Source of the DNA: Rhizomicrobium sp.
Lineage (GTDB): Bacteria > Pseudomonadota > Alphaproteobacteria > Micropepsales > Micropepsaceae
Length of the DNA: 64,000 nt
Assembly: GCA_037200985.1 (NCBI GenBank)
Contig: JBBCGJ010000001.1
Coordinates: 4,440,756 to 4,504,755, forward strand
Reading direction: 5' to 3'
In this document: positions 1 to 64,000 of the stretch, piece after piece
Layout of the letters: each line of letters begins with the position of its first letter
How positions within the stretch are numbered: the stretch's first letter is position 1
The notes under the pieces: generated by a model
Database searches by the model: none
Told to the model about the DNA's origin: nothing
The model's input: the letters and a program-made list of their open reading frames with translations, nothing else
Program-made: the position numbers and the translations under genes

Positions 1-1
1 C

Positions 2-742
2 CTGGACCTGAACCCCCGCCGCGACTGGAAGGGCGCGTTTCACGCCATCCGTGCGCTGATCGCCGAGCCCAACGACACTGCCCAGGTCTTCCTGATCATG
101 CGCGCCCTCAACGGCAGCGTAACGGCCCGCAATTATAACAGGCTGCTCCAGACCGCCGAAGGCGGCCGCATCGCCTATGAGCGGGTCGAGCTGGTCGACA
201 AGTTCATGGATCCGGACTTCCTGCGCGGCTTCGCGCCGGGCACGGTCGGCGCCGCCTATCGCGCCTTCCTGGAGAAGACCGGCTTCTCGGCCGCCGGCCT
301 GAAAGAGGTCGGCGAGCAGGTCCACGGCGCCGCTTTCGTCGCGCATCCCTATGCCTGGTTCGGCCGGCGCGAGCGCGACATCCACGATATCTGGCACGTG
401 CTGACCGGCTATCAGGCCGACGATCCCTTGGGCGAGCTCTGCCTCGTCGCCTTCTCCTATGCGCAGACCAAAGGTCTCGGCTGGGGCTTCATCGCGGCGA
501 TGGGTGTGCTCGACAACCTGCGCGAGCCGCAGGGCCGCCTCGTCGCCCGCGCCGTGTGGGAGGGCTATACCCATGGCCGCGACGCCGCCTGGCTGCATGG
601 CGAGGACATCGAGAAGCTGTTCGCCGAACCGCTCGACGCCGCCCGCGCGCGGCTCAAGATCGCGGAGCCGGTGGAATATCAGCGCCTCAAGGCGATGGAG
701 ACCGCGCCGTCTGCGTTGGCAGCAACGGCCTCGGCGTCGTAG
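2..742 (+). CDS. coq4: Ubiquinone biosynthesis protein COQ4 (5' end outside window)
   Basis: COQ4-family protein, which takes part in coenzyme Q assembly; human COQ4 has been shown to remove and replace the C1 carboxyl of the quinone ring precursor. The frame is open from base 2, so the start lies upstream; 246 codons are visible. The diagnostic zinc-ligand motif HDIWH sits at bases 383-397, followed by VLTGY and a Glu 13 residues after the second His, as in the family. The following stretch AFSYAQTKGLGWG is also family-like. A palindromic repeat starts 11 bases after the stop. Family assignment is firm; the reaction is taken from family knowledge. Confidence 0.9.
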   Translation: MDLNPRRDWKGAFHAIRALIAEPNDTAQVFLIMRALNGSVTARNYNRLLQTAEGGRIAYERVELVDKFMDPDFLRGFAPGTVGAAYRAFLEKTGFSAAGLKEVGEQVHGAAFVAHPYAWFGRRERDIHDIWHVLTGYQADDPLGELCLVAFSYAQTKGLGWGFIAAMGVLDNLREPQGRLVARAVWEGYTHGRDAAWLHGEDIEKLFAEPLDAARARLKIAEPVEYQRLKAMETAPSALAATASAS

Positions 743-752
743 CAAAAAAGTT

Positions 753-838
753 GTCATGGCCCGCGAATGCGGGCCACCCAGGTGACATCTGCTCAGTCGG
801 TTTCAACTGGGTCCGCCGCATTCGCGGCGGATGACACC
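753..838. repeat. Palindromic intergenic repeat (REP/BIME-like, GTCATGGCCCGC family)
   Basis: Two hairpin units face each other across a roughly 25-base spacer: GTCATGGCCCGCGAATGCGG on the left and a GCCGCATTCGCGGCGGATGAC unit on the right. The same architecture (GTCATGCCCGC...GCGGGAATGAC) recurs at 10097, 35294, 47824 and 54528. It lies between coq4 and the convergent acyl-CoA ligase gene, so it may serve as a bidirectional transcription stop, but that is inference. Confidence 0.8.
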
Positions 839-884
839 TGTTGTTGTTGCCATTGTTGAATGCAGCGAACTTCAATCGCGCCGC

Positions 885-2354
885 TCAACCCTTCTTCACC
901 CGCGCATCGCGCAGCGCCGTGCGCCGCACCTTTCCCGCGTCGTCGCGAACGTTCTCGTCCACCAGCTCGAAGCTGCGCGGCTGCTTGTAGATCACCAGCC
1001 GCTCCGCCAGATGCCGCTTCAGCTCCTCGATATCGAGCCCCGGCCGCGGCTGCACGATCGCGTGCACAAGGTTGCCCAGCTCCTCATGCGGCAGCCCGAT
1101 CACCGCGCTCGACGCGACCAGCGGATGCTCGTCCAGCGCCGCCTCGATCTCCGCCGGATAGACATTGGCGCCGCCGACCAGGATCATGTCGGTGCGCCGG
1201 TCGGCGAGATAGAGATAGCCCTCTTCGTCGAACCAGCCGATATCGCCGATGCTCTCCCAGCCGCCGGGCAGGGTGCGCGCCTCCGCCCCGACATAGCGAT
1301 AGGTCGGCGGCAGGCTGGGATCGTGGCGCATATAGATCTCGCCGGTCTCGCCCGGCGGCAGCGCCCGGCCCTGCGCGTCGAACGCCTTCATCTCGCCGCC
1401 CGGCATCACCCGGCCGACCGAGTCGCGATGGGTCAGCCATTCGGGCCCGGAAATCGTCGTCGCGGCCTGCGCCTCGGTGCCGCCATAGAGCTCCCAGATC
1501 GCGTCGGCGCCCAGCCATTCGATCCATTGCTCCTTCAGAAGCGGCGGGCAGGGCGCCGCGAGATGCCACACGGTCTTGAGGCTGGAGACGTCGAAATCCG
1601 TGCGGTTGGGCAGCCGCCAGATCCGGCTCATCATCGTCGGCACCAGATAGATCCAGTTCGCGCGATGGCGCTCGATCTCGCGGAGCGTCGCCTCGGCGTC
1701 GAATTTCGGCATCACGATGACATGCGCGCCGGCGTTCAGCGCGCCGAAGACATTGGCGAACGGCCCGTTGTGATAGAGCGGCCCGGGCATCAGCGCCACC
1801 GTATCGGCGGTGTGGCGCCAGAAGCTCGTCGCCCCGCCGCCCTTGGCCGTCAGGCCCGCGGTGCCCGAGACGATCAGCTTGGGCCGCCCGGTCGAGCCGC
1901 CGCTGGTCGGCGCCTTCCAGGACGGCGAGACCGCGTCGGGCAGGTCGCTCTCGTCGGCGGAGGCCGCCAGCAATTCGCCGCTCGACACCACCGGCCTTGG
2001 CGAGGCCAGCGGCGTATCGCTGACCACGATGGGCGCATCGGCGAGCTCGACGATCGCGGCCAGTTCGCTTGCCGGCAGGCGCGACGACACCGGCTGCGGC
2101 ACCGCGCCGATCTTCCAGCAGGCATAGCAGACCTCGACGAAGGGCACGCCATTGGGCAGCGCGATGGTCAGGAAATCGCCGTGGCCGACGCCCTTAGCCA
2201 GAAGGCCGCGCGCCATCCGGTTGGAGCGCCGATGCAGTTCGGCCCAGGTCAGCGTCACATCCTGCGAGGTGATTGCGGGCGCGTCCGGCTTCTGCGCCGC
2301 GATCTCCGCCAGCCGCGCACCGATGGAGATGGCTTCGACGCCCGCTGCCGACAT
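885..2354 (-). CDS. AMP-dependent acyl-CoA ligase
   Basis: ANL-superfamily ligase (489 aa) that activates a carboxylic acid as acyl-AMP and transfers it to CoA. All core motifs are in order: the phosphate-binding loop TSGGSTGRPK near residue 150, YGGTEAQ near 290, GDIGWFDEEGYLYLADR near 370, GGANVYPAEIEAAL near 394, and the catalytic Lys in GKVRRTALR near 474. I chose the ATG at 2354 (MSAAGVEAIS) because the open frame upstream runs into an inverted repeat and has no family similarity. The substrate is unknown; nearby fad-like genes suggest a fatty, aromatic or sterol-type acid, which is inference. Confidence 0.88.
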   Translation of the reverse strand: MSAAGVEAISIGARLAEIAAQKPDAPAITSQDVTLTWAELHRRSNRMARGLLAKGVGHGDFLTIALPNGVPFVEVCYACWKIGAVPQPVSSRLPASELAAIVELADAPIVVSDTPLASPRPVVSSGELLAASADESDLPDAVSPSWKAPTSGGSTGRPKLIVSGTAGLTAKGGGATSFWRHTADTVALMPGPLYHNGPFANVFGALNAGAHVIVMPKFDAEATLREIERHRANWIYLVPTMMSRIWRLPNRTDFDVSSLKTVWHLAAPCPPLLKEQWIEWLGADAIWELYGGTEAQAATTISGPEWLTHRDSVGRVMPGGEMKAFDAQGRALPPGETGEIYMRHDPSLPPTYRYVGAEARTLPGGWESIGDIGWFDEEGYLYLADRRTDMILVGGANVYPAEIEAALDEHPLVASSAVIGLPHEELGNLVHAIVQPRPGLDIEELKRHLAERLVIYKQPRSFELVDENVRDDAGKVRRTALRDARVKKG

Positions 2355-2440
2355 GATTCCGCCCGTTATCGATTTTGCCGCATCGTTACGGCGGGCACCG
2401 CGCGAGTCAAATCCGCTGCGGCGCGAGGCGCCAACAATCT

Positions 2441-2502
2441 CACGCGGAGCCGCGGAGACGCGGAGTTCGTCACGAACCTCCGCGACTCCGCGCCTCCGCG
2501 TG
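2441..2502. repeat. Inverted repeat built from three short direct units
   Basis: Three tandem copies of an 8-base unit ending CGCGGAG are followed, after a short loop, by three copies of the complementary unit CTCCGCG, giving a long GC-rich hairpin (outer arms CACGCGGAG and CTCCGCGTG). It lies just upstream of the acyl-CoA ligase and directly after the stop of the marC-like gene on the same strand, so it could act as a transcription barrier between them. Confidence 0.7.
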
Positions 2503-2509
2503 AATCCCA

Positions 2510-3139
2510 TTAACGGAACAGCCCGCTGTCGCTGAGCCCGTCGAAGATGAACTGCATCGCCAGCGCCGCCAGCAGCACGCCGGAGACGCGCGCGATGACC
2601 GCGGCGCCGGTCTTGCGCAGCACCCGCATCAGCCGGTCCGACGCCAGCATCGCCAGGAAGGTCAAAAGGATGATCGCGCCCAGCGCCGCCAGCACGGCGG
2701 CGGCGTCCAGCGGTCCATGCGTCTTGCCCATCAGAAGCACCACCGCCGTCATGCTGCCCGGCCCGGCGGTCAGCGGAATGGCGAGCGGGAAGACCGCGAC
2801 GTCGGTCTCATGGCTCTGCGCCTCGTTCGCCTCGGTCGGCGTGATGGAGGAGATCGCCGAATGCTGCGCCAGGAGGAGGTCCGCCGCCACCATGAGCAGC
2901 AGCACGCCGCCTGCGGTGCGGAAGGCGGGCAGGCCGACGCCGATCAGGTCCAGGAGCTGGACGCCGCCGAGCGCGAAGGCCGTCAACACCACCGCCGACA
3001 CGATGGCCGAGACGATGGCGGTGTTGCGCCGCTCGGCCTTCGCCATGCCGGCGGTCAGCGCCAGGAACATGGACCCGACCTCGACCGGCCCGACGGCGAC
3101 GAACAGCGTGGCGAAAGCGGTGGGAAAGAGATGGAACAT
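2510..3139 (-). CDS. MarC-family integral membrane protein
   Basis: About 209 aa with six hydrophobic segments, matching the MarC/UPF0056 family. The N-terminus MFHLFPTAFATLFVAVGPVE has the family pattern (helix one ending in a GP turn). A central AVFPLAIPLTAGPGSM matches the conserved PLAxPxLaGPG signature. Function in the family is not settled; the early link to multiple antibiotic resistance was withdrawn. An in-frame ATG at 3151 would add four residues; neither start has a strong ribosome site. The gene is divergent from the toxin-antitoxin pair at 3237. Confidence 0.85.
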   Translation of the reverse strand: MFHLFPTAFATLFVAVGPVEVGSMFLALTAGMAKAERRNTAIVSAIVSAVVLTAFALGGVQLLDLIGVGLPAFRTAGGVLLLMVAADLLLAQHSAISSITPTEANEAQSHETDVAVFPLAIPLTAGPGSMTAVVLLMGKTHGPLDAAAVLAALGAIILLTFLAMLASDRLMRVLRKTGAAVIARVSGVLLAALAMQFIFDGLSDSGLFR

Positions 3140-3187
3140 GGCGGAGCCCATATCCGTCGTCGCGGCGCCCGGCAAGGGCCGCCGTGC

Positions 3188-3216
3188 TTGCACGTACGGC
3201 GTCCGTACGCTAGGTT
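3188..3216 (+). promoter_or_regulatory. Promoter with embedded operator for the TacA/TacT-like pair
   Basis: A sigma70-like -35 (TTGCAC, 3188-3193) and -10 (TAGGTT, 3211-3216) are separated by 17 bases. The spacer is filled by a perfect inverted repeat, CGTACGG-CGT-CCGTACG, at 3193-3209. A palindrome in the promoter spacer just upstream of an RHH antitoxin gene is the expected place for autoregulation by the antitoxin-toxin complex. The positions are seen directly; binding is inferred. Confidence 0.6.
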
Positions 3217-3236
3217 CAGCCTTGGAGATACCACAC

Positions 3237-3515
3237 ATGGCCGGCCCCACTGCCATCCGCGACGACCGCATCGAACTGCGCGCCAGCAAGGAAGAAAAGC
3301 GCCTGCTGGTCGCCGCGGCCGCCGAGGAACGTCTGGACGTGACGAGCTTCATCATGCGCCGTGTCATGCCGGCCGCGCGCGAGGTCGTGGAGCGGTCGGA
3401 GCGGATTGCGCTGTCGGAACGCGATTCCGCACGGGTTCTGAAGCTTCTCGAGAATCCGCCCAAGCCGACGCCCGCTCTGTTGGCCGCCGCGCGCAGGCGC
3501 TTGCTGCGCAAGTGA
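3237..3515 (+). CDS. DUF1778 (TacA-type) antitoxin
   Basis: A 92-residue protein with the DUF1778 ribbon-helix-helix pattern: the N-terminal RDDRIELRASKEEKRLLVAA forms the DNA-binding RHH, and the C-terminal tail (ALSERDSARVLKLLENPPKP) matches the toxin-neutralising region, with the SERDS and LLENPP elements typical of TacA. The ATG at 3237 has GGAG 10 bases upstream. The gene overlaps the downstream GNAT toxin by 3 bases (its TGA is at 3513-3515, the toxin GTG at 3512). Pairing, order and size are all standard for TacAT. Confidence 0.9.
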   Translation: MAGPTAIRDDRIELRASKEEKRLLVAAAAEERLDVTSFIMRRVMPAAREVVERSERIALSERDSARVLKLLENPPKPTPALLAAARRRLLRK

Positions 3516-4039
3516 GCGTTGCCTGGCATGAGACGGCCATCGGCAAGCAGCATGATCGCAGGCGGTTCGACTGCGGAGTCGCGGCGCTGAACGACTATCT
3601 CATGCGCTTCGCCCGGCAGAACCACGAGAGCGGCGGCGCCAAGACGTTCCTGGCGGTCGCCCCCGATGAGCCGAACCGCGTTCTCGGCTACTACACGATC
3701 AGCCCCGGCGCCGTCGCGTTTGCCAGCGTTCCGCCAAGGATGGCGCGCGGCCTCGGGCGCTATGAGGTGCCGGTTTTTCGGCTCGGGCGCCTGGCCGTCG
3801 ATCGTTCGGCGCAAGGCCAGGGCCTGGGCGCCGACCTTCTGCTCGCGGCCGGCGAGCGATGTCTGGCGGTCGCCGCCGAGGTGGGCGGCATCGCGCTCGC
3901 GATTGACGCCAAGGACGACGCTGCCGCCCGATGGTATCTGCGTTTCGGCGCGTTGCGATTGCTCGACGAACCTCTTCGTCTGGTTCTTCCGCTCGACACC
4001 GTCGCGCAAGCCCTGGCGCGCGCTGCGCCGGGTCGATGA
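3512..4039 (+). CDS. GNAT acetyltransferase toxin (TacT-type)
   Basis: A 175-residue GNAT-fold protein. TacT toxins acetylate the amino group of charged aminoacyl-tRNA and block translation. The start is GTG at 3512, giving MSVAWHETAIGKQHDRRRFD; the RRFDCGVAALNDYL stretch is a hallmark of this toxin group. The acetyl-CoA loop is RLAVDRSAQGQGLGADLL (motif RxxQGxG), and a C-terminal WYLRFGA contains the usual Tyr. Translation is coupled to the antitoxin through the GTGA overlap. The reaction is from family knowledge. Confidence 0.88.
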   Translation: MSVAWHETAIGKQHDRRRFDCGVAALNDYLMRFARQNHESGGAKTFLAVAPDEPNRVLGYYTISPGAVAFASVPPRMARGLGRYEVPVFRLGRLAVDRSAQGQGLGADLLLAAGERCLAVAAEVGGIALAIDAKDDAAARWYLRFGALRLLDEPLRLVLPLDTVAQALARAAPGR

Positions 4040-4042
4040 CAT

Positions 4043-4834
4043 TCACCCCTTGAGGAATTCCACCATGTCCGGCAGCGCGGCGCGGTCCTGGAGGATGAAC
4101 ATGTGGCCGCCCTCGTAGAACCGCAGCACCGATCCCGCGATCCGCGCCGCCATCTTCTCCTGCGTCGCCGGCAGCGCGACGCCGTCATAGCGGCCCGCCG
4201 CGATCATCACGGGACACGCGATCTGCGCCAACCGGTCATAGGTGTCGTGATGCGACCGGGCTTCGACCTGGCGGCGCGCGCCCATCGCATGGCCGGGCTC
4301 GCCGGCGTATGGATCGGTCGCGGCGACGAACTGCTCGTACATGTCCGGATTGGCTTTCTGCCAGGCCGCGTCGCGCCGCGTGTCGTAGACGGGGATGAGG
4401 CGCCGCGCCCGCTCCACGCGGTCCAGTTCCTCCAGCTCGTGGAGCGCAAAGGACGCGCCGCCCGCCCCGCCCGGCGAGGTGCAGCCGAGCACCAGCCGCT
4501 CGACCTTCGCAGGATGCCGGAGCACGAATTCCTGCGCCACCATCCCGCCGAACGACAGGCCGATCACCCGCGCACTCGCCCAGCCGACGGCGTCCATCAG
4601 CCGCGCCGCATCGTCGGCATAGTCGGCCATGGAATAGGGCACGTCCGGCTTGGAGGTCTGCCCCAGCCCGCGCTGGTCGTAGGACAGGATATCGAACGCC
4701 TTGGGAAACGGCCCGTCCATCGGACTGGGCTTCATCCGAAGATCGGAACCCGAGCCGGAAATGAACAGCAGCCGCGGCCCGCTGCCCGCCCGCTCGTAAT
4801 AGATGTCGATGTCGCCGGCCGTTACGAATGGCAT
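4043..4834 (-). CDS. Alpha/beta hydrolase
   Basis: A 263-residue alpha/beta-hydrolase. The nucleophile elbow is GLSFGG (Ser near residue 97), the likely acid is in AGRYDGVAL, and the His is in EGGHMF near the C-terminus. SYDQRGLGQTSKPD after strand four is also characteristic. The ATG at 4834 has GGAG about 10 bases upstream. The stop is 3 bases from the convergent toxin gene. Substrate cannot be inferred; the family includes esterases and carbon-carbon hydrolases. Confidence 0.85.
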   Translation of the reverse strand: MPFVTAGDIDIYYERAGSGPRLLFISGSGSDLRMKPSPMDGPFPKAFDILSYDQRGLGQTSKPDVPYSMADYADDAARLMDAVGWASARVIGLSFGGMVAQEFVLRHPAKVERLVLGCTSPGGAGGASFALHELEELDRVERARRLIPVYDTRRDAAWQKANPDMYEQFVAATDPYAGEPGHAMGARRQVEARSHHDTYDRLAQIACPVMIAAGRYDGVALPATQEKMAARIAGSVLRFYEGGHMFILQDRAALPDMVEFLKG

Positions 4835-4916
4835 GGTGTTCTCCGATGCGGCCGTCCGGATCGTGATGCCGGACCGCCTTCTGACAGGTAAGACGAGGCG
4901 AAGAGCGTACGACGCC

Positions 4917-7001
4917 TCACCGCAGGTCGGCGAACTTCTTGCCCTCGGCCGCCAGCGTCTCCAGCAGTGCCGCGGGCTTGAACGCATCGCCCATCGTCGC
5001 CTGGAATTCCTTCAGCTTGGCGAGCACCTTGTCGAGGCCGATCTGGTCGGCGAAGAACATCGGGCCGCCGCGATAGACCGGCCAGCCATAGCCGTTCACC
5101 CACACCACATCGATGTCGCTGGGGCGGATCGCCTTCTTCTCCTCGAGAATCTTCGCGCCCTCATTGATCATCGGATAGAGGCAGCGTTCCAAAATCTCGT
5201 CGTCCGGAATCGTGCGCGGGTTCTTGCCCGACTTGGCGACGAAATCGCGGATGATCTTCTCCGTCACCGGGCTCGGCTTGGCGGCACGCGTTTCCGGGTC
5301 GTAGTCGTAATAGCCGGCGCCGGTCTTCTGGCCGCGGCGGTCCGCCTCGCACAGGACGTCGCGGATGGTCTCGCCATGGCTCTTCTCCTTCACCCAGCCG
5401 ATGTCGAGGCCGGCGAGGTCGCTCATCGCGAACGGCCCCATCGGAAAGCCGAAATCGTAGAGCACGCGGTCGATATCCCACGGCATCGCGCCTTCCAGCA
5501 CCATCTTCTGCGCCTCGCGCCCGCGCGCGCCCAGGATGCGGTTGCCGACGAAGCCCGGGCACACGCCTACCAGCACCGCGATCTTGCCGATCGTCTTGGC
5601 GAGCTTCATCGAGGTCGCGATCGCCTCCTTCGAAGTGTGATCGGCGCGCACGATCTCCAAGAGCTTCATCACATTGGCCGGCGAGAAGAAGTGCAGGCCG
5701 ATGACGGCTTCCGGGCGCTTGGTCACGCTCGCGATCTCGTCGATGTCGAGGCCCGAGGTGTTGGTCGCCAGGATGGCGCCCGGCTTCACGATGGCGTCGA
5801 GCCTGGTGAAGATGTCTTTCTTGATGTCCATGCGCTCGAACACCGCCTCGATCACGAGGTCGCAATCGGCGAGCGCGGACATGTCGAGCGAGCCGGTGAA
5901 CATCGCCATGCGCTTGTCGACCTCCGACAGCGGGAAGCGGCCGTTCTTGGCGCTGCGCTCGTAATTGCCGCGCACGACTTTGAGGCCGCGGTCCAGCGCG
6001 TCCTGCTTGACCTCCACGATGGTCACCGGAATGCCGGCATTGACGAAGTTCATCGCGATGCCGCCGCCCATCGTCCCGGCGCCGATGATGCCCACCTTCT
6101 TGATCGGGATGAGCTTGGTGTCGTCCGGCACGTCGGGAATCTTGTTCGCCTGGCGTTCGGCGAAGAAGTAATAGCGCTGCGCCGCCGATTGCGGCCCGGT
6201 CATCACCTCGATGAACAGCTTGCGCTCGACCTTGAGCCCGTCCTCGAAGGGCAGGTTCACCGCCGCTTCGATGCACTGGATGTTGGCTTCGGGCGCCTTG
6301 AAGCCGCGGAATTTGCGCGCATTCGCCTTGCGGAAATTCGCGAAGATCTCCGGACGGCCCTTGGCCGCGTCGGTCTTGGTGTTGTTGTCGCGCACCTTCA
6401 CCAGCGGCTTGTTCTCGGCCAGCACCTTCCGCGCGAAGGCGATGGCGCCCTCCTTCAGCTTGCCCTCGTCGGCCAGCGCGTCGACCAGCCCCATGGCGAG
6501 GCATTCCTTGGCCGGCACATGGCTGCCGCTCGTCACCATCTCCAGCGCCTTCTCCACGCCGGCGATGCGCGGCAGGCGTTGGGTGCCGCCCGCGCCCGGC
6601 AGCAGGCCGAGATTGACCTCCGGCAGGCCGCAGCGCGCGCTTGGGCTCGCGACGCGGTAATGCGCGCACAGCGCGACCTCGAGCCCGCCGCCCAGCGCGG
6701 TGCCGTGGATCGCCGCGATCACCGGCTTCGGGCTGTCCTCCATCATCGCCTGCACGTCGAATAGCGAGGCGCCCTTCATGGCGCCGCCGAATTCGGAGAT
6801 GTCGGCGCCGGCGATGAAGGTGCGGCCCTCGCAGATCAGCACGATGGCCTTGACCTCAGGATCTTCGATCGCCGCCTGGAAGCCGCCGAACAGCCCGTCG
6901 CGGACATTCGCCGACAGCGCGTTGACCGGCGGGGAGTTCAGCGTGATCACGCCGATCTCGCCGTCCTTGGAAAAGTCGGTCACGGAATTGATGGCCGTCA
7001 T
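4917..7001 (-). CDS. Bifunctional enoyl-CoA hydratase / 3-hydroxyacyl-CoA dehydrogenase
   Basis: Fatty-acid beta-oxidation alpha subunit (694 aa, FadB/FadJ type): hydrates enoyl-CoA and oxidises the 3-hydroxyacyl-CoA product. The N-terminal crotonase domain carries the oxyanion residues in GADISEFGG and the [17 protein letters not shown] block with active-site Glu near 108 and 128. The Rossmann motif [11 protein letters not shown] is at about residue 304, and [15 protein letters not shown] marks the dehydrogenase His. Start ATG 7001 follows GGGAGCAG. No thiolase lies beside it, so the partner is encoded elsewhere. The TetR gene just upstream on the same strand is a plausible regulator. Confidence 0.93.
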
Positions 7002-7097
7002 GGCGCTGCTCCCGGTGGTTTCTGGATGTTCGGCGGCCGACAAAAAATCAGGGCGGGGGACGGAAGTCGAGTCGTTTCCCAAGCTGACGCAGCGTCG

Positions 7098-7697
7098 CTA
7101 TTCCGCCAGCGCGGCCGCCAGCGCCTTTGCGATGCGGCGCGAGAACGCCGCCATGTCCTCCTTGCCGCCGCTCTCGTACCAGCGCTGCGAGGCGACGCGC
7201 AGCGCGCCGACCGCCGTCATCGCCGCCAGCCGCGCCTTGAGGTCGTCCTTCTTGAGGCCCTTGCGCGCCGCGAGCGCCGCGGCCAGCGCCTCTTCCAGCC
7301 GCCCGTATTTCATCTGGCTGCGGTCCTTCAGCGCCGGCGTCTCGTTCACCAGCCGGGCCAGCGCGAAGGCCTCGTCGCGGCCATACGGCGTGGCGCAGGC
7401 GGCGATGGCGTTGGCCGCGATGGCGAGGAGCGGCTGGTCGGCGCGCTCGCGCGTCGCCGCCGCCACGATGTCGTCGCTGGTCGAATCGAGCCAGGCGAAG
7501 GCGAGGTCTTCCTTGGATTCGAAATAGTGGAAGAAGGTGCGCCGCGAGATGCCGGCGGCAGCGGCGATGTCGTCGAGCGTCGTGCCGTCGAAGCCGCGCT
7601 TGACGAACAGCTTGAGCGCACTCTCGATGATCCGCGCCCGCGTCTCGGCCCGCTTGCGCTCGCGGTGGCCAGCGCCCGGAGGCAACCCGGTCCTCAC
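7098..7697 (-). CDS. TetR-family transcriptional regulator
   Basis: A 199-residue TetR repressor. The N-terminal HTH runs from ARIIESALKLFVKRGFDGTT through the recognition helix ISRRTFFHYFESKEDL. The C-terminal half is the variable ligand domain. I chose the GTG at 7697 because it overlaps the stop of the upstream gene (GTGA), which makes the two genes one translationally coupled unit. Likely targets are the neighbouring acyl-CoA gene at 4917-7001 and its own promoter region near 8170, both inferred from position. Confidence 0.88.
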   Translation of the reverse strand: MRTGLPPGAGHRERKRAETRARIIESALKLFVKRGFDGTTLDDIAAAAGISRRTFFHYFESKEDLAFAWLDSTSDDIVAAATRERADQPLLAIAANAIAACATPYGRDEAFALARLVNETPALKDRSQMKYGRLEEALAAALAARKGLKKDDLKARLAAMTAVGALRVASQRWYESGGKEDMAAFSRRIAKALAAALAE

Positions 7698-8140
7698 GGC
7701 GTCTCGCCGAACACGGCCACCGCGCCGCACAGCGCGGCGAAGTTGCCGCCGAATGACCCGTCGATCGAGACCAGCATCATATCCGGCTCCGCCGCGATAA
7801 GCTGTGCGGCGACGGGGCGAATGCGGTCGACATCATGGAGATAACAGAACAGAACGCGCCACGGATTGTCATCCGCGTCCCAGAGCAACTCCGGCATCGC
7901 GCCGAGACGATGGATGCGGATGTCGTTCAGGATGCCGCCATCGACGAAGTCCTGAAACCCGAAATGACGCACGTTCCGGAGCACGATCTCCGTGCGTCCG
8001 CCGCCGACAGGCGCGATGCCGAACCGGAATATGCCATCTCCTGAAAATCCGAAGTCACACAGATTTCCGTCATGATAGCGAGCGCCCAGCAGCAGTCCCT
8101 GCGGGTCGGTCGTCCAGGCGATTTCGGTGCGCATCGTCAT
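7694..8140 (-). CDS. Conserved-looking hypothetical protein coupled to TetR
   Basis: I do not recognise this 148-residue protein. It has no signal peptide or membrane segment. Repeated short hydrophobic beta-like stretches (GLLLGARYHDGNLCDFGFSG, FRFGIAPVGGGRTEIVLRNV, DMMLVSIDGSFGGNF) suggest an all-beta soluble fold. Its stop overlaps the TetR start by 4 bases, and its ATG (8140) faces the SDR gene at 8224 across a short divergent promoter region. The coupling suggests a regulatory or accessory role, but nothing in the sequence shows which. Confidence 0.65.
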   Translation of the reverse strand: MTMRTEIAWTTDPQGLLLGARYHDGNLCDFGFSGDGIFRFGIAPVGGGRTEIVLRNVRHFGFQDFVDGGILNDIRIHRLGAMPELLWDADDNPWRVLFCYLHDVDRIRPVAAQLIAAEPDMMLVSIDGSFGGNFAALCGAVAVFGETP

Positions 8141-8168
8141 GCCGGCAGCCTAGGGATTTTTGCCCTTC

Positions 8169-8196
8169 TTGCAAATTTGCACTCGGTGCATATATC
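8169..8196 (+). promoter_or_regulatory. Divergent promoter region with two overlapping palindromes
   Basis: TTGCAA (8169-8174) and TATATC (8191-8196) spaced by 16 bases make a fair sigma70 promoter for the SDR gene. A perfect 12-base palindrome TGCAAATTTGCA (8170-8181) overlaps the -35, and a second dyad TGCAC-TCG-GTGCA (8178-8190) fills the spacer. The location between the TetR-containing operon (start 8140) and the SDR gene (start 8224) fits a TetR operator. Binding is inferred. Confidence 0.5.
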
Positions 8197-8223
8197 ATCG
8201 CGGCAACGCCGAAGGATCGCCCC

Positions 8224-9126
8224 ATGCCCTGGACAGCCGCCGATATTCCCGACCTGTCGGGCCGCTACGCCGTCGTCACCGGCACGGGCGGGCTCGGCTA
8301 CGAGACCGCGCTGGAGCTTGCCCGCCACGGCGCCGAGATCGTGCTCGCCGGCCGCAACCCCGCCAAGGGCGCCCAATCGGTCGCGAAGATCAGCGCCGCC
8401 GCGCCGGGCGCGAAGGTCGTTTTCGAAGCTCTCGATCTCGCCGACCTCAAATCCGTCGCCGCCTTCGCCGCGCGGATGAACGCGCAAGGACGGCCGCTCG
8501 ATCTCCTCGTGAACAATGCCGGCGTGATGGCCTTTCCGACGCGGCGCGAGACCGTCGATGGCTTCGAGATGCAGTTCGGCACCAACCATCTCGGCCATTT
8601 CGCCCTGACCGCGCGGCTGCTCCCGCTGCTGCGCGGGGCGCGGCATCCGCGCGTCGTGACGGTCAGCAGCCATGCGCATTATATCGGCAGGATCCGGTTC
8701 GACGATCTCCAGGCGGTCCGGCGCTATTCCCCCAACCGCGCCTATGGGCAATCCAAGCTCGCCAATCTGCTTTTCGCACTTGAATTACAGCGCCGCAGCG
8801 ATGCCAAGGGCTGGAACATCCTGAGCGACGCCGCGCATCCCGGCGGCGCCGCCACGGAGTTGATCCCGAACGGACCGGGGACCGGCGGCTGGATGGCCGC
8901 CACCAGCAAGTGGCTTCTCCAGCCCGCGGCGGACGGCGCATTGCCGCAGCTTTTCGCCGCGACCTCGCCGGATGCCAAGCCATCGGCCTATTACGGTCCG
9001 CAGAAATTCTTCGGATTGAACGGCCCGCCCGGCCTGGCCCGCCTGTCGCGGCGCGCCCGCGACCCCGAGGTCGCTGCGCGGCTGTGGGACGTGTCGGAAA
9101 AGCTGACGGGCGCAAGCTTCGCATAA
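8224..9126 (+). CDS. Short-chain dehydrogenase/reductase
   Basis: A 300-residue classical-type SDR of the retinol-dehydrogenase/WWOX-like group. The cofactor loop is TGTGGLGYETA near residue 19, LLVNNAGVM holds the NNAG motif, and the catalytic pair is in YGQSKLANL (YxxxK). The substrate loop is followed by an extended C-terminus as usual in this group. Expression probably starts from the palindrome-containing promoter just upstream. Substrate unknown; the neighbouring enoyl-CoA hydratase suggests lipid or alcohol catabolism. Confidence 0.88.
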   Translation: MPWTAADIPDLSGRYAVVTGTGGLGYETALELARHGAEIVLAGRNPAKGAQSVAKISAAAPGAKVVFEALDLADLKSVAAFAARMNAQGRPLDLLVNNAGVMAFPTRRETVDGFEMQFGTNHLGHFALTARLLPLLRGARHPRVVTVSSHAHYIGRIRFDDLQAVRRYSPNRAYGQSKLANLLFALELQRRSDAKGWNILSDAAHPGGAATELIPNGPGTGGWMAATSKWLLQPAADGALPQLFAATSPDAKPSAYYGPQKFFGLNGPPGLARLSRRARDPEVAARLWDVSEKLTGASFA

Positions 9127-9206
9127 CCCGCCTTCGCTGCCGTGGCGGAACGCTTTCCTTGTGGCGCGGGCGGTCTATCCTTTCGGAAAAATCCGGGAGG
9201 TCCGCC

Positions 9207-10067
9207 ATGGCTTACGAACATATCGTCTACGAAGTGAAGGACGGGATCGCGACCGTCACGCTCAACCGTCCGGACAAGCTCAACGCCTACACCGCGACCA
9301 TGGGCAGCGAGCTCGAACACGCGTTTCTCGCCGCCGATGCCGACGATGCCGTGCGCGTCGTGATCGTCACCGGCGCGGGCAGGGGCTTCTGTGCCGGCGC
9401 GGACATCTCGGGCGGCGCCAGCGCGTTCGACACCAAGTCCGGCAGCGCCGCAATGTTCCAACCGGCTTCGGGCGAAGCGGCAGGCCGCAAGAGAGGCGGC
9501 TTCATCGGCGCGATCTACAATTGTAGGAAGCCCTCCATCGCCGCGATCAACGGCCCGGCGGTCGGCGTCGGCATCACGCTGACGCTGCCCATGGACATCC
9601 GCATCGCATCCTCCGAAGCGAAATTCGGTTTCGTCTTCGCCCGCCGCGGCCTGGTGCCGGAGGCCGGCAGCGCCTGGTTCCTGCCGCGCCTCGTCGGCCT
9701 GCAGCAGGCTTTGCGCTGGTGCCTCTCCGGCCGCGTCTTCGGGCCTGAGGAAGCCAGGGAAGGCGGCCTCGTCAGCGAGATCGCGGCGCCCGGCGAGCTT
9801 CTCGCCCGCGCCCGCGCCATTGCGGCCGAGATGATCGAGAACACCTCCGCGGTCTCGCTCGCGCTGACGCGCCACATGCTGTGGCAATATTCGGCGCAGA
9901 CCGATCCTTCCGATCTGATCGCGATGGACGGCCCCTTGAGCGTCGAGCTCGGCGCCGGCCCCGATGTGAAGGAAGGCGTCGCCGCCTTCCTGGAAAAACG
10001 CAAACCGAACTTCCCCGGCAAGGTCTCGGCCGGCTGGCCGAAGAGTTACAAGCCGGCGGGACGGTGA
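9207..10067 (+). CDS. Enoyl-CoA hydratase/isomerase family protein
   Basis: A 286-residue crotonase-fold enzyme. The oxyanion-hole segment is GAGRGFCAGADISGG, followed by AAINGPAVGVGITLTLP and the FGFVFARRGLVPEAGSAWFL block that carries the second backbone NH and the catalytic acid position. The ATG at 9207 is preceded by GGGAGG. The downstream repeat at 10097 probably ends the transcript. Crotonases vary widely in reaction, so hydratase activity is the default, not a demonstrated call. Confidence 0.88.
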   Translation: MAYEHIVYEVKDGIATVTLNRPDKLNAYTATMGSELEHAFLAADADDAVRVVIVTGAGRGFCAGADISGGASAFDTKSGSAAMFQPASGEAAGRKRGGFIGAIYNCRKPSIAAINGPAVGVGITLTLPMDIRIASSEAKFGFVFARRGLVPEAGSAWFLPRLVGLQQALRWCLSGRVFGPEEAREGGLVSEIAAPGELLARARAIAAEMIENTSAVSLALTRHMLWQYSAQTDPSDLIAMDGPLSVELGAGPDVKEGVAAFLEKRKPNFPGKVSAGWPKSYKPAGR

Positions 10068-10096
10068 CCTTGGTGCACGGCGCTCTTAACAAGCGC

Positions 10097-10173
10097 TGTC
10101 ATGCCCGCGCAGGCGGGCATCCAGAAATCGGGAGAGCGACGCGACTGGATTCCCGCCTTCGCGGGAATGACAG
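10097..10173. repeat. Palindromic intergenic repeat (REP/BIME-like)
   Basis: Same family as 753-838. The left hairpin is TGTCATGCCCGCGCAGGCGG and the right is TTCCCGCCTTCGCGGGAATG, with CCAG and CTGG as matching inner borders. It sits between the enoyl-CoA hydratase gene and the convergent metallo-hydrolase gene. Confidence 0.85.
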
Positions 10174-10200
10174 CATGTGTTGGGGTCACGCCCCCAGCAT

Positions 10201-10893
10201 TCAATATGGCTGCTTCGGCCCGATCTCCCGCAACAACTCCAGCGCCTCGTCGGCGACATAGCCGTTGGTCTGGCGCTCGCGGCCGAAAGTCGACATCGGG
10301 CCGTGGCCGGGCACGAAATGCATGTCGTTGCCGAGCGGCCAGAGCCGCTGGGTGATCGAATCGATCAGCTGCTGGTGATTGCCGCGCGGAAAATCCGTCC
10401 GCCCGACCGAGCCCGCGAACAGCACGTCGCCGACGAACGCGACCTTCGCGCCCGCATGGAAGAACACGACATGGCCCGGCGTGTGCCCCGGGCAATGCCG
10501 CACGCCGAGCACCGCCTCGCCCACCGTCACCGTGTCGCCGTCCTCGAGCCAGCGCGTCGGGGTGCAGTTTTCGGCCTCGGCAAAGCCCGGCCGCTTGGCG
10601 TTGCGCCCCAGTTCGTCGAGCAGGTACTGGTCGTCGCGATGCGGCCCCTCGATGGGCACGCCGAACTCCCGCGCCAGCCGGGCCGCCCCGCTCGCATGGT
10701 CGAGATGGCCGTGCGTCAGCAGCACCTTCTCCAGCGTGATCCCCTCCTGGGCCAGCGTCGCCTTGATCCGGTCGAGCTCCCCGCCCGGATCGATCACCGC
10801 GCCGCGCCTGGTGCGCGTGCACCACACCACCGAGCAATTCTGCTGGTAGGGGGTGACCGGCAGGATCGCGGCCTTGATCGGGGTCTGTTCCAT
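10201..10893 (-). CDS. MBL-fold metallo-hydrolase (YcbL/glyoxalase II-like)
   Basis: A 230-residue metallo-beta-lactamase-fold hydrolase. The dimetal motif is THGHLDHASG (HxHxDH); further ligands are the His in CPGHTPGHVVFF, the Asp in FVGDVLF, and the His in VPGHGP. Length and the PVTPYQQNCSVV N-terminus match the short YcbL-type glyoxalase II relatives, which hydrolyse thioesters such as S-lactoylglutathione. The start at 10893 lacks a strong ribosome site. Activity is from family knowledge. Confidence 0.88.
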   Translation of the reverse strand: MEQTPIKAAILPVTPYQQNCSVVWCTRTRRGAVIDPGGELDRIKATLAQEGITLEKVLLTHGHLDHASGAARLAREFGVPIEGPHRDDQYLLDELGRNAKRPGFAEAENCTPTRWLEDGDTVTVGEAVLGVRHCPGHTPGHVVFFHAGAKVAFVGDVLFAGSVGRTDFPRGNHQQLIDSITQRLWPLGNDMHFVPGHGPMSTFGRERQTNGYVADEALELLREIGPKQPY

Positions 10894-11141
10894 GCCATTT
10901 GAGATAAAGGCTCCGGCCGGCGAGGTCCATGGCGCCGCTCGGCAAGTCCCTGGAACAATTACCAATCCGGACGCATGTCGTGTTTGTAACTTAATTACGC
11001 CATGGCCTCGCGAGTAGATAGCGTAACCATGGCGCAACAACTGGCATAAAAGCCAGGAAAACGCCGGAGTTTGGTGGAAAAGTAAGCGTCACGCTGTTAA
11101 GTTGGCGAGGACCGGAAGGTCAGAGTGGGATCGAAGGTGTC

Positions 11142-12215
11142 ATGAACGGATCGCTGCGCCGCGCACTTTGCGCTGCCGCGGGAGCGCTTGCGCTCACCGC
11201 GGGCGCCGCGCATGCGTCCGCGCCGGTGTTCGAGCCGATCGCCCTTTCGCTTCCCGAACTGTCCTATGGCCCGGTCCCGGATGCGCGTCCCGCGCCGGCC
11301 GATGGCGCGACCAGCGTGGCGCTGCTCGACGGCATCGCGCTCGAGGTCGGCGGCAAGGTCGACCTGGCCGGCCGCATCGCCCCCGTCGACATGTCGAACG
11401 CCCATGCCTTCGACGGATTGTTCATCTCCGCATCGTCGTCCGGCGTGCCCTATGCCGCGCTCGCCGGCGGCGGCAATTTCTTCGGCGCCGCGGCCACGCT
11501 GTCCAAGAATCTGCGCGTCAGCGCCGGCCTGCAGAGCGTCGTCGCCGGTGCCTCGACTTACGCGCCCAACGCCACGACCGCGGCCGTCCGGCTCGCCGAA
11601 CCGGCGCCCTTCGCACAGCGCAGCGCAGACGCGCTGATCGCCGGCGTGTCCTGGGACGCGTCCAAATGGGCGAGCTTCGGGCTCACCGCCTCCAACGTGA
11701 TGGAGCGCGACGGCATCCTCGGCAATGCGGCGCCGGGCGCCACCGCCAACACCACCGCGCTCGGCCTTTCCGCGCGGGTGCGCCTCGGCGGAGGCTGGAG
11801 CACCACGGCATCGTTCAGCGAAGGCATCAGCCAGCTCGACGTGAAGGCGGGCGTCGCGCCGGCGTTCGGCCCGGCGGATTCGCTGCGCACCCACGCCTAC
11901 GGCATCGCCATCGCCAAGAACGGCTTGTTCGGCGACGACGCGCTGGGCGTCGCGGTCAGCCGTCCCGCGCTTGGCCAGGGCGAGTTCGTGGTCATGCCCG
12001 GCAATGCCGGCGCCGCGCCGTCCTTCTTCGCGCGCAACCATCTGCTGGAGCAGATCGGCGCCGCGCAGGAGACCGACGTCGAGATCGGCTATGTCACGAG
12101 CTTCCTGGACGGTTCGCTGGCGCTTCAGACCAACGCTTCGTTCCAGATGAACTATGCCGGCCAGAACGGCGCCAACGCCGTCTCGCTCTTGAGCCGGGCG
12201 CGCATCAAGTTCTGA
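11142..12215 (+). CDS. Putative outer-membrane beta-barrel protein
   Basis: A 357-residue exported protein. Residues 1-26 form a signal peptide ending AGAAHA. The rest is rich in Gly, Ala and alternating hydrophobic residues, and the chain ends in SRARIKF; a terminal Phe is typical of proteins inserted by the Bam complex. ATG 11142 follows GAAGG. Repeated strand-like segments such as WASFGLTASNVM and TALGLSARVRLGGGW resemble the barrels of autotransporters or porins, but no passenger or known family is recognisable. Cargo or pore function is unknown. Confidence 0.6.
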   Translation: MNGSLRRALCAAAGALALTAGAAHASAPVFEPIALSLPELSYGPVPDARPAPADGATSVALLDGIALEVGGKVDLAGRIAPVDMSNAHAFDGLFISASSSGVPYAALAGGGNFFGAAATLSKNLRVSAGLQSVVAGASTYAPNATTAAVRLAEPAPFAQRSADALIAGVSWDASKWASFGLTASNVMERDGILGNAAPGATANTTALGLSARVRLGGGWSTTASFSEGISQLDVKAGVAPAFGPADSLRTHAYGIAIAKNGLFGDDALGVAVSRPALGQGEFVVMPGNAGAAPSFFARNHLLEQIGAAQETDVEIGYVTSFLDGSLALQTNASFQMNYAGQNGANAVSLLSRARIKF

Positions 12216-12448
12216 CGCGCAAATCCCGTTGAAAACTCGCCGAAGGCCGCGCGCGGCAAAGCGCACGACCGGGATTCCACGCAACGCATGCGTGCTGAGT
12301 CGCGGCTGCGGAGTCCTCGAATGCCCCTGGACACCTACGTCATCGGCGCCGTCGCGGCGGCGCTCTCTGATTGTCGCGCCGATCTGCGCCATCGCTTTCC
12401 GCACGGTCGTGTCGACGACCCCGTGCGAAACCCGTGGTTCCCCCGCCG

Positions 12449-13426
12449 TTAGATACTGTTCCGCAGCTTTTTCAGCCTTTCCACCTCGCGCTGCAGTCTG
12501 TTGTAGACGAGTTCCGGACTGTTGAACGACAAGCCCAGCGGGGCATACGGATTCGCTTTCCGAAACGCAATGGAATCATCGGCTGCCGCTTTTTCTCGCG
12601 ACATCAATTCGCTCTTCGTATCGATGGCGGCGTCCAGGTTCTTGCGCAGCAACTCTGCTCCGCACAGCTCCTTTATAAATTCGACGCGCTGGGGATTTTC
12701 GTAGAAGCTGTTGAACTCCTTATCCGTCAAATGGTCGATCAACGTATCTTCAAATCTGCATGCATCCGCGGCGACGCCCTTGTGCACAAGGAGCGCTTTG
12801 GCAACGTCGTCGTTGAAAAGGAACGCATCGGGAAGACCTGTTTCACCGGGCTCGAAATCGACCAGGAAGCCCCAAAGGCCCGACTTGTCGAGCTTCATGC
12901 CTCCGGCCTGAAAAAGGAGGACGCCGCGCGTATCGCCGTCCCTCACGGCGCTGATGAAATCGTCGCGCGACCAGTGCATGCCGAGGTTGGCTATCTCCTT
13001 CCGCGGATCGTCGCTGGTCTCCTTCCCGACATTGTCCATCTTCTTGTCGATGTCGCCGAGAGTTTCGTTGGCTCGATCGACGCCTTGGCTGAGATGGCCG
13101 GTGTTTTCGCGAATTCCCCTCAGCACGTCGATGGCCGATTCCGGAAGATCGCTTCGGCTGGAGCCGAACACGGGAACCCCCGAGAGAAGCACCACGGCAA
13201 CACTGTAGATGGCGACGCGTAACCTGTGTCGCCGGAGTGCGTTCGGCAGAAATGACGGAGCGAGCGCCGAAACGGCAAGCACGATACCGGACACGACGAG
13301 GATGACGATGCTGAAGTAAAAGTAGGGTTGAAACGCCGTGACGACTGTCACGAACAACCCGCCGACATCGGCAGCGAACGGCTCGCTCGGCTTCGCTGCC
13401 TTGCCGGATTCCTGCTGATCAGTCAT
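12449..13426 (-). CDS. Hypothetical protein with two N-terminal membrane helices
   Basis: A 325-residue protein that I do not recognise. Two membrane segments lie near residues 24-60 (PYFYFSIVILVVSGIVLAVS) and 70-90 (VAIYSVAVVLLSGVPVF). A charged helical linker follows, then a soluble C-terminal domain. Around residues 150-180 the sequence WSRDDFISAVRDGDTRGVLL looks like a single ankyrin-type helix pair. The C-terminus (YNRLQREVERLKKLRNSI) is probably a short coiled coil. ATG 13426 is preferred to the GTG one codon upstream. The coding region is somewhat less GC-rich than its neighbours. Confidence 0.6.
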   Translation of the reverse strand: MTDQQESGKAAKPSEPFAADVGGLFVTVVTAFQPYFYFSIVILVVSGIVLAVSALAPSFLPNALRRHRLRVAIYSVAVVLLSGVPVFGSSRSDLPESAIDVLRGIRENTGHLSQGVDRANETLGDIDKKMDNVGKETSDDPRKEIANLGMHWSRDDFISAVRDGDTRGVLLFQAGGMKLDKSGLWGFLVDFEPGETGLPDAFLFNDDVAKALLVHKGVAADACRFEDTLIDHLTDKEFNSFYENPQRVEFIKELCGAELLRKNLDAAIDTKSELMSREKAAADDSIAFRKANPYAPLGLSFNSPELVYNRLQREVERLKKLRNSI

Positions 13427-13875
13427 CACGCCCCGCCCCGCTGACGGGCAACCATCGCATCAAGCCGTTTGCGTGTTCAAGCGATGCCGATCCGCGTGCC
13501 TTCGGCTGGCCCGTATCCGGGAGGAATAGCGGTGACCGTTCCGCGATAGGGCCGCTGGTTTGTCTTTCGGCAACGCCAGCCGGTAGACCCCTCTCGCAGG
13601 AGAAATTCCTGTCATTGCCCACCCTTGAGTGCAGGTTCGCGGACCGTTCGTTTTCCTGTGGACTTAGCAGATAGGGCGAGTATCTATGGCTTCAACTTCC
13701 GAACCCCGACAGCATTGAGGGAGCGCCTTCGCGCCCGGCTGCCAGGGTTCAAACTCGAAGGTCCGCGTGGCAGTGCAAGGAGCATTTTACGGAAGAGGCA
13801 TGAAATCGCAGATTTCCGCCGTGTCGTCCTCCACAGTTCCTGCGTAGTCAATAACTCAATAAAAAGAGCGACTTA
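13427..13875. other. Intergenic stretch without a recognisable gene
   Basis: About 450 bases between the hypothetical membrane protein and ettA. Short open frames on both strands have no family-like features, and no tRNA or terminator stands out. Part must contain the ettA promoter: the last 50 bases are AT-rich (CAATAACTCAATAAAAAGAG), but no clean -35/-10 pair can be assigned. Confidence 0.5.
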
Positions 13876-15531
13876 ATGGCACACGAATTCGTCTATGTGA
13901 TGAAAGGTCTGTCCAAGACCTATCCCGGCGGCAAGCAGGTCCTGAAGGACATCTGGCTCAGCTTCTATCCCGGCGCCAAGATCGGCATCGTCGGCGTCAA
14001 CGGCGCCGGCAAGTCTACCCTGATGAAGATCATGGCCGGCCTCGATCCGGATTTCACCGGCGAGGCCTGGGCCGCCAAGGGCGTGCGCATGGGCTACCTG
14101 CCGCAGGAGCCGACGCTCAACCCCGAGAAGGACGTGCGCGGCAACGTCATGGAAGGCGTCGCGGCCAAGCAGGCGCTGGTCGACCGCTACAACGAGATCG
14201 CATCCAACTATTCCGACGAGACGGCCGACGAGATGGCCAAGCTCCAGGACGAGATCGAGGCCCAGGGCCTGTGGGATCTCGATTCCCAGGTCGACCAGGC
14301 AATGGACGCGCTGCGCTGCCCCGATCCCGACGCCGACGTCTCCACCCTCTCGGGCGGCGAGCGTCGCCGCGTCGCGCTGTGCAAGCTCCTGCTCGACGCG
14401 CCCGACATCCTCCTGCTCGACGAGCCGACCAACCATCTCGACGCCGAGTCGGTGGAATGGCTGGAGAAGACGCTGCGCGACTACAAGGGCTGCATCATCC
14501 TCGTCACCCATGACCGCTATTTCCTCGACAACGTCACCGGCTGGATTCTCGAACTCGACCGCGGCAAGGGCATCCCGCACGAAGGCAATTACTCCTCCTT
14601 CCTCGTGGTGCAGGAGAAGCGCCTGCGCCAGGAAGGCGCCGAGGAAGCGGCGCAGGAACGCGCCATCGCGGCCGAGCGCGAATGGATCCAGAAATCGCCC
14701 AAGGCGCGCCAGGCCAAGTCCAAGGCGCGCATCAACGCCTATGAAGAGCTGGTGGCCAAGAGCAACGAGCAGCGCAGCGTCACCAACCAGATCATCATCC
14801 CGGTCGCCGAGCGCCTGGGCGGCGTGGTGATCGAGGCCGAGGATCTCGCCAAGGGCTATGGCGATCGGCTTCTTTACGAGCATGTGAACTTCAACCTGCC
14901 GCCGGGCGGCATCGTCGGCGTCATCGGCCCCAACGGCGCCGGCAAGACGACGCTGTTCCGCATGCTGACGGGCCAGGAAAAGCCCGACGCCGGCGCGCTG
15001 CGCATCGGCCCTACCGTGCAGCTCGGCTATGTCGACCAGTCCCGCGACGCGCTCGATCCCAACAAGACGGTGTGGCAGGAAATCTCCGACGGCCTCGACG
15101 TGCTGGAGCTCGGCAAGCGCACGATGAATTCCCGCGCCTATGTCGGCGCCTTCAACTTCAAGGGCGGCGACCAGCAGAAGAAGGTCGGCCAGCTTTCGGG
15201 CGGCGAGCGCAATCGCGTGCACCTCGCCAAGATGCTGAAGTCCGGCGCCAACCTGCTTTTGCTCGACGAGCCGACCAACGATCTCGACGTCGACACGCTG
15301 CGCGCGCTGGAAAGCGCGCTGGAGGAATTCGCCGGCTGCGCCATGATCATCAGCCACGACCGCTGGTTCCTGGACCGCATCGCGACCCACATGCTGGCCT
15401 TCGAGGGCGACAGCCATGTCGAATGGTTCGAGGGCAACTACCAGGACTACGAAGCGGACAAGAAGCGCCGCCTCGGCATCGACGCCGACCAGCCGCACCG
15501 CATCAAGTACAAGAGATTCGCGCGGACTTAA
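13876..15531 (+). CDS. ettA: Energy-dependent translational throttle protein EttA (ABC-F)
   Basis: Ribosome-associated ABC-F ATPase (551 aa) that binds the E site and gates elongation by the ATP/ADP ratio. Two nucleotide-binding domains are complete: Walker A GVNGAGKST and GPNGAGKTT, signature LSGGERRRVAL and LSGGERNRVHL, Walker B LLLDEPTNHLD and LLLDEPTNDLD. The inter-domain linker and the C-terminal HRIKYKRF match EttA rather than Uup or other ABC-F groups. There are no membrane segments. A small membrane-protein gene follows 11 bases downstream. Confidence 0.95.
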   Translation: MAHEFVYVMKGLSKTYPGGKQVLKDIWLSFYPGAKIGIVGVNGAGKSTLMKIMAGLDPDFTGEAWAAKGVRMGYLPQEPTLNPEKDVRGNVMEGVAAKQALVDRYNEIASNYSDETADEMAKLQDEIEAQGLWDLDSQVDQAMDALRCPDPDADVSTLSGGERRRVALCKLLLDAPDILLLDEPTNHLDAESVEWLEKTLRDYKGCIILVTHDRYFLDNVTGWILELDRGKGIPHEGNYSSFLVVQEKRLRQEGAEEAAQERAIAAEREWIQKSPKARQAKSKARINAYEELVAKSNEQRSVTNQIIIPVAERLGGVVIEAEDLAKGYGDRLLYEHVNFNLPPGGIVGVIGPNGAGKTTLFRMLTGQEKPDAGALRIGPTVQLGYVDQSRDALDPNKTVWQEISDGLDVLELGKRTMNSRAYVGAFNFKGGDQQKKVGQLSGGERNRVHLAKMLKSGANLLLLDEPTNDLDVDTLRALESALEEFAGCAMIISHDRWFLDRIATHMLAFEGDSHVEWFEGNYQDYEADKKRRLGIDADQPHRIKYKRFART

Positions 15532-15542
15532 GGAGCGCATCC

Positions 15543-15890
15543 ATGCTGAAGGCCTTGCAGGGCATCCACCCCATCTTCTTCCTGATCGTGGCGACGACGC
15601 TGGAAGTCAGCGGCGATGCCGTCCTTCGCATGGCGATCTTCGATCATGCCGGGCTCTGGCGCATCGTCCTGTTCGTTGTCGGCGCTGTGCTGCTGTTCGG
15701 CTATGGCTCGTTTCTCAACCTGGCGCCGCTCGAATTCGGCCAGGTCGTCGGGCTTTATATCGCGACGCTGTTCGTGGTCTGGCAGGTCGTGAACTTCGCG
15801 TTCTTCCGCACCCTTCCGACGCCGCCCATCCTCATGGGCGGCGCGCTGATCGTCGCGGGCGGCGCCGTCGTCACCTTCTGGAAGGCGTAG
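15543..15890 (+). CDS. Small four-helix membrane protein (SMR/EamA-like)
   Basis: A 115-residue protein with four hydrophobic segments: IFFLIVATTLEVSGDAVL with a membrane Glu near residue 21, then IVLFVVGAVLLFGYGSFLNL, VVGLYIATLFVVWQVVNFAF and ILMGGALIVAGGAVVTF. The size, the first-helix Glu and the topology resemble small multidrug resistance or single-repeat DMT transporters. The start has AAGGAG at good spacing and lies 11 bases after ettA, so it is probably cotranscribed. Substrate unknown. Confidence 0.75.
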   Translation: MLKALQGIHPIFFLIVATTLEVSGDAVLRMAIFDHAGLWRIVLFVVGAVLLFGYGSFLNLAPLEFGQVVGLYIATLFVVWQVVNFAFFRTLPTPPILMGGALIVAGGAVVTFWKA

Positions 15891-15912
15891 CTGCCAAGCG
15901 GTTTGCCCGCGC

Positions 15913-16317
15913 CTAGACGTCGGGCGCGATCAGCGCAACGTCGGGAAAGTAAGTTCGGTAGCGCCGCACATCGCGCGTCAGGATCGGCAGGCCGGCGATC
16001 TGCGCATGCGCGCCGATGAAGAAGTCGGGAAGATTGCTGGTCCGCGTCCCGCCCGCGCTCCGATAGCGGCCGAAAACCGTTCCGGCGAGAAAATACGCGC
16101 TCTTCGGCATGGGATTGAGCGAAAGACCCGCATCCGCGAGCGCCAGATCGAGTTCGGCTTCGCTGGTGCTTTTCACTGCGATTTCGGAATAGACGATTTC
16201 GTTGAAACAGACCGGCCCCAGCGCGGCACGCTCATTGAGTCGTTCGATGGACCAATCGAGCCATTTCGGATCGTGATCCAGGAAATCGACCAGCACATTG
16301 CTGTCGACCAGCGTCAC
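15913..16317 (-). CDS. PIN-domain toxin (VapC-type)
   Basis: A 134-residue PIN-fold ribonuclease. Conserved acidic residues are Asp5 in VDSNVLVDFL, Glu in FNEIVYSE, Asp in LPDFFIGAHA, and Asp in ILTRDVRRY, the usual four metal ligands. The start is GTG at 16317, sharing GTGA with the stop of the AbrB-type antitoxin upstream. VapC toxins cleave tRNA or rRNA; the target here is not readable from sequence. The reading frame is intact. Confidence 0.88.
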   Translation of the reverse strand: MTLVDSNVLVDFLDHDPKWLDWSIERLNERAALGPVCFNEIVYSEIAVKSTSEAELDLALADAGLSLNPMPKSAYFLAGTVFGRYRSAGGTRTSNLPDFFIGAHAQIAGLPILTRDVRRYRTYFPDVALIAPDV

Positions 16318-16577
16318 TCGCGGTTTCCGGTCGCCGGATCGATCGCGCCGCGAGTCATGTCCATGAGTTCGTCGGTGGTGATGCCGCGAATGACGCGCCG
16401 CTTGGCGATTTCATAGAGCCGCGCCTTGTACTCGCCGCTCGTTCCGGGCTTTTCGATGATGATCGCGCCCGATGCCGTGGCGCGCACCTCGACCTTGTCG
16501 CCGGGCCCGATGCCGACCGCATCGCGCACATCCTTGGGCAAGGTAACCTGGCCCTTGACCGTCACGGTGGTCGTCAC
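16314..16577 (-). CDS. AbrB/SpoVT-type antitoxin (VapB)
   Basis: An 87-residue antitoxin. The N-terminal swapped-hairpin DNA-binding fold is VTVKGQVTLPKDVRDAVGIG followed by GDKVEVRATASGAIIIEK. The C-terminal helix (DELMDMTRGAIDPATGNRE) is the likely toxin-binding tail. The start is GTG at 16577. It overlaps the PIN toxin by 4 bases, and a 9-base inverted repeat lies about 10 bases upstream of the start, the expected autoregulatory operator. Confidence 0.88.
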   Translation of the reverse strand: MTTTVTVKGQVTLPKDVRDAVGIGPGDKVEVRATASGAIIIEKPGTSGEYKARLYEIAKRRVIRGITTDELMDMTRGAIDPATGNRE

Positions 16578-16587
16578 GACACCCTCG

Positions 16588-16613
16588 GTATTACTCGGTT
16601 CAAAGAGTAATAC
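16588..16613. promoter_or_regulatory. Candidate VapBC operator
   Basis: A perfect 9-base inverted repeat GTATTACTC / GAGTAATAC separated by 8 bases (GGTTCAAA). It is AT-rich within very GC-rich DNA and lies just upstream of the antitoxin start. Position and symmetry fit a site bound by the AbrB-type antitoxin dimer. Binding is inferred. Confidence 0.6.
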
Positions 16614-16781
16614 TGCGCCTCCGTCCGGTCAAATCAGGCCGTCGCGCGCCGCCGTTACTTGACCGCCGTCGCCAGCAGGCTGGTGCGCTGGTTCCACTGG
16701 AACTGGTTCTGCACGAGCTGCAAGCCGATCAGCGCCATGGCGCCGAGCGCTTGGAGCTGTATTGCGGCGGCGGCGCGCCGC

Positions 16782-17915
16782 CTACGCCATCGCCACGAGC
16801 ACGATCGCGCTCGCCATGGTCAGCACCAAGACCGGGATCGCCCAGGTCAGGTAGAGATAGGCCTGCTCCTGCACCCAGCGGCCGAACAGCTTCTCCACCA
16901 CGTCGAAGCGGTAGAACACCACATTGATCAGAAGGCTGAGCCCCAGCGTGACGTAGTTCAGCGCGAACAGCCGGTTCACCGGATTGTCGCCGGTGCTCAG
17001 GACCTCATAGGCCTGGTTCACCGTGAAGTTCAGCGCGATGACCGCGAACAATCCGCCGATGATCAGGTTCACCAGCTCGAAGGTCTCGATCCCGAACTTG
17101 CCGTCCTCCATGTGGTTCAGCCAGATCGCCAGCAGGGGAATGAGCAGCGAGGCGAACAGCGGAATGAAGATCGACGCCAGGACCGAGCCCGGCTCCCGCG
17201 CGACGGTCAGCGAGGCCACGGCGCGCGTGTGCATCGCGCCGTACCAGCCCTTGAGCGGCTGGCTGGTCAGCGCCACGGTCTTGATCGACCAGCCGTTCAG
17301 CGACGCGTCGGGATCGGCCTGGCTGAAATCCAGATCGTCCTGGTCGTATTGCAGCACCACCTGGTCGGAGGTCTGGCCCCGGATCGCCGCCTCGATCTGC
17401 AGCTTCTGGCGGTCGAACGGGAATCGCGTCACCTCGTAAGGCGTCGCGAACTCGCCGGTGATGCGCTTGATCATCTCCACGTCGCCGCTGGGGAAGATCC
17501 GCAGGCCCAGATTGGTATAGGTCGGATCGCCCTTCTCGTTGGCGATCTCGATCGCCGGCACCCAGATGGTGGCGAGCTGCGCCTTCGCGTCGTCGCCGCG
17601 ATAGACCTTGGGCGGATCGGTCTGTTCCTCGTCCGGCCGGCGCAGGCTCGGCACTTCCCAGCGCAGGCGCACATCGACCGTGCCCTTGAAGGTGCCGGCG
17701 TTCTCGTCGAAGGATTCGAGATCGACGAAGGCAACGCCCACCTTCACGATCAGGGGCGTGCCCTTTTCCATCGGCATCGTCGGCGGCATGGCCGTGGTGG
17801 TGGCCGGCGGCGGCTCCTGGCCGGCGAAGGCGATGCCGCCGAGGCCGAGCGCGATCAGCGCCAGCGCCAGAAGCGAGCGCTTCGTGCCGCCGCCCTTCAG
17901 GAAAGAGCGCTTCAT
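16782..17915 (-). CDS. Prokaryotic pentameric ligand-gated ion channel (GLIC-like)
   Basis: A 377-residue subunit of the Cys-loop/Pro-loop receptor superfamily, expected to form a homopentameric channel in the inner membrane. Residues 1-31 are a signal peptide. The extracellular beta-sandwich spans about 52-240 and holds the Pro-loop signature FPFDRQ at 165-170, without the flanking cysteines seen in animals. Four helices follow: M1 243-266, M2 279-300 (FELVNLIIGGLFAVIALNF), M3 314-336, M4 352-376. The M2-M3 loop NPVNRLFALNY resembles GLIC. Its ATG overlaps the stop of the dCache gene (ATGA), so the two are made together. The ligand is unknown. Confidence 0.9.
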   Translation of the reverse strand: MKRSFLKGGGTKRSLLALALIALGLGGIAFAGQEPPPATTTAMPPTMPMEKGTPLIVKVGVAFVDLESFDENAGTFKGTVDVRLRWEVPSLRRPDEEQTDPPKVYRGDDAKAQLATIWVPAIEIANEKGDPTYTNLGLRIFPSGDVEMIKRITGEFATPYEVTRFPFDRQKLQIEAAIRGQTSDQVVLQYDQDDLDFSQADPDASLNGWSIKTVALTSQPLKGWYGAMHTRAVASLTVAREPGSVLASIFIPLFASLLIPLLAIWLNHMEDGKFGIETFELVNLIIGGLFAVIALNFTVNQAYEVLSTGDNPVNRLFALNYVTLGLSLLINVVFYRFDVVEKLFGRWVQEQAYLYLTWAIPVLVLTMASAIVLVAMA

Positions 17916-19027
17916 TCGCCGTGCCCCGGCTTGACCGTGCCTTGCAGTTCCGCGAGGTCCCGGATCTCCTTGCAGAACTTGTCGGTATCCTCGGCCGGCT
18001 CCGCGCCGCCCGCCTCGGCGCGCAGCCGCTCGGTGACGATGCTCAAGGGACGCAGCAGGAAGCCGCGGATCACGATGATGATGGCGCCCGCCATCAGCAC
18101 GATGCCGAAGATCGCCGCGGCGATCTGCCAGACGAAGGACTGGCTCGCCGCCGCGCGCGACGGGCTGAAATCGCGCGTCAGCGCGATCACGCCCAGCGAC
18201 TCGCCGGCGCCGTTGCGCAAGGGGACCAAGAGCACGCCATAGGGGATGCCGTCGGCGTCGCGCGCGTAGCGCACCGGCTGGCTCACGCCAGCGAGGTCGG
18301 CGTCGCCGATCAGCGATTTCATCAGGACGGCGTTGGTCGTGTGATAGCGGATGAAATGGCTGACGCGGTTCTGGTCGCTGTAGATCGACGGATCGATGCC
18401 CTTGGCGATGTCGCGCAGCGGCTTCTCCTCGACATAGAGCGTCGCATCCAGGCCGTAGGTCGCCTTGAGCTGGTCGAGCACCGGGCCGAAATCCACGCCG
18501 AATTCGAAACTGCCGATATGGGCGCCGGCCTTGTCGTGGATCGGCGCGATGCCGAAGATCGCCGGGCCCGAGCGGGCGATGGCGAAGCCCTTGCGCGGCT
18601 GGTGGTCGCGGTTCACCGCCACCACCATCGGCCGGCTGCGCGTCAGGTCGTCGCCGAAATTGGTCGGCGCCTGCAGCCGCAGCAGCGACGTCGCGGGCGG
18701 CAGATGGAACTGCGACTGCGACACGCCGTGGCGGTCGCGCTGCACCGCGTACATCTCGCCGAACAGGGCGAGCAGCTTGTCGTGGTCCTTGGCCGCCACC
18801 GCTTCGCGCGTGATGTCGAGGTCCGCGACGATGTCGGCGCGGGCCAGCGCGCGCTCGGCCGCGCCGTCGAGCGACGAGGTCAGGATCGACTGCATGAGCT
18901 GGTACTGGCCCTGCTCGACGGAGTCGGTCAGGCCGCTGAACAGTTTGTTCGAAACGAAGGTCAGAGTGAGGATGACGATGGCGGATGCGACGATCAGCGC
19001 GACGGGCGCGCTGCGGCGGAAAGTCAT
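17912..19027 (-). CDS. Membrane-anchored dCache sensor protein without an output domain
   Basis: A 371-residue protein with one N-terminal membrane helix (residues 8-28), a large periplasmic region, a second helix near 298-322, and a short cytoplasmic tail of about 45 residues. The periplasmic part carries dCache_3-type landmarks: FHLPPATSLLRLQ, the FGDDLTRSRP block, and GIAPIHDKAGAHIGSFEFG. The tail starts like a HAMP domain (LLRPLSIVTERLRAE) but no kinase, cyclase or chemotaxis module follows. The start ATG 19027 is preceded by GGGGG; an upstream ATG at 19054 is possible. The overlap with the channel gene suggests the two proteins act together. Confidence 0.85.
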   Translation of the reverse strand: MTFRRSAPVALIVASAIVILTLTFVSNKLFSGLTDSVEQGQYQLMQSILTSSLDGAAERALARADIVADLDITREAVAAKDHDKLLALFGEMYAVQRDRHGVSQSQFHLPPATSLLRLQAPTNFGDDLTRSRPMVVAVNRDHQPRKGFAIARSGPAIFGIAPIHDKAGAHIGSFEFGVDFGPVLDQLKATYGLDATLYVEEKPLRDIAKGIDPSIYSDQNRVSHFIRYHTTNAVLMKSLIGDADLAGVSQPVRYARDADGIPYGVLLVPLRNGAGESLGVIALTRDFSPSRAAASQSFVWQIAAAIFGIVLMAGAIIIVIRGFLLRPLSIVTERLRAEAGGAEPAEDTDKFCKEIRDLAELQGTVKPGHGE

Positions 19028-19166
19028 GAATGCCCCCAAGAAAGCCGCGCCCAAACGGCCGGTGTCGCCAAGCTAATGGCGGTTTAGCCCAGCGCGATCA
19101 ACAACCTTCGCGTTGCAGCATCGCGCGCGGCGGCGTTTCTTTTTGGAACGGTGCGCGCCGACGCGA

Positions 19167-19829
19167 TCAGTTGGAATTGGTGCCCGCTTCGACCTGCTTG
19201 CGCTTGGCGTTCACGTCGGCGATCAGCTTGGCGATGCTGCCGTTGTTGTTGCCGAGGAAGCTGGTGAACTGCGCCTGTTCCTCGATCGCGATCCAGATGC
19301 CGGCGACGCCGAAGTCGATGATCACCATCCGTCCGTTGTCGTTGACGACGCGGAAATCGACCTCCAGCGGCTGCTTGCCGCTGGTGTCGCTCGGATCGAT
19401 GAGATGGGTCTGGACGATGGTGTCGCCCGGCGCCCGCTCCTGGCTGCCGAACACCTGGAGCGTCTGCCCGGAATATTTCGCGAAATAGGACTGGTACACC
19501 GCGACGGCGTAGTTCTGGAACGCGGCGGCGAACTGATCCTGCTCCTGGGGGCTGGCGGTGCGGTAGTACTGGCCGAGCGTGAAATTCGCGATGCGGCGCA
19601 TATTGGTCAGGCCGAGGATGAAGGTCTGGAACTGCGACTTGCGCTGCGCCTCGCTCGCGCCCGTGTTGTTCAGGATCGTGAGGCCCTTCGCGACGTTCGT
19701 CGCGATGAACGCTTCCGCCGGCGGGGCCGCGCTCGCGGGCGCGGCGGCGAACAGGTTCGCGGCCGCCACCATCAGGGCCAGGGCGCCGCGGCGCGCGATT
19801 GCGGGCATGCGAAGGGACATCTCGAACAT
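19167..19829 (-). CDS. mlaC: MlaC/Ttg2D-family phospholipid-binding protein
   Basis: Periplasmic lipid-carrier of the Mla pathway (220 aa), which shuttles phospholipid between the outer-membrane MlaA complex and the inner-membrane MlaFEDB transporter. A signal peptide ends APASAA near residue 35. The mature chain has the family pattern: LTNMRRIANFTLGQYYRTAS, then FQNYAVAVYQSYFAKYSGQ, and VDFRVVNDNGRMVIIDFGVAGIWIA. Start ATG 19829 follows GAGGAAAG. The only other mla gene visible is the broken mlaA upstream. Confidence 0.9.
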   Translation of the reverse strand: MFEMSLRMPAIARRGALALMVAAANLFAAAPASAAPPAEAFIATNVAKGLTILNNTGASEAQRKSQFQTFILGLTNMRRIANFTLGQYYRTASPQEQDQFAAAFQNYAVAVYQSYFAKYSGQTLQVFGSQERAPGDTIVQTHLIDPSDTSGKQPLEVDFRVVNDNGRMVIIDFGVAGIWIAIEEQAQFTSFLGNNNGSIAKLIADVNAKRKQVEAGTNSN

Positions 19830-19894
19830 GGAAAATCTTTCCTCGGCGGGACCCCCAGGATCAAGGCCCCTTGTGGCAAGTTCGTGGCAGGGCT

Positions 19895-20180
19895 TCAGAA
19901 CGCCGGCAAATCCTCTACATCCGGCCGCCCATTGCGAATTTCGTTGTTGCGAAGCTGCCTGTAAAGGCTGCGCAACGACGCGTAGTAGTCCAGCGAGCCG
20001 CGCTCGATGCCGCCCACCGTCTCATAGGTCTGTCCGCGCAGGTCCAGCAGGTTGAAGGCATAGCGCCCGGCCTCCCACCACAGATGCTGCTTGAACCGCA
20101 CGCATTTCCGGCGTCGGCGTCGCGCAGCCCGCAAGCGCCGACACGCCGACAGCGGCGAGCATTCCCCGTAGCTTGAACAT
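19895..20180 (-). pseudogene. mlaA: Decayed mlaA (VacJ lipoprotein) remnant
   Basis: An ATG at 20180 starts a lipoprotein signal peptide (MFKLRGMLAAVGVSALAGCA, lipobox LAGC), but this frame closes after 52 codons. The real C-terminus of MlaA continues in another frame: RGQTYETVGGIERGSLDYYA and SLRSLYRQLRNNEIRNG, ending LPAF at 19895. The whole relic is 286 bases, about 95 codons, against roughly 230-260 for intact MlaA, so a large internal deletion plus a frame change has occurred. It lies 65 bases upstream of mlaC on the same strand, the standard order. A sequencing error cannot explain the missing centre. Confidence 0.75.
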
Positions 20181-20296
20181 CCCCACCTAGCCCGATTTCC
20201 GGCAGTCTATATCGGCAGAATGGTTGATGGCGCAAACACCCCGGCGGCAATGGAGACTGCCGGAATCGGCGTCCCATCGAAAAGGATTGCATAATC

Positions 20297-20316
20297 ATAT
20301 AAAGATATGTTTATAT
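20297..20316. promoter_or_regulatory. Candidate SahR-type operator
   Basis: Inverted repeat ATATAAA-GATATG-TTTATAT (7-base arms, 6-base spacer), strikingly AT-rich, 21 bases upstream of the start of the ArsR-methyltransferase regulator that leads the metF operon. This AAAGATAT-type symmetry resembles the site I recall for SahR, the S-adenosylhomocysteine-responsive ArsR regulator of methionine genes. The symmetry is seen; the regulator assignment is inference. Confidence 0.6.
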
Positions 20317-20337
20317 CCATCCGTCTTGGAGACGATG

Positions 20338-21303
20338 ATGGACGAATTGGTGGCCATGCTGCGTGCCGCGGGCGATCCGACCCGCCTGCGCCTGCTGCTG
20401 CTCCTGCGCCAGGCGGAGCTGACGGTCAGCGAGCTGGTCGACATCGTGGGCCAGAGCCAGCCGCGCGTCTCCCGCCATCTGAAATTGCTGACCGAGGCCC
20501 ATCTGATCGAGCGCTTCAAGGAAGGAAGCTGGGTGTTCTACCGCGCCTGCGACCGCGGCCAGGGGGCCGAGCTCGGCGCCACCATCGCCGGCATCGCCGC
20601 GCCGCAGGAGCCCGATCTGAAGCGCCTCGCCCAGGTACGCGAATCCCGCGCCGCCGAGGCCGCCGCCTTCTTCAAGGCCAATGCCGCGGAATGGGAGCGC
20701 ATCCGCGGTCTGCATGCGCCCGACAAGGATGTGGAAGCGGCCATCGTCCGCCACATCGCCGAACAGCCGATGGATTCGCTGCTCGATGCCGGCACCGGCA
20801 CGGGCAGCATGCTCGAACTGCTCAGCCCACACGTGAAGCGCGCTGTCGGCATCGACGTCAGCCCGGAGATGCTCGCCATCGCGCGCGACCGCCTCGCGCG
20901 CGCCGACATCCATCACGCCCAGGTGCGCCTCGGCGACATCTACCGCCTGCCGTTCCCGACCGGCAACACGCTCAGCGGCTTCGACGCGGTGCTGCTGCAC
21001 CAAGTGCTGCATTATCTCGACGATCCGCAGGCCGCGGTGGTGGAGGCCGCGCGCGTCCTGCGCGGCGGCGGGCGCCTTTTGATCGCCGACTTCGCTCCCC
21101 ACGCGCTGGAATTCCTGCGCGAGGATTTCGCCCATCGCCGTCTCGGCTTCTCCGACCGCGAGATCCACGGCTGGCTCGACGCCGCCGGCCTCAAATCGCT
21201 CACCGGCGAGACCGTGGTGCCGCGCGCCGCCGGCGCCGACAAGCTCATCGTCAAGATATGGCTCGCGCAGAAGTCCGCGGGCGCCAAGGCAGAGGCCGCA
21301 TGA
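20338..21303 (+). CDS. ArsR-family regulator fused to a SAM-methyltransferase domain (SahR-like)
   Basis: A 321-residue two-domain protein. Residues 1-90 are a winged helix with recognition segment QSQPRVSRHLKLLTEAHLIE. From about 130 a class I methyltransferase fold follows, with the SAM loop LLDAGTGTGSMLELL, then VGIDVSPEML and ADFAPH. ArsR-methyltransferase fusions beside metF and metH are known as SahR-type regulators that sense S-adenosylhomocysteine, so the domain may bind rather than methylate. ATG 20338 is preferred over 20335 for its spacing to GGAG. The stop overlaps the metF start (ATGA). Confidence 0.85.
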   Translation: MDELVAMLRAAGDPTRLRLLLLLRQAELTVSELVDIVGQSQPRVSRHLKLLTEAHLIERFKEGSWVFYRACDRGQGAELGATIAGIAAPQEPDLKRLAQVRESRAAEAAAFFKANAAEWERIRGLHAPDKDVEAAIVRHIAEQPMDSLLDAGTGTGSMLELLSPHVKRAVGIDVSPEMLAIARDRLARADIHHAQVRLGDIYRLPFPTGNTLSGFDAVLLHQVLHYLDDPQAAVVEAARVLRGGGRLLIADFAPHALEFLREDFAHRRLGFSDREIHGWLDAAGLKSLTGETVVPRAAGADKLIVKIWLAQKSAGAKAEAA

Positions 21304-22187
21304 GTCTCCAGGAACTCGTCTCCGACACGCGCCCGATCTCGGTCAGCTTCGAATTCTCCCCGCCCCGCACGCCCGAGGCGGAGGACAGCCTGTGGAAGTC
21401 GATCCGCCGGCTGGAGCCGATGGCGCCCGATTTCGTCTCCGTCACCTATGGCGCCGGCGGCTCGACGCGCGAGCGAACCCACACCACGGTCAAGCGCATG
21501 GTCGATGAGACCACGCTCCGGCCGGCGGCGCACCTGACCTGCGTCGGCCATTCGAAGGCCGAGATCGAGGAGATCGTCCGCAACTACTGGGACGCCGGCA
21601 TCCGTCACATCGTGGCGCTGCGCGGCGACATGCCCGACATGAGCGGCCCCTATCGCCCGCACGAAGACGGCTATGCCTCGACCCCCGACATGATCCGCGG
21701 CATCCGCGCCATCGCGCCCTTCGAGATCAGCGTCTCCTTCTATCCCGAAGCACATCCGGATTCGCCGAACTTCGACCACGACATCGCGCTCCTGAAGCGC
21801 AAGGTCGATGCCGGCGCGACCCGCGCCCTCGGCCAGTTCTGCTTCTACAACGACTATGTCGCGCGCTTCCGCGACAAGGCCGCCGCCGCCGGCATCGCGA
21901 TCCCCATCGTCCCCGGCATCATGCCGACCACCGCCTTCCGCGGCATCGAGCGCATGGCGGGGCGCGCCGGCGCCTCGGTCCCGACTTGGCTGACCCGCGC
22001 CTATGGCGGCCTCGACGACGACATCGAGACCCGCCGCATCGTCGCCGCCGCCGTCCTGGCCGAGCAGGTGCACGAGATGCGCGCGCGGGGCTTTCACCAT
22101 TTCCATTTCTACACGCTCAACCAGGCGAACCTGACCTACGCGGCGTGCCGCATCATGGGGCTGGTGCCGAAGGGCCCGCTCCAATGA
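21300..22187 (+). CDS. metF: Methylenetetrahydrofolate reductase
   Basis: FAD enzyme (295 aa) that reduces 5,10-methylene-THF to 5-methyl-THF, the methyl donor for MetH. The TIM-barrel landmarks are [12 protein letters not shown] with the catalytic Glu, [39 protein letters not shown], and [12 protein letters not shown] at the C-terminus. The start overlaps the regulator stop by 4 bases. A palindromic repeat separates it from metH, so transcripts may be partly attenuated between the two. Confidence 0.96.
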
Positions 22188-22205
22188 TCCTTGCACGGAA
22201 CATTC

Positions 22206-22331
22206 CCTCCCCCGCTGTTGCGGGGGAGGGGAACCGCGAAGCGGTGGAGGGGGCCCGACTGGGCTCGCTCTATCCGCACGGCCCCCTCCGTCTCGCTTCG
22301 CTCGACACCTCCCCCGCAAACGCGGGGGAGG
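22206..22331. repeat. Large palindromic repeat (CCTCCCCCGC family) between metF and metH
   Basis: Outer hairpin units CCTCCCCCGCTGTTGCGGGG and CCTCCCCCGCAAACGCGGGG flank an inner region with GGAGGGGGCCC and GGCCCCCTCC facing each other. The same family occurs inside genes at 30441 and 36650, after the insertion sequence at 38293, and as a half unit at 55613. The last bases of this copy, GGGGGAGG, run straight into AAAAGGAAT, the ribosome site of metH. Confidence 0.85.
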
Positions 22332-22344
22332 AAAAGGAATACGC

Positions 22345-26058
<3,714 letters not shown>

Positions 26059-26147
26059 GCGCCGCACCGCAGCATCGGCCTGGATTATTTGTCCTCTCCT
26101 TGCCTTCGCACTATGCTTTTCTCCGGCGGCACTGGGGCGATGTGCAC

Positions 26148-27083
26148 ATGGGGCGGGGAACGGGGCGCTTATGCGTCCTTGCGGCAGGCTTGATCCTGTG
26201 GACGACGCCCGCCTGGCCCGACGAGACCTGCACGCTCTATCGGATCGCCACGGTGGATATGGGCATCGACGCCGGCGGCCGCATGACGGTGCCGATGACG
26301 GTCGGCGGCCAGACGGTGAACATGCTGGTCGACACCGGCGGCCTGGACACGATGCTGTCCGAATCCGTCGTGGCGTCCCTCGGCCTGCACAAATCGCGGA
26401 TATGGAACACGCGCATCACCATCTACGGCGGAACCCCGGTCGAATTTTTCGCCGAAGCGCACGACATCTCGTTCGGCGGCCTCAAGGCGGCGTCGATGAA
26501 GTTCCTCGTCCTGCCGGAGGAGCGGGCCAGGAGCGGCATCGGCGGATTGCTCGCGCCGGACATCCTGCGCGCCTATGACGACGATTTCGATTTCGCCAAC
26601 GGCAAGTTCAGCCTGTTCTCGCCCGACCATTGCAAGGGCCGGGTGGTCTATTGGACCAAGAACCCGGTGGTCGCCAAGATCGATATTGCGATCGATGCGA
26701 GCGGCCACATCAGGCTGCCGGTCACGATCGACGGCCGGGAGGTGCGTCTCACCTTCGACACCGGCGCGGAGGACACCACGATGAGCCTGGATCAGGCGGA
26801 AGACCTGTTCGGCTTCGACGAAAAATCCCCGGATCTCAAGGTGGTCGACGGCGAAGGCGACAACGCCATCTACCAATATCCGTTCAAGACCCTGACCTTC
26901 GGCGGCGACGACACGGGCAGGGTCACGGTCAACAATCCCCACATCTATCTGACGCCGCGTTCGGTGTCGAAGCTGTCGGATGCGGAATCGGGTCTCCTCG
27001 GAATGGGCATCCTGCGCCAGCTTCATCTCTACATCTCCTATAAGGAGCATCGCATCTTCGTCTCGCCGGCATCGGCGAATTGA
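26148..27083 (+). CDS. Exported two-lobed retropepsin-like aspartic protease
   Basis: A 311-residue protein with a signal peptide (residues 1-25, ending TTPAWP). Two aspartic-protease half-sites are present: LVDTGGLDTML at about Asp62 and LTFDTGAEDTTM at about Asp204. Each is preceded by matching strands (RMTVPMTVGGQTVNM and HIRLPVTIDGREVRL), so the gene looks like a tandem duplication of a retropepsin domain and could form an active site within one chain. GILLRQLHLYISYKEHRIFV-like ends are typical of bacterial gag-polyprotein peptidase domains. The substrate is unknown. A TPR protein gene follows at once. Confidence 0.8.
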   Translation: MGRGTGRLCVLAAGLILWTTPAWPDETCTLYRIATVDMGIDAGGRMTVPMTVGGQTVNMLVDTGGLDTMLSESVVASLGLHKSRIWNTRITIYGGTPVEFFAEAHDISFGGLKAASMKFLVLPEERARSGIGGLLAPDILRAYDDDFDFANGKFSLFSPDHCKGRVVYWTKNPVVAKIDIAIDASGHIRLPVTIDGREVRLTFDTGAEDTTMSLDQAEDLFGFDEKSPDLKVVDGEGDNAIYQYPFKTLTFGGDDTGRVTVNNPHIYLTPRSVSKLSDAESGLLGMGILRQLHLYISYKEHRIFVSPASAN

Positions 27084-27094
27084 CGGTGCGCGCG

Positions 27095-27925
27095 ATGCGG
27101 CGGATCCTGCTGGCCCTCCTGCTGTTCGGCGCGATGACGGGCCCGGCGCCCGCCGCCGGCTATGACGATTTCGCCCGCGGCCTCACCGCCGCGGCGCGCG
27201 ACGATCCCGACGGCGCCATCGCCGCCTTCACGGCGGCGTTGGGCGACGGCGACCTCAGCGCCGCGCTGGTGCCGCAGGCCTATCGCGGCCGCGCCCGCGC
27301 CTATTTGGCCAGGGGCCGCTGCGCCGATGCGCTGGCCGATCTGGACGCGGCGCTGAAGCTGAAGCCCGGCGAGGGCGATCTCGTCGCGCAGCACGGCTTC
27401 GCCGCCGCCTGCCTCGACAAGCTCGACGTCGCGCTGGCCGATTACGACGCCCTGATCGCCGCGAAGTTCTCGACCGACATCTATCGCGCGCGCGGCGTCC
27501 TGCGCTGGCGCATGGGCGATCCCGCCGCCGCGGTCGCGGATTTCTCGACCTATGTGTCGCTCTTCGGGAAGGATCCCTATGGCGTGCTCTGGCTGGAGAT
27601 GTCGCGGGCGCGCGCCGGCGCGCTCGATCTATCGGTCGCCGCCGACGATGCGCGCCATTTCGACGCCGACAAATGGCCCGTCGCGCTGCTGAAGCTCTAC
27701 GCCGGAAAGCTCAAGCCGGACGGCATCGCCGCCGCCGCCGCCGCGGGCGATGCGTCCGAACGGGACGACCGGCAATGCGAGGCCGATTTCTATCTCGGCG
27801 AGTGGTGGCTGACCCAGGCGGATACGTCGCCGGCGCGGCCGCTGCTGCAGCGGGCCCGCGACGCCTGCCGGCACGATTTTCTCGAATGGGGCATGGCCGG
27901 GGCGGAGCTGCAGCGCCTCAAATAG
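27095..27925 (+). CDS. Exported TPR-repeat protein
   Basis: A 276-residue periplasmic protein. The N-terminus MRRILLALLLFGAMTGPAPA is a signal peptide. Several helix pairs of TPR type follow: DDPDGAIAAFTAALGDGD, VPQAYRGRARAYLARGRCAD, ALADLDAALKLKPGEGD, and DIYRARGVLRWRMGDPAAA. Four Cys residues are spread through the mature part. I chose ATG 27095; a TTG at 27080 would overlap the protease stop (TTGA) and is also possible. The tight spacing suggests it works with the aspartic protease, perhaps as a binding partner. Confidence 0.75.
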   Translation: MRRILLALLLFGAMTGPAPAAGYDDFARGLTAAARDDPDGAIAAFTAALGDGDLSAALVPQAYRGRARAYLARGRCADALADLDAALKLKPGEGDLVAQHGFAAACLDKLDVALADYDALIAAKFSTDIYRARGVLRWRMGDPAAAVADFSTYVSLFGKDPYGVLWLEMSRARAGALDLSVAADDARHFDADKWPVALLKLYAGKLKPDGIAAAAAAGDASERDDRQCEADFYLGEWWLTQADTSPARPLLQRARDACRHDFLEWGMAGAELQRLK

Positions 27926-27934
27926 CCGGCGGCG

Positions 27935-28624
27935 TCACCACGGCAGGTCCTTGCCCGCATAATCGCGGAACGTGCCGCTGTTCTTGAGCGTCAGCTCCGC
28001 GATGCGGGCGCGCAGGCCTTCGACGCTCTCAGGCGGCGTCAGCGTCGCGCTGGCGCCGCCCATGTCCGTCTGCACCCAGCCGGGATGGAAGATGCCGACA
28101 GCGATGCCGTCGCGCGCCCATTCCTTGGAGAGGCCGCGCATGAAGGAATTCACCGCCGCTTTCGACGCATGATAGGGATAGGCGCCGCCGCTGTGGTTTG
28201 CGATGGAGCCGAGCTGGCTGGTGATCGTGACCAGCTTCTTGTCCGTGCCGGCCTTGAGATTGTCATGGAACGCCGCCGCCACCGTCACCGGCGCGACGCT
28301 GTTGACCGCGAAGACCTGCAGCCAGGCCTCCGCATCGATGATGCCCTTGGCGGGTTCGCGCGGCCCGCCCACGCCGGCATTGTTGATCAGGATGTCGATC
28401 GGCGTGTCGCCGAGATCGGCCTTCAGCGATGCCACCGATTTGGGATCGGCGACGTCGACCGCCGCGACCCGCACATTGCGCGCGGTCTTCACCAGCGCGT
28501 TGAGCGCGTCGGCCCTGTCCGGCTCGCGGCAGCCGGCGATGATGTCGGCACCCTCGGCGGCGTATTGCCTGACGAATTCCAATCCGATGCCGCGATTGGC
28601 GCCGGTAATGAGAATGGTGGTCAT
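27935..28624 (-). CDS. Short-chain dehydrogenase (C-factor-like SDR)
   Basis: A 229-residue SDR. The cofactor motif is ILITGANRGIGLEF at the N-terminus, DILINNAGVGGP carries NNAG, SQLGSI holds the catalytic Ser, and YPYHASKAAVN the Tyr/Lys pair. Its short length and the WVQTDMGG segment after the active site resemble the C-signal/sniffer group. ATG 28624 has AAGGAG at ideal spacing. The stop is 10 bases from the convergent TPR gene. Substrate unknown. Confidence 0.88.
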   Translation of the reverse strand: MTTILITGANRGIGLEFVRQYAAEGADIIAGCREPDRADALNALVKTARNVRVAAVDVADPKSVASLKADLGDTPIDILINNAGVGGPREPAKGIIDAEAWLQVFAVNSVAPVTVAAAFHDNLKAGTDKKLVTITSQLGSIANHSGGAYPYHASKAAVNSFMRGLSKEWARDGIAVGIFHPGWVQTDMGGASATLTPPESVEGLRARIAELTLKNSGTFRDYAGKDLPW

Positions 28625-28651
28625 GACTGAACTCCTTGAATTGCTTGCACC

Positions 28652-28706
28652 ACTGTCATCCCCGGCGAGCACCGCGCGCGTAGCGCGGCTCGCCGGGGAT
28701 GACAGT
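28652..28706. repeat. Perfect 19-base inverted repeat hairpin
   Basis: ACTGTCATCCCCGGCGAGC at 28652-28670 is exactly mirrored by GCTCGCCGGGGATGACAGT at 28688-28706, around a GC-rich loop. It lies between the end of the 5-oxoprolinase gene (whose stop codon it touches) and the SDR gene on the same strand. It could act as a terminator or mRNA 3' stabiliser, but lacks a U tract. Confidence 0.75.
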
Positions 28707-31700
28707 CATTTTCCAAATCCGCCGCCGCCGGGCGTTTCGATTTCGATGGCGTCGCCCGCCGCCACCTCGATCTCGTCGCATCCTTTGAGCACAACGCGCG
28801 AACCGTCGGCGCGGATAAGCGTGTTGCGTCCTTTTGCGCCCGCTGCGCCGCCGCCAAGGCCGAACGGCGCGGTTTGGCGCCGCGTCGACAGGATGGCGCA
28901 GGTCATCGCTTCGCGGAAGCGCACGCGCCGAACCGCCCCGTTGCCGCCGACATGTGCCCCGCCGCCGCCGGAGAAATCGCGGATGCGGAACGCCTCCAGC
29001 AGCACGGGATAGCGCGTCTCCAGCACTTCCGGATCGGTCAGCCGCGAATTGGTCATATGCGTGTGCACGGCCGACTGCCCGTCGAAGCCGGCACCGGCGC
29101 CCGCACCGCCGCAGATCGTCTCGTAATACTGGTGCCGCGCATTGCCGAAGGTGAGGTTGTTCATGGTGCCCTGCGACGCGGCCAGCACGCCCAGCGCCCC
29201 GAACAGGCAATCGACCACGGCCTGGCTCGTCTCGACATTGCCCGCCGCCACCGCGCCCGGCGGACGCGGCTTGAGCAGCGAGCCCTCCGGCACGACGATC
29301 GCAAGCGGCCTGAGGCAGCCCGCGTTCATCGGGATGTCGCTCTCGACCAGGCAGCGGAAGACATAGAGCACCGCCGCTTTCGTCACCGATCCCGGCGCGT
29401 TGAAATTGTTCGCCGCCTGCGCCGACGTGCCGGTGAAGTCGATCGTCGCCGCGCGCGCCGCGCGGTCCACCGTCACCGCGACGCGGATGACGGCGCCGCC
29501 GTCCATCTTCATCTCGAACGCGCCGTCCGACAGCTTGCCGATGACCTGGCGGACGGCGTCCTCCGCATTGTCCTGCACATGCCGCATATAAGCCGTGACG
29601 ACGTCGAGGCCATGCGCCGCGCAGGCCCGGCGCAAACCCTCCGCGCCCTTGGCGCAGGCTGCCGCCTGGGCCCGCAAATCCGCGAGGTTCTGCTCGGGAT
29701 TGCGCGCCGGCCACGGCCCTTTCGCCAGCACCGCGCGCACCGCGTCCTCCGCGAAGACGCCGCCGCCGATCATGCGGATGCCGTCGAACAGCGCGCCTTC
29801 CTGCGCGATGTCCGTCGAGAAGGGCGGCATCGAGCCCGGCGTGATGCCGCCGATATCGGCGTGGTGCCCGCGCGACGCGACGAAAAAGGCGCAGGCGCCG
29901 TCCACGAACACCGGCATAACAACGGTCACGTCGGGCAGATGCGTGCCGCCGTCGTAAGGCGCGTTGGTGACGAAGGCGTCGCCCTCGCGCATCTGCGGAT
30001 GCTTTGCCATGATCGCGGTCACGCAATCGCCCATCGATCCCAGATGCACCGGCATATGCGGCGCGTTGGCGACGAGGCCGCCCGCTTCGTCGAACACCGC
30101 GCAGGAGAAATCGAGCCGCTCCTTGACGTTCACCGAGGTGGCCGTGTTCTGCAGCACCACGCCCATCTCCTCCGCGATCGCCATGAACAGATTGGCGAAC
30201 ACTTCGAGCAGCACCGGATCGACGTCCGTGCTTTTTGCCGCGATCGATGTGCGTTCCGCGACGCGCCGCAGGATCGAGCCCTTGGCCGGATCGATGTCGG
30301 CGCGCCAGCCCGGCTCGACCACGATGGTCTGGTGCGCCTCGACGATGAGGGCAGGGCCGTCGATGCCGCGCGCCTCGCCCGCGAAAACGACCGGCGCCGC
30401 GTGCCAGGCACCGTGCGAGTAGAAGCGAACGCTTACTTTTCCTCCCCCGCTTGCGGGGGAGGTGGCACGCGAACGAAGTGAGCGTGACGGAGGGGGAAAG
30501 TCCGTCGCGGTTTCTGCACCGGACTTTCCCCCTCCGTCGCTGTCGCTTCGCTCCAGCGCCACCTCCCCCGCAAGCGGGGGAGGAACGTCCCGCGCTTCGA
30601 CCTCCACCGACTCCGCGATCAGCCCGCGCCCCTCGAACCCAAATCCGAATTGCCGCGCATGCGCCTCGGTGAACGCCTCCGCCATCTCGGCGATCTCGCC
30701 GAACGCCACGGGCAGCGCCGTATCGCTACCCTCATAGCGGACATGCACGCGCACGCTGCTCGCGATCACCGTGGCGCCCTGCGCGATCAGCGCATCCTCG
30801 GCGGCGCGGCGCAGCTCGGCCTCCGTCCGCGCCAGCAGCTTCTCGCTGTCCGCCAGCGGTTTGCCCACCGCGCGCTGCCGCGTGGCGCGCAGCGCCGCGC
30901 GCTTCATCCCATAGGCCGACAGCAATCCCGACAGCGGATGGAGGAACACCGTCGTCATGCCGAGCGCGTCGGCGACCAGGCAGGCGTGCTGCCCGCCCGC
31001 CCCGCCGAAGCAGGCGAGCGCGTAGTCGCGCACATCGATGCCCTTGGCCACCGAGATGCGCTTGATGGCGTTCGCCATGTTTTCGACCGCAATGCGGATG
31101 AAGCCGTCGGCGACCTCTTCCGGCGCACGCCCGGTCTTCGCCGCCAATTCGCCGAACGCCGCCCGCACCCGCGCCGCATCGAGCGGCGCGTCGCCGGCCG
31201 GCCCGAAGATCTGCGGGAAATATTCGCCGTTCAGCTTGCCGACCATGACGTTCGCGTCGGTCACCGTCAGCGGCCCGCCCTGGCCATAGCTCATCGGTCC
31301 CGGCCGCGCGCCGGCCGAGCCGGGCCCTGCGCGGAAGCGCGCGCCATCGAAGGCGAGAATCGATCCGCCGCCGGCTGCCACGGTATGGATCGCCAGCATC
31401 GGCGTGCGCAGCCTGACGCCCGCGACCTCGGTCTCGTAGACGCGCTCATAGTCGCCGTCGAACCGCGCGACGTCCGTCGAGGTCCCGCCCATGTCGAAGC
31501 CGATGACGTGGTCGAACCCCGCCGCGCGCGCCGTCTCCGCCATGCCGACCACGCCGCCCGCCGGTCCCGAGACGATCGCATCCTTGCCGCGAAAGAAGTC
31601 CGGCGCCGCCAGCCCGCCGTTCGAGGTCATGAAGCGCAGGTTCACCCCCTGCAAGGCATCCGCGATCTTGCGCGTGTAGCGCGCCAGCACCGGCGAGAGA

Positions 31701-32347
31701 TAGGCATCGGCCACCGTGGTGTCGCCGCGCGACACGAATTTCATCAGCGGCACGGCCTCGTGGCTGGTCGAGACCTGCGCGAAGCCGCAGTCCCGCGCGA
31801 TCTCGGCCGCGCGCCGCTCATGCGCGGCAAAGCGGTAGCCGTGCAGGAACACGATGGCGCAGGCGGCCATCCCGCGCGCCCGCGCCGCCGCCAGCTCGCG
31901 CGCCAGCGCGGCCTCGTCGAGCCGCGTCAGCGTCGCGCCCTCCGCCGTCATCCGCTCATCGGCCTCGATGACGCTTTCATAAAGCATGTCCGGCAACTCG
32001 ATCTTGAGCGCGAACAGTTTGGGCCGGTTCTGGTAGCCGATGCGGAGCTGGTCGCGGAAGCCCCTGGTGGTCACCAGCACCACGGGCTCGCCGCCGCGGG
32101 TGAGCAGGGCGTTGGTCGCAACCGTGGTTCCCATCCGCACCTCGCCGACCAGGCCCGGTGGAATGGCGCTTCCGCTTTCGATGGCCAGGGCGCGCCTTAT
32201 CCCTTCCAGCGCCGCGTCGTCATAGTGTGGACTTTCCGACAGCAATTTCAGCGTCGACAGCGCCCCATCCGGCGCTTCCGCCACGACATCGGTGAACGTG
32301 CCGCCGCGGTCGATGTAGAAATTCCACCTGCCGGATAAAGCTGACAT
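28706..32347 (-). CDS. Fused hydantoinase A/B (5-oxoprolinase-type) enzyme
   Basis: A 1213-residue ATP-dependent 5-oxoprolinase/hydantoinase, cytoplasmic, which opens the 5-oxoproline (or a similar) lactam ring. The HyuA half begins FYIDRGGTFTDVVAEAPDG, with METVA-type MGTTVATNALL and IGFDMGGTSTDVA for nucleotide binding. The HyuB half begins near VDPVLLEVFANLFMAIAEEM and has RGHHADIGG and FTGTSAQAANNFN. Between them, residues 589-636 come from a palindromic repeat inserted in frame (PPPLAGEVALERSDSDG). It is divergent from the TerB-J gene across 30 bases. True substrate is uncertain, as the family also hydrolyses hydantoins. Confidence 0.9.
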   Translation of the reverse strand: MSALSGRWNFYIDRGGTFTDVVAEAPDGALSTLKLLSESPHYDDAALEGIRRALAIESGSAIPPGLVGEVRMGTTVATNALLTRGGEPVVLVTTRGFRDQLRIGYQNRPKLFALKIELPDMLYESVIEADERMTAEGATLTRLDEAALARELAAARARGMAACAIVFLHGYRFAAHERRAAEIARDCGFAQVSTSHEAVPLMKFVSRGDTTVADAYLSPVLARYTRKIADALQGVNLRFMTSNGGLAAPDFFRGKDAIVSGPAGGVVGMAETARAAGFDHVIGFDMGGTSTDVARFDGDYERVYETEVAGVRLRTPMLAIHTVAAGGGSILAFDGARFRAGPGSAGARPGPMSYGQGGPLTVTDANVMVGKLNGEYFPQIFGPAGDAPLDAARVRAAFGELAAKTGRAPEEVADGFIRIAVENMANAIKRISVAKGIDVRDYALACFGGAGGQHACLVADALGMTTVFLHPLSGLLSAYGMKRAALRATRQRAVGKPLADSEKLLARTEAELRRAAEDALIAQGATVIASSVRVHVRYEGSDTALPVAFGEIAEMAEAFTEAHARQFGFGFEGRGLIAESVEVEARDVPPPLAGEVALERSDSDGGGKSGAETATDFPPPSRSLRSRATSPASGGGKVSVRFYSHGAWHAAPVVFAGEARGIDGPALIVEAHQTIVVEPGWRADIDPAKGSILRRVAERTSIAAKSTDVDPVLLEVFANLFMAIAEEMGVVLQNTATSVNVKERLDFSCAVFDEAGGLVANAPHMPVHLGSMGDCVTAIMAKHPQMREGDAFVTNAPYDGGTHLPDVTVVMPVFVDGACAFFVASRGHHADIGGITPGSMPPFSTDIAQEGALFDGIRMIGGGVFAEDAVRAVLAKGPWPARNPEQNLADLRAQAAACAKGAEGLRRACAAHGLDVVTAYMRHVQDNAEDAVRQVIGKLSDGAFEMKMDGGAVIRVAVTVDRAARAATIDFTGTSAQAANNFNAPGSVTKAAVLYVFRCLVESDIPMNAGCLRPLAIVVPEGSLLKPRPPGAVAAGNVETSQAVVDCLFGALGVLAASQGTMNNLTFGNARHQYYETICGGAGAGAGFDGQSAVHTHMTNSRLTDPEVLETRYPVLLEAFRIRDFSGGGGAHVGGNGAVRRVRFREAMTCAILSTRRQTAPFGLGGGAAGAKGRNTLIRADGSRVVLKGCDEIEVAAGDAIEIETPGGGGFGK
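30441..30583. repeat. Palindromic repeat inserted in frame inside the 5-oxoprolinase gene
   Basis: A 143-base member of the CCTCCCCCGC family. Outer hairpins CCTCCCCCGCTTGCGGGGGA and CCTCCCCCGCAAGCGGGGGA are mirror copies, and an inner dyad pairs GGAGGGGGAAAGTCCG with CGGACTTTCCCCCTCC. The host gene stays open across it on the minus strand. The insert falls in the region linking the HyuA and HyuB halves, where extra residues should be tolerated. Confidence 0.9.
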
Positions 32348-32377
32348 GGGCGCGAGATTGTCCTATTGCTTCGACCC

Positions 32378-33106
32378 ATGTCCATCTTCGGAAAGCTCGG
32401 CGGCGCCGCGGCCGGATTCGTGCTGGGCGGCGGCCCCATCGGCGCGCTGATCGGCGCGCTGGCAGGCCATTTCCTCATCGACCGCGAGATGCCGCAGCTC
32501 GACCCCGGCGACGCGCCCGGCGTGGTCTTCACCATCGCCATGATCGCGCTCGCCGCCAAGATGGCGAAGGCCGACGGCACCGTGACCGACGACGAGGTCG
32601 AGGCCTTCCACCGCCTGTTCCGAGTCGCGCCGTCCGAGCAGGCGAGCGTCGACCGCGTCTTCCGCCTGGCGCAGCAGGACACCGCCGGCTTCGAGGCCTA
32701 TGCCGGCCAGATCGCCAAGATGCTCGCCGGCAATCCCGCGCTGCTGGAGGACATCCTCGACGGGCTGTTCGAGATTGCCAAGGCCGACGGCGTGTTCCAT
32801 CCGGGCGAGGCCGCGTTCCTGGAGCGTGTCGCCGACATCTTCGGCTTCACGCCGAACGCCTATCGCCGGCTGCGCGCCTCGCATATCGGCACGGACAAGG
32901 GCGATCCCTATGTCATCCTCGGCGTGGATTTCGAGGCCGGGGACGACGAGATCAAGGCGACCTATCGCATGCTGGTGCGCGAGAACCATCCCGACAAGCT
33001 GATCGCCCGCGGCGTGCCCGAGCAATTCATCCGCGTCGCGACCGATAAGCTCGCCGCGATCAACGGCGCCTATGACAGGGTTGGTAAGGAGAGAGGGTGG
33101 AAGTGA
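32378..33106 (+). CDS. DjlA-like TerB/J-domain protein
   Basis: A 242-residue co-chaperone-like protein. The N-terminus GKLGGAAAGFVLGGGPIGAL is a Gly-rich hydrophobic segment, probably a membrane anchor. Residues 45-165 are a TerB-type helical domain with MAKADGTVTDDEVE and IAKADGVFHPGE. A C-terminal J domain (DPYVILGV... to the end) holds the HPD tripeptide in ENHPDKL, which activates DnaK. The order anchor-TerB-J matches DjlA. ATG 32378 gives a natural N-terminus. Confidence 0.9.
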   Translation: MSIFGKLGGAAAGFVLGGGPIGALIGALAGHFLIDREMPQLDPGDAPGVVFTIAMIALAAKMAKADGTVTDDEVEAFHRLFRVAPSEQASVDRVFRLAQQDTAGFEAYAGQIAKMLAGNPALLEDILDGLFEIAKADGVFHPGEAAFLERVADIFGFTPNAYRRLRASHIGTDKGDPYVILGVDFEAGDDEIKATYRMLVRENHPDKLIARGVPEQFIRVATDKLAAINGAYDRVGKERGWK

Positions 33107-33139
33107 CCCTTACCCTTCCTCAAGGGGACGGTAGGGCGG

Positions 33140-33373
33140 TCAATTCCATCTGACCGGCGCGACATCGTAAGGATGCACCACCGCCACGGGATGGCCCGTC
33201 GCGTCGGCGATCTCGATCTGCTTGCCTTCGAGCGCATCGGCATGCTCGGCGAGCAGCATGCGCACCGTCTCCACCGTCGCGTCGCGCGCGTCCTGCGCGG
33301 TCGGGAAGTGATAGACCTTCGGGTCGCGCATCACGGCTTCGCCGCTGCGCACGATCAGGGTGAACTGTGCCAT
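33140..33373 (-). CDS. Small DUF6894-type protein
   Basis: A 77-residue protein beginning MAQFTLIVRSGEAVMRDPKV, with EGKQIEIADATGHPVAVVHP near the end. It resembles the short DUF6894 proteins common in rhizobia-like alphaproteobacteria, whose function is unknown. No signal or membrane segment. It is convergent with the TerB-J gene. Confidence 0.65.
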   Translation of the reverse strand: MAQFTLIVRSGEAVMRDPKVYHFPTAQDARDATVETVRMLLAEHADALEGKQIEIADATGHPVAVVHPYDVAPVRWN

Positions 33374-33509
33374 CTCGATACCTCTGAGGCGGGAACGGTG
33401 CGCCGCACAAACGGTTCCGCGCCGCGCCCCTGCGATATTATCCCTACCCTTGGCAACCGTTTGATCCTGCGCCTATAATCGCCCATCCGGCGGGGGCTGG
33501 AAGGGCAAG

Positions 33510-34106
33510 ATGGCGCCGGAGCCGTCGACGCAATACCCCGCGCCCTGGTGGCGCCTGCCGCGCGTGCTCGCCGCGATTGCCGTGGTCGCGCTGCACGGCA
33601 CCTTCATCGTCTTCGTCCTGTCGTCGCAATCGGGGCCGGCCGCGCTGGCGCCGACGCCGCGCGAGATGTTCTTCCTCTTCCATCCGGTGGCGCCGCGCCT
33701 GCCGCGGCGGATCGAGCCGCCGCAGACGGCGCCCGCCCGCTCCCGGCCGCTGTTCCGCTACGCGCCGTCGACCGCGATCACGCTGCCGCCGCCGGTGGAG
33801 AACGCCCTCGCCCATTCGCTGTTCGATTGCGCGCCGGACAATCTCGCCAGGCTCGCGCCGGACGAGCGCAAGCGTTGCGGCGCGCTGATGGCCGCCATCG
33901 GCTTCGAAGCACCCTATCCGGGCGCGACGCCACGCGACTCGGCGCTGCAATCGGCGCGCTGGCAGGCCGATCTGTCGGCGCGCCGCGCGCCCTCCCAGAT
34001 CGATTGCGCGGGCACCGTCCCGGGTCCCGGCGCGAATGGCGGCGTGGCCGTCACGGTCGACCCGCTCTGCGCCGCCCGTCATCTCATCGACCATTCGGAC
34101 CGCTAG
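33510..34106 (+). CDS. Hypothetical protein with N-terminal membrane anchor and Pro-rich linker
   Basis: A 198-residue protein of unknown role. A single membrane helix (LAAIAVVALHGTFIVFVL, about 19-37) is followed by a Pro/Arg-rich stretch (FHPVAPRLPRRIEPPQ), a layout like the start of TonB, but no TonB C-terminal domain follows. The periplasmic part has three Cys (FDCAPDN, RKRCGALM, IDCAGT) and a fourth near the end (DPLCAARH), perhaps disulphide-bonded. Start ATG 33510 follows AAGGGCAAG. Confidence 0.6.
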   Translation: MAPEPSTQYPAPWWRLPRVLAAIAVVALHGTFIVFVLSSQSGPAALAPTPREMFFLFHPVAPRLPRRIEPPQTAPARSRPLFRYAPSTAITLPPPVENALAHSLFDCAPDNLARLAPDERKRCGALMAAIGFEAPYPGATPRDSALQSARWQADLSARRAPSQIDCAGTVPGPGANGGVAVTVDPLCAARHLIDHSDR

Positions 34107-34154
34107 GCCCCGGCAGCGCTTGATATTGGGACTATATTCACATACTCTCAAGGC

Positions 34155-34328
34155 ATGACCTTGGGATGGCTGTGGTTCTTCTTGAGTCTGGGTGCCGCGC
34201 TCATGGTCGCGGCGCTGCAGCAGCTCGCGCCTTTCGCCCTTGTTTTCTGGGCCGGCGTGTTCGCGCTCGGCGCCGCGATGATCCTTCTTTCCGCCACCGC
34301 CTATCTCCTGCGCCATTATGGAACATAA
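34155..34328 (+). CDS. Small two-helix membrane protein
   Basis: A 57-codon open frame starting ATG at 34155 and ending TAA at 34326-34328. The protein begins MTLGWLWFFLSLGAALMVAA and has a second helix (FALVFWAGVFALGAAMILLS), ending LLRHYGT. Its hydrophobic pattern is consistent with a real small membrane protein; I do not recognise a family. The start is preceded by CTCAAGG, a fair ribosome site. Confidence 0.45.
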   Translation: MTLGWLWFFLSLGAALMVAALQQLAPFALVFWAGVFALGAAMILLSATAYLLRHYGT

Positions 34329-34342
34329 TCCTATGATGATTA

Positions 34343-34387
34343 TTTGATGACTCCCCTTGACGAACGAGCCTTTGATGACTTTATGAT
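34343..34387 (+). promoter_or_regulatory. Promoter region with repeated TTTGATGACT boxes
   Basis: A 10-base direct repeat TTTGATGACT occurs at 34343-34352 and 34371-34380 (28 bases apart), with a further TATGATGAT on each side. TTGACG at 34357-34362 could serve as -35, with TTTATG (34380-34385, 17-base spacer) as -10. The repeats overlap this promoter, so they may bind the regulator of the downstream two-gene unit, possibly its own RHH protein. Inferred. Confidence 0.4.
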
Positions 34388-34434
34388 GATCACAAGGCCC
34401 GCAGACAGGGCCGGCTCAAAGACAGGAGTTTTTC

Positions 34435-34980
34435 ATGAGCAAAATCGGAGTGGGCGTCGGCGATGAATTTCCGCTCGACGACGGCGCGGCCAAGTCCGCC
34501 GCCGGCGAAACCCCACGCACCCCTGAAGACGACCGCGCCGAATTCGAGGAATGGAAGCGCCGCCGCGATGCCCATCGCGCCCAGCGCGAAGCCTGGCGCG
34601 CCGGCCGCGAGGAATGGCGCCGCCGTCGCCACGAATGGAAGGAACAGTGGCGCGTCCAGCGCCGCCAATGGCGCGACGAATACCGCTATGGCCCCGAAGC
34701 CGGCCCCTATGGTCATCCGTTTTTTTTTGGACATGGGCCCTGGCGGCTTGTCGGGATCGTCGCGGCGATCGCGCTGATCGTGTTCGCCCTTAGCCATATC
34801 GGCTACATCATCGTGGGATTGGCCGCGCTCGCCCTGCTGTTCGCGGCCTATCACCATTTCGGCCACGATCCCCTGGATTGCGGCCCGCGCGACTATGCGC
34901 GCCCCGTCACCACCCCGCCGCCCGCGCCGCAGGCCTCCGTCGAGAAGCCCCGCGATCCGGCCGAAAAGGATCTGAAATGA
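34435..34980 (+). CDS. Highly charged coiled-coil membrane protein
   Basis: A 181-residue hypothetical protein. Residues 30-85 are dominated by Arg, Glu and Trp (EEWKRRRDAHRAQREAWRAG and similar), predicting a long charged helix. Two membrane segments follow (VGIVAAIALIVFALSHIGYI and VGLAALALLFAAYHHFG), then a Pro-rich tail. The start ATG 34435 is preceded by CAGGAG. The stop overlaps the next start (ATGA), so it is cotranslated with the RHH protein. Function unknown; a membrane-linked partner for the RHH factor is one possibility. Confidence 0.65.
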   Translation: MSKIGVGVGDEFPLDDGAAKSAAGETPRTPEDDRAEFEEWKRRRDAHRAQREAWRAGREEWRRRRHEWKEQWRVQRRQWRDEYRYGPEAGPYGHPFFFGHGPWRLVGIVAAIALIVFALSHIGYIIVGLAALALLFAAYHHFGHDPLDCGPRDYARPVTTPPPAPQASVEKPRDPAEKDLK

Positions 34981-35273
34981 GACATCGTCACGGTCACCGC
35001 TTTCATGGCGCCGCCGCGGAGGCCATGCGCGCCGCCGCCGACGCCATGGAAACCGGCGAACGCACCACCACCCGCGTCCAGCTCGAATTGCCCCCCCAGG
35101 CGATGGAGCGCCTGCAAAAGCTGAAGGAGAAGACCGAGGCCGCCTCCTACGCCGAAGTGATCCGCAACGCCCTGCGCCTGTTCGAGGCGCTGGTGCAGGA
35201 GCACGAAGCCGGCGCGGAATTTTCCCTCAAACGCGCCAATGGCGAGGTCGTCGCCTACCGGATCTTCGTGTAG
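34977..35273 (+). CDS. Ribbon-helix-helix type small protein
   Basis: A 98-residue protein. After a His/Arg-rich start (MRHRHGHRFHG), residues 30-75 fit an RHH fold: TTTRVQLELPPQAMERLQKL then KTEAASYAEVIRNALRLFEA. Such short proteins act as dimeric transcription regulators or antitoxins. The ATG overlaps the upstream stop. The C-terminal segment (SLKRANGEVVAYRIF) could be a partner-binding strand. Target unknown. Confidence 0.7.
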   Translation: MRHRHGHRFHGAAAEAMRAAADAMETGERTTTRVQLELPPQAMERLQKLKEKTEAASYAEVIRNALRLFEALVQEHEAGAEFSLKRANGEVVAYRIFV

Positions 35274-35293
35274 TTCCCCTTCAACACCAACAC

Positions 35294-35369
35294 TGTCATG
35301 CCCGCGCAAGCGGGCATCCAGTGCCGCCCCGCGACCCAGACTGGATTCCCGCCTTCGCGGGAAGGACAA
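35294..35369. repeat. Palindromic intergenic repeat (REP/BIME-like)
   Basis: Same family as 10097-10173: left unit TGTCATGCCCGCGCAAGCGG with CCAG border, right unit TTCCCGCCTTCGCGGGAAGG with CTGG border. One mismatch (GGAAGGACA for GGAATGACA) shows mild decay. Lies between the RHH gene and the siderophore-interacting protein gene. Confidence 0.85.
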
Positions 35370-35388
35370 CAGAATAGAGACCGACCGA

Positions 35389-36138
35389 ATGACCGTCGCC
35401 GAATCCCCCTCCGCCTTCTCGCAGCTCGCGCTCTATCTCTCGCGCAAGGGCCGCCCCCTCTGGCCGTTGACCGTGCAGGACAAGCGCCAGCTAACCCCGC
35501 GCATGACGCGGGTGACCTTCACCTGTCCCGCGCTCGGCGACCTCGTCTGGAAGCGCGGCCAGGACCTGGTGCTGGAGCTGCCGCTCGCCGGCGGCGAGAT
35601 CGCGCGCCGCCACTACACGATCCGCGACATTGCCGGCACCACGCTCGCGATCGATTTCGTGCGCCATGGCGCGAGCCCCGCCGGCCGCTGGCTTGACGCG
35701 GTCGAGCCGGGCGACCTGTTGAACGCCGCCGGCCCGCGCGGCCATACTTATATCCACGACGCCGACTGGCATCTCTTCACCGGCGACGAGACCGCGATCC
35801 CCGCGATCTTCGCGATGCTCGAAGGCCTCGACTCCGGCGCGCAGGCGCACGCCTTCATCGAGATCGCCGACGACCGGGACCGGCAGGAGGCGCCGCGAGG
35901 CGCCGCCGTCACCTGGCTCTCGCGCAACGGCGTCCCGCCCGGCCCGAGCCGCCTCCTCTACGACGCGGTGGAGGCCTTCGCCCTGCCGAAGGGGCGCGGC
36001 CACGCTTATATCCTCGGCGAAACCTCGAGCGTGCGCGCCATCCGCCAGCGCCTGATCGCGCGGGGCCTTGGCAAGGAGCAGACTTGCGCCGAAGGTTACT
36101 GGCGACCCGGCCGCGTCGGCGGCCACGACCACGCCTGA
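35389..36138 (+). CDS. Siderophore-interacting protein (FAD-dependent ferric reductase family)
   Basis: A 249-residue cytoplasmic flavoprotein of the ViuB/YqjH (SIP) family, which reduces ferric siderophores to release iron. The FAD domain includes LTPRMTRVTFTCP and RRHYTIRDIAGTTLAIDFV (RxYT motif), and HGASPAGRWLDAVEPGDLL. The C-terminal NAD(P) half has LFTGDETAIPAIFAMLEGL and ILGETSSVRAIRQRL. The end EGYWRPGRVGGHDHA is characteristic of SIP proteins. No siderophore transporter lies nearby. Start ATG 35389. Confidence 0.88.
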   Translation: MTVAESPSAFSQLALYLSRKGRPLWPLTVQDKRQLTPRMTRVTFTCPALGDLVWKRGQDLVLELPLAGGEIARRHYTIRDIAGTTLAIDFVRHGASPAGRWLDAVEPGDLLNAAGPRGHTYIHDADWHLFTGDETAIPAIFAMLEGLDSGAQAHAFIEIADDRDRQEAPRGAAVTWLSRNGVPPGPSRLLYDAVEAFALPKGRGHAYILGETSSVRAIRQRLIARGLGKEQTCAEGYWRPGRVGGHDHA

Positions 36139-36144
36139 ACGGCC

Positions 36145-36876
36145 ATGAGTCTGAAACTCGTCTCCTGTCCTTCGCCGAACCATGACGCGCGGCCCGCCGG
36201 CGCGAGCGTCGACATCCTGGTGCTGCACTACACCGGTATGAAGACGGCGGACGAGGCGCTGGCGCGGCTGTGCGATCCGGCGGCGAAGGTCTCGGCGCAC
36301 TACACCATCGGCCGCGACGGCCGCGTCTATGCCCATGTCGCGGAAGAGCGCCGCGCCTGGCACGCCGGCGTCTCGTATTGGGCAGGGGAAACCAACGTCA
36401 ACGCGCGCTCCATCGGGATCGAACTGGTCAATCCCGGCCACGAATTCGGCTATGAGCCGTTCCCCGACGCGCAGATCGCGGCCCTGATCGATCTGGCGAG
36501 CGGCATCCTGAAGCGCCATCCGATTCCGCCGCACCGCGTGCTCGGCCATTCCGACGTCGCCCCGGCGCGCAAGATGGACCCCGGCGAGTTCTTCCCCTGG
36601 CGGCACCTCGCCGAATACGGCATCGGCCTGTGGCCCGGAAAGCCTCTTTCCTCCCCCGCCGTTGCGGGGGAGGGGAACCGCGAAGCGGTGGAGGGGGCCC
36701 TCGCCGCCTCCGATCTTGCGAAATTCGGCTACGGCATCCCTCCGCACACGGACGTTCCGCTGGGTGCGGTCGTCACCGCCTTCCAGCGCCGTTTCCGCCC
36801 CGCCGAGATCGACGGACGCTGGGACGACGAATGCGCCGCGACACTCGCGGAACTGCTTGTCTCTTGCCCTCACTAA
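36145..36876 (+). CDS. N-acetylmuramoyl-L-alanine amidase (AmpD/AmiD type) with repeat-derived segment
   Basis: A 243-residue amidase_2 protein that cleaves the bond between muramic acid and peptide. Zinc ligands are in LVLHYTGMK (His), RRAWHAGVSYW (His) and DVAPARKMDPGEFFPW (Asp), with SIGIELVNPGHEFGYEPFP between. No signal peptide is seen, so it probably recycles cytoplasmic muropeptides. After the catalytic domain a C-terminal peptidoglycan-binding-like helix region follows (FGYGIPPHTD, VVTAFQRRFRPAEIDG). Residues 169-185 are coded by a palindromic repeat ([16 protein letters not shown]). Confidence 0.88.
   Translation: MSLKLVSCPSPNHDARPAGASVDILVLHYTGMKTADEALARLCDPAAKVSAHYTIGRDGRVYAHVAEERRAWHAGVSYWAGETNVNARSIGIELVNPGHEFGYEPFPDAQIAALIDLASGILKRHPIPPHRVLGHSDVAPARKMDPGEFFPWRHLAEYGIGLWPGKPLSSPAVAGEGNREAVEGALAASDLAKFGYGIPPHTDVPLGAVVTAFQRRFRPAEIDGRWDDECAATLAELLVSCPH
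36650..36699. repeat. Palindromic half-repeat inside the amidase gene
   Basis: A unit of the CCTCCCCCGC family, CCTCCCCCGCCGTTGCGGGG followed by AACCGCGAAGCGGTGGAGGG, nearly identical to the left half of the copy at 22206. It is read through in frame, adding about 17 residues between the amidase domain and the C-terminal domain. Confidence 0.85.
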
Positions 36877-36942
36877 CCTTTCCCGCGAGCGGGAGAGGAC
36901 GCAAAATCCTGCACTTAGCGTAGCGCATGTGTGGACGGCCCC

Positions 36943-37191
36943 GGTTTGGCAAGGAGATTTTGGGCTGTGACGGGAGCGGTGGATGCGGTCATGTGTACGG
37001 CCTTTTGGTGCGGTACGCGGACCGCTGGCCCTGATGAAATCCGCGGACGCGCCATTCCATCAGCGAAGCGGGCTCGAAGGCTCCTTGCGCTTTGCGAATT
37101 GAGCGGTCCCCGGCTCGACCGGTTCGTCGTCATGGCTCAAGCATTTCCCTGCCTTCCCGGAGCGGTTTGCGCCCCGGGAATTGCGTGTGCC
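36943..37191 (-). ncRNA. Candidate guide RNA region of the insertion sequence
   Basis: About 250 bases between the transposase stop and the terminal repeat hold no open frame. IS110-family elements encode a structured guide (bridge/seek) RNA in one non-coding end, and in the IS1111 group this is the end 3' of the transposase. The other end here has only about 65 bases. Location is by family knowledge; no RNA structure was derived. Confidence 0.4.
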
Positions 37192-38211
37192 CTATGCGGT
37201 GAGGGGCCTGCGGTAGGTTCCGCCTTTGACCAGGATCGCCCAGACGATACGGGCCATTTTGTTGGCGAGGGCGACGGCGGCGACGAGTGCCGGCCTGCGG
37301 CCGAGCAGCGAGAGCAGCCAGGGCGAGGCCTTTTCGGGATCGGTCCGTGCGCGCCGGATCATGGCAAAGGCACCCATCACGAAGAGGGTCCTCAAGGTCC
37401 GGTCGCCGGCCTTGGTGATGCGGCCGAGCCTGGTCTTTCCGCCGGAGGAGTCCTGTTTGGGCGTCAACCCGACCCAGGCGGCGAAATCGCGGCCCGAGGC
37501 GAAGCGCGAGACATCGCCTGCCAACGCCGTGACCGTGCTGGCGGTGATCGGTCCGACGCCCGGGATCGTGCGCAAGCGTTTGCAGGCTTCGTTCGTCTCG
37601 GTGTCGGCGGCGATCTTGCGGTCGAGGCCGACGAGGCGCGCCTCGACGGCTCGGATGGCAGCGGCCATCATGGCGTAGACATCGCGCGCAAGCTCCGGAA
37701 TGCGGGCGTCGCCGGCCTGGGCGATCTTGAGGATCTCGTTGGCGCCGCGTTGCCCTTGCGCGGACACGATGCCGAACTCGGCCAGACCGGCTCGAAGGGC
37801 ATTGAGCATGGCGGTACGCTGGCCCACCAGCTGGGTGCGGACCCGATGGACCAATGCCAAAGCCTGGGCCTGCGGCGTCTTGATCGGCACGAACCGCATG
37901 GTCGGCCGCGTCACCGCCTCGCAGATCGCCTCGGCATCGGCGGCGTCGTTCTTCTGCCGCTTCACATAAGGCTTCACATAGTGCGCCGGCATCAGCCGCA
38001 CCTCGTGGCCCAGCGCCGTGAGCTGCCGTGCCCAATGGTGGGCCGTGCCGCACGCTTCGATCCCTATCAGGCAGGGCGGGAGCCGCTCGAAGAACGCGAG
38101 AACCCGGCTGCGCGCCAGGCGCTGACGAACGACCACGGCGCCGGCGCCATCAACGCCGTGTACCTGAAACACCGACTTCGCAATATCCAATCCGATCGTG
38201 CTAACTTGCAT
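37192..38211 (-). CDS. IS110-family transposase
   Basis: A 339-residue DEDD recombinase. The N-terminal RuvC-like domain starts TIGLDIAKSVFQVHGVDGAG (first Asp), has GIEACGTAHHW (Glu) and KNDAADAEAICEA (the DAxD pair). The C-terminal transposase_20 domain contains LRTIPGVGPITASTVTAL and the conserved Ser region SGRDFAAWVGLTPKQDSSGG. I chose ATG 38211, which has AAGGAG 9 bases upstream. The frame is intact, so the element may be active. Confidence 0.93.
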   Translation of the reverse strand: MQVSTIGLDIAKSVFQVHGVDGAGAVVVRQRLARSRVLAFFERLPPCLIGIEACGTAHHWARQLTALGHEVRLMPAHYVKPYVKRQKNDAADAEAICEAVTRPTMRFVPIKTPQAQALALVHRVRTQLVGQRTAMLNALRAGLAEFGIVSAQGQRGANEILKIAQAGDARIPELARDVYAMMAAAIRAVEARLVGLDRKIAADTETNEACKRLRTIPGVGPITASTVTALAGDVSRFASGRDFAAWVGLTPKQDSSGGKTRLGRITKAGDRTLRTLFVMGAFAMIRRARTDPEKASPWLLSLLGRRPALVAAVALANKMARIVWAILVKGGTYRRPLTA

Positions 38212-38292
38212 GGGGCGGCTCCTTCCCGTGTGGGTCCTGAAACGGCCACACCTTGGCACATCGATGTCGTAAGGAGGGGCCGTCCACCCCAT

Positions 38293-38386
38293 CAGCGAAG
38301 GCGTGACGGAGGGGGGCCGCCCCGCACAGGCCCCCTCCGCTTCGTTCGCTTCGCTCTCTCAGCACCTCCCGCAACAGCGGGGGAGG
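38293..38386. repeat. Palindromic repeat at the right flank of the insertion sequence
   Basis: Partial member of the CCTCCCCCGC family: GTGACGGAGGGGGGCC faces GGCCCCCTCC around a short loop, and the distal hairpin CCTCCCGCAACAGCGGGGGA closes it. The expected left outer hairpin is missing or replaced by the insertion sequence. A shorter hairpin (TTTCCCGCGAGCGGGAGAGG) lies on the other side of the element at about 36879. Confidence 0.75.
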
Positions 38387-38390
38387 AAAT

Positions 38391-39602
38391 TCACCGCGAA
38401 AACACGCCCATCAGCATCGGCTTGGCGTACAGCGCCGGCGCCTCGGAGGCCGCCACATCGGGGATCGTGAAGGGCAGGTCCGACGCCGCGTTCAGCGTCG
38501 CGTTCAGCATCTGCGCCGCGATGTAGGGATCGACCGCGCGGATCGAGCCGTCCGCCACGCCGTCGCTGATCATCGCCGCGAAGCGCTCCGAGACGCGGTT
38601 GGCGCGCTCGACCATCTTTCGCCGCATCGGCTCGGGCAGGGCGCTCAGCGCCGAGGAGCGCAGCAGGGGCCCGCGCTCCGACAGCTGGAACTCGACCAGC
38701 GTCGCGGCGGCGGACGAGATCTTGTGCCAATAGTCGCCGCCCTCCGCCAGCGCCGCCGACTGCACCCGGCGCATGACCTCGAAGCTGCGCGCGAAGCACT
38801 CGACCACCAGGTCGTCCTTCGCGTCGTTGTGGTGATAGAACGAGCCCTTGGTGACGTTCAGCTGCTCGGAGATCTTCTCGACCGAGGCGCCGCGATAGCC
38901 GCGCTGGTTGATCAGCTTGGTCGCGGCGGTGAGGAAGGTCTGGCGCTGGCCCTCCTGCGCGTCGTCCGGCGGCGGCAATTCGGGCAGCCGCGACGGCCGC
39001 CACACCGCCCCACGCGGCGCCACGCCATGCGCCAGGATATCGAACATGCGGTCGCGCACCCGCCCGTAATCGTCGAGGTCGTGGCGTGGCAGCCAGGTGA
39101 CGGACCAGTAGATCTGCTCCAGCAGCATATGCGTGCGCGCCGTCGACATGCGTCGGTCCAGCCACTCATAGCCCGGCGCCTTGAATAGCGCGCGCACCTT
39201 GCGGAAGAACGGCGCATAGGCCTTGGCCACGACCGGCAGATGCGGCTCCTTCAGGGCGCGGATGTCGTTGAACACCGCGATCGGCGCCTCGTCGCCCTCG
39301 CGGATGCGCCGGTGCAGCGCCAGATAGAGGTCGAGGAATTTCAACAGCCGGCGCGGCGGGTCTTCCTCGCCCAGCGCCGCGGCGATCAGCGCGTCGAAGC
39401 GCTCGATGCCGCTGAGATAGCAGGCGACCGCGAGGTCTTCCTTCTTCTTGAAATAATAGGTGACGCTGGTGGTGATCAGATCGACGCTCGCCGCCACGTC
39501 GGCCAGCGTCATGCCGCGCACGCCGCGCCGGTTCAGGATGCCGGCCGCCGCCGCCAGGATTGCTTCCTTCTTCTTGTTGTAGCGGTCGGTGGCGCTGCTC
39601 AA
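38391..39602 (-). CDS. Tandem (double) TetR-family regulator
   Basis: A 403-residue protein that contains two complete TetR units in one chain. The first HTH is near residues 14-60 (GMTLADVAASVDLITTSVTY then YFKKKEDLA), the second near 222-270 (GYRGASVEKISEQLNVTKGS then FYHHNDAKDDL). Each is followed by its own helical domain. The likely start is TTG 39602, which overlaps the stop of the MFS gene (TTGA); no ATG precedes the first HTH. It is probably the regulator of the two-transporter operon in front of it. Confidence 0.85.
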   Translation of the reverse strand: MSSATDRYNKKKEAILAAAAGILNRRGVRGMTLADVAASVDLITTSVTYYFKKKEDLAVACYLSGIERFDALIAAALGEEDPPRRLLKFLDLYLALHRRIREGDEAPIAVFNDIRALKEPHLPVVAKAYAPFFRKVRALFKAPGYEWLDRRMSTARTHMLLEQIYWSVTWLPRHDLDDYGRVRDRMFDILAHGVAPRGAVWRPSRLPELPPPDDAQEGQRQTFLTAATKLINQRGYRGASVEKISEQLNVTKGSFYHHNDAKDDLVVECFARSFEVMRRVQSAALAEGGDYWHKISSAAATLVEFQLSERGPLLRSSALSALPEPMRRKMVERANRVSERFAAMISDGVADGSIRAVDPYIAAQMLNATLNAASDLPFTIPDVAASEAPALYAKPMLMGVFSR

Positions 39603-41071
39603 GGATGCTCCGAAGCGGGCACGTGCTCGGCCTCGGCGGCGAGCTTGCGCAGGTTCTCCTCATGGTCCCGGCGGTCGATCGGAAAGCGAGAGATGACGAG
39701 GATGCCCAGCCCGTACAATAGCACCACCGACGGCAGGTAGACGAGCGCCATGTTGCGGATGACGGCGGGATCGACATGTCCGGGCACCGCATTGTCGGGA
39801 AAGCCGACGAGCCCGAGCAGAAGCCCTGAGAGCAGGATGCCGAGCCCCGACACCGCCTTCGCCATGAAGCTCGATCCGGCGAAGAAGAGGCCCTCGGAGC
39901 GCCGCTTGGTCTTGAGCTCGCTGTCCTCGACCACGTCGGCCAGCATCGCCGACATCAGGATCGAGCTGGCGATGGTCATCGCGCCGGACAGCACGGCGAA
40001 CAGGAACAGCGCCGGCACCAGGACGGGCGAGCCGTTCGCCCAGAACAGGCCGAGCAGGCGCAGCAGGATCGGGAAGATCGAGATGAACAGGCCGCACGCG
40101 AACAGCGTGACCGCGCCGATGCGCTTGCCCAGCCGCTTGGCGACCGGCAGCGCGATCAGGAAGGCGAGGAAGAAGGCGACGACGGTGCCGAAGCCCAGGA
40201 TCACGATCTTGTCGCTGGGAAGCTCCCAGAAATAGGTCGCCAGGTAGATCGCCATGGCGAAGACCAGGCCGGTGGCCGCGCCGAACGCGACCTGCGCCAG
40301 CATCAGGATCAGGAAGGCGCGGTTGTTCATCGTCGCCAGCATCTGCCTGGCATATTCCCAGAGCGACGGCGCGCGCGCCGGCGGCTGGCGCAGGATGGGG
40401 ATGAATCTGTGCGTGCCCCAGGCCGAGATCAGGATCGCCGCGAACATCAGCAGCGCGGCGAGGATGCCGTAATGCGTATAGCCGGTCTCGTTGAGCTGAC
40501 CGACCTTGTGGGTCGAGTCGGGCCTCAAGAAGACGCCGAGCGCCAGCAGGTACATCGTCATCCCGCCGGTCCAGGCGAAGAACACGCGATAGGCCGACAG
40601 CGCGGTGCGCTGGTCGTAATCGTCGGTCAGTTCGGGGTTCAGCGCGGAGCTCGGGATCTCGTAGAAGCTGATGAAGGTGCGCACCACGACCGCGACGATG
40701 AAGAGATAGATCAGAAGCGCGTCCTGGCTCCAATGCGGCGGGTTCCATAGGAGAAGATAGCTGACGGCGACCGGCAAGGCCGAAAGGTAGAGCAGGGGAT
40801 GGCGCCGTCCCCAGCGCGTATGCAGGTTGTCGGAGAATTGCCCGATGATCGGATCGAACAGCGCGTCGATGCACAAGGCCGCGAACAGGATGCCGGCGAC
40901 CTTGCCGGGCGGCAGGTGCATGACCTGGTTGTAGAACAAGAGGAGGATGGTCTGGAAACCGTTGTCCTTGATGCCGAAGGCGATGGAGCCGAAGCCGTAG
41001 AACAGCTTGGTGCGCAGGCTGCCGACCTCGCGCTGCAGGCGAGCGGTATCGGCGATCGGTTTGGTGTCCAT
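39599..41071 (-). CDS. MFS transporter, GPH (MelB-like) family
   Basis: A 490-residue, twelve-helix transporter of the glycoside-pentoside-hexuronide group. Family signatures are FGFGSIAFGIKDNGF-like helix 1 (here YGFGSIAFGIKDNGFQTI), DPIIGQFSDNLHTRWGRRHP after helix 2, and YEIPSSALNPELTDDYDQRT. VVEDSELKTKRRSEGLFFAG lies near helix 10. ATG 41071 is chosen; a TTG at 41086 would overlap the upstream gene. It is a paralogue of the next gene and in the same operon. Substrate unknown. Confidence 0.88.
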   Translation of the reverse strand: MDTKPIADTARLQREVGSLRTKLFYGFGSIAFGIKDNGFQTILLLFYNQVMHLPPGKVAGILFAALCIDALFDPIIGQFSDNLHTRWGRRHPLLYLSALPVAVSYLLLWNPPHWSQDALLIYLFIVAVVVRTFISFYEIPSSALNPELTDDYDQRTALSAYRVFFAWTGGMTMYLLALGVFLRPDSTHKVGQLNETGYTHYGILAALLMFAAILISAWGTHRFIPILRQPPARAPSLWEYARQMLATMNNRAFLILMLAQVAFGAATGLVFAMAIYLATYFWELPSDKIVILGFGTVVAFFLAFLIALPVAKRLGKRIGAVTLFACGLFISIFPILLRLLGLFWANGSPVLVPALFLFAVLSGAMTIASSILMSAMLADVVEDSELKTKRRSEGLFFAGSSFMAKAVSGLGILLSGLLLGLVGFPDNAVPGHVDPAVIRNMALVYLPSVVLLYGLGILVISRFPIDRRDHEENLRKLAAEAEHVPASEHP

Positions 41072-41082
41072 GGGTTCCGTTC

Positions 41083-42612
41083 TCAAGGTTGGTTCGATGC
41101 GGCCCGCGCCGCGAGCGGGATATCGCCCGCGTCTTCCGCGCCGCCGGGGACGATGGCGGCCAGCGGCGAAACCTCCGCCAGCGCGGCCGCCTGGGCGAGG
41201 CGCGCCAGGTTGCTTTCATGCGTCTTGCGGTCGATGCGGTAGCCGCCGATCAGCGTGAAGGCGACGATCCACAGCGCGATCTGGATCGGCATGTAGAGCA
41301 GCACCAGGTTGCGCACCGCATGCGGCGCGACGGCCTCGATGGTCGCCGGCGCCGCATGGGTCGGAAAATGCACGATGTCGATGAGCGCCCCGGCCATCAG
41401 GATGCCGAGCCCCGACGTCGCCTTGTTGACGAAGCTGAGCGAGGCCGAGAACAGCCCCTCAGACCGTCGCCCGGTCTTGATCTCGCTGTCCTCGACGATG
41501 TCGGCGATCATCGAGGAGATCAGGATGCCGGCCGTGATCGTGAAGGCGATCCCGACCGTGATGGTGACGAAGAAGGCGAGCAGCAGCGCGTTCGAGCCGT
41601 CCGGCGGCAACAGGCCAAGCAGCTTCAGCGTCATGGTGATGTTGTTGACGAACAGCGAGGCGAACGCCATGACGACGAAGCCCCTGCGCTTGTCGAGCCG
41701 CGCCGACACCGCCGGCGCCAGCCCGACCGCGATCAGCGCGGCCAAGAGCGCGCCCAGGCCGATCACCGTGAGCTGCTGCGGGCTGAACCGCCAGAAATAG
41801 GTCCCGAAATAGGTGTTGAGCGAAGATCCCAGCCCGCCCGCCATGCCGCTGAACAGGCTCGCCAGCGTCACGATCAGGAGCGAGCGGTGCGACAGGCTCT
41901 CGAACATCTCGCGCGCGAGTTGGCCGAGGCTGGGGCGCGGGCGTGGCGGGATCTGCCGCATGTATTTGATGCGCGAATGCGTGCCCCAGGCCGAGACCAG
42001 GATGGAGGCCATCATCACCAGCGCCGCCATGACGCTGTAGGAGAAATAGCCGCCGCGGTTGAGGATGCCGGTCGGCTGCGCCTTGGTCGCGACCATGAAG
42101 AAGCCGAGCGCGATCACGACGGTGACGCCGCCGCCGACCGCGCCGAACAGCCAGCGGAACGCCATCAGCGAGGTGCGCTGGTCGTAGTCGGGCGACAGCT
42201 CCGGCGCCAGCGCGGCGCTCGGGATTTCATAGCAGGCGATGGCCATGCGCACGAGGATCGCCGTCACCACGAGATAGCCGAACAAGGCCGCGCCGTGCCA
42301 TTGCGGCGGATTCCACAGGAGGAAATAGAACACCGCGATCGGCAGTGCGGCGCCGTACATGAAGGGATGGCGGCGGCCCAGCCGCGAGCGCCAATTGTCC
42401 GATATCTCGCCGATCAACGGATCGAACACCGCGTCGGCGAACAGCGCGACCATGATCGCGAAGCTGACCAGCGTCGCGGAAAGCCCCAGCACCTGATTGT
42501 AGAAGATGAGCAGGAACGTCGCGAAGCCGAAATCCTTGGTGCCGAACGCGATCGAGCCGAAGCCGAAGACGAGCTTTGTGCCGAGCCCGAGGCGCGGGGC
42601 CGCATCCGCCAT
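41083..42612 (-). CDS. MFS transporter, GPH (MelB-like) family
   Basis: A 509-residue paralogue of the gene downstream, first in the three-gene operon MFS-MFS-TetR. It begins with VFGFGSIAFGTKDFGFATF, then DPLIGEISDNWRSRLGRRHP, YEIPSAALAPELSPDYDQRT and IVEDSEIKTGRRSEGLFSAS, all matched in the neighbour. ATG 42612 has a strong GGAGGAG site. GPH carriers move sugars or related polar compounds by sodium or proton symport. A double dose with a dedicated regulator suggests inducible uptake of two related substrates, which is inference. Confidence 0.88.
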   Translation of the reverse strand: MADAAPRLGLGTKLVFGFGSIAFGTKDFGFATFLLIFYNQVLGLSATLVSFAIMVALFADAVFDPLIGEISDNWRSRLGRRHPFMYGAALPIAVFYFLLWNPPQWHGAALFGYLVVTAILVRMAIACYEIPSAALAPELSPDYDQRTSLMAFRWLFGAVGGGVTVVIALGFFMVATKAQPTGILNRGGYFSYSVMAALVMMASILVSAWGTHSRIKYMRQIPPRPRPSLGQLAREMFESLSHRSLLIVTLASLFSGMAGGLGSSLNTYFGTYFWRFSPQQLTVIGLGALLAALIAVGLAPAVSARLDKRRGFVVMAFASLFVNNITMTLKLLGLLPPDGSNALLLAFFVTITVGIAFTITAGILISSMIADIVEDSEIKTGRRSEGLFSASLSFVNKATSGLGILMAGALIDIVHFPTHAAPATIEAVAPHAVRNLVLLYMPIQIALWIVAFTLIGGYRIDRKTHESNLARLAQAAALAEVSPLAAIVPGGAEDAGDIPLAARAASNQP

Positions 42613-42856
42613 CCTTTCTCTCCTCCCGTCCGGCTCGGCGCCGGCTGTCGTTCTCTCCCGCCTGCCTTCGTTGAGGCCGGCGGATCGTCAGGCAATTGGG
42701 ATATCGCGTGCGGGGCCGTAAGATTGCCTTAAGGGAAACGCCTTGCGAACGCTCAAGCGATCAACCGCGCGATCTTCGCTTTAGAAGGTGTGGTACGGAA
42801 CAAGGCGTGTCAACAGCACCGCGCCGCGCCGCATTCGCGAACGGACCCGGACGTCT

Positions 42857-44368
42857 ATGGCGTCCGAAAATGGCCACACCGCGCCGGCGCTTTGGTCCAT
42901 GATGCGCGACATGGAAATGCCGCCGCACGACGTCTGCTACCGCGCGCTCGCGACGCGCGACGCCCGCTTCGACGGAAGGCTGTTCGTCGGCGTGAAGACG
43001 ACCGGCATCTACTGCCGCCCGATCTGTCCCGCCCGCACGCCCAGGCGGCAGAACGTCACCTTCTGGCCCAGCGCCGCCGCGGCGCAGGCGGCGGGCTTTC
43101 GTCCCTGCCTGCGCTGCCGGCCGGAGATCTCGCCCGATGCCGCGGCGTGGCGCGGCACCTCCAACACGGTCTCGCGCGCGCTCGCGCTGATCGCCGAAGG
43201 CGGGCTCGACGGCGATCCGCTGCCCGCCCTGTGCGAGCGGCTCGGCGTCGGCGAGCGCCAGCTTCGCCGCCTGTTCGACAAGCATCTGGGCGCGTCGCCC
43301 GTCGCGGTGGCGCAGACCCGCCGCGTCCTCTTCGCCAAGCAATTGATCCAGGAGACGCGGCTGCCGATGGCGGCGGTCGCCGACGCCGCCGGCTTCGGCT
43401 CAGTCCGCCGCTTCAACGACACGTTCCGGAAGCTCTATCGCCGCTCGCCCAGCGAATTGCGCCGCCGCGCGCCGGCCGCGCTGTCGAGCGTCACGCTGCG
43501 CCTGGGCTATCGCGCGCCCTACGACTGGGACGCGATCCTCGCCTTCCTCGCCGCGCGGTCCATCGCGGGCGTCGAGCTGGTGGAGAACGGCCGCTATGCC
43601 CGCACCATCGAGATCGACGGCGTCTTCGGCAGCATCCTTGTCGAGCCCGGCCGCGGCCATCTGCGCGCCACGATCCGTTTTCCGCGCGTTGCCGCGCTGC
43701 TCGCCATCGTCGCGCGCCTCAGGCGCCTCTTCGATCTCGACGCCGACATCCAGGCCATCGGCGCGCATCTGTCGGGCGACAGCGCCCTGGCGCCGCTGAT
43801 CGCGCGCCGCCCGGGCCTGCGCACGCCGGGCGCCTGGTGCGCCTTCGAGCTCGCGGTGCGCGCCATCCTCGGCCAGCAGATCGCCGTCACCGGCGCCCGC
43901 CGCCTCGCGGTCCGCATCGTGGAGCTCGCAGGCTCCGACATCGCGCCGGAGCTCAGCGGCGACGAGCGTCTCGCGCGCGTCTTCCCCTCCGCCGCGCGGC
44001 TGGCGCGCACCGATCTCTCCGCGCTCGGCATGCCCAGGGCGCGCATCGCGGCGCTCGGTGCGCTGGCGCAGGCCGTGGCCGCCGATCCGAAGCTGATCGA
44101 GCCGGCCGGCTCCTATGACGAGACCGTCGCGCGCCTGCTCGCGCTGCCCGGCTTCGGTCCCTGGACCGCGCAATATTGGGCGCTGCGCGCGCTGCGCGAC
44201 AGCGACGCCTTCCCCGCCGCCGACGTGGCGCTGCTGCGCAGTCCGCTGGTCGCCGAGAAGGGCCGGCGCCCGACTCCGAAAGCGCTTCTGGCGCGCGCCG
44301 AATCCTGGCGCCCCTGGCGCGCCTATGCCGCGCAGCATCTGTGGACCGCCGATGCCGAGCCTGCCTGA
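42857..44368 (+). CDS. Ada-AlkA fusion: methyl-sensing regulator and 3-methyladenine glycosylase
   Basis: A 503-residue fusion. The Ada N-terminal zinc domain has four Cys: IYCRPICPAR (about 53, 57) and FRPCLRCRPE (about 84, 87). An AraC-type DNA-binding domain follows (ALCERLGVGERQLRRLF, VAVAQTRRVLFAKQLI). From about 200 comes AlkA: the N-terminal domain, then the HhH glycosylase with LLALPGFGPWTAQYWAL and the catalytic Asp in AADVAL. It senses methylphosphotriesters and excises alkylated bases. The start could also be one of the Met codons at 42899-42917. It overlaps ogt by 17 bases. Confidence 0.9.
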   Translation: MASENGHTAPALWSMMRDMEMPPHDVCYRALATRDARFDGRLFVGVKTTGIYCRPICPARTPRRQNVTFWPSAAAAQAAGFRPCLRCRPEISPDAAAWRGTSNTVSRALALIAEGGLDGDPLPALCERLGVGERQLRRLFDKHLGASPVAVAQTRRVLFAKQLIQETRLPMAAVADAAGFGSVRRFNDTFRKLYRRSPSELRRRAPAALSSVTLRLGYRAPYDWDAILAFLAARSIAGVELVENGRYARTIEIDGVFGSILVEPGRGHLRATIRFPRVAALLAIVARLRRLFDLDADIQAIGAHLSGDSALAPLIARRPGLRTPGAWCAFELAVRAILGQQIAVTGARRLAVRIVELAGSDIAPELSGDERLARVFPSAARLARTDLSALGMPRARIAALGALAQAVAADPKLIEPAGSYDETVARLLALPGFGPWTAQYWALRALRDSDAFPAADVALLRSPLVAEKGRRPTPKALLARAESWRPWRAYAAQHLWTADAEPA

Positions 44369-44864
44369 GACGCTGTTCCTCGACCGCCTCGCCACGCCGA
44401 TCGGCGAACTCCTGCTCGTTGCCGACGCGCAAGGACGGCTGTGCCTGCTCGAATTCGGCGACAAGCCCGAACGCTGGCGCCCCGCTTTCGCCCGCCGCTT
44501 CGGCGCGTTGACCGAAAGGCGCGATCCGTCCGGCCTCGCTTCCGCGCTCGCCCGGTATTTCGACGGCGACCTTGGCGCCGTGGACGCGCTCGCGACCGGC
44601 CCCGCCGGCACGCCGTTCCAGCACGCGGTCTGGACCACCTTGCGAAAAATCCCGGCGGGCACGACGACAAGCTATGGCGCGCTGGCCAAGGCGCTCGGCA
44701 AGCCGGCCGCGACGCGCGCGGTCGGCCTTGCAAACGGCGCAAACCCGATCGCCATCGTCGTGCCTTGCCATCGCGTCCTGGGCGGCAATGGTTCTCTCAC
44801 CGGTTACGGCGGCGGGCTCGAACGCAAGCGCTGGCTGCTCGACCACGAACGGAAACACGCCTGA
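44352..44864 (+). CDS. ogt: Methylated-DNA-protein-cysteine methyltransferase
   Basis: A 170-residue suicide repair enzyme that takes the methyl group from O6-methylguanine. The active-site segment is VVPCHRVLGGNGSLTGYGGG with the acceptor Cys, preceded by the HTH TSYGALAKALGKPAATRAVG and the Arg finger. The C-terminus ERKRWLLDHE is typical. It starts 17 bases before the Ada-AlkA stop, so the two repair functions are translated together and probably induced by the Ada domain. Confidence 0.94.
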   Translation: MPSLPETLFLDRLATPIGELLLVADAQGRLCLLEFGDKPERWRPAFARRFGALTERRDPSGLASALARYFDGDLGAVDALATGPAGTPFQHAVWTTLRKIPAGTTTSYGALAKALGKPAATRAVGLANGANPIAIVVPCHRVLGGNGSLTGYGGGLERKRWLLDHERKHA

Positions 44865-45014
44865 CGACCCGATAAGAGCGGTGTCGTCCGTCGCATGCGC
44901 GGACCGTGACGGTCGCTCGATGCATTGCAATATCTGTGAACGGATCAGTGACTGCGCGCGCGCACGAACAAACCGTCACGAAAGCGGCTATGATGGCCGC
45001 TTTGCAAGGGCCGC

Positions 45015-46301
45015 ATGGACCGTACACAAACCTATTGGACCGACGTCGCGCGTTATCTCTGGCCGGGGCTGGCCGGGGTCGTGCTCGGCGCCGCCGTGCT
45101 GCTCTGGCGCGGCAAGACGGATCTGTGGGTCTTCGCCGGCGGCCTGACCGTGGTGGCGCTGGTCGCCACCTTCCTGGCGCGCGAAGGCCGGCGCCTGCTG
45201 GAGCAGCGGTCGGAGCTCGGCGGCGCCGCGGCCGGCCTTCTCAGCCCCCTGGCGCGCGAGGTGCTCGCCCATCTCCCCGATCCCCTGATGCTGCTGGACG
45301 AAAGCGGCCGCGTCCTGTTCGCCAATGGCGCGATGCAGACTGTCATCGGCATCGGGCCCGAGAACAAGCACATCTCGCTCCTGCTGCGCACGCCCGCGGT
45401 GCTGGAGGCAGTCAGCCACACGAGCGCGAGCGGCGAGGATTCCTCGGTCGAGTTCATCATTCCCGTGCCGGTGGAGCGGCACTACCAGGCCTATGTTCGC
45501 CGCCTGTCGTCGCAGCCGCCCGTCACCACGCTGCTGCTGCACGACCTGACCGCCGCCAAGCGGACCGAGCAGATGCGGGCCGATTTCGTCGCCAATGCCA
45601 GCCATGAGCTGCGCACGCCGCTGGCCGCGGTGTCCGGCTTCATCGACACGCTCAAGGGCCATGCCCGCGACGACGCCCAGGCCCGTGACCGCTTCCTCGA
45701 CATCATGAGCGTGGAGGCCGGCCGCATGCGCCGGCTGATCGAGGACCTGCTCTCGCTCACGCGCATCGAGCTCAACGAACATGTCCGCCCCTCCGGCCGC
45801 GTCTCGCTGGAAGCCATCGTGCGCGAGGCTTTCGCCGCGCTCAGCCCGCTCGCCCAGATCGACGGCATCGCGCTGGTGCTGACCGCCGCGCCCGGCCTGC
45901 CGCCCGTGACCGGCGAGCGCGACGAGCTGATCCAGCTTTTCCAGAACCTGATCCACAATGCGATCAAATACGGCCGCACCGGCGGCCATGTCTGGGTGAC
46001 CATCGCGCCGGCCCCCGTCTCGGGCGGCCGCGGCGCCGCCTCCATGCTGGCCGTCAGCCTGCGGGACGACGGCGAGGGCATCCCCCAGGACGCCATTCCG
46101 CGACTCACCGAGCGGTTCTACCGGGTGGATGTGAAGCGCAGCCGGGAAAAGGGCGGCACCGGCCTCGGCCTCGCCATCGTCAAGCACATCGTAAATCGTC
46201 ACCAGGGCCGCCTGACGATCGAGAGCAAAGCCGGCGAAGGAAGCACGTTTACCGTGCTCTTGCCCATCGCCGCCCGCCCGCCGGACACTGCTGTCGCATA
46301 A
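45015..46301 (+). CDS. phoR: Phosphate regulon sensor histidine kinase
   Basis: A 428-residue membrane kinase. Two adjacent membrane segments (VARYLWPGLAGVVLGAAVLL, LWVFAGGLTVVALVATFLA) give the hairpin anchor of PhoR. A PAS domain covers about 85-185 (LPDPLMLLDESGRVLFANGA). The H-box is NASHELRTPLAAVSGF, the N-box LIHNAIKYG, and the G-boxes DDGEGIP and GGTGLGLAIVKHIV. PhoR phosphorylates PhoB when phosphate is low. phoU and phoB follow directly; no pst genes intervene. A Pho box overlaps its stop codon. Confidence 0.92.
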   Translation: MDRTQTYWTDVARYLWPGLAGVVLGAAVLLWRGKTDLWVFAGGLTVVALVATFLAREGRRLLEQRSELGGAAAGLLSPLAREVLAHLPDPLMLLDESGRVLFANGAMQTVIGIGPENKHISLLLRTPAVLEAVSHTSASGEDSSVEFIIPVPVERHYQAYVRRLSSQPPVTTLLLHDLTAAKRTEQMRADFVANASHELRTPLAAVSGFIDTLKGHARDDAQARDRFLDIMSVEAGRMRRLIEDLLSLTRIELNEHVRPSGRVSLEAIVREAFAALSPLAQIDGIALVLTAAPGLPPVTGERDELIQLFQNLIHNAIKYGRTGGHVWVTIAPAPVSGGRGAASMLAVSLRDDGEGIPQDAIPRLTERFYRVDVKRSREKGGTGLGLAIVKHIVNRHQGRLTIESKAGEGSTFTVLLPIAARPPDTAVA

Positions 46302-46323
46302 GTGTTATATAACTGTCGCATAT
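46291..46323 (+). promoter_or_regulatory. Pho box: three PhoB half-sites at 11-base spacing
   Basis: CTGTCGC (46291-46297), GTGTTAT (46302-46308) and CTGTCGC (46313-46319) lie exactly 11 bases apart, each followed by an AT-rich tetramer (ATAA, ATAA, ATAT). PhoB consensus is CTGTCAT-N4 repeats with an 11-base period. The array covers the phoR stop and ends 50 bases before phoU, so PhoB should drive phoU-phoB by positive feedback. Confidence 0.8.
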
Positions 46324-46372
46324 CCATGCGGCTGGGGCGCTAAGCACCGGTTGCGCCACGCGGACGGAAAAT

Positions 46373-47089
46373 ATGAGCGATCATACGGTTAAGGCCTTCA
46401 GCGAGCAGCTCGAAGGATTGTCCGCGTCCATCGCGCAGATGGGCGGGCTGGCCGAGGCGCAGTTCGCCGCCGCCGTCGACGCGGTGGCCAAGCGCGACAC
46501 CGACCTCGCCGAGGGCGCGGTTGGCGGCGACAAGCGCATCGATGCGCTGCAGACCGAGATCGAGGACAAGGCCCTCAAGCTCCTGGCGCTGCGCCAGCCC
46601 ATGGCGGTCGACCTGCGCGAGACCCTGGCCGCGATCAAGATCGCGTCCGAGCTGGAGCGCATCGGCGACCTCGCCAAGAACATCGCCAAGCGCGCCATCG
46701 TCTTGAACCGGGAGCCGCCGATCCGCCTGACCGCCTCGCTCGCCCGCATGGGCAAGGTGGCGCTGTCGCAGCTCAAGCAGGTGCTCGACGCCTATTCCGA
46801 CCGTAACGCCGAGGCCGCCGAAGCGGTGTGGCGCCAGGACGGCGAGATCGACGAGCTCTACAACAGCCTGTTCCGCGAGCTCCTGACCTACATGATGGAA
46901 GACCCGCGCACCATCGGCTCGTCCACGCACCTTCTCTTCATCGCCAAGAACATCGAGCGCAGCGGCGACCACGCCACCAACATCGCCGAAGTCGTCTATC
47001 ACATGGTCCGCGCCGACCACCTCTCGTCCAATCGTCCCAAGGCCGACACCACCAGCGAGACGAACGTGCCCTTCGAGAGGAAAGCATGA
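46373..47089 (+). CDS. phoU: Phosphate signalling regulator PhoU
   Basis: A 238-residue, all-helical protein of two PhoU repeats with the metal-binding ExxxD patterns: ASELERIGDLAKNIAKRA near 90-107 and AKNIERSGDHATNIAEVVYH near 187-206. PhoU links the Pst transporter to PhoR and restrains the regulon when phosphate is plentiful. The stop overlaps the phoB start (ATGA). Expression is probably raised by the Pho box upstream. Confidence 0.95.
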   Translation: MSDHTVKAFSEQLEGLSASIAQMGGLAEAQFAAAVDAVAKRDTDLAEGAVGGDKRIDALQTEIEDKALKLLALRQPMAVDLRETLAAIKIASELERIGDLAKNIAKRAIVLNREPPIRLTASLARMGKVALSQLKQVLDAYSDRNAEAAEAVWRQDGEIDELYNSLFRELLTYMMEDPRTIGSSTHLLFIAKNIERSGDHATNIAEVVYHMVRADHLSSNRPKADTTSETNVPFERKA

Positions 47090-47790
47090 GCCTCAAGCCC
47101 GCCGTTCTGGTCGCCGAAGACGAAGGCGCCCTCGTCACCCTGCTGCGCTACAATCTGGAGCGCGAGGGCTACCGCGTGCTCGAGGCGCGCGACGGCGAGG
47201 AAGCGCTGCTGGTCGCCTCGGAAGAAAAGCCCGACCTCGTCCTGCTCGACTGGATGCTGCCGCAGCTTTCCGGCATCGAGGTCTGCCGCCGCTTGCGCGG
47301 CCGCCAGGAGACCCGCAACGTCCCCATCATCATGCTGACCGCGCGCGGCGAGGAAAGCGATCGCATCCGCGGCCTCGACACCGGCGCCGACGATTATCTC
47401 ACCAAGCCCTTCTCGATGACCGAGCTCTTGGCCCGCCTGCGCGCCGTGATGCGCCGCATCCGCCCGTCGCTCGCGCCCGACACCGTCGCCATCGGCGACA
47501 TCGAGATGGACCGCGCCGCCCACCGCGTGCGCCGCGCCGGCAAGGAAGTCCATCTGGGGCCGACGGAGTACAAGCTGCTCGACCACCTGATCCAGCATCC
47601 CGGCCGGGTCTTCTCCCGCGAGCAGTTGCTCGACGCGGTATGGGGCTCCGACGTCTATGTCGAGGCGCGCACGGTCGACGTCCATGTCGGCCGCCTGCGC
47701 AAGGCGCTGAATATCGAGGGCGTGAAGGATCCGATCCGCACCGTCCGCTCCGCCGGCTACTCCCTCGACGACGCCGTCGCCGCGAATTAG
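47086..47790 (+). CDS. phoB: Phosphate regulon response regulator PhoB
   Basis: A 234-residue OmpR-family regulator. The receiver holds the acidic pair in VAEDEGALV, the phospho-acceptor Asp55 in VLLDWMLP, and KPFSMTELLAR with the Lys. The C-terminal winged helix includes LGPTEYKLLDHLIQHPGRVF and the recognition helix region VEARTVDVHVGRLRKAL. It is translated by overlap with phoU. REP-like repeats follow and probably end the transcript. Confidence 0.95.
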   Translation: MSLKPAVLVAEDEGALVTLLRYNLEREGYRVLEARDGEEALLVASEEKPDLVLLDWMLPQLSGIEVCRRLRGRQETRNVPIIMLTARGEESDRIRGLDTGADDYLTKPFSMTELLARLRAVMRRIRPSLAPDTVAIGDIEMDRAAHRVRRAGKEVHLGPTEYKLLDHLIQHPGRVFSREQLLDAVWGSDVYVEARTVDVHVGRLRKALNIEGVKDPIRTVRSAGYSLDDAVAAN

Positions 47791-47823
47791 AGACGTTTCG
47801 GCGTGACGCTACCTTCATAAAAG

Positions 47824-47903
47824 TCGTCATTGCCCGGCTTGTCCGGGCAACCCATTTTTCTCGCGGCCAAATTGGGTCGCCCGCATGAAGCGGGCGATGA
47901 CGG
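47824..47903. repeat. Palindromic intergenic repeat (REP/BIME-like, CCCGGC variant)
   Basis: Hairpins GTCATTGCCCGGCTTGTCCG and CGCCCGCATGAAGCGGGCGA face each other, with inner borders ACCCATTT and AAATTGGGT. A T6 run (CGGTTTTTTG) follows the right unit, so on the plus strand this copy may work as a terminator for phoU-phoB. Confidence 0.8.
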
Positions 47904-47940
47904 TTTTTTGAATGAAAATGGCTCAAAGACATCCAATCGC

Positions 47941-47971
47941 TGTCATGCCCGCGAAGGCGGGCACCCAGGGG
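47941..47971. repeat. Half-unit of the REP-like repeat
   Basis: TGTCATGCCCGCGAAGGCGG followed by the CACCCAGGGG border, with no facing partner. It lies 22 bases from the end of the phosphotransferase gene. Confidence 0.75.
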
Positions 47972-47992
47972 ACTGGGCGGCCAGCCAAAGGC

Positions 47993-48925
47993 CTACCGCG
48001 CCGACACCGTCTCCCGCATCGATCGCAGCGCGTCTTCGACCACCGCCGGATCGACGCGCGGCCGCTGCAGCATGTCCGCCCAGGCGATCAGGTCGGTGAC
48101 GCCCGCCAGCCTGCGCCAATTGCCGGGCAAATGGCCGCCGCTATCGCGATAGCCGGCCTCGACCGCGCCCAGGAAATCTTCGTGCGGATGGTTGCGCATC
48201 AGGTTGCCGAAATCCGCCGAAGGCGGGCCGGCGAAGGCGAACTCCCAGTCCAGCACGCCCACGATGCGGCCGTCGCGCACCAGGATATTGGTGCCGTTGA
48301 AATCGCTATGGACCAGGCAATGCGGCCCGCCCCATGCCAGGTCGCCGTAGCGCTCGGCATAGGCCATCACCGCGTCGACCAGTTCGCGCGGCACGAAGCG
48401 CGCCCCGCCGCCCTCGACCAGCGAACCGCGCAGATAGTCGACCAGGAACGCCTTGTCCGCGACAAAGGGCCGGACGATCTCGAGCCGGGCGTCGAGGAAT
48501 CCGGACTGCGCGAAATGCACGCCATGGATGCGCGCCAGCACCGCGCCGGTCTCGCGCCCCAGCGCCACGCGCGCCTCCGCATCTTCCAGCACCCGATGCA
48601 GCGGCTCGCCCGCGACCCATTCGAGCACCGCGAAGCGCTGACCGTCCCGCATTCCCAGATGCAGATAGCGCGGCACCGGCACGAGCCCATGCAGCCGGCG
48701 CGCGATCGCCGCTTCCTTTCCGGCCTGCGCCGGGTCGTGCTGGTAGAGCCTGAGGAGAACGCGCCCGCCTTCGAGATCGACGCGGAGATTGGTGTTCAGG
48801 AGCCCGCCGTCGAGCGCCGCGAAGCCGGCGACGCGCGCGCCGGGCACGGCCTCCCGCACCATCGCCGCGACCGCCTCCGCGCCCGGCGAAAGCGGCGGCA
48901 CGCCGCGCTGCCAGCGCTCGCGCAT
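47993..48925 (-). CDS. Aminoglycoside-phosphotransferase-like kinase
   Basis: A 310-residue APH/choline-kinase-fold protein. The N-lobe has VLLRLYQHDPAQAGKEAAI; the catalytic loop is CLVHSDFNGTNILV (HxDxxxxN), and the metal-binding Asp is in GVLDWEFAFAGPP. Such kinases phosphorylate sugars, amines or antibiotics; the substrate is not evident. The ATG at 48925 follows the gpx stop by one base (TGAGATG), so translation is coupled to glutathione peroxidase. Confidence 0.82.
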   Translation of the reverse strand: MRERWQRGVPPLSPGAEAVAAMVREAVPGARVAGFAALDGGLLNTNLRVDLEGGRVLLRLYQHDPAQAGKEAAIARRLHGLVPVPRYLHLGMRDGQRFAVLEWVAGEPLHRVLEDAEARVALGRETGAVLARIHGVHFAQSGFLDARLEIVRPFVADKAFLVDYLRGSLVEGGGARFVPRELVDAVMAYAERYGDLAWGGPHCLVHSDFNGTNILVRDGRIVGVLDWEFAFAGPPSADFGNLMRNHPHEDFLGAVEAGYRDSGGHLPGNWRRLAGVTDLIAWADMLQRPRVDPAVVEDALRSMRETVSAR

Positions 48926-48926
48926 C

Positions 48927-49406
48927 TCAGATGACCTTCGCGATGGCCTTTTCGATATCCTCGGGCTTGGTCGTCGGCGCGAAGCGGCCGACCACCTGGC
49001 CGGCGCGGTCGACCAGGAATTTGGTGAAATTCCACTTGATGTTCCGCGTGCCCAGGATGCCGGCCTTCTCGTGCTTGAGGAATTCATAGAGCGGATGCGT
49101 CCGCGGCCCGTTGACGTCGATCTTGGCGAACATCGGAAAGCTCACGCCGTAATTGATCTGGCAGAAGGCACCGATCTCCGCCTCGCTTCCCGGCTCCTGC
49201 GCGCCGAACTGGTTGCACGGAAAGCCCAGCACCACGAGCCCGTCGGCCCGACGCTCGCGGTAGAGCTTCTCCAGCCCCTCATATTGCGGCGTGAACCCGC
49301 ATTTGGAGGCGGTGTTGACGATCAGCATCGCCTTGCCGCGATACTCGGCCAGCGAGACGTCGTTGCCCTGCAGCGTCTTCGCCGAGAATTCGTAGATGGA
49401 GGTCAT
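48927..49406 (-). CDS. Glutathione peroxidase family protein
   Basis: A 159-residue thiol peroxidase. The peroxidatic Cys36 is in NTASKCGFTPQYEGLE, the Gln and Cys in GFPCNQFGAQEPG, and the Trp in NIKWNFTKFLVD; the Cys in FPCNQF can serve as resolving Cys, so thioredoxin is a likely reductant. It detoxifies hydroperoxides. The start ATG 49406 has GGAGG immediately upstream. A truncated ParE toxin gene ends right in front of it, so the gpx leader may be a deletion junction. Confidence 0.92.
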   Translation of the reverse strand: MTSIYEFSAKTLQGNDVSLAEYRGKAMLIVNTASKCGFTPQYEGLEKLYRERRADGLVVLGFPCNQFGAQEPGSEAEIGAFCQINYGVSFPMFAKIDVNGPRTHPLYEFLKHEKAGILGTRNIKWNFTKFLVDRAGQVVGRFAPTTKPEDIEKAIAKVI

Positions 49407-49512
49407 AAGTCGTCCCGTGGCTTTCGAAGGAATTGTCGGTCGCGATATAGGACCAGATCTCCACCATATCGCGGTCGGCGTCGGAGGTACGAAGTATCCG
49501 AGGCGCCACCAC
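49407..49512 (-). pseudogene. Truncated ParE/RelE-type toxin
   Basis: From GTG 49512 the frame reads VAPRILRTSDADRDMVEIWS and YIATDNSFES, which matches the first 30 residues of ParE toxins (SxxADxxEIWxYIAxDNP). The similarity stops abruptly, and gpx begins in another frame. The rest of the roughly 95-residue toxin is gone. It starts 3 bases after the stop of the intact antitoxin-like gene, as in ParDE operons. Confidence 0.6.
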
Positions 49513-49515
49513 CGG

Positions 49516-49737
49516 TCAGCTGCGCGACCTGTGAAAGCGTCGCGCATCCTTCAGAAGCTCCTCCAGGGGAGGCATCGGCGCCACGTCGCCGCGCGCGATG
49601 CTGTCGCGCGCTTCCTGCAATTTCTCGGCGATCGAGTCGTGCCTGTCGCGCGGGAATTTTTCGATCTGCGCATCCGTGACGTCGCCGTCCGGGGCCAGCG
49701 GCAGTTTGCGCTTGGGCTTCGCGACACGCTTGTTCAT
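49516..49737 (-). CDS. Small antitoxin-like protein (orphan partner of the ParE fragment)
   Basis: A 73-residue protein starting MNKRVAKPKRKLPLAPDGDV and ending in an acidic helix (IAEKLQEARDSIARGDVAPM) followed by PPLEELLKDAR. The C-terminal DSIARGDVxPMPxxxELL pattern is common in antitoxins of ParE/RelE toxins. Its toxin is truncated, so it no longer has a local partner. ATG 49737 has only a weak ribosome site. Confidence 0.6.
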   Translation of the reverse strand: MNKRVAKPKRKLPLAPDGDVTDAQIEKFPRDRHDSIAEKLQEARDSIARGDVAPMPPLEELLKDARRFHRSRS

Positions 49738-49798
49738 GCCGCGAAGCTTAGCACAAAGCCACTGGAACTTAACCGGCCATCCGGCCCCCCCGCGGGCG

Positions 49799-50245
49799 TC
49801 AGCCCGCCATCCGACCTCTGTCCCGCCGCTGCTGTTGCGGCTGGTAGGCCTTGCGGGCATGCGCCTCGCAATAGGGCGAGCCGCTCTTCGGGTTGCGCCC
49901 GCAGAAGTGGAATTCGTCCGCGCTCGGATCGCCGATCGGCCAGCGGCACATCCGGTCGTTGATCGTCAGCACGGTGGCATGGCTGCCGTCGCTGAAGGTC
50001 AGGGGATCCTCCTCGACCACCGGGGCGGGCGGGGTGTGGCTGCGCAGCGAGACCTTCGGCGCCATCGGCAGGCGCGGCCGCTCGGTCCGCGACGGGCTGG
50101 CGCGTCCGGCCAGGCCGAGCCGGTGCACCTTGCCGATCACGGCATTGCGGGTGACGCCGCCCAGGGCGCGGGCGATCTGGCTGGCGGACAGCCCCTCGGT
50201 CCAGAGATTCTTGAGCTGCTCGACCCGGTCGTCGGACCAGTTCAT
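49799..50245 (-). CDS. gcrA: Cell-cycle regulator GcrA
   Basis: A 148-residue GcrA. It binds sigma70 RNA polymerase and activates promoters methylated by CcrM in alphaproteobacteria. The N-terminal HTH is complete: MNWSDDRVEQLKNLWTEGLS and ALGGVTRNAVIGKVHRLGLA. The C-terminal sigma-interacting part has RMCRWPIGDPSADEFHFCG and GSPYCEAHARKAYQP, with conserved Cys. A GTG at 50260, with GAGGAA in front, is an alternative start adding five residues. It is divergent from argD, with a DnaA-box-like site between them. Confidence 0.95.
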   Translation of the reverse strand: MNWSDDRVEQLKNLWTEGLSASQIARALGGVTRNAVIGKVHRLGLAGRASPSRTERPRLPMAPKVSLRSHTPPAPVVEEDPLTFSDGSHATVLTINDRMCRWPIGDPSADEFHFCGRNPKSGSPYCEAHARKAYQPQQQRRDRGRMAG

Positions 50246-50340
50246 CAATTGGGTGTTCACGGGTTCCTCATGGCTCAGGCCACAAGATATCGTATCGCTC
50301 ATGTGACAACGTACAAGCGGCACGGAGGTATCCCAACCCC

Positions 50341-50349
50341 TTGTCCACA
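50341..50349. promoter_or_regulatory. DnaA-box-like site upstream of gcrA
   Basis: TTGTCCACA differs from the DnaA consensus TTATCCACA at one base. It lies about 95 bases upstream of the gcrA start. In Caulobacter DnaA activates gcrA transcription, so the site fits, but a single 9-mer can occur by chance. Three GANTC methylation sites (near 50356, 50392, 50455) lie close by. Confidence 0.4.
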
Positions 50350-50449
50350 AGAAGGCGAGTCGCACGCATGGGGGCCATTCGCTTGCCCGATTCGGGGTTT
50401 GAGTAGATAAACCGGGCGGCGCGCGCGGACTTGGCCCAAGCGCCAACCC

Positions 50450-51664
50450 ATGGAGAGTCCAGTGTTTCCCTCGGTTTTGCCGACCTATAACCGGGCCGAT
50501 GTCGCATTCGTGCGGGGCGAAGGGCCCTACCTCTACGCCGAGGACGGCAAGCGTTACCTGGATTTCGGCGCCGGCATCGCGGTCAACGCCTTCGGCCACG
50601 CCCATCCGCGCCTGGTCGCGGCGCTGACGGTGCAGGCGGGCAAGCTCTGGCACACCTCCAATCTCTACCGCGTGCCGGGGCAGGAGGCGCTCTCCAAGAC
50701 GCTGGTCGAGAACACCTTCGCCGACACCGTCTTCTTCACCAACTCCGGCGCCGAGGCCTGCGAATGCGCCTTCAAGATGGCGCGCCGCTACCACTTCGTG
50801 AACGGCCGCCCGGAGCGCTTCCGCATCATCACCTTCACCGGCGCCTTCCACGGCCGCACGCTCGCCGGCATTGCCGCCGGCGGCCAGGAGAAATATCTCG
50901 AAGGTTTCGGTCCCAAGGTCGAAGGCTTCGACCAGGTGCCGCCTAACGATCTGAAAGCCCTCGAAGCCGTGATCGGACCCGAGACCGCCGCCCTGATGAT
51001 CGAGCCGATCCAGGGCGAGGGCGGCCTTCACCCGATGCCGCCGGAATTCCTCCGCGCCTTGCGCAAGCTCTGCGACGATCGCGGCCTGCTCCTCATCTTC
51101 GACGAGATCCAATGCGGCGTCGGCCGCACCGGCAAGTTCTTCGCCTATGAATGGATCGGCGTGCGCCCCGACATCATGTGCGTGGCCAAGGGTATCGGCG
51201 GCGGCTTCCCGCTCGGTGCCTGCCTCGCCACCGCCGAGGCGGCGAAGGGCATGACGGCCGGCACGCACGGCTCGACCTATGGCGGCAATCCGCTCGGCAT
51301 GGCGGTCGGCTCCGAAGCCATCGCCATGGTGCTGGAACCAGGCTTCCTCGAGCATGTCCAGAAGATCGGCGGCTTCCTGCGCCAGCAGCTCGCGGGCCTG
51401 ATCGCCGAGCATCCCACCGTGTTCGAGGAATTGCGCGGCCAGGGCCTGATGCTGGGCCTGAAGCTGCGCGTGCCCAACACGGAGTTCGTCGCCACCGCGC
51501 GGCAGCACGGCCTTCTCATCGTCGGCGCCGGCGAGAATGTCGTGCGCCTCCTGCCGCCGCTGATCGTCGACGAGGATCAGGTGCGCGAAGGCATCCGCCT
51601 CCTCTCCGGCGCCGCGCGCGATTTCGAGGCCAAGGCGGCGCAGAGCGCGACGGTGGCGGCATGA
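50450..51664 (+). CDS. argD: Acetylornithine aminotransferase
   Basis: A 404-residue class III PLP aminotransferase, step four of arginine synthesis. Signatures: [37 protein letters not shown] for phosphate binding, [27 protein letters not shown] with the PLP-contacting Asp, and [15 protein letters not shown] with the Schiff-base Lys. It is first in an operon with argF (4-base overlap ATGA). It may also serve in lysine synthesis, as ArgD often does. Confidence 0.95.
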
Positions 51665-52611
51665 ACGCGCCGACGGGACGCGTCAAGGACGTGAAGCACT
51701 TCCTCGACCTCGCCGATTTCGACGCCGGCACGCTGAACGGCCTGATCGCCGCCGCGCGCCGGCGCAAGGCGGCACGCGCCGGCTTGGCCCACGGCGTGGA
51801 AGATGCCGACAAGCCGCTCGCCGGCAAGATGCTGGCGTTGATCTTCGACAAGCCGTCGACGCGCACGCGCATCTCCTTCGACGTCGGCATGCAGCAGCTG
51901 GGCGGCAAGACCATCATGCTCACGGGCGCGGAGATGCAGCTCGGCCGCGGCGAGACCATGGCCGACACCGCGCGCGTGCTGTCGCGCTATGTCGACGCGA
52001 TCATGATCCGCACTTTGGACCAGGACATGCTGCACGAGCTGGCGGAGAACGCGAGCGTGCCGGTGATCAACGGCATGACCAAGCTGACCCATCCCTGCCA
52101 GGTCCTGGCCGACGTGATGACCTTCGAGGAGAAGAAGGGCTCGATCGCCGGCCGCGTGGTCGCCTGGACCGGCGACAGCAACAATGTGCAGGCGAGCTGG
52201 GTGCAGGCCGCGGCCCTGTTCGGCTTCACCCTGCGCATCGCGACCCCGAAAGAGCTCGCCCCGCGCGAGACGCTGCGCGACTGGGCGGAGGCGGCGGGCG
52301 CCAAGGTGCAATTCCTGGAAGACCCCGAGGCGGCGGTGGCCGGCGCCGACTGCGTCGTGGCCGACACCTGGGTCTCGATGGGCGACGAAGACACCACCCG
52401 CCAGCGGCACAATCTCCTCAAGCCCTACCAGGTGAACGAAAGGCTGATGGCGCACGCCGCCAAAGACGCGATCTTCATGCACTGTTTGCCCGCGCATCGC
52501 GGCGAAGAAGTGAGCGACGACGTGATGGACGGGCCGCACTCAGTGGTGTTCGACGAAGCGGAGAACCGCCTGCACGCGCAGAAGGCGGTGCTGGTTTGGG
52601 CGTTGACCTAA
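51661..52611 (+). CDS. argF: Ornithine carbamoyltransferase
   Basis: A 316-residue enzyme making citrulline from ornithine and carbamoyl phosphate. Carbamoyl-phosphate binding: [11 protein letters not shown] at about 64-74 and [11 protein letters not shown]; ornithine binding: WVSMGDE; the catalytic Cys lies in [16 protein letters not shown]. The start overlaps the argD stop. The gene is followed at once by a palindromic repeat and an accessory insert rather than by hslO, which is the usual next gene in the relatives I recall. Confidence 0.96.
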
Positions 52612-52612
52612 T

Positions 52613-52670
52613 ACCTCTCCCGCTCCGCGGGAGAGGTCGAAAAATGCGCAGCATTTTTCGGGTGAGGGCA
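52613..52670 (+). repeat. Palindromic repeat, ACCTCTCCCGC family, forward copy
   Basis: Two hairpins in series: ACCTCTCCCGCTCCGCGGGA with GAGGT, then TCGAAAAATGCGCAGCATTT TTCGGGTGAGGGC. A close copy in the same orientation is at 53144, and an inverted one at 53044. It begins right after the argF stop and may end that transcript. Confidence 0.85.
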
Positions 52671-52696
52671 CGCTCGGTCTAAATTGGGGGGCAGCA

Positions 52697-53113
52697 ATGC
52701 GCGACACCGAACGCACCTCCCGCCCCCGCGCCAAATCCCTCCGTCGCGACATGACGCGCGCCGAAACCCTCCTCTGGAACACGCTGCGCGAAGCCAACCT
52801 CCACGGCTTCAAATTCCGCCGCCAGCATCCGATCGGCAGCTACATCGCCGACTTCGCCCACATCCGCGGGCAATTGGTCATTGAGATCGACGGTGCAACA
52901 CACGGCACGGACGACGAGATCGCATACGACCGCCGCCGCACGGCATTTCTGGAATCGCAAGGCTGGACGGTGCTGCGATTCTCCAACACCGACGTCTACG
53001 AGAACGTCTCGGGCATAGTCGAAGTCCTCACCGCGCGGCTTGGCCCTCACCCGAACGTCGCTCCGCGCCGTTCGACCTCTCCCGCAGGCGGGAGAGGTAA
53101 CGGAGCGCAATGA
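52697..53113 (+). CDS. DUF559 (Vsr-like) endonuclease-domain protein
   Basis: A 138-residue DUF559 protein. The family has the Vsr/PD-(D/E)XK nuclease fold; no cellular role is established. Landmarks are RRDMTRAETLLWNTLREANL, GFKFRRQHPIGSYIADFA, LVIEIDGATHGTDDE with the catalytic Asp, YDRRRTAFLESQGWTVLRF, and TDVYENVSGI. The last 25 or so residues (LGPHPNVAPRRSTSPAGGRG) are coded by a palindromic repeat. The gene lies exactly between an upstream and an inverted downstream copy of that repeat. Confidence 0.85.
   Translation: MRDTERTSRPRAKSLRRDMTRAETLLWNTLREANLHGFKFRRQHPIGSYIADFAHIRGQLVIEIDGATHGTDDEIAYDRRRTAFLESQGWTVLRFSNTDVYENVSGIVEVLTARLGPHPNVAPRRSTSPAGGRGNGAQ
53044..53099 (-). repeat. Palindromic repeat, ACCTCTCCCGC family, inverted copy
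   Basis: The reverse complement reads ACCTCTCCCGCCTGCGGGAG then AGGTCGAAC, a diverged stem, and GTTCGGGTGAGGG, so it is the mirror image of the copy at 52613. It overlaps the 3' end of the DUF559 gene. Confidence 0.85.
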
Positions 53114-53143
53114 TCGCTCCCCGCCCGCGAAGGTCGGCATGAA

Positions 53144-53201
53144 TACCTCTCCCGCGCAGCGGGAGAGGTCGAAATTTGCGCAGCAAATTTCGGGTGAGGG
53201 C
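53144..53201 (+). repeat. Palindromic repeat, ACCTCTCCCGC family, second forward copy
   Basis: ACCTCTCCCGCGCAGCGGGA with GAGGT, then TCGAAATTTGCGCAGCAAAT TTCGGGTGAGGGC, closely matching 52613. The inner stem differs by compensating bases (AAATTTGCGCAGCAAATTT against AAAAATGCGCAGCATTTTT), so pairing is preserved. Confidence 0.85.
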
Positions 53202-53218
53202 GTGCGGATTGTTATAGT

Positions 53219-53785
53219 TTATTTCGGACACAGTAATGCGATCAGATTTGCACCATTGCCCTCCGGCGGAACATATTTCCAATTCAACGGCGTATCTCGT
53301 GATATTGAGCCAATGGCTGTACTCAGCTCACGCATCATTCGTTTCGAACAATCGATCTCGTAGAAGATTTGAGCATTGGGTGTGATATCGCCAACATCCG
53401 CAATCGATTCATACGTGATGGCGGTCATTAGCTGGTCACTATTCATCCGCTCAATTCTGGACATCGGTGGCATGTAGAAATGGGCAATCCGATTTGCCGA
53501 CATATCTACGACGGATCGATAATAGCGTGCCGTTGGCCCAACGGAATCCAAGTCCGATTGCGCCAAACACTTTGTCCAGGCGCGCACTCCCTCGCTATTT
53601 TTAGCGATGCTTTTTTCGTCGTAAAAGCAGTAGCCGTTTCCGTTTGGCGTAAGCGAGACACCGCCATAAAGTTTCCAATCGACATTTGCGGCTCTTGCAG
53701 AAACGCAGCAGACGATTGCCAGCGCCGGCCCCACGAAGATTGCTGACTGACGCACTAGCTGCCTCGATACAAATTCACGCCGCAT
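53219..53785 (-). CDS. Exported hypothetical protein, low GC
   Basis: A 188-residue protein with a signal peptide (AIFVGPALAIVCCVSARA, cleavage after about residue 33). The mature part begins NVDWKLYGGVSLTPNGNGYC and has an even, beta-rich look, resembling the surface-adhesin-like or SH3-like periplasmic proteins that start VDWKxYG; a C-terminal WKYVPPEGNG follows. Base composition is clearly poorer in GC than all neighbours, a sign of recent transfer. Function unknown. Confidence 0.65.
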   Translation of the reverse strand: MRREFVSRQLVRQSAIFVGPALAIVCCVSARAANVDWKLYGGVSLTPNGNGYCFYDEKSIAKNSEGVRAWTKCLAQSDLDSVGPTARYYRSVVDMSANRIAHFYMPPMSRIERMNSDQLMTAITYESIADVGDITPNAQIFYEIDCSKRMMRELSTAIGSISRDTPLNWKYVPPEGNGANLIALLCPK

Positions 53786-54078
53786 CCCTCAACCCAATCG
53801 TCAATTCCTTCCCCGGCACCGCCGCCGCCCGTCCCATCGTCTCTGCAGCGTCACAGACGTATTCTCGCATCGAGCAGCCGGTCCACCGCAGCGCGGCTCG
53901 TCTTCATCCGCTTCGCCATTTGCGCTTTCGTGATGCGCTGCGTCTTCATCATTTCGGAAATGCGCCACGCCAGCACGCTCTTGATCGCGCGCAGCGTCAC
54001 CTCTTCCAGGATGCCTTCCTCCTCGAGAAAGGAATCTAGCGTCGAGCCACGATGAGGGTTTTTCTTCTCTTTGCTCAC
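53775..54078 (-). pseudogene. HTH antitoxin-like gene broken by two frameshifts
   Basis: From GTG 54078 the frame encodes the XRE-type start: LEEEGILEEVTLRAIKSVLA and ITKAQMAKRMKTSRAAVDRL LD, then stops early. The family continuation appears in the next frame as ENTSVTLQ, and after a second shift as TMGRAAAVPGKEL TIGLRDAA, ending at 53775. A missing base after LLD and two extra bases (AG) after VTLQ would restore one open frame of about 100 codons. No toxin gene is beside it. Confidence 0.65.
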
Positions 54079-54179
54079 GTCACGTATGGCTTCAATCGTC
54101 TGCGCACCAATGCGAGTTCGGCGTCGAGTCCCTGTCCCAAAAAATATATTCTCCCCCGCCCCTTGAACTCAAGGTTGCA

Positions 54180-54516
54180 TCACCCCACCTCAGATCCTCA
54201 CCAACAAGGGAAGCCTCTCCATCCCGTCCCGCACATCGTGCCGGCCGGGCGCCGGGCCGGCGTGGGCCGACGGATCGCGCGAGACATACAGGGCAAGGCG
54301 GCGCGCTCGTGCGCCGCCGCGCGGGGGACGCGCCGGGCTCGCTTCGCGGGCGATGCCGGCAAGGCCGCCGCTCCAACCGAGGTGGTGACGCGAAGGTGCC
54401 GATTGTCGCCGCGAGAAGCGGTGCCGGCCGGCCCGCCTGTCGAGCGACGCACCAGGGCGGGCGCATCCGCGCCGTAGGGAACAACGTTCCGCCGGCGGCT
54501 GCGGCCCGCCTTTTTT
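54180..54516 (+). ncRNA. Candidate structured RNA ending in a terminator
   Basis: GC-rich stretch with several perfect stems on the plus strand: GCCGGCC/GGCCGGC (54240-54261), GGCGGCGC/GCGCCGCC (54297-54318), a longer-range GCCCGCC/GGCGGGC pair near 54430-54465, and a final hairpin with a T6 tract. No convincing protein is coded on either strand. It matches none of RNase P RNA, tmRNA, SRP RNA or 6S RNA by their conserved motifs. It could still be a decayed or unusual coding region. Confidence 0.3.
54494..54516 (+). terminator. Rho-independent terminator
   Basis: GGCGG-CTGCGGC-CCGCC stem-loop followed directly by TTTTTT. It has the classic order on the plus strand and no annotated gene directly before it, so it implies a transcript coming from the 54180-54490 region. 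Confidence 0.6.
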
Positions 54517-54527
54517 GTTCGCCCTTG

Positions 54528-54610
54528 TTGTCGCTCCCGCGCAGGCGGAGGCCCAGGGAAACCAGCACTGTCCTCGCAACTCTGGATGCCCGCCTACGCG
54601 GGCATGACAG
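54528..54610. repeat. Palindromic intergenic repeat (REP/BIME-like)
   Basis: Left unit TTGTCGCTCCCGCGCAGGCG GAGGCCCAGGG faces right unit CTGGATGCCCGCCTACGCGG GCATGACA. Same family as 10097; the left unit is diverged. It lies upstream of hslO. Confidence 0.8.
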
Positions 54611-54691
54611 AAGCGGTTGGAAACAGCCGGAAAAGGCGGGCAGAACAACGGTGTTTGTAATCCGCCGCCCCAATCCCATATATCCCTTCCC

Positions 54692-55609
54692 ATGCCCCCA
54701 CAATCCTACACCCACGCGCCGCCCGCGGATTTCGTTCTGCCGTTCGACCTGCCGGCCGTCGGCCTTCGCGGCCGCGTCGTGCGCCTCGAATCCACCGCGA
54801 CCCGCGCCCTCGAAGCGCACAAGCTGCCCGAAGCCGCCGCGCGCGCCGTCGGCGAAACGCTGGCGCTGGCCGCGATCCTCGGCACCTCGCTGAAGCTCGA
54901 CGGCCGCCTCACGGTGCAGACCAAGTCCGACGGCGCGATGGATCTCGTCACCGCCGATTATTTCGGCGCGACGGTGGACCAGCCGATCGGCCTGCGCGGC
55001 TTCGGCCGCATCGATGCCGAGCGCTTCGCCGCGCTGGCCGAGCCCATCGCGTTCGAAGCGCTGGCCGGCGACGGCTCGATGGCGATCACCATCGAGCCGC
55101 GGCGCGGCGGCAAGACCTATCAGGGCATCGTCGAGCTCAACCCCGCCGGCATCGCCGCCTCGGCCGAAACCTATTTCGCGCAGTCCGAGCAATTGCCGAC
55201 CGTGCTGCGCCTCGCCGCGGCGCCGCTCTATGTGCCGGGCGCGGCCACGCCCACCTGGCGCGCCGGCGGCATCATGCTGCAGGCGACGCCGGAGGGCCAA
55301 GGCGCCGACGACGATTGGGAGCGCCTCGCCGCCTTCCTCGCCACCGTCGAGGATATCGAACTGCTCGACACCGGCCTTGGCGCGGAGCAACTTCTGTGGC
55401 GCCTGTTCCACGAGGACGAGACGCGGGTGCAGCCGTTCCTGCCGACGGAATTCCGCTGCGGCTGCAAGCCGGACCGCATCGCCGCCGTGCTGAAGAGCTA
55501 CGCGCCGAAGGAGCGCGCCGGCCTCGCCGATCCCGACGGCCTCATCCGCGCCCGCTGCGAGTTCTGCGGCGCGGTACACGCCATCGACCCGAAGGAATTG
55601 GCGGAATGA
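54692..55609 (+). CDS. hslO: Hsp33 redox-regulated chaperone
   Basis: A 305-residue holdase that is activated when oxidation releases its zinc. The N-terminal substrate domain is intact (LPFDLPAVGLRGRVVRLEST, LTVQTKSDGAMDLVTADYFG). The C-terminal switch has CGCKPDR and CEFCGAVH, the CxC...CxxC zinc site. ATG 54692 is preceded by weak sites. In relatives hslO follows argF directly; here about 2 kb of accessory DNA separates them. Confidence 0.94.
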   Translation: MPPQSYTHAPPADFVLPFDLPAVGLRGRVVRLESTATRALEAHKLPEAAARAVGETLALAAILGTSLKLDGRLTVQTKSDGAMDLVTADYFGATVDQPIGLRGFGRIDAERFAALAEPIAFEALAGDGSMAITIEPRRGGKTYQGIVELNPAGIAASAETYFAQSEQLPTVLRLAAAPLYVPGAATPTWRAGGIMLQATPEGQGADDDWERLAAFLATVEDIELLDTGLGAEQLLWRLFHEDETRVQPFLPTEFRCGCKPDRIAAVLKSYAPKERAGLADPDGLIRARCEFCGAVHAIDPKELAE

Positions 55610-55612
55610 CTT

Positions 55613-55638
55613 TCCTCCCCCGCAACGGCGGGGGAGGA
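55613..55638. terminator. Hairpin between convergent hslO and hydrolase genes
   Basis: CCTCCCCCGCAACGGCGGGGGAGG is a single outer hairpin of the CCTCCCCCGC repeat family, placed 4 bases after the hslO stop and 11 bases from the convergent gene end. It can stop both transcripts, though no long U tract follows. Confidence 0.55.
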
Positions 55639-55648
55639 ACAGCTTTAC

Positions 55649-56518
55649 TCAATTCGCATCCAGGAACATCGCCGCGATTTCGTTATAGGTGTCCGGCTTC
55701 TCCAGCGGCCCGAAATGGCTGGCGCCCATCACGATGGTTTCCTGGGCGCCGGGGATCGCGCGCGCCAGCGCATCGGTGTGCTTGCGCAGGATGATGTCGT
55801 GCTCGCCGGCGACGATCAGCACCCCGGCGCGGATGCGTCCGAGCTGCGCCACCGTGTAGTGCGGCTGCGTCGTGACCAGCGTCTCGATCTTCTTCGCCAG
55901 AACGGCAAAGTGCGACGGGTCGGGCGCGATCCGGTCGTAGAACGGCTTTATCTCCTGTGCCTGCCGTTCGAAGAACGCGGGGTCGAGTTCCTTGGGGTCG
56001 ACGCCATCGACGTCGTAATTCGCGCCGATGGCAACCAGCCGGCGCACCCGCGCCGGATGCGTCATCGCCATGTCGAGGCCGATGATGCCGCCGTCGCTCC
56101 AGCCGACGACGTCGACCTGCTCGATGTGCAGCGCGTCCAGCAGCGCGATCATGTCCGCGCCCATCTGCGCATAGGTGATCGGCCCCGGCCCATCGGTGGA
56201 GCGGCCCTGGCCGCGGCTGTCCACCGCGATCACCGTATGCGCGCCGCTGAGGCCGGAGATGAAATAGTGCATCGTCTCGAGGAACCCGCCGGCGCCGTGC
56301 AGCACCAGCACGGGCGGCCCGCTGCCATAGGTCTCGGTGTAGAGGCTGATGCCGTTCACGGCCACGCGCCGGCTGCCGTGGAATTCGCCGCCCAGGCTGC
56401 GCCAGACGTAAAAGCGCGGCACGCCGAAATTCGACCGGTCGATCTGCACGAAGCCGAAGATCGCGCCGGCCAACGCGACGATCACGACGGACACGATCAG
56501 CAAGGCCCTGCGCGGCAT
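55649..56518 (-). CDS. Membrane-anchored alpha/beta hydrolase
   Basis: A 289-residue hydrolase with an N-terminal hydrophobic anchor (ALLIVSVVIVALAGAIFGFV). The nucleophile is in VVGWSDGGIIG (Ser), the acid in VAGEHDIIL, and the His in MGASHFGPLEKP. HGAGGFLETM supplies the oxyanion hole, and SRGQGRSTDG precedes the elbow. The catalytic domain would face the periplasm. Substrate unknown. Confidence 0.82.
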   Translation of the reverse strand: MPRRALLIVSVVIVALAGAIFGFVQIDRSNFGVPRFYVWRSLGGEFHGSRRVAVNGISLYTETYGSGPPVLVLHGAGGFLETMHYFISGLSGAHTVIAVDSRGQGRSTDGPGPITYAQMGADMIALLDALHIEQVDVVGWSDGGIIGLDMAMTHPARVRRLVAIGANYDVDGVDPKELDPAFFERQAQEIKPFYDRIAPDPSHFAVLAKKIETLVTTQPHYTVAQLGRIRAGVLIVAGEHDIILRKHTDALARAIPGAQETIVMGASHFGPLEKPDTYNEIAAMFLDAN

Positions 56519-56545
56519 GAGCGGACTCCCCCCGGCGCGATGCTA

Positions 56546-57034
56546 TCAGGTCTTCAGCGTCGGATTGAGCCAGTCCGTCAATTCGTCCCACCGTTCGGCG
56601 GTCAGCTTGCGCCGCACCCGCCGCGCCACGATCTCGAAGCGCAGCCCGTCCGGATCGGTCAGGAAGGTCGCATAATAGTCGTCGGCATATTGCGGATACA
56701 TCGCCGGCGCCGTGGCGGCGATGCCTTTCGCCGCCGCCAGCGCATGGAACCGGTCCACCGCCGTCTTGTCCGCGACCTGGAGGCAGACATGATGCAGCCC
56801 CGGCGCGTAGGAATCGTGCGGCGCCGCCGCCTTCGCCTGGCGGATGCTGATCTGCATGACGCGGTTGAAATAATGCCGGTGCGGATCGCCGCCGATCGCC
56901 GCGTCCATCTTGCGGAAATCGAGCAGCCCGAACACCGCATCGTAGAACGGCTCCGACGTCGCGACATCCGTAACCGTCAGATAAAGATGATCGAGGCCGA
57001 CGACCTCGACGCGCTCGGGAAGCAGATCGCTCAT
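56546..57034 (-). CDS. VOC-family (glyoxalase-like) protein
   Basis: A 162-residue vicinal-oxygen-chelate protein. Two beta-alpha-beta modules carry the metal ligands: GLDHLYLTVTDVATSEPFYD (His) and GLHHVCLQVADKTAVDRFHA (His), with FLTDPDGLRFEIV ending in the Glu. Its start overlaps the argE stop (ATGA), so it is the third gene of the folE-argE-VOC operon. The reaction is unknown; the family includes lyases, dioxygenases and resistance proteins. Confidence 0.82.
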   Translation of the reverse strand: MSDLLPERVEVVGLDHLYLTVTDVATSEPFYDAVFGLLDFRKMDAAIGGDPHRHYFNRVMQISIRQAKAAAPHDSYAPGLHHVCLQVADKTAVDRFHALAAAKGIAATAPAMYPQYADDYYATFLTDPDGLRFEIVARRVRRKLTAERWDELTDWLNPTLKT

Positions 57035-58191
57035 GCCGCCGCCTTGGCGATCACCTTGCGCAGGAAGTCCTCGCACTTCGTCAGTTCGGACAGCGCCACG
57101 AATTCGTCGGCCTTGTGCGCCTGGTCGATGGAGCCGGGGCCGCAGATCACGGCGGGGATGCCGGCGCGCTGGAAATGCCCGGCCTCGGTGCCGTAGGCGA
57201 CGGCGTCGACGCTGTTCGCGCCGGTCAGCTCGCGCGCCAGCGCGACGGCGGGCGACGCCTCGTCCATCACCAGCCCCGGATAGCTCGCATGCACCGCCGT
57301 CTCGATCTGCGCCTCCGCCGCCCGCGCCCGATATTTGGGAAGGATCGTTGCATCGGCCCGGGCGCGCACAGTGTCCACGACCTTGCCCGCGTCGCGGTCG
57401 GGCAGGGCGCGGTATTCCCAGGTCACCAGCGCGTCGCGCGCCAGGATGTTCACCGCCGATCCGCCCTGGATCATGTTCGCCTGCACCGTGGTGTGCGGCG
57501 GGTCAAAGCGCGGGTCCGTATCGGCGCGCAGCTCGTCCCAGACGTCGCCGAGCAGCTTGACGAATTCGCCCGCCATCATCACCGCATTGGCGCCTTTCTC
57601 CGGCGCGCTCGAATGGCCTTCGCGACCGCGGCAATGGGTGTGCAGCACCGCGCCGGACTTGTGCGCGCCCACCACGCGCATCAGCGTCGGCTCGCCGACG
57701 ATCGCGAGCGCGGGGCGGATGCCGGCGGCCTTGAGGTCGTCCAGCAGTCCCGAAACGCCGGCGCAGCCGACTTCTTCGTCATAGGACAGCGCGAAATGGA
57801 TCGGCCGCGACAGCCTGGCGCGCGCGATCTGCGGCAGGAGCGACAGCGCGACGGCGATGAAGCCCTTCATGTCGCAGGCGCCGCGTCCGTAGAGCCTGTC
57901 GTCGCGGATCTCGGCCTTGAAGGGATCGGATGCCCATTCCTGGCCGTCGACCGGCACGACGTCGGTATGGCCGGAAAGAACATAACCGCCCGGCGCCTCC
58001 GGCCCGAAGCTTGCGAACAGGTTCGCCTTTACGCCCGCCGCGTCGAAAGTGCGGCGGCAACGGGCGCCGGCCGCTTCCAGCAGTTCCTGCGCGAAATCGA
58101 TCAGGGCGAGGTTCGAACCGCGGCTCGTGGTGTCGAAGCCGATGAGGTGCCGCGCCAGCGCGACGGAATCGAGCGATGTGGTCACGGGCAT
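57031..58191 (-). CDS. argE: Acetylornithine deacetylase (M20 family)
   Basis: A 386-residue M20 metallohydrolase that releases ornithine from N-acetylornithine. Metal ligands: His in LSGHTDVVPVDG, Asp in LYGRGACDMKGF, Glu pair in SYDEEVGC, Glu in IVGEPTLM, and His near the end of the chain in TEAGHFQRAGIPAV. ATG 58191 overlaps the folE stop by one base (TGATG). With argD and argF in the window, much of the linear arginine route is here. Confidence 0.88.
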   Translation of the reverse strand: MPVTTSLDSVALARHLIGFDTTSRGSNLALIDFAQELLEAAGARCRRTFDAAGVKANLFASFGPEAPGGYVLSGHTDVVPVDGQEWASDPFKAEIRDDRLYGRGACDMKGFIAVALSLLPQIARARLSRPIHFALSYDEEVGCAGVSGLLDDLKAAGIRPALAIVGEPTLMRVVGAHKSGAVLHTHCRGREGHSSAPEKGANAVMMAGEFVKLLGDVWDELRADTDPRFDPPHTTVQANMIQGGSAVNILARDALVTWEYRALPDRDAGKVVDTVRARADATILPKYRARAAEAQIETAVHASYPGLVMDEASPAVALARELTGANSVDAVAYGTEAGHFQRAGIPAVICGPGSIDQAHKADEFVALSELTKCEDFLRKVIAKAAA

Positions 58192-58823
58192 CAGCCCATA
58201 TGCGATTGCGGATTGCCGATGACGGCCAGGAACTCCCGCCGCGTAATCTCGTTGGTGCGGAAATCGCCCAGCATGGTCGACGTCACCATGCTGACCCCGG
58301 TCTTGTGCACGCCGCGCGTTGTCATGCACTGATGGGTGGCCTCGATCACCACCGCGACGCCCTTCGGCTCAAGCACCTTCTGGATGGTGTTGGCGATCTG
58401 CGCGTTCATCTTCTCCTGCACCTGCAGGCGCCGCGCATAGGCTTCCACAACGCGCGCCAGCTTCGAGATGCCCACCACCTTGCTGTTGGGCAGATAGCCG
58501 ACATGCGCCTTGCCGATGATCGGCGCCAGGTGATGCTCGCAATGCGACTCGAACCGGATGTCGCGCAGAACGATCATGTTGTCGTAGCCTTCGACTTCCT
58601 CGAAGGTGCGGCGCATATATTCTTCCGGATCTTCCTTGTAGCCGGAGAACCAGTCCTCGAAGGCGCGCGCGACGCGGGCCGGCGTATCCTTCAGGCCTTC
58701 GCGCGCGGGATCGTCGCCGGCCCAGCGCAGCAGCGTGGAAATGGCCTCTTCGGCCTCGGTGCGGCTGGGACGCTTGACGCCGCCGGCAACGGCGCGAAGA
58801 GAAGTCTTGGAAGAAGCGGGCAT
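58191..58823 (-). CDS. folE: GTP cyclohydrolase I
   Basis: A 210-residue homodecameric zinc enzyme that turns GTP into dihydroneopterin triphosphate, the first step to folate. Zinc ligands are in [20 protein letters not shown] (Cys, His) and [16 protein letters not shown] (Cys). The substrate residues [20 protein letters not shown] are intact. It leads the folE-argE-VOC operon. Start ATG 58823. Confidence 0.95.
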
Positions 58824-58908
58824 GACGGGTCTTTCTGGGGATGTGACGTAATTACGCCTGCCCGGCCCGTCCAGATCAACCCATGCTTTTGCAACGCTCG
58901 GATGCGGG

Positions 58909-59322
58909 CTAGTGAATCTGCCGCTGTTCGTGGGGGCTTTCGAGCAGAAAGGCCGGGATTTCGGCCTCGAACGCCTCGCCGCTGGAGGCGCGCATCTTGT
59001 ATTTACCGCTCATATAGCCCGAAGCGGTGGGGAGCGGGCAACCGCTGGTGTACTGGAACTTCTGCCCCGGCGCGATCACGGGCTGGGCGCCGACCACGCC
59101 TTCGCCGGACACTTCCTTCACCTGGCCACGGCCGTCGGTGATGTGCCAATAGCGCGAGAGGAGCTGAACCGCCTCCGCGCCCTTGTTCTCGATCGTCACC
59201 GTATAGGACCACAGGAAGCGCTGCTCGTCCGGATCGGATTGATCGTCGAGGAAGGCCGGCTGGACGGCGACGCGGATGTTTCGAGTCGAGCTTTCGTACA
59301 TGGTGAAATTATCGATAGCCAT
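58909..59322 (-). CDS. apaG: ApaG/Co2+-magnesium efflux-associated protein
   Basis: A 137-residue ApaG (DUF525) domain, an immunoglobulin-like fold. It has the family run [40 protein letters not shown] and [22 protein letters not shown], with MSGKYKM near the end. Exact role is not settled. ATG 59322 is preferred; a GTG two codons upstream is possible. In relatives apaG often sits between hslO and metZ, which fits this window. Confidence 0.93.
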
Positions 59323-59366
59323 GGGCACGCGCGCAAGACCATGGCAGGGGCGTCGTTAACGAGCGC

Positions 59367-59822
59367 TCAGGACTGTGGCGCAACCGACACGTCGGTCTTT
59401 ACCGAGTTGGCGATGAAGCATTCTTCGTGGCTTAGGTGGTGAATCTCCGCAAGTTGCGCGGCACTCACCGAAGTTCCCGAGGCGAAACCTATGCGCGGAT
59501 GTAATGTGACGCGCGAAATCCACAGTTTTCCATTTGCGCCTTTCTCCATGAACCCCACGGCGTCGTCCACGTAGGAATCCACGCTCAGCCGCTTGCGCGC
59601 GCAGATCGCGAGGAAGCTGAGCATGTGGCAGGCGCTGAGCGCGGCGACAAACGCCTCCTCGGGATCGACGCGATCCGCATCGCCGCGAAAAGCCGGCGCG
59701 GCGGAGCCCGGCAGCACGACGGCGCCCGATTTGAAACGTATCTCATGCGCGCGATTGTAATGATCATAGGTGAAGTCTGCGCTCGTGCGCGTCCAACGGA
59801 CGGATGCGTGATGTTCGGACAT
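59367..59822 (-). CDS. OsmC/Ohr-family protein
   Basis: A 151-residue OsmC-like protein, a thiol peroxidase fold acting on organic hydroperoxides. The first active-site region is DPEEAFVAALSACHMLSFLA with a single Cys; the second Cys is in HHLSHEECFIANSVK. A Glu (DPEE) close to the first Cys is as expected. N-terminus HHASVRWTRTSADFTYDHYN is typical of OsmC rather than Ohr. Confidence 0.88.
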   Translation of the reverse strand: MSEHHASVRWTRTSADFTYDHYNRAHEIRFKSGAVVLPGSAAPAFRGDADRVDPEEAFVAALSACHMLSFLAICARKRLSVDSYVDDAVGFMEKGANGKLWISRVTLHPRIGFASGTSVSAAQLAEIHHLSHEECFIANSVKTDVSVAPQS

Positions 59823-59890
59823 GGCGCGGCTTTCCGGGTTCGCTGGCACGGCGAGGATATATTCGCTTTGAACGACGGTCGACCGACCAG

Positions 59891-60403
59891 CTATGCTTTG
59901 CGCAACCAGCTCAGCATGTGCGGATAAGGCTTGACGTAGCGCTCGGCAGCCCATTTCGGCTCGCAGGTCATGTCGACGTAATCGAGCATCGGAACGGCGA
60001 AACCGCCCTTGGTCGCGAACGCAGCGAGGATTGCCTTGCTGCCGCCCCGATAACCGCTTTCGTGGAACACAACCGACGGATCGATCTGCAGATGCGCGGC
60101 CGCCGCATAGGACCAGGCGATCGCCATCATCTCCTCGGCCGCGTCGTCGCCGACATCGTGATGGAACGCGGCGCGGCGGTCGGGCGGGACGACGGCGAGA
60201 TGGCCGGCCTCGTGCAGCAAATCGCCGGGCCAAGCCAGTTTTTCCTCGTCGACGACGAGGCCGCCTTGTTCGATGTCGATCCCCGGCAGCGCGGTTTCTG
60301 CCGCGATGGCACCGGCGCGGATCTTGAGACCGATCTCGTCCAGAAACACAGCGATTTTTGCAGTCAGCGGATTGCGGAACGCAGGCACGGCGCTCGGGCT
60401 CAC
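59891..60403 (-). CDS. Hypothetical protein with HExxH metallopeptidase motif
   Basis: A 170-residue soluble protein. The motif LLHEAGHLAVVPPDR (HExxH) near residue 60 suggests a zincin, with a downstream acidic run DDAAEEMMAIAWSYAAAAHL that may give a third ligand. A C-terminal segment EPKWAAERYVKPYPHMLSWL has no known match. GTG 60403 overlaps the metZ stop (GTGA), so it is the last gene of the metZ unit. An ImmA/IrrE-like or house-keeping peptidase role is only a guess. Confidence 0.65.
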   Translation of the reverse strand: MSPSAVPAFRNPLTAKIAVFLDEIGLKIRAGAIAAETALPGIDIEQGGLVVDEEKLAWPGDLLHEAGHLAVVPPDRRAAFHHDVGDDAAEEMMAIAWSYAAAAHLQIDPSVVFHESGYRGGSKAILAAFATKGGFAVPMLDYVDMTCEPKWAAERYVKPYPHMLSWLRKA

Positions 60404-61593
60404 GCCACCTTCAATGCCTGTTCGAGGTCTTCGCAAAGATCGGCGGGATCCTCGAGGCCGACGGAGAGCCGCAGCAATCCGGAGGTGACGCCCAATTCGG
60501 CGCGAGCGGCCGGCGTCAACTTCTGATGCGTCGTGGTCTCGGGATGGGTGATCAGACTCTTGGCATCGCCGAGATTGTTGGAGATGTCGATGATCTTGAG
60601 CGCGTTGCCGAGCTTGAAGGCCGCCTTCTTGCCGCCCTCGACCTCGAACGCCACCACGCCGCCGCCGCACTCCATCTGGGCGCGGGCGAGGTTGTGCTGC
60701 GGATGATCGGGCCGGAAGGGATAGAGCACGCGCGTCACGTTCTTCTGGACGCTGAGGAAATCCGCCACCGTCGCGGCGGCGTCGGAATGGGCCCGCATCC
60801 GAAGGTCGAGCGTCTCCAGGCTCTTCAGATGCACCCAGGCGTTGAACGGGCTGATCGACGGGCCGGTGTTGCGGATGAAGGTCTGGAGGTGGTCCTTGAG
60901 GAAATCCTCCTTGCACAGGATCACGCCGCCCAGGGCGCGGCCCTGGCCGTCGATATATTTGGTCGAGGAATGCACCACGATGTCGGCGCCGAACTCGAAC
61001 GGCCGCTGCAAGCAGGGCGTCGCGAAGGCATTGTCGACCACAAGCCGCGCCCCGTTTCTGTGCGCGACAGCCGCCACGGCCTTCAGGTCCACGATGGAAA
61101 GCGTCGGATTCGACGGCGTCTCCAGGAACAGCATTTTCGTCTCGGGCCGCATCGCCTGCGCCCATTGATCGACGTCGCCGCCGTCCACCAGCGTGCTCGC
61201 GATGCCGAAGCGCGGCAGGATCTCTTCTATGACATGGCGGCAGGAGCCGAACATCGCCTTGGCGGCGACGACATGGTCGCCGACCCGCAGGGCGGAGAGG
61301 AATGTCGCGGTCACCGCCGCCATGCCGCTGGCGGTCGCGCGCGCCACCGGCGCGCCTTCAAGCGCCGCCATGCGCTGCTCGAACATGGTCACGGTGGGAT
61401 TGCCGAAACGGCTGTATTGATAGCCGTCGATCTCGCCCTTGAAGCGGGCCTCGGCCTCTTCCGGCGCCTCATAGGCGAAGCCGGAGGTCAGGAACAGCGC
61501 CTCGGAGGTCTCCTGAAATTGGGTGCGCATGGTCCCGGCCCGCACGGCCAGCGTGCGCGCCCGCCACTTTCCGGGCTTTTTGTTCGTCGCCAT
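60400..61593 (-). CDS. metZ: O-succinylhomoserine sulfhydrylase
   Basis: A 397-residue PLP enzyme of the Cys/Met metabolism family that makes homocysteine from O-succinylhomoserine and sulfide. YSRFGNPTV binds phosphate, ATASGMAAVTA and LVVDNAFATPCLQRP (Asp) line the cofactor, and HSSTKYIDGQGR contains the Schiff-base Lys212. The N-terminus KWRARTLAVRAGTMRTQF supports ATG 61593. The ribosome site GAAGG and the ATG are the end of a repeat. The product feeds the MetH found at 22345. Confidence 0.92.
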   Translation of the reverse strand: MATNKKPGKWRARTLAVRAGTMRTQFQETSEALFLTSGFAYEAPEEAEARFKGEIDGYQYSRFGNPTVTMFEQRMAALEGAPVARATASGMAAVTATFLSALRVGDHVVAAKAMFGSCRHVIEEILPRFGIASTLVDGGDVDQWAQAMRPETKMLFLETPSNPTLSIVDLKAVAAVAHRNGARLVVDNAFATPCLQRPFEFGADIVVHSSTKYIDGQGRALGGVILCKEDFLKDHLQTFIRNTGPSISPFNAWVHLKSLETLDLRMRAHSDAAATVADFLSVQKNVTRVLYPFRPDHPQHNLARAQMECGGGVVAFEVEGGKKAAFKLGNALKIIDISNNLGDAKSLITHPETTTHQKLTPAARAELGVTSGLLRLSVGLEDPADLCEDLEQALKVA

Positions 61594-61656
61594 CCTTCGG
61601 GGCTCGCTTCGCTCGCACCTCAGGATGACGACTACCGTCATGCCGAGGCGTGCGGC
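61585..61656. repeat. Repeat covering the metZ start (TCATCCTGAGG family)
   Basis: On the minus strand: GTCATCCTGAGGTGCGAGCG then AAGCGAGCCCCGAAGGATGG, with an inner GCGAGCGAAGCGAGC dyad and CCTGAGG/CCGAAGG borders. I recall such elements as common between alphaproteobacterial genes. A second short unit (ATGACGACTACCGTCAT on the plus strand) adjoins it. The metZ ATG is part of its last GGATGG. Confidence 0.7.
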
Positions 61657-61734
61657 CCTTGGACCGCTCCCGGAGCATGCGCGCTTGGCATTGCGGGTCA
61701 AGTTTCTTATGGTCGCGCCGCTTCGAGGACAGCC

Positions 61735-62154
61735 ATGAGCGATATGAAGGCCATCAGTCACCACACCGCACTCATCTATGTGATGGTGATCGTTTCCGCC
61801 GCCGACGGTTCCATGAGCGAGAAAGAGCTCAAGATCATCGGCGAGTTGACCAAGATTCTGCCCGCGTTCCAGGGCTTCGATCACGGCCGCCTGCTGGGCG
61901 TCTGCCAGGAATGCGCGCAGATCCTGCAGGAGCCGGACGGCGCCGACGCGATCATGGGCCTGATCGACGAAGGCCTGCCCGACGTGCTGCACGAGACCGC
62001 CTATTGGGTGGCGCTGGAAGTCGCGCTGGCCGACCGGCGCATCGCGCTGGAGGAAGTGCGCATCCTGGACGCCCTGCGCCGGCGCCTGGAGATCGACAAG
62101 CTGGTCGCGGCCGCCATCGAACGGGGCGCGCGCGCGAAGTATCAAGTCGCGTGA
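61735..62154 (+). CDS. TerB-family protein
   Basis: A 139-residue TerB-like helical protein. It begins MSDMKAISHHTALIYVMVIV, and VSAADGSMSEKELKIIGELT and VALADRRIALEEVRILDAL show the paired acidic TerB motifs. Members are linked loosely to tellurite and stress resistance. The stop overlaps the next gene (GTGA). It is divergent from metZ across about 140 bases. Confidence 0.82.
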   Translation: MSDMKAISHHTALIYVMVIVSAADGSMSEKELKIIGELTKILPAFQGFDHGRLLGVCQECAQILQEPDGADAIMGLIDEGLPDVLHETAYWVALEVALADRRIALEEVRILDALRRRLEIDKLVAAAIERGARAKYQVA

Positions 62155-62675
62155 AGCGGCTTCTGCTGCTGCGCCACGCCAAGGCGGTTCCCGCGGAATC
62201 CGGAATCGAGGATCACGAGCGCGCGCTCTTGAAGCGCGGCCGGGAGGACGCGCCCCGGCTCGGGCGCTACATCGAAAAATGCGGCTACGCGCCGGACTTC
62301 ATCGTGTCCTCGACGTCGAAGCGCACGGTCGAGACGGTGGAGCTGGTGACCGATGCGCTCGCCGGCACGCGCCGGATCGACTATCTCGAAGCGCTCTATC
62401 TCGCGGAGCCCGAACTGATCCTGTCCGTCGTGCGTCTGGCACCCGACACGATGAAAAGCCTGATGGTCGTCGGCCACAATCCCGGTTTGGAGCATCTGGC
62501 GACCCAGCTCGCGCGGGAGCCCGTCAAGCGCAAGGAGCGCGACCGCTTCGACCTGATCGAGGAGAAATTCCCGACCTGCGCGCTGGCGGTGCTGGATTTC
62601 GACGTAACGCGCTGGCGCGACGTCGCACCGGGCCAGGGCGCGCTCAAGGATTTCGTGCGGCCCCGTGACCTCTGA
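62151..62675 (+). CDS. SixA-like phosphohistidine phosphatase
   Basis: A 174-residue member of the histidine phosphatase superfamily. The catalytic motif LLLLRHAKAVP (RHxK form, as in SixA) is at the N-terminus, SSTSKRTVETVELV carries the second phosphate pocket Arg, and VVGHNPGLEHLA the second catalytic His. SixA removes phosphate from histidine phosphotransfer proteins. GTG 62151 overlaps the TerB stop. Confidence 0.87.
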   Translation: MKRLLLLRHAKAVPAESGIEDHERALLKRGREDAPRLGRYIEKCGYAPDFIVSSTSKRTVETVELVTDALAGTRRIDYLEALYLAEPELILSVVRLAPDTMKSLMVVGHNPGLEHLATQLAREPVKRKERDRFDLIEEKFPTCALAVLDFDVTRWRDVAPGQGALKDFVRPRDL

Positions 62676-63558
62676 CGAGACGACGCTGAAAGAACTCGAA
62701 AGTCGCGTCCGCGACGCGTTCCCGCGCCTCGCCTTCGCGAAGGCCGAGCTGAACGACTATGGCGAGGACAATGTCGTCCTTGTGCTCGACCGCGAATGGA
62801 TCGTGCGGGCGCCGCGCACGCCCGAATATCTGTGGCGCTTCGCGGCCGAGCTGTCGCTCCTCGAGGCGCTGCGGCCGGTCTCGCCCGTTGCCGTCCCCCA
62901 CTACGAATTCGTGGCGCCGGATCGCGGCATGGGCGCCTATCGCATGATCCCGGGCACCGAATTGACGCCGCCGGTCTTCGCGCTGCTGGAGCGGCAGGCA
63001 CAGCGGTCGGCGCTGATCGCGCTCGGCGATTTCCTGAGCGTGCTGCACGGCCTTCCCGAGCAGACGATCCGCCAGCCGGACGGCATGATCCAGCGGTGCT
63101 GGAGCGGCGAGCAATATGCGGCGCGCTATCGCGGCATGCGGCGCGCGAAAATCGCCCGGGTGACGCCCGAAGCCATGTTGAAGCGTTTCGACGCCTTTCA
63201 CGCCGCTTTGGAGACGCAGGAGCTCCCGGTGTCTCGCCTAGTGCATGACGATCTCACCGAGGATCACATCCTGGTCCGCCCGGACGGCGCCTTGGGCGGC
63301 GTCATCGACTTCAGCGACGCCGCGATCGGCGATCCCGCGGCCGACTTCGCCTGGTTCTGGCGCCTGGGCGAGGCGAATGTCGATCTGGTGCTCGCGCATT
63401 ATCGCTGGGCCGACCCGGAACTGAAGATACGGGCGCGGTGGAATTATGTGCGGTTCCTGATCAACCAGATCGCCTATGGTGACAAGGCCAAGTGGAATCT
63501 GGCGCCGGACCAGGCGTTCGCAGAGCTGGACGGGCACCAGAAGCAGCTCGGATTTTGA
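62665..63558 (+). CDS. Aminoglycoside-phosphotransferase-like kinase
   Basis: A 297-residue APH-fold kinase. The catalytic loop is RLVHDDLTEDHILV (HDDLxxxH form, as in some macrolide kinases), and the metal Asp is in VIDFSDAAIGDPAADFAW. VLVLDREWIVRAPRTPEY provides the N-lobe Lys/Arg region. GTG 62665 overlaps the phosphatase gene by 11 bases. Substrate unknown; not evidence of drug resistance. Confidence 0.82.
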   Translation: MTSDETTLKELESRVRDAFPRLAFAKAELNDYGEDNVVLVLDREWIVRAPRTPEYLWRFAAELSLLEALRPVSPVAVPHYEFVAPDRGMGAYRMIPGTELTPPVFALLERQAQRSALIALGDFLSVLHGLPEQTIRQPDGMIQRCWSGEQYAARYRGMRRAKIARVTPEAMLKRFDAFHAALETQELPVSRLVHDDLTEDHILVRPDGALGGVIDFSDAAIGDPAADFAWFWRLGEANVDLVLAHYRWADPELKIRARWNYVRFLINQIAYGDKAKWNLAPDQAFAELDGHQKQLGF

Positions 63559-63585
63559 GGCGTCAGCTTCTCGGTAGCGGAGAGA

Positions 63586-64000
63586 TCAGGTCAGTCCCAG
63601 TCTCGCGAACTGCTCGTCCGGCGCGTCGACGCTTTTCAGCGCCTCGCGCAGCATCGCGGCCATATCCTTTTCCAGTCCGCTGCCGGCGAGATTGTTCTCC
63701 TCGCCGGGATCCTGCGTCAGATCGTAGAGGTGGTTGCCCGAGAACCGCGCCATGGCCCAGAACGGCACCGCGTCGCTCTCGTCCCAGGTCTGGCGGATCA
63801 CCGGCACATTGGCGCCGGGCATGCGATCCAGCCGGGCGCGCGCGTCGGGCAGGGGCATCTCCTGCTCGCGATTGAGAAAATGCGTCGGCATGGTCGACCA
63901 GCGGTTCGACCAGGCGCCCAGCGGCCGGTTGGCCCCGGCCGGCGCGCGGGCATATTTCCGCTTGCCGTCGATCAGGTGCACTTCACGGCCCCACACACCG
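63586..64000 (-). CDS. Sulfatase family protein (C-terminal part, 5' end outside window)
   Basis: The visible 137 codons are the C-terminus of an arylsulfatase-type enzyme. NHLYDLTQDPGEENNLAGSG is the typical closing element of sulfatases, and VHLIDGKRKYARAP precedes it. The catalytic Cys/Ser motif and metal residues lie upstream, beyond base 64000. The frame is open to the edge. It is convergent with the kinase gene. Substrate (sulfate ester or phosphonate) not determined. Confidence 0.82.
   Translation of the reverse strand, partial: GVWGREVHLIDGKRKYARAPAGANRPLGAWSNRWSTMPTHFLNREQEMPLPDARARLDRMPGANVPVIRQTWDESDAVPFWAMARFSGNHLYDLTQDPGEENNLAGSGLEKDMAAMLREALKSVDAPDEQFARLGLT

Follow-up and report, generated by a model that had tools for sequence, protein, structure and literature searches.

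Little is settled about the role that pentameric ligand-gated ion channels (pLGICs) play in bacteria. Tasneem et al. (2004; PMC549065) described a predicted operon that joins a pLGIC gene to a stand-alone Cache gene in one bacterium, Rhodopseudomonas, and they proposed that the Cache gene cooperates functionally with the pLGIC, perhaps in chemotaxis. The same paper reports Cache and MCP-N domains fused N-terminally to pLGICs (in Methanosarcina, Cytophaga and Microbulbifer) as well as bacterial pLGIC operons with PBP-II genes; the ELIC gene sits in another operon (PMC3119659). On the sensor side, Upadhyay et al. (2016; PMC4822843) counted 883 dCache_3 proteins, with kinase (327), MCP (236) and c-di-GMP (248) outputs, and Table 1 of that work places ion-channel proteins under dCache_1 (467) and none under dCache_3. 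The terms Cache and operon are absent from Jaiteh et al. (2016; PMC4795631), and a search of open-licence PMC articles for pLGIC or Cys-loop together with Cache or dCache returned, besides Tasneem et al., only PMC7542364 and PMC6250842, which concern chemotaxis by their titles. The accessible text of PMC8694187 yielded no dCache_3 ligand.

Here, the window (the whole 64,000-nucleotide stretch of DNA that was analysed) holds a dCache_3 sensor gene followed by a pLGIC gene (Table 1). An earlier note had placed these two genes, overlapping by ATGA, and had described the sensor as a protein with two membrane helices and no output domain. Coordinates, strand and the 4-nt overlap are all exact, and the description of the sensor stands: there are two hydrophobic stretches, the ectodomain lies between them as in dCache_3 receptors, and dCache_3 (PF14827, E 3.4e-22) is the sole Pfam family above the cut-off; an NCBIfam search gave no match. 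The Pfam model is matched in part in the window sensor and nearly whole in others (15-234 in G012, 26-236 in G900, 5-237 in G1152). The cytoplasmic tail and the RPL motif before it resemble a HAMP domain in our reading, and Pfam gave no HAMP match in this tail. A PDB sequence search with the sensor returned two matches, both at E ~0.8. Its single-chain model is poor (pLDDT 49.9), and the best fold matches of this model, chemoreceptor models with the Bacillus subtilis McpB integrative models first, are indicative only. An alternative sensor start exists at a TTG at 19054, 27 nt upstream of the ATG at 19027. In favour of the ATG, the sensors of G012 and PBB3 have longest frames that start at the matching M (MxFRxSAP); that of G066 starts farther upstream than the matching M. 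A scan of 16500-20400 for a sigma-70-like promoter found none.

Table 1. Features of the sensor-channel locus, in window coordinates.
Feature	Coordinates	Strand	Description or basis
Sensor gene, 371 aa	17912..19027	(-)	TM helix - dCache_3 periplasmic domain - TM helix - short cytoplasmic tail
Sensor TM1, residues 2-31	18935..19024	(-)	hydropathy
dCache_3 match, residues 47-205, model 13-169 of 239	18413..18889	(-)	Pfam
Sensor TM2 stretch, residues 294-333	18029..18148	(-)	hydropathy
Sensor cytoplasmic tail, residues 334-371	17915..18028	(-)	HAMP-like with preceding RPL motif
ATGA overlap, sensor stop and channel start	17912..17915	(-)	4 nt
Channel gene, 377 aa	16782..17915	(-)	signal peptide-like stretch, pLGIC ligand-binding domain, four membrane helices
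Ligand-binding domain, residues 48-240	17196..17774	(-)	Pfam
Trp 224 of GW pair, ligand-binding domain	17244..17246	(-)	alignment of paired and unpaired channels
M1, residues 241-269	17109..17195	(-)	hydropathy
M1-M2 loop, residues 270-277	17085..17108	(-)	alignments
M2 pore helix, residues 278-302	17010..17084	(-)	model, alignment
M3, residues 312-337	16905..16982	(-)	model, hydropathy
M4, residues 346-376	16788..16880	(-)	model, hydropathy

The channel is recognizably a pLGIC. Its ligand-binding domain is homologous to PF02931 (Neur_chan_LBD, E 3.5e-13, above the cut-off), and hydropathy gives one hydrophobic stretch at the N terminus and, further on, four membrane stretches, the four helices after the ligand-binding domain being also present in a low-confidence model; Pfam gave no match to PF02932. 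The Pro-loop motif FPFD is present, with F165, P166 and F167 in 16/16 of the paired channels described below and D168 in 15/16. The best PDB sequence matches are GLIC (E from 1.4e-16), and the single-chain model, weak as it is (pLDDT 57.5), matches GLIC chains at E down to 6e-19 over ~340 columns and ~20% identity. At the inner end of M2, all 16 paired channels have an acidic residue, E or D (E280 in the window), which we take to be the -1' position. In animal receptors an acidic residue at -1' goes with cation selectivity, and the acidic ring predicted at the inner pore mouth suggests that this channel is probably cation-selective too.

A check set out beforehand was to look for the same adjacency across genomes. 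It carried the pairing well beyond close relatives: all 16 pLGICs found of this channel clade, in 15 genomes, have the sensor gene directly upstream, compared with 0/9 of the pLGICs outside the clade. The paired genomes belong to three families (f1, f174 and f197) and to a Burkholderiales MAG, PBB3, and thus to alphaproteobacteria and a betaproteobacterial MAG. The searches were samples of each group, except for the host's family and order, and exceptions to the pairing may exist. Four of 96 genomes of the host's family have a channel match and three have the pair; G067, of the same family, holds a distant, unpaired pLGIC adjoining a TspO gene. The host's order amounts to 96 genomes in the collection and gives the same three pair genomes at E 1e-10. 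Among 385 genomes drawn from the class, four match at E 1e-10, namely the host and three with distant, unpaired channels. The PBB3 channel (43% identity to the window) also has its sensor directly upstream, and 399 genomes drawn from its order gave PBB3, one distant, unpaired channel and no more. A draw of 398 genomes from the phylum with PF02931 gave 7 matches in 6 genomes: three are paired (one each from the host, G900 and G1152) and four unpaired. Finally, 10 of 218 genomes drawn from f174, the family of G1152, hold 11 clade channels, with the sensor upstream in 11/11; this family supplies 11/16 of the pairs. The outside channels comprise nine loci (L041-L044, L061-L064 and L066), and no sensor homologue was found in the 8-19 kb around any of them; at L063 the contig starts 429 bp ahead of the channel. 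The window sensor alone, used as query against the genome contigs, found no relative. The plasmid collection gave no match and the viral contigs no confirmed one, and plasmid or viral carriage of the pair has no support.

The two genes are translationally coupled. In all 16 pairs, a start codon that the channel could use is found no more than 4 nt from the sensor stop: a 4-nt NTGA overlap is possible in 12/16, the overlap is 1 nt in G1312, and in G1428, G1303b and G1382 the channel can start 1-3 nt past the sensor stop. The host genome, complete in a single contig of 4.64 Mb and from a family that also holds G012, has the window sensor as its sole dCache_3 match and the window channel as its sole PF02931 match at E 1e-6. 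That these two should be neighbours is not chance, because they are the only such matches in the genome and because the relatives keep adjacency, order and coupling in 16/16 cases. Both genes are under purifying selection in the two genome couples tested: dN/dS between the window and G066 is 0.135 for the sensor and 0.093 for the channel, and the sensor value between G1303b and G1382 is 0.089. The two sensor values rule out that the sensor is a pseudogene.

The pair also persists where its neighbours change. Compared by their neighbouring genes within 3.5 kb, the 16 loci sort into 11 contexts (window and G066; G1312, G1334 and G1388; G1303b and G1382; G1330 and G1400; seven singles), with nothing but the pair common to all; one weak cross-match, between G1330 and G1382 at 25%, was not counted as a shared context, and in G900, where 388 bp lie ahead of the sensor, almost nothing upstream is shown. 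A conserved third gene was looked for and ruled out: there is a bestrophin-like gene in G066, a GGDEF gene past the pair in PBB3, and a CorA gene near the pair in three loci of 16, all in f174.

Sensor and channel diverge in step. Their identities to the window proteins (sensor/channel, in %) are 93/96 in G066, 55/56 in G012, 40/43 in PBB3, 38/42 in G900 and 24/23 in G1152, and the two identity matrices correlate with r = 0.977 over 120 comparisons, the largest difference being 8 points; none of 20000 permutations gave as high a correlation. The correlation is 0.98 within one of the two clades of pairs (clade A) and 0.81 within the other (clade B). Part of it comes from shared species history, above all within f174. 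In the G1303 genome, however, which holds one clade-A and one clade-B pair, the clade-A channel adjoins a clade-A sensor and the clade-B channel a clade-B sensor, an arrangement that species history alone does not give. In the channel tree the 16 paired channels are united against the nine others (SH-aLRT 99; 100/97 when 6 pairs are used). The sensor tree unites clades A and B weakly (support of 92/85 when 6 pairs are used, and of 16 in a quick tree of all 16), so that on the sensor side the pair may have arisen once or more than once. The sensor trees include 25 of the 29 unpaired loci L009-L037, L028, L030 and L031 being dropped for matches above E 1e-15 and L037 because its protein is identical to that of L029; the G1152 sensor was used whole for identities and residue counts, and for the trees the 79 N-terminal residues before the aligned start were removed.

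What sets the paired sensors apart is their cytoplasmic end. The Pfam scan covered 13 of the 16 (all but G066, G1382 and G1330, at listing limits of 0.001 to 1): all 13 are dCache_3 and none matches a HAMP, MCP, kinase, GGDEF or cyclase domain, which is why the window sensor is not filed as an MCP or a sensor kinase. In contrast, 17 of the 19 unpaired relatives scanned (from 29 loci) carry an output, 14 of them an MCP domain with HAMP and three a histidine kinase, two of the kinases (L023 and L033) lacking a HAMP match; the two without output are L012, which is cut by the contig end, and L010/L045, which stops after its HAMP, 166 bp from the contig end. The earlier note's view of a receptor without its own output thus extends to every paired sensor scanned. 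The ectodomain signature is shared with the unpaired receptors (residues given below), so sensors that adjoin a channel retain the ligand end and lack the output end; the simpler reading is that the sensor lost an output half rather than never had one. Tails of paired sensors begin like a HAMP domain (RG..LRPL in most) and end within ~60 residues.

Together, we consider it nearly certain that sensor and channel are functionally linked. We hypothesize that they form a dedicated two-gene receptor-channel unit, in which the sensor would be a dCache_3 receptor of the chemoreceptor kind without the cytoplasmic signalling half. Lying beside the channel pentamer in the inner membrane, as a dimer by analogy with dCache receptors, the sensor would bind a small periplasmic solute and, once bound, would bias channel opening, control presumably passing from sensor to gate; ion flux or membrane potential would then replace the cytoplasmic output. 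We give a probability of roughly 0.6 to this role of the sensor, that of an auxiliary subunit which senses a ligand and acts on the channel; both contact and gating are presumed in it. The earlier note had likewise read the sensor as an accessory subunit that gates ion flow, and its reading is partly supported, by the spread of the pairing and by the missing output domains. More tentatively, and at less than even odds, a chemoreceptor-derived dimer could signal sideways to the pLGIC as its output domain, through M1/M3 and the second helix of the sensor; to our knowledge, such sideways signalling from a receptor to a pLGIC has no experimental precedent. R321, in sensor TM2, is found in 16/16 paired sensors and in 2/25 unpaired relatives. 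On the channel side, seven of nine clade-specific residues lie in M1, M2 or M3 and two (G223 and W224) in the ligand-binding domain; A255 (M1) and A291 (M2) occur in 16/16 paired channels and 0/9 others, L295 (M2) and Y321 (M3) in 16/16 and 1/9. These channel residues may be candidates for partner contact, or simply marks of the clade. The M1-M2 loop is ~7 residues longer in 10/10 clade-A channels than in 6/6 clade-B channels, and 6-9 residues longer in clade A than in 9/9 unpaired channels. Several points count against the subunit reading: dCache receptors are dimers, so that a dimeric receptor would face a pentameric channel with a symmetry mismatch; the channel keeps its own ligand-binding domain and may therefore need no sensing helper; and the models of the two single chains are too poor for conclusions on an interface.

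Alternatively, the sensor might serve the channel's assembly, trafficking or stability, as the Cache-bearing alpha2-delta subunit does for animal calcium channels, its ligand mattering little for gating. Strict pairing and close coupling would suit any obligate subunit, and Tasneem et al. drew the alpha2-delta parallel themselves (PMC549065). We find this unlikely, however, given that four ectodomain residues (R117, R132, G147 and G177) are kept as strictly in the paired sensors (16/16) as in the unpaired receptors (25/25). Moreover, GLIC and ELIC are not known to need helpers for their assembly.

It has also been proposed that a Cache protein supplies the ligand-binding domain of the channel with a solute that it has captured or concentrated, with no action through the membrane (Tasneem et al., 2004). 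The channel has indeed retained this domain, and a clade-specific residue sits in it: W224 occurs in 16/16 paired channels and in 0/9 others. We place it in what is presumably the loop C region. A further parallel comes from the unpaired L064 pLGIC, which adjoins a gene for a periplasmic phosphonate-type binding protein. But mere capture would need neither of the two sensor helices nor the conserved TM2 end (R321, and RG..LRPL in most), all of which are kept, making it improbable that the sensor does no more than deliver a solute.

A third possibility is signalling by the sensor to a kinase, a cyclase or a chemoreceptor, with its short tail or a partner receptor as the link; sensor and channel would then be co-regulated and otherwise separate. 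The tail does look like a HAMP remnant, PBB3 has a GGDEF gene after the pair, and MCP matches are numerous in some pair genomes (33 in G900, 18 in G1152 and 13 in G476). Of six pair genomes examined, four have no dCache_3 match beyond the paired sensor, whereas G900 and G476 have five and two matches; borrowed output is therefore possible in G900, G1152 and G476, where MCPs are many or dCache_3 proteins multiple. Against this, a search of the host genome for the MCP signalling domain gave no match, G066 and G012 have one each, and no third gene is common to all loci, so that we regard separate signalling as very improbable overall. Because the host genome has no MCP match, a chemotaxis role for the pair is doubtful there, the evidence being mixed across pair genomes. 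As for passive linkage, in which the operon would be carried by descent or transfer with no functional tie, the pair is rare and patchy (3/96 genomes of the host's family), as mobile gene pairs are, but retention in 16/16 cases across 11 contexts and at identities down to ~20%, together with the purifying selection that acts on sensor and channel in two genome couples, leaves it hardly credible.

If the sideways-signalling reading is true, these bacteria use an ancient ion-channel family of the nervous system as the output domain of one of their receptors. The pair could help reveal what nerve-receptor-like channels do in bacteria. Its sensor, inherited along with the channel in every clade locus found, limits the search for a ligand to the compounds bound by dCache_3 receptors, and the pair offers a two-gene unit for reconstitution. 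That the host genome has no MCP match also suggests that chemotaxis, put forward in 2004, is not a necessary role of the unit.

Among known systems, the paired sensors are like dCache_3 MCPs in their ectodomain and membrane helices and differ from them in having no HAMP or MCP match (13 scanned). The channel is closest to GLIC, the proton-gated channel of Gloeobacter, which heads the PDB matches of both its sequence and its model, although identity in the model alignment is only ~20%; GLIC is also not known to need a partner gene. The pairing idea itself is already known (Tasneem et al., 2004), and the locus is of the type described there, with an adjacent, co-directional and separate Cache gene. 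The Rhodopseudomonas pair is likewise a pLGIC with a separate Cache gene in a predicted operon; it may belong to clade A or B, and f174 may contain it. It differs in being reported from one bacterium, and the passages on it in PMC549065 do not describe the Cache class, the anchoring or the missing output. The Cache-MCP-N-pLGIC fusions (PMC549065) join Cache sensing to a pLGIC in the same spirit, in one polypeptide rather than in two membrane proteins. In animals, the alpha2-delta subunit of voltage-gated calcium channels is likewise a Cache-bearing auxiliary ion-channel subunit (PMC549065, PMC4822843), for another channel family and with ion-channel proteins placed under dCache_1, not dCache_3 (PMC4822843); the pair would be its prokaryotic counterpart. 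New here are the breadth of the pairing, its strict conservation among the loci found, the apparent origin of the partner as a membrane-anchored truncated receptor, and a host without MCPs.

The sensor-channel pair lies in differing surroundings, and none of the genes flanking it in the window and in G066, a pair-bearing relative from the same family, recurs in the flanks of the remaining pair loci, compared within 3.5 kb. On the sensor side, the window carries an MlaC gene 139 bp upstream, which in G066 is adjoined by an MlaA gene. Next downstream of the window channel, after a gap of about 0.2 kb, stand genes for a MazE-like antitoxin and a PIN-domain protein, together resembling a toxin-antitoxin module; relative to the window, G066 has about 1 kb extra here, where a bestrophin-like gene (PF14023), absent from the corresponding window site, lies between the pLGIC and MazE genes.

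Elsewhere, three of the 16 loci have a gene for a CorA-type Mg2+ transporter next to the pair (downstream in two, upstream in one), hinting at cation homeostasis. In Burkholderiales PBB3, a GGDEF diguanylate cyclase gene starts 26 bp after the channel ends.

Coordinates of neighbouring and related features
Feature	Locus	Position	Strand
MazE-like/PIN module	window	15913-16577	-
MlaC	window	19167-19829	-
Site lacking G066 extra sequence	window	16755-16770	
Extra sequence	L039 (G066)	7379-8381	
Bestrophin-like	L039 (G066)	7514-8362	
CorA-type	L090	4083-5123	
CorA-type	L093	6235-7278	
CorA-type	L092	7268-8269	
GGDEF	L048 (PBB3)	7104-8294	
dCache_3-HAMP	L045	9005-10198	
Distant pLGIC	L041	8642-9688	
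TspO/MBR	L041	9690-10283	
pLGIC, binding protein, kinase	L064	3503-9013	

An unpaired sensor relative (L045), a dCache_3-HAMP protein of 397 aa, stops after HAMP without an output domain, 166 bp of sequence being visible between its gene and the contig end. Outside the clade, the gene of a distant pLGIC from the host's genus and a TspO/MBR gene converge, with 1 bp between them. After the pLGIC gene at L064 come genes for a periplasmic binding protein of the phosphonate type and for a large hybrid histidine kinase; this is another receptor-channel neighbourhood, and it resembles the PBP-II operons described by Tasneem et al. (2004; PMC549065).
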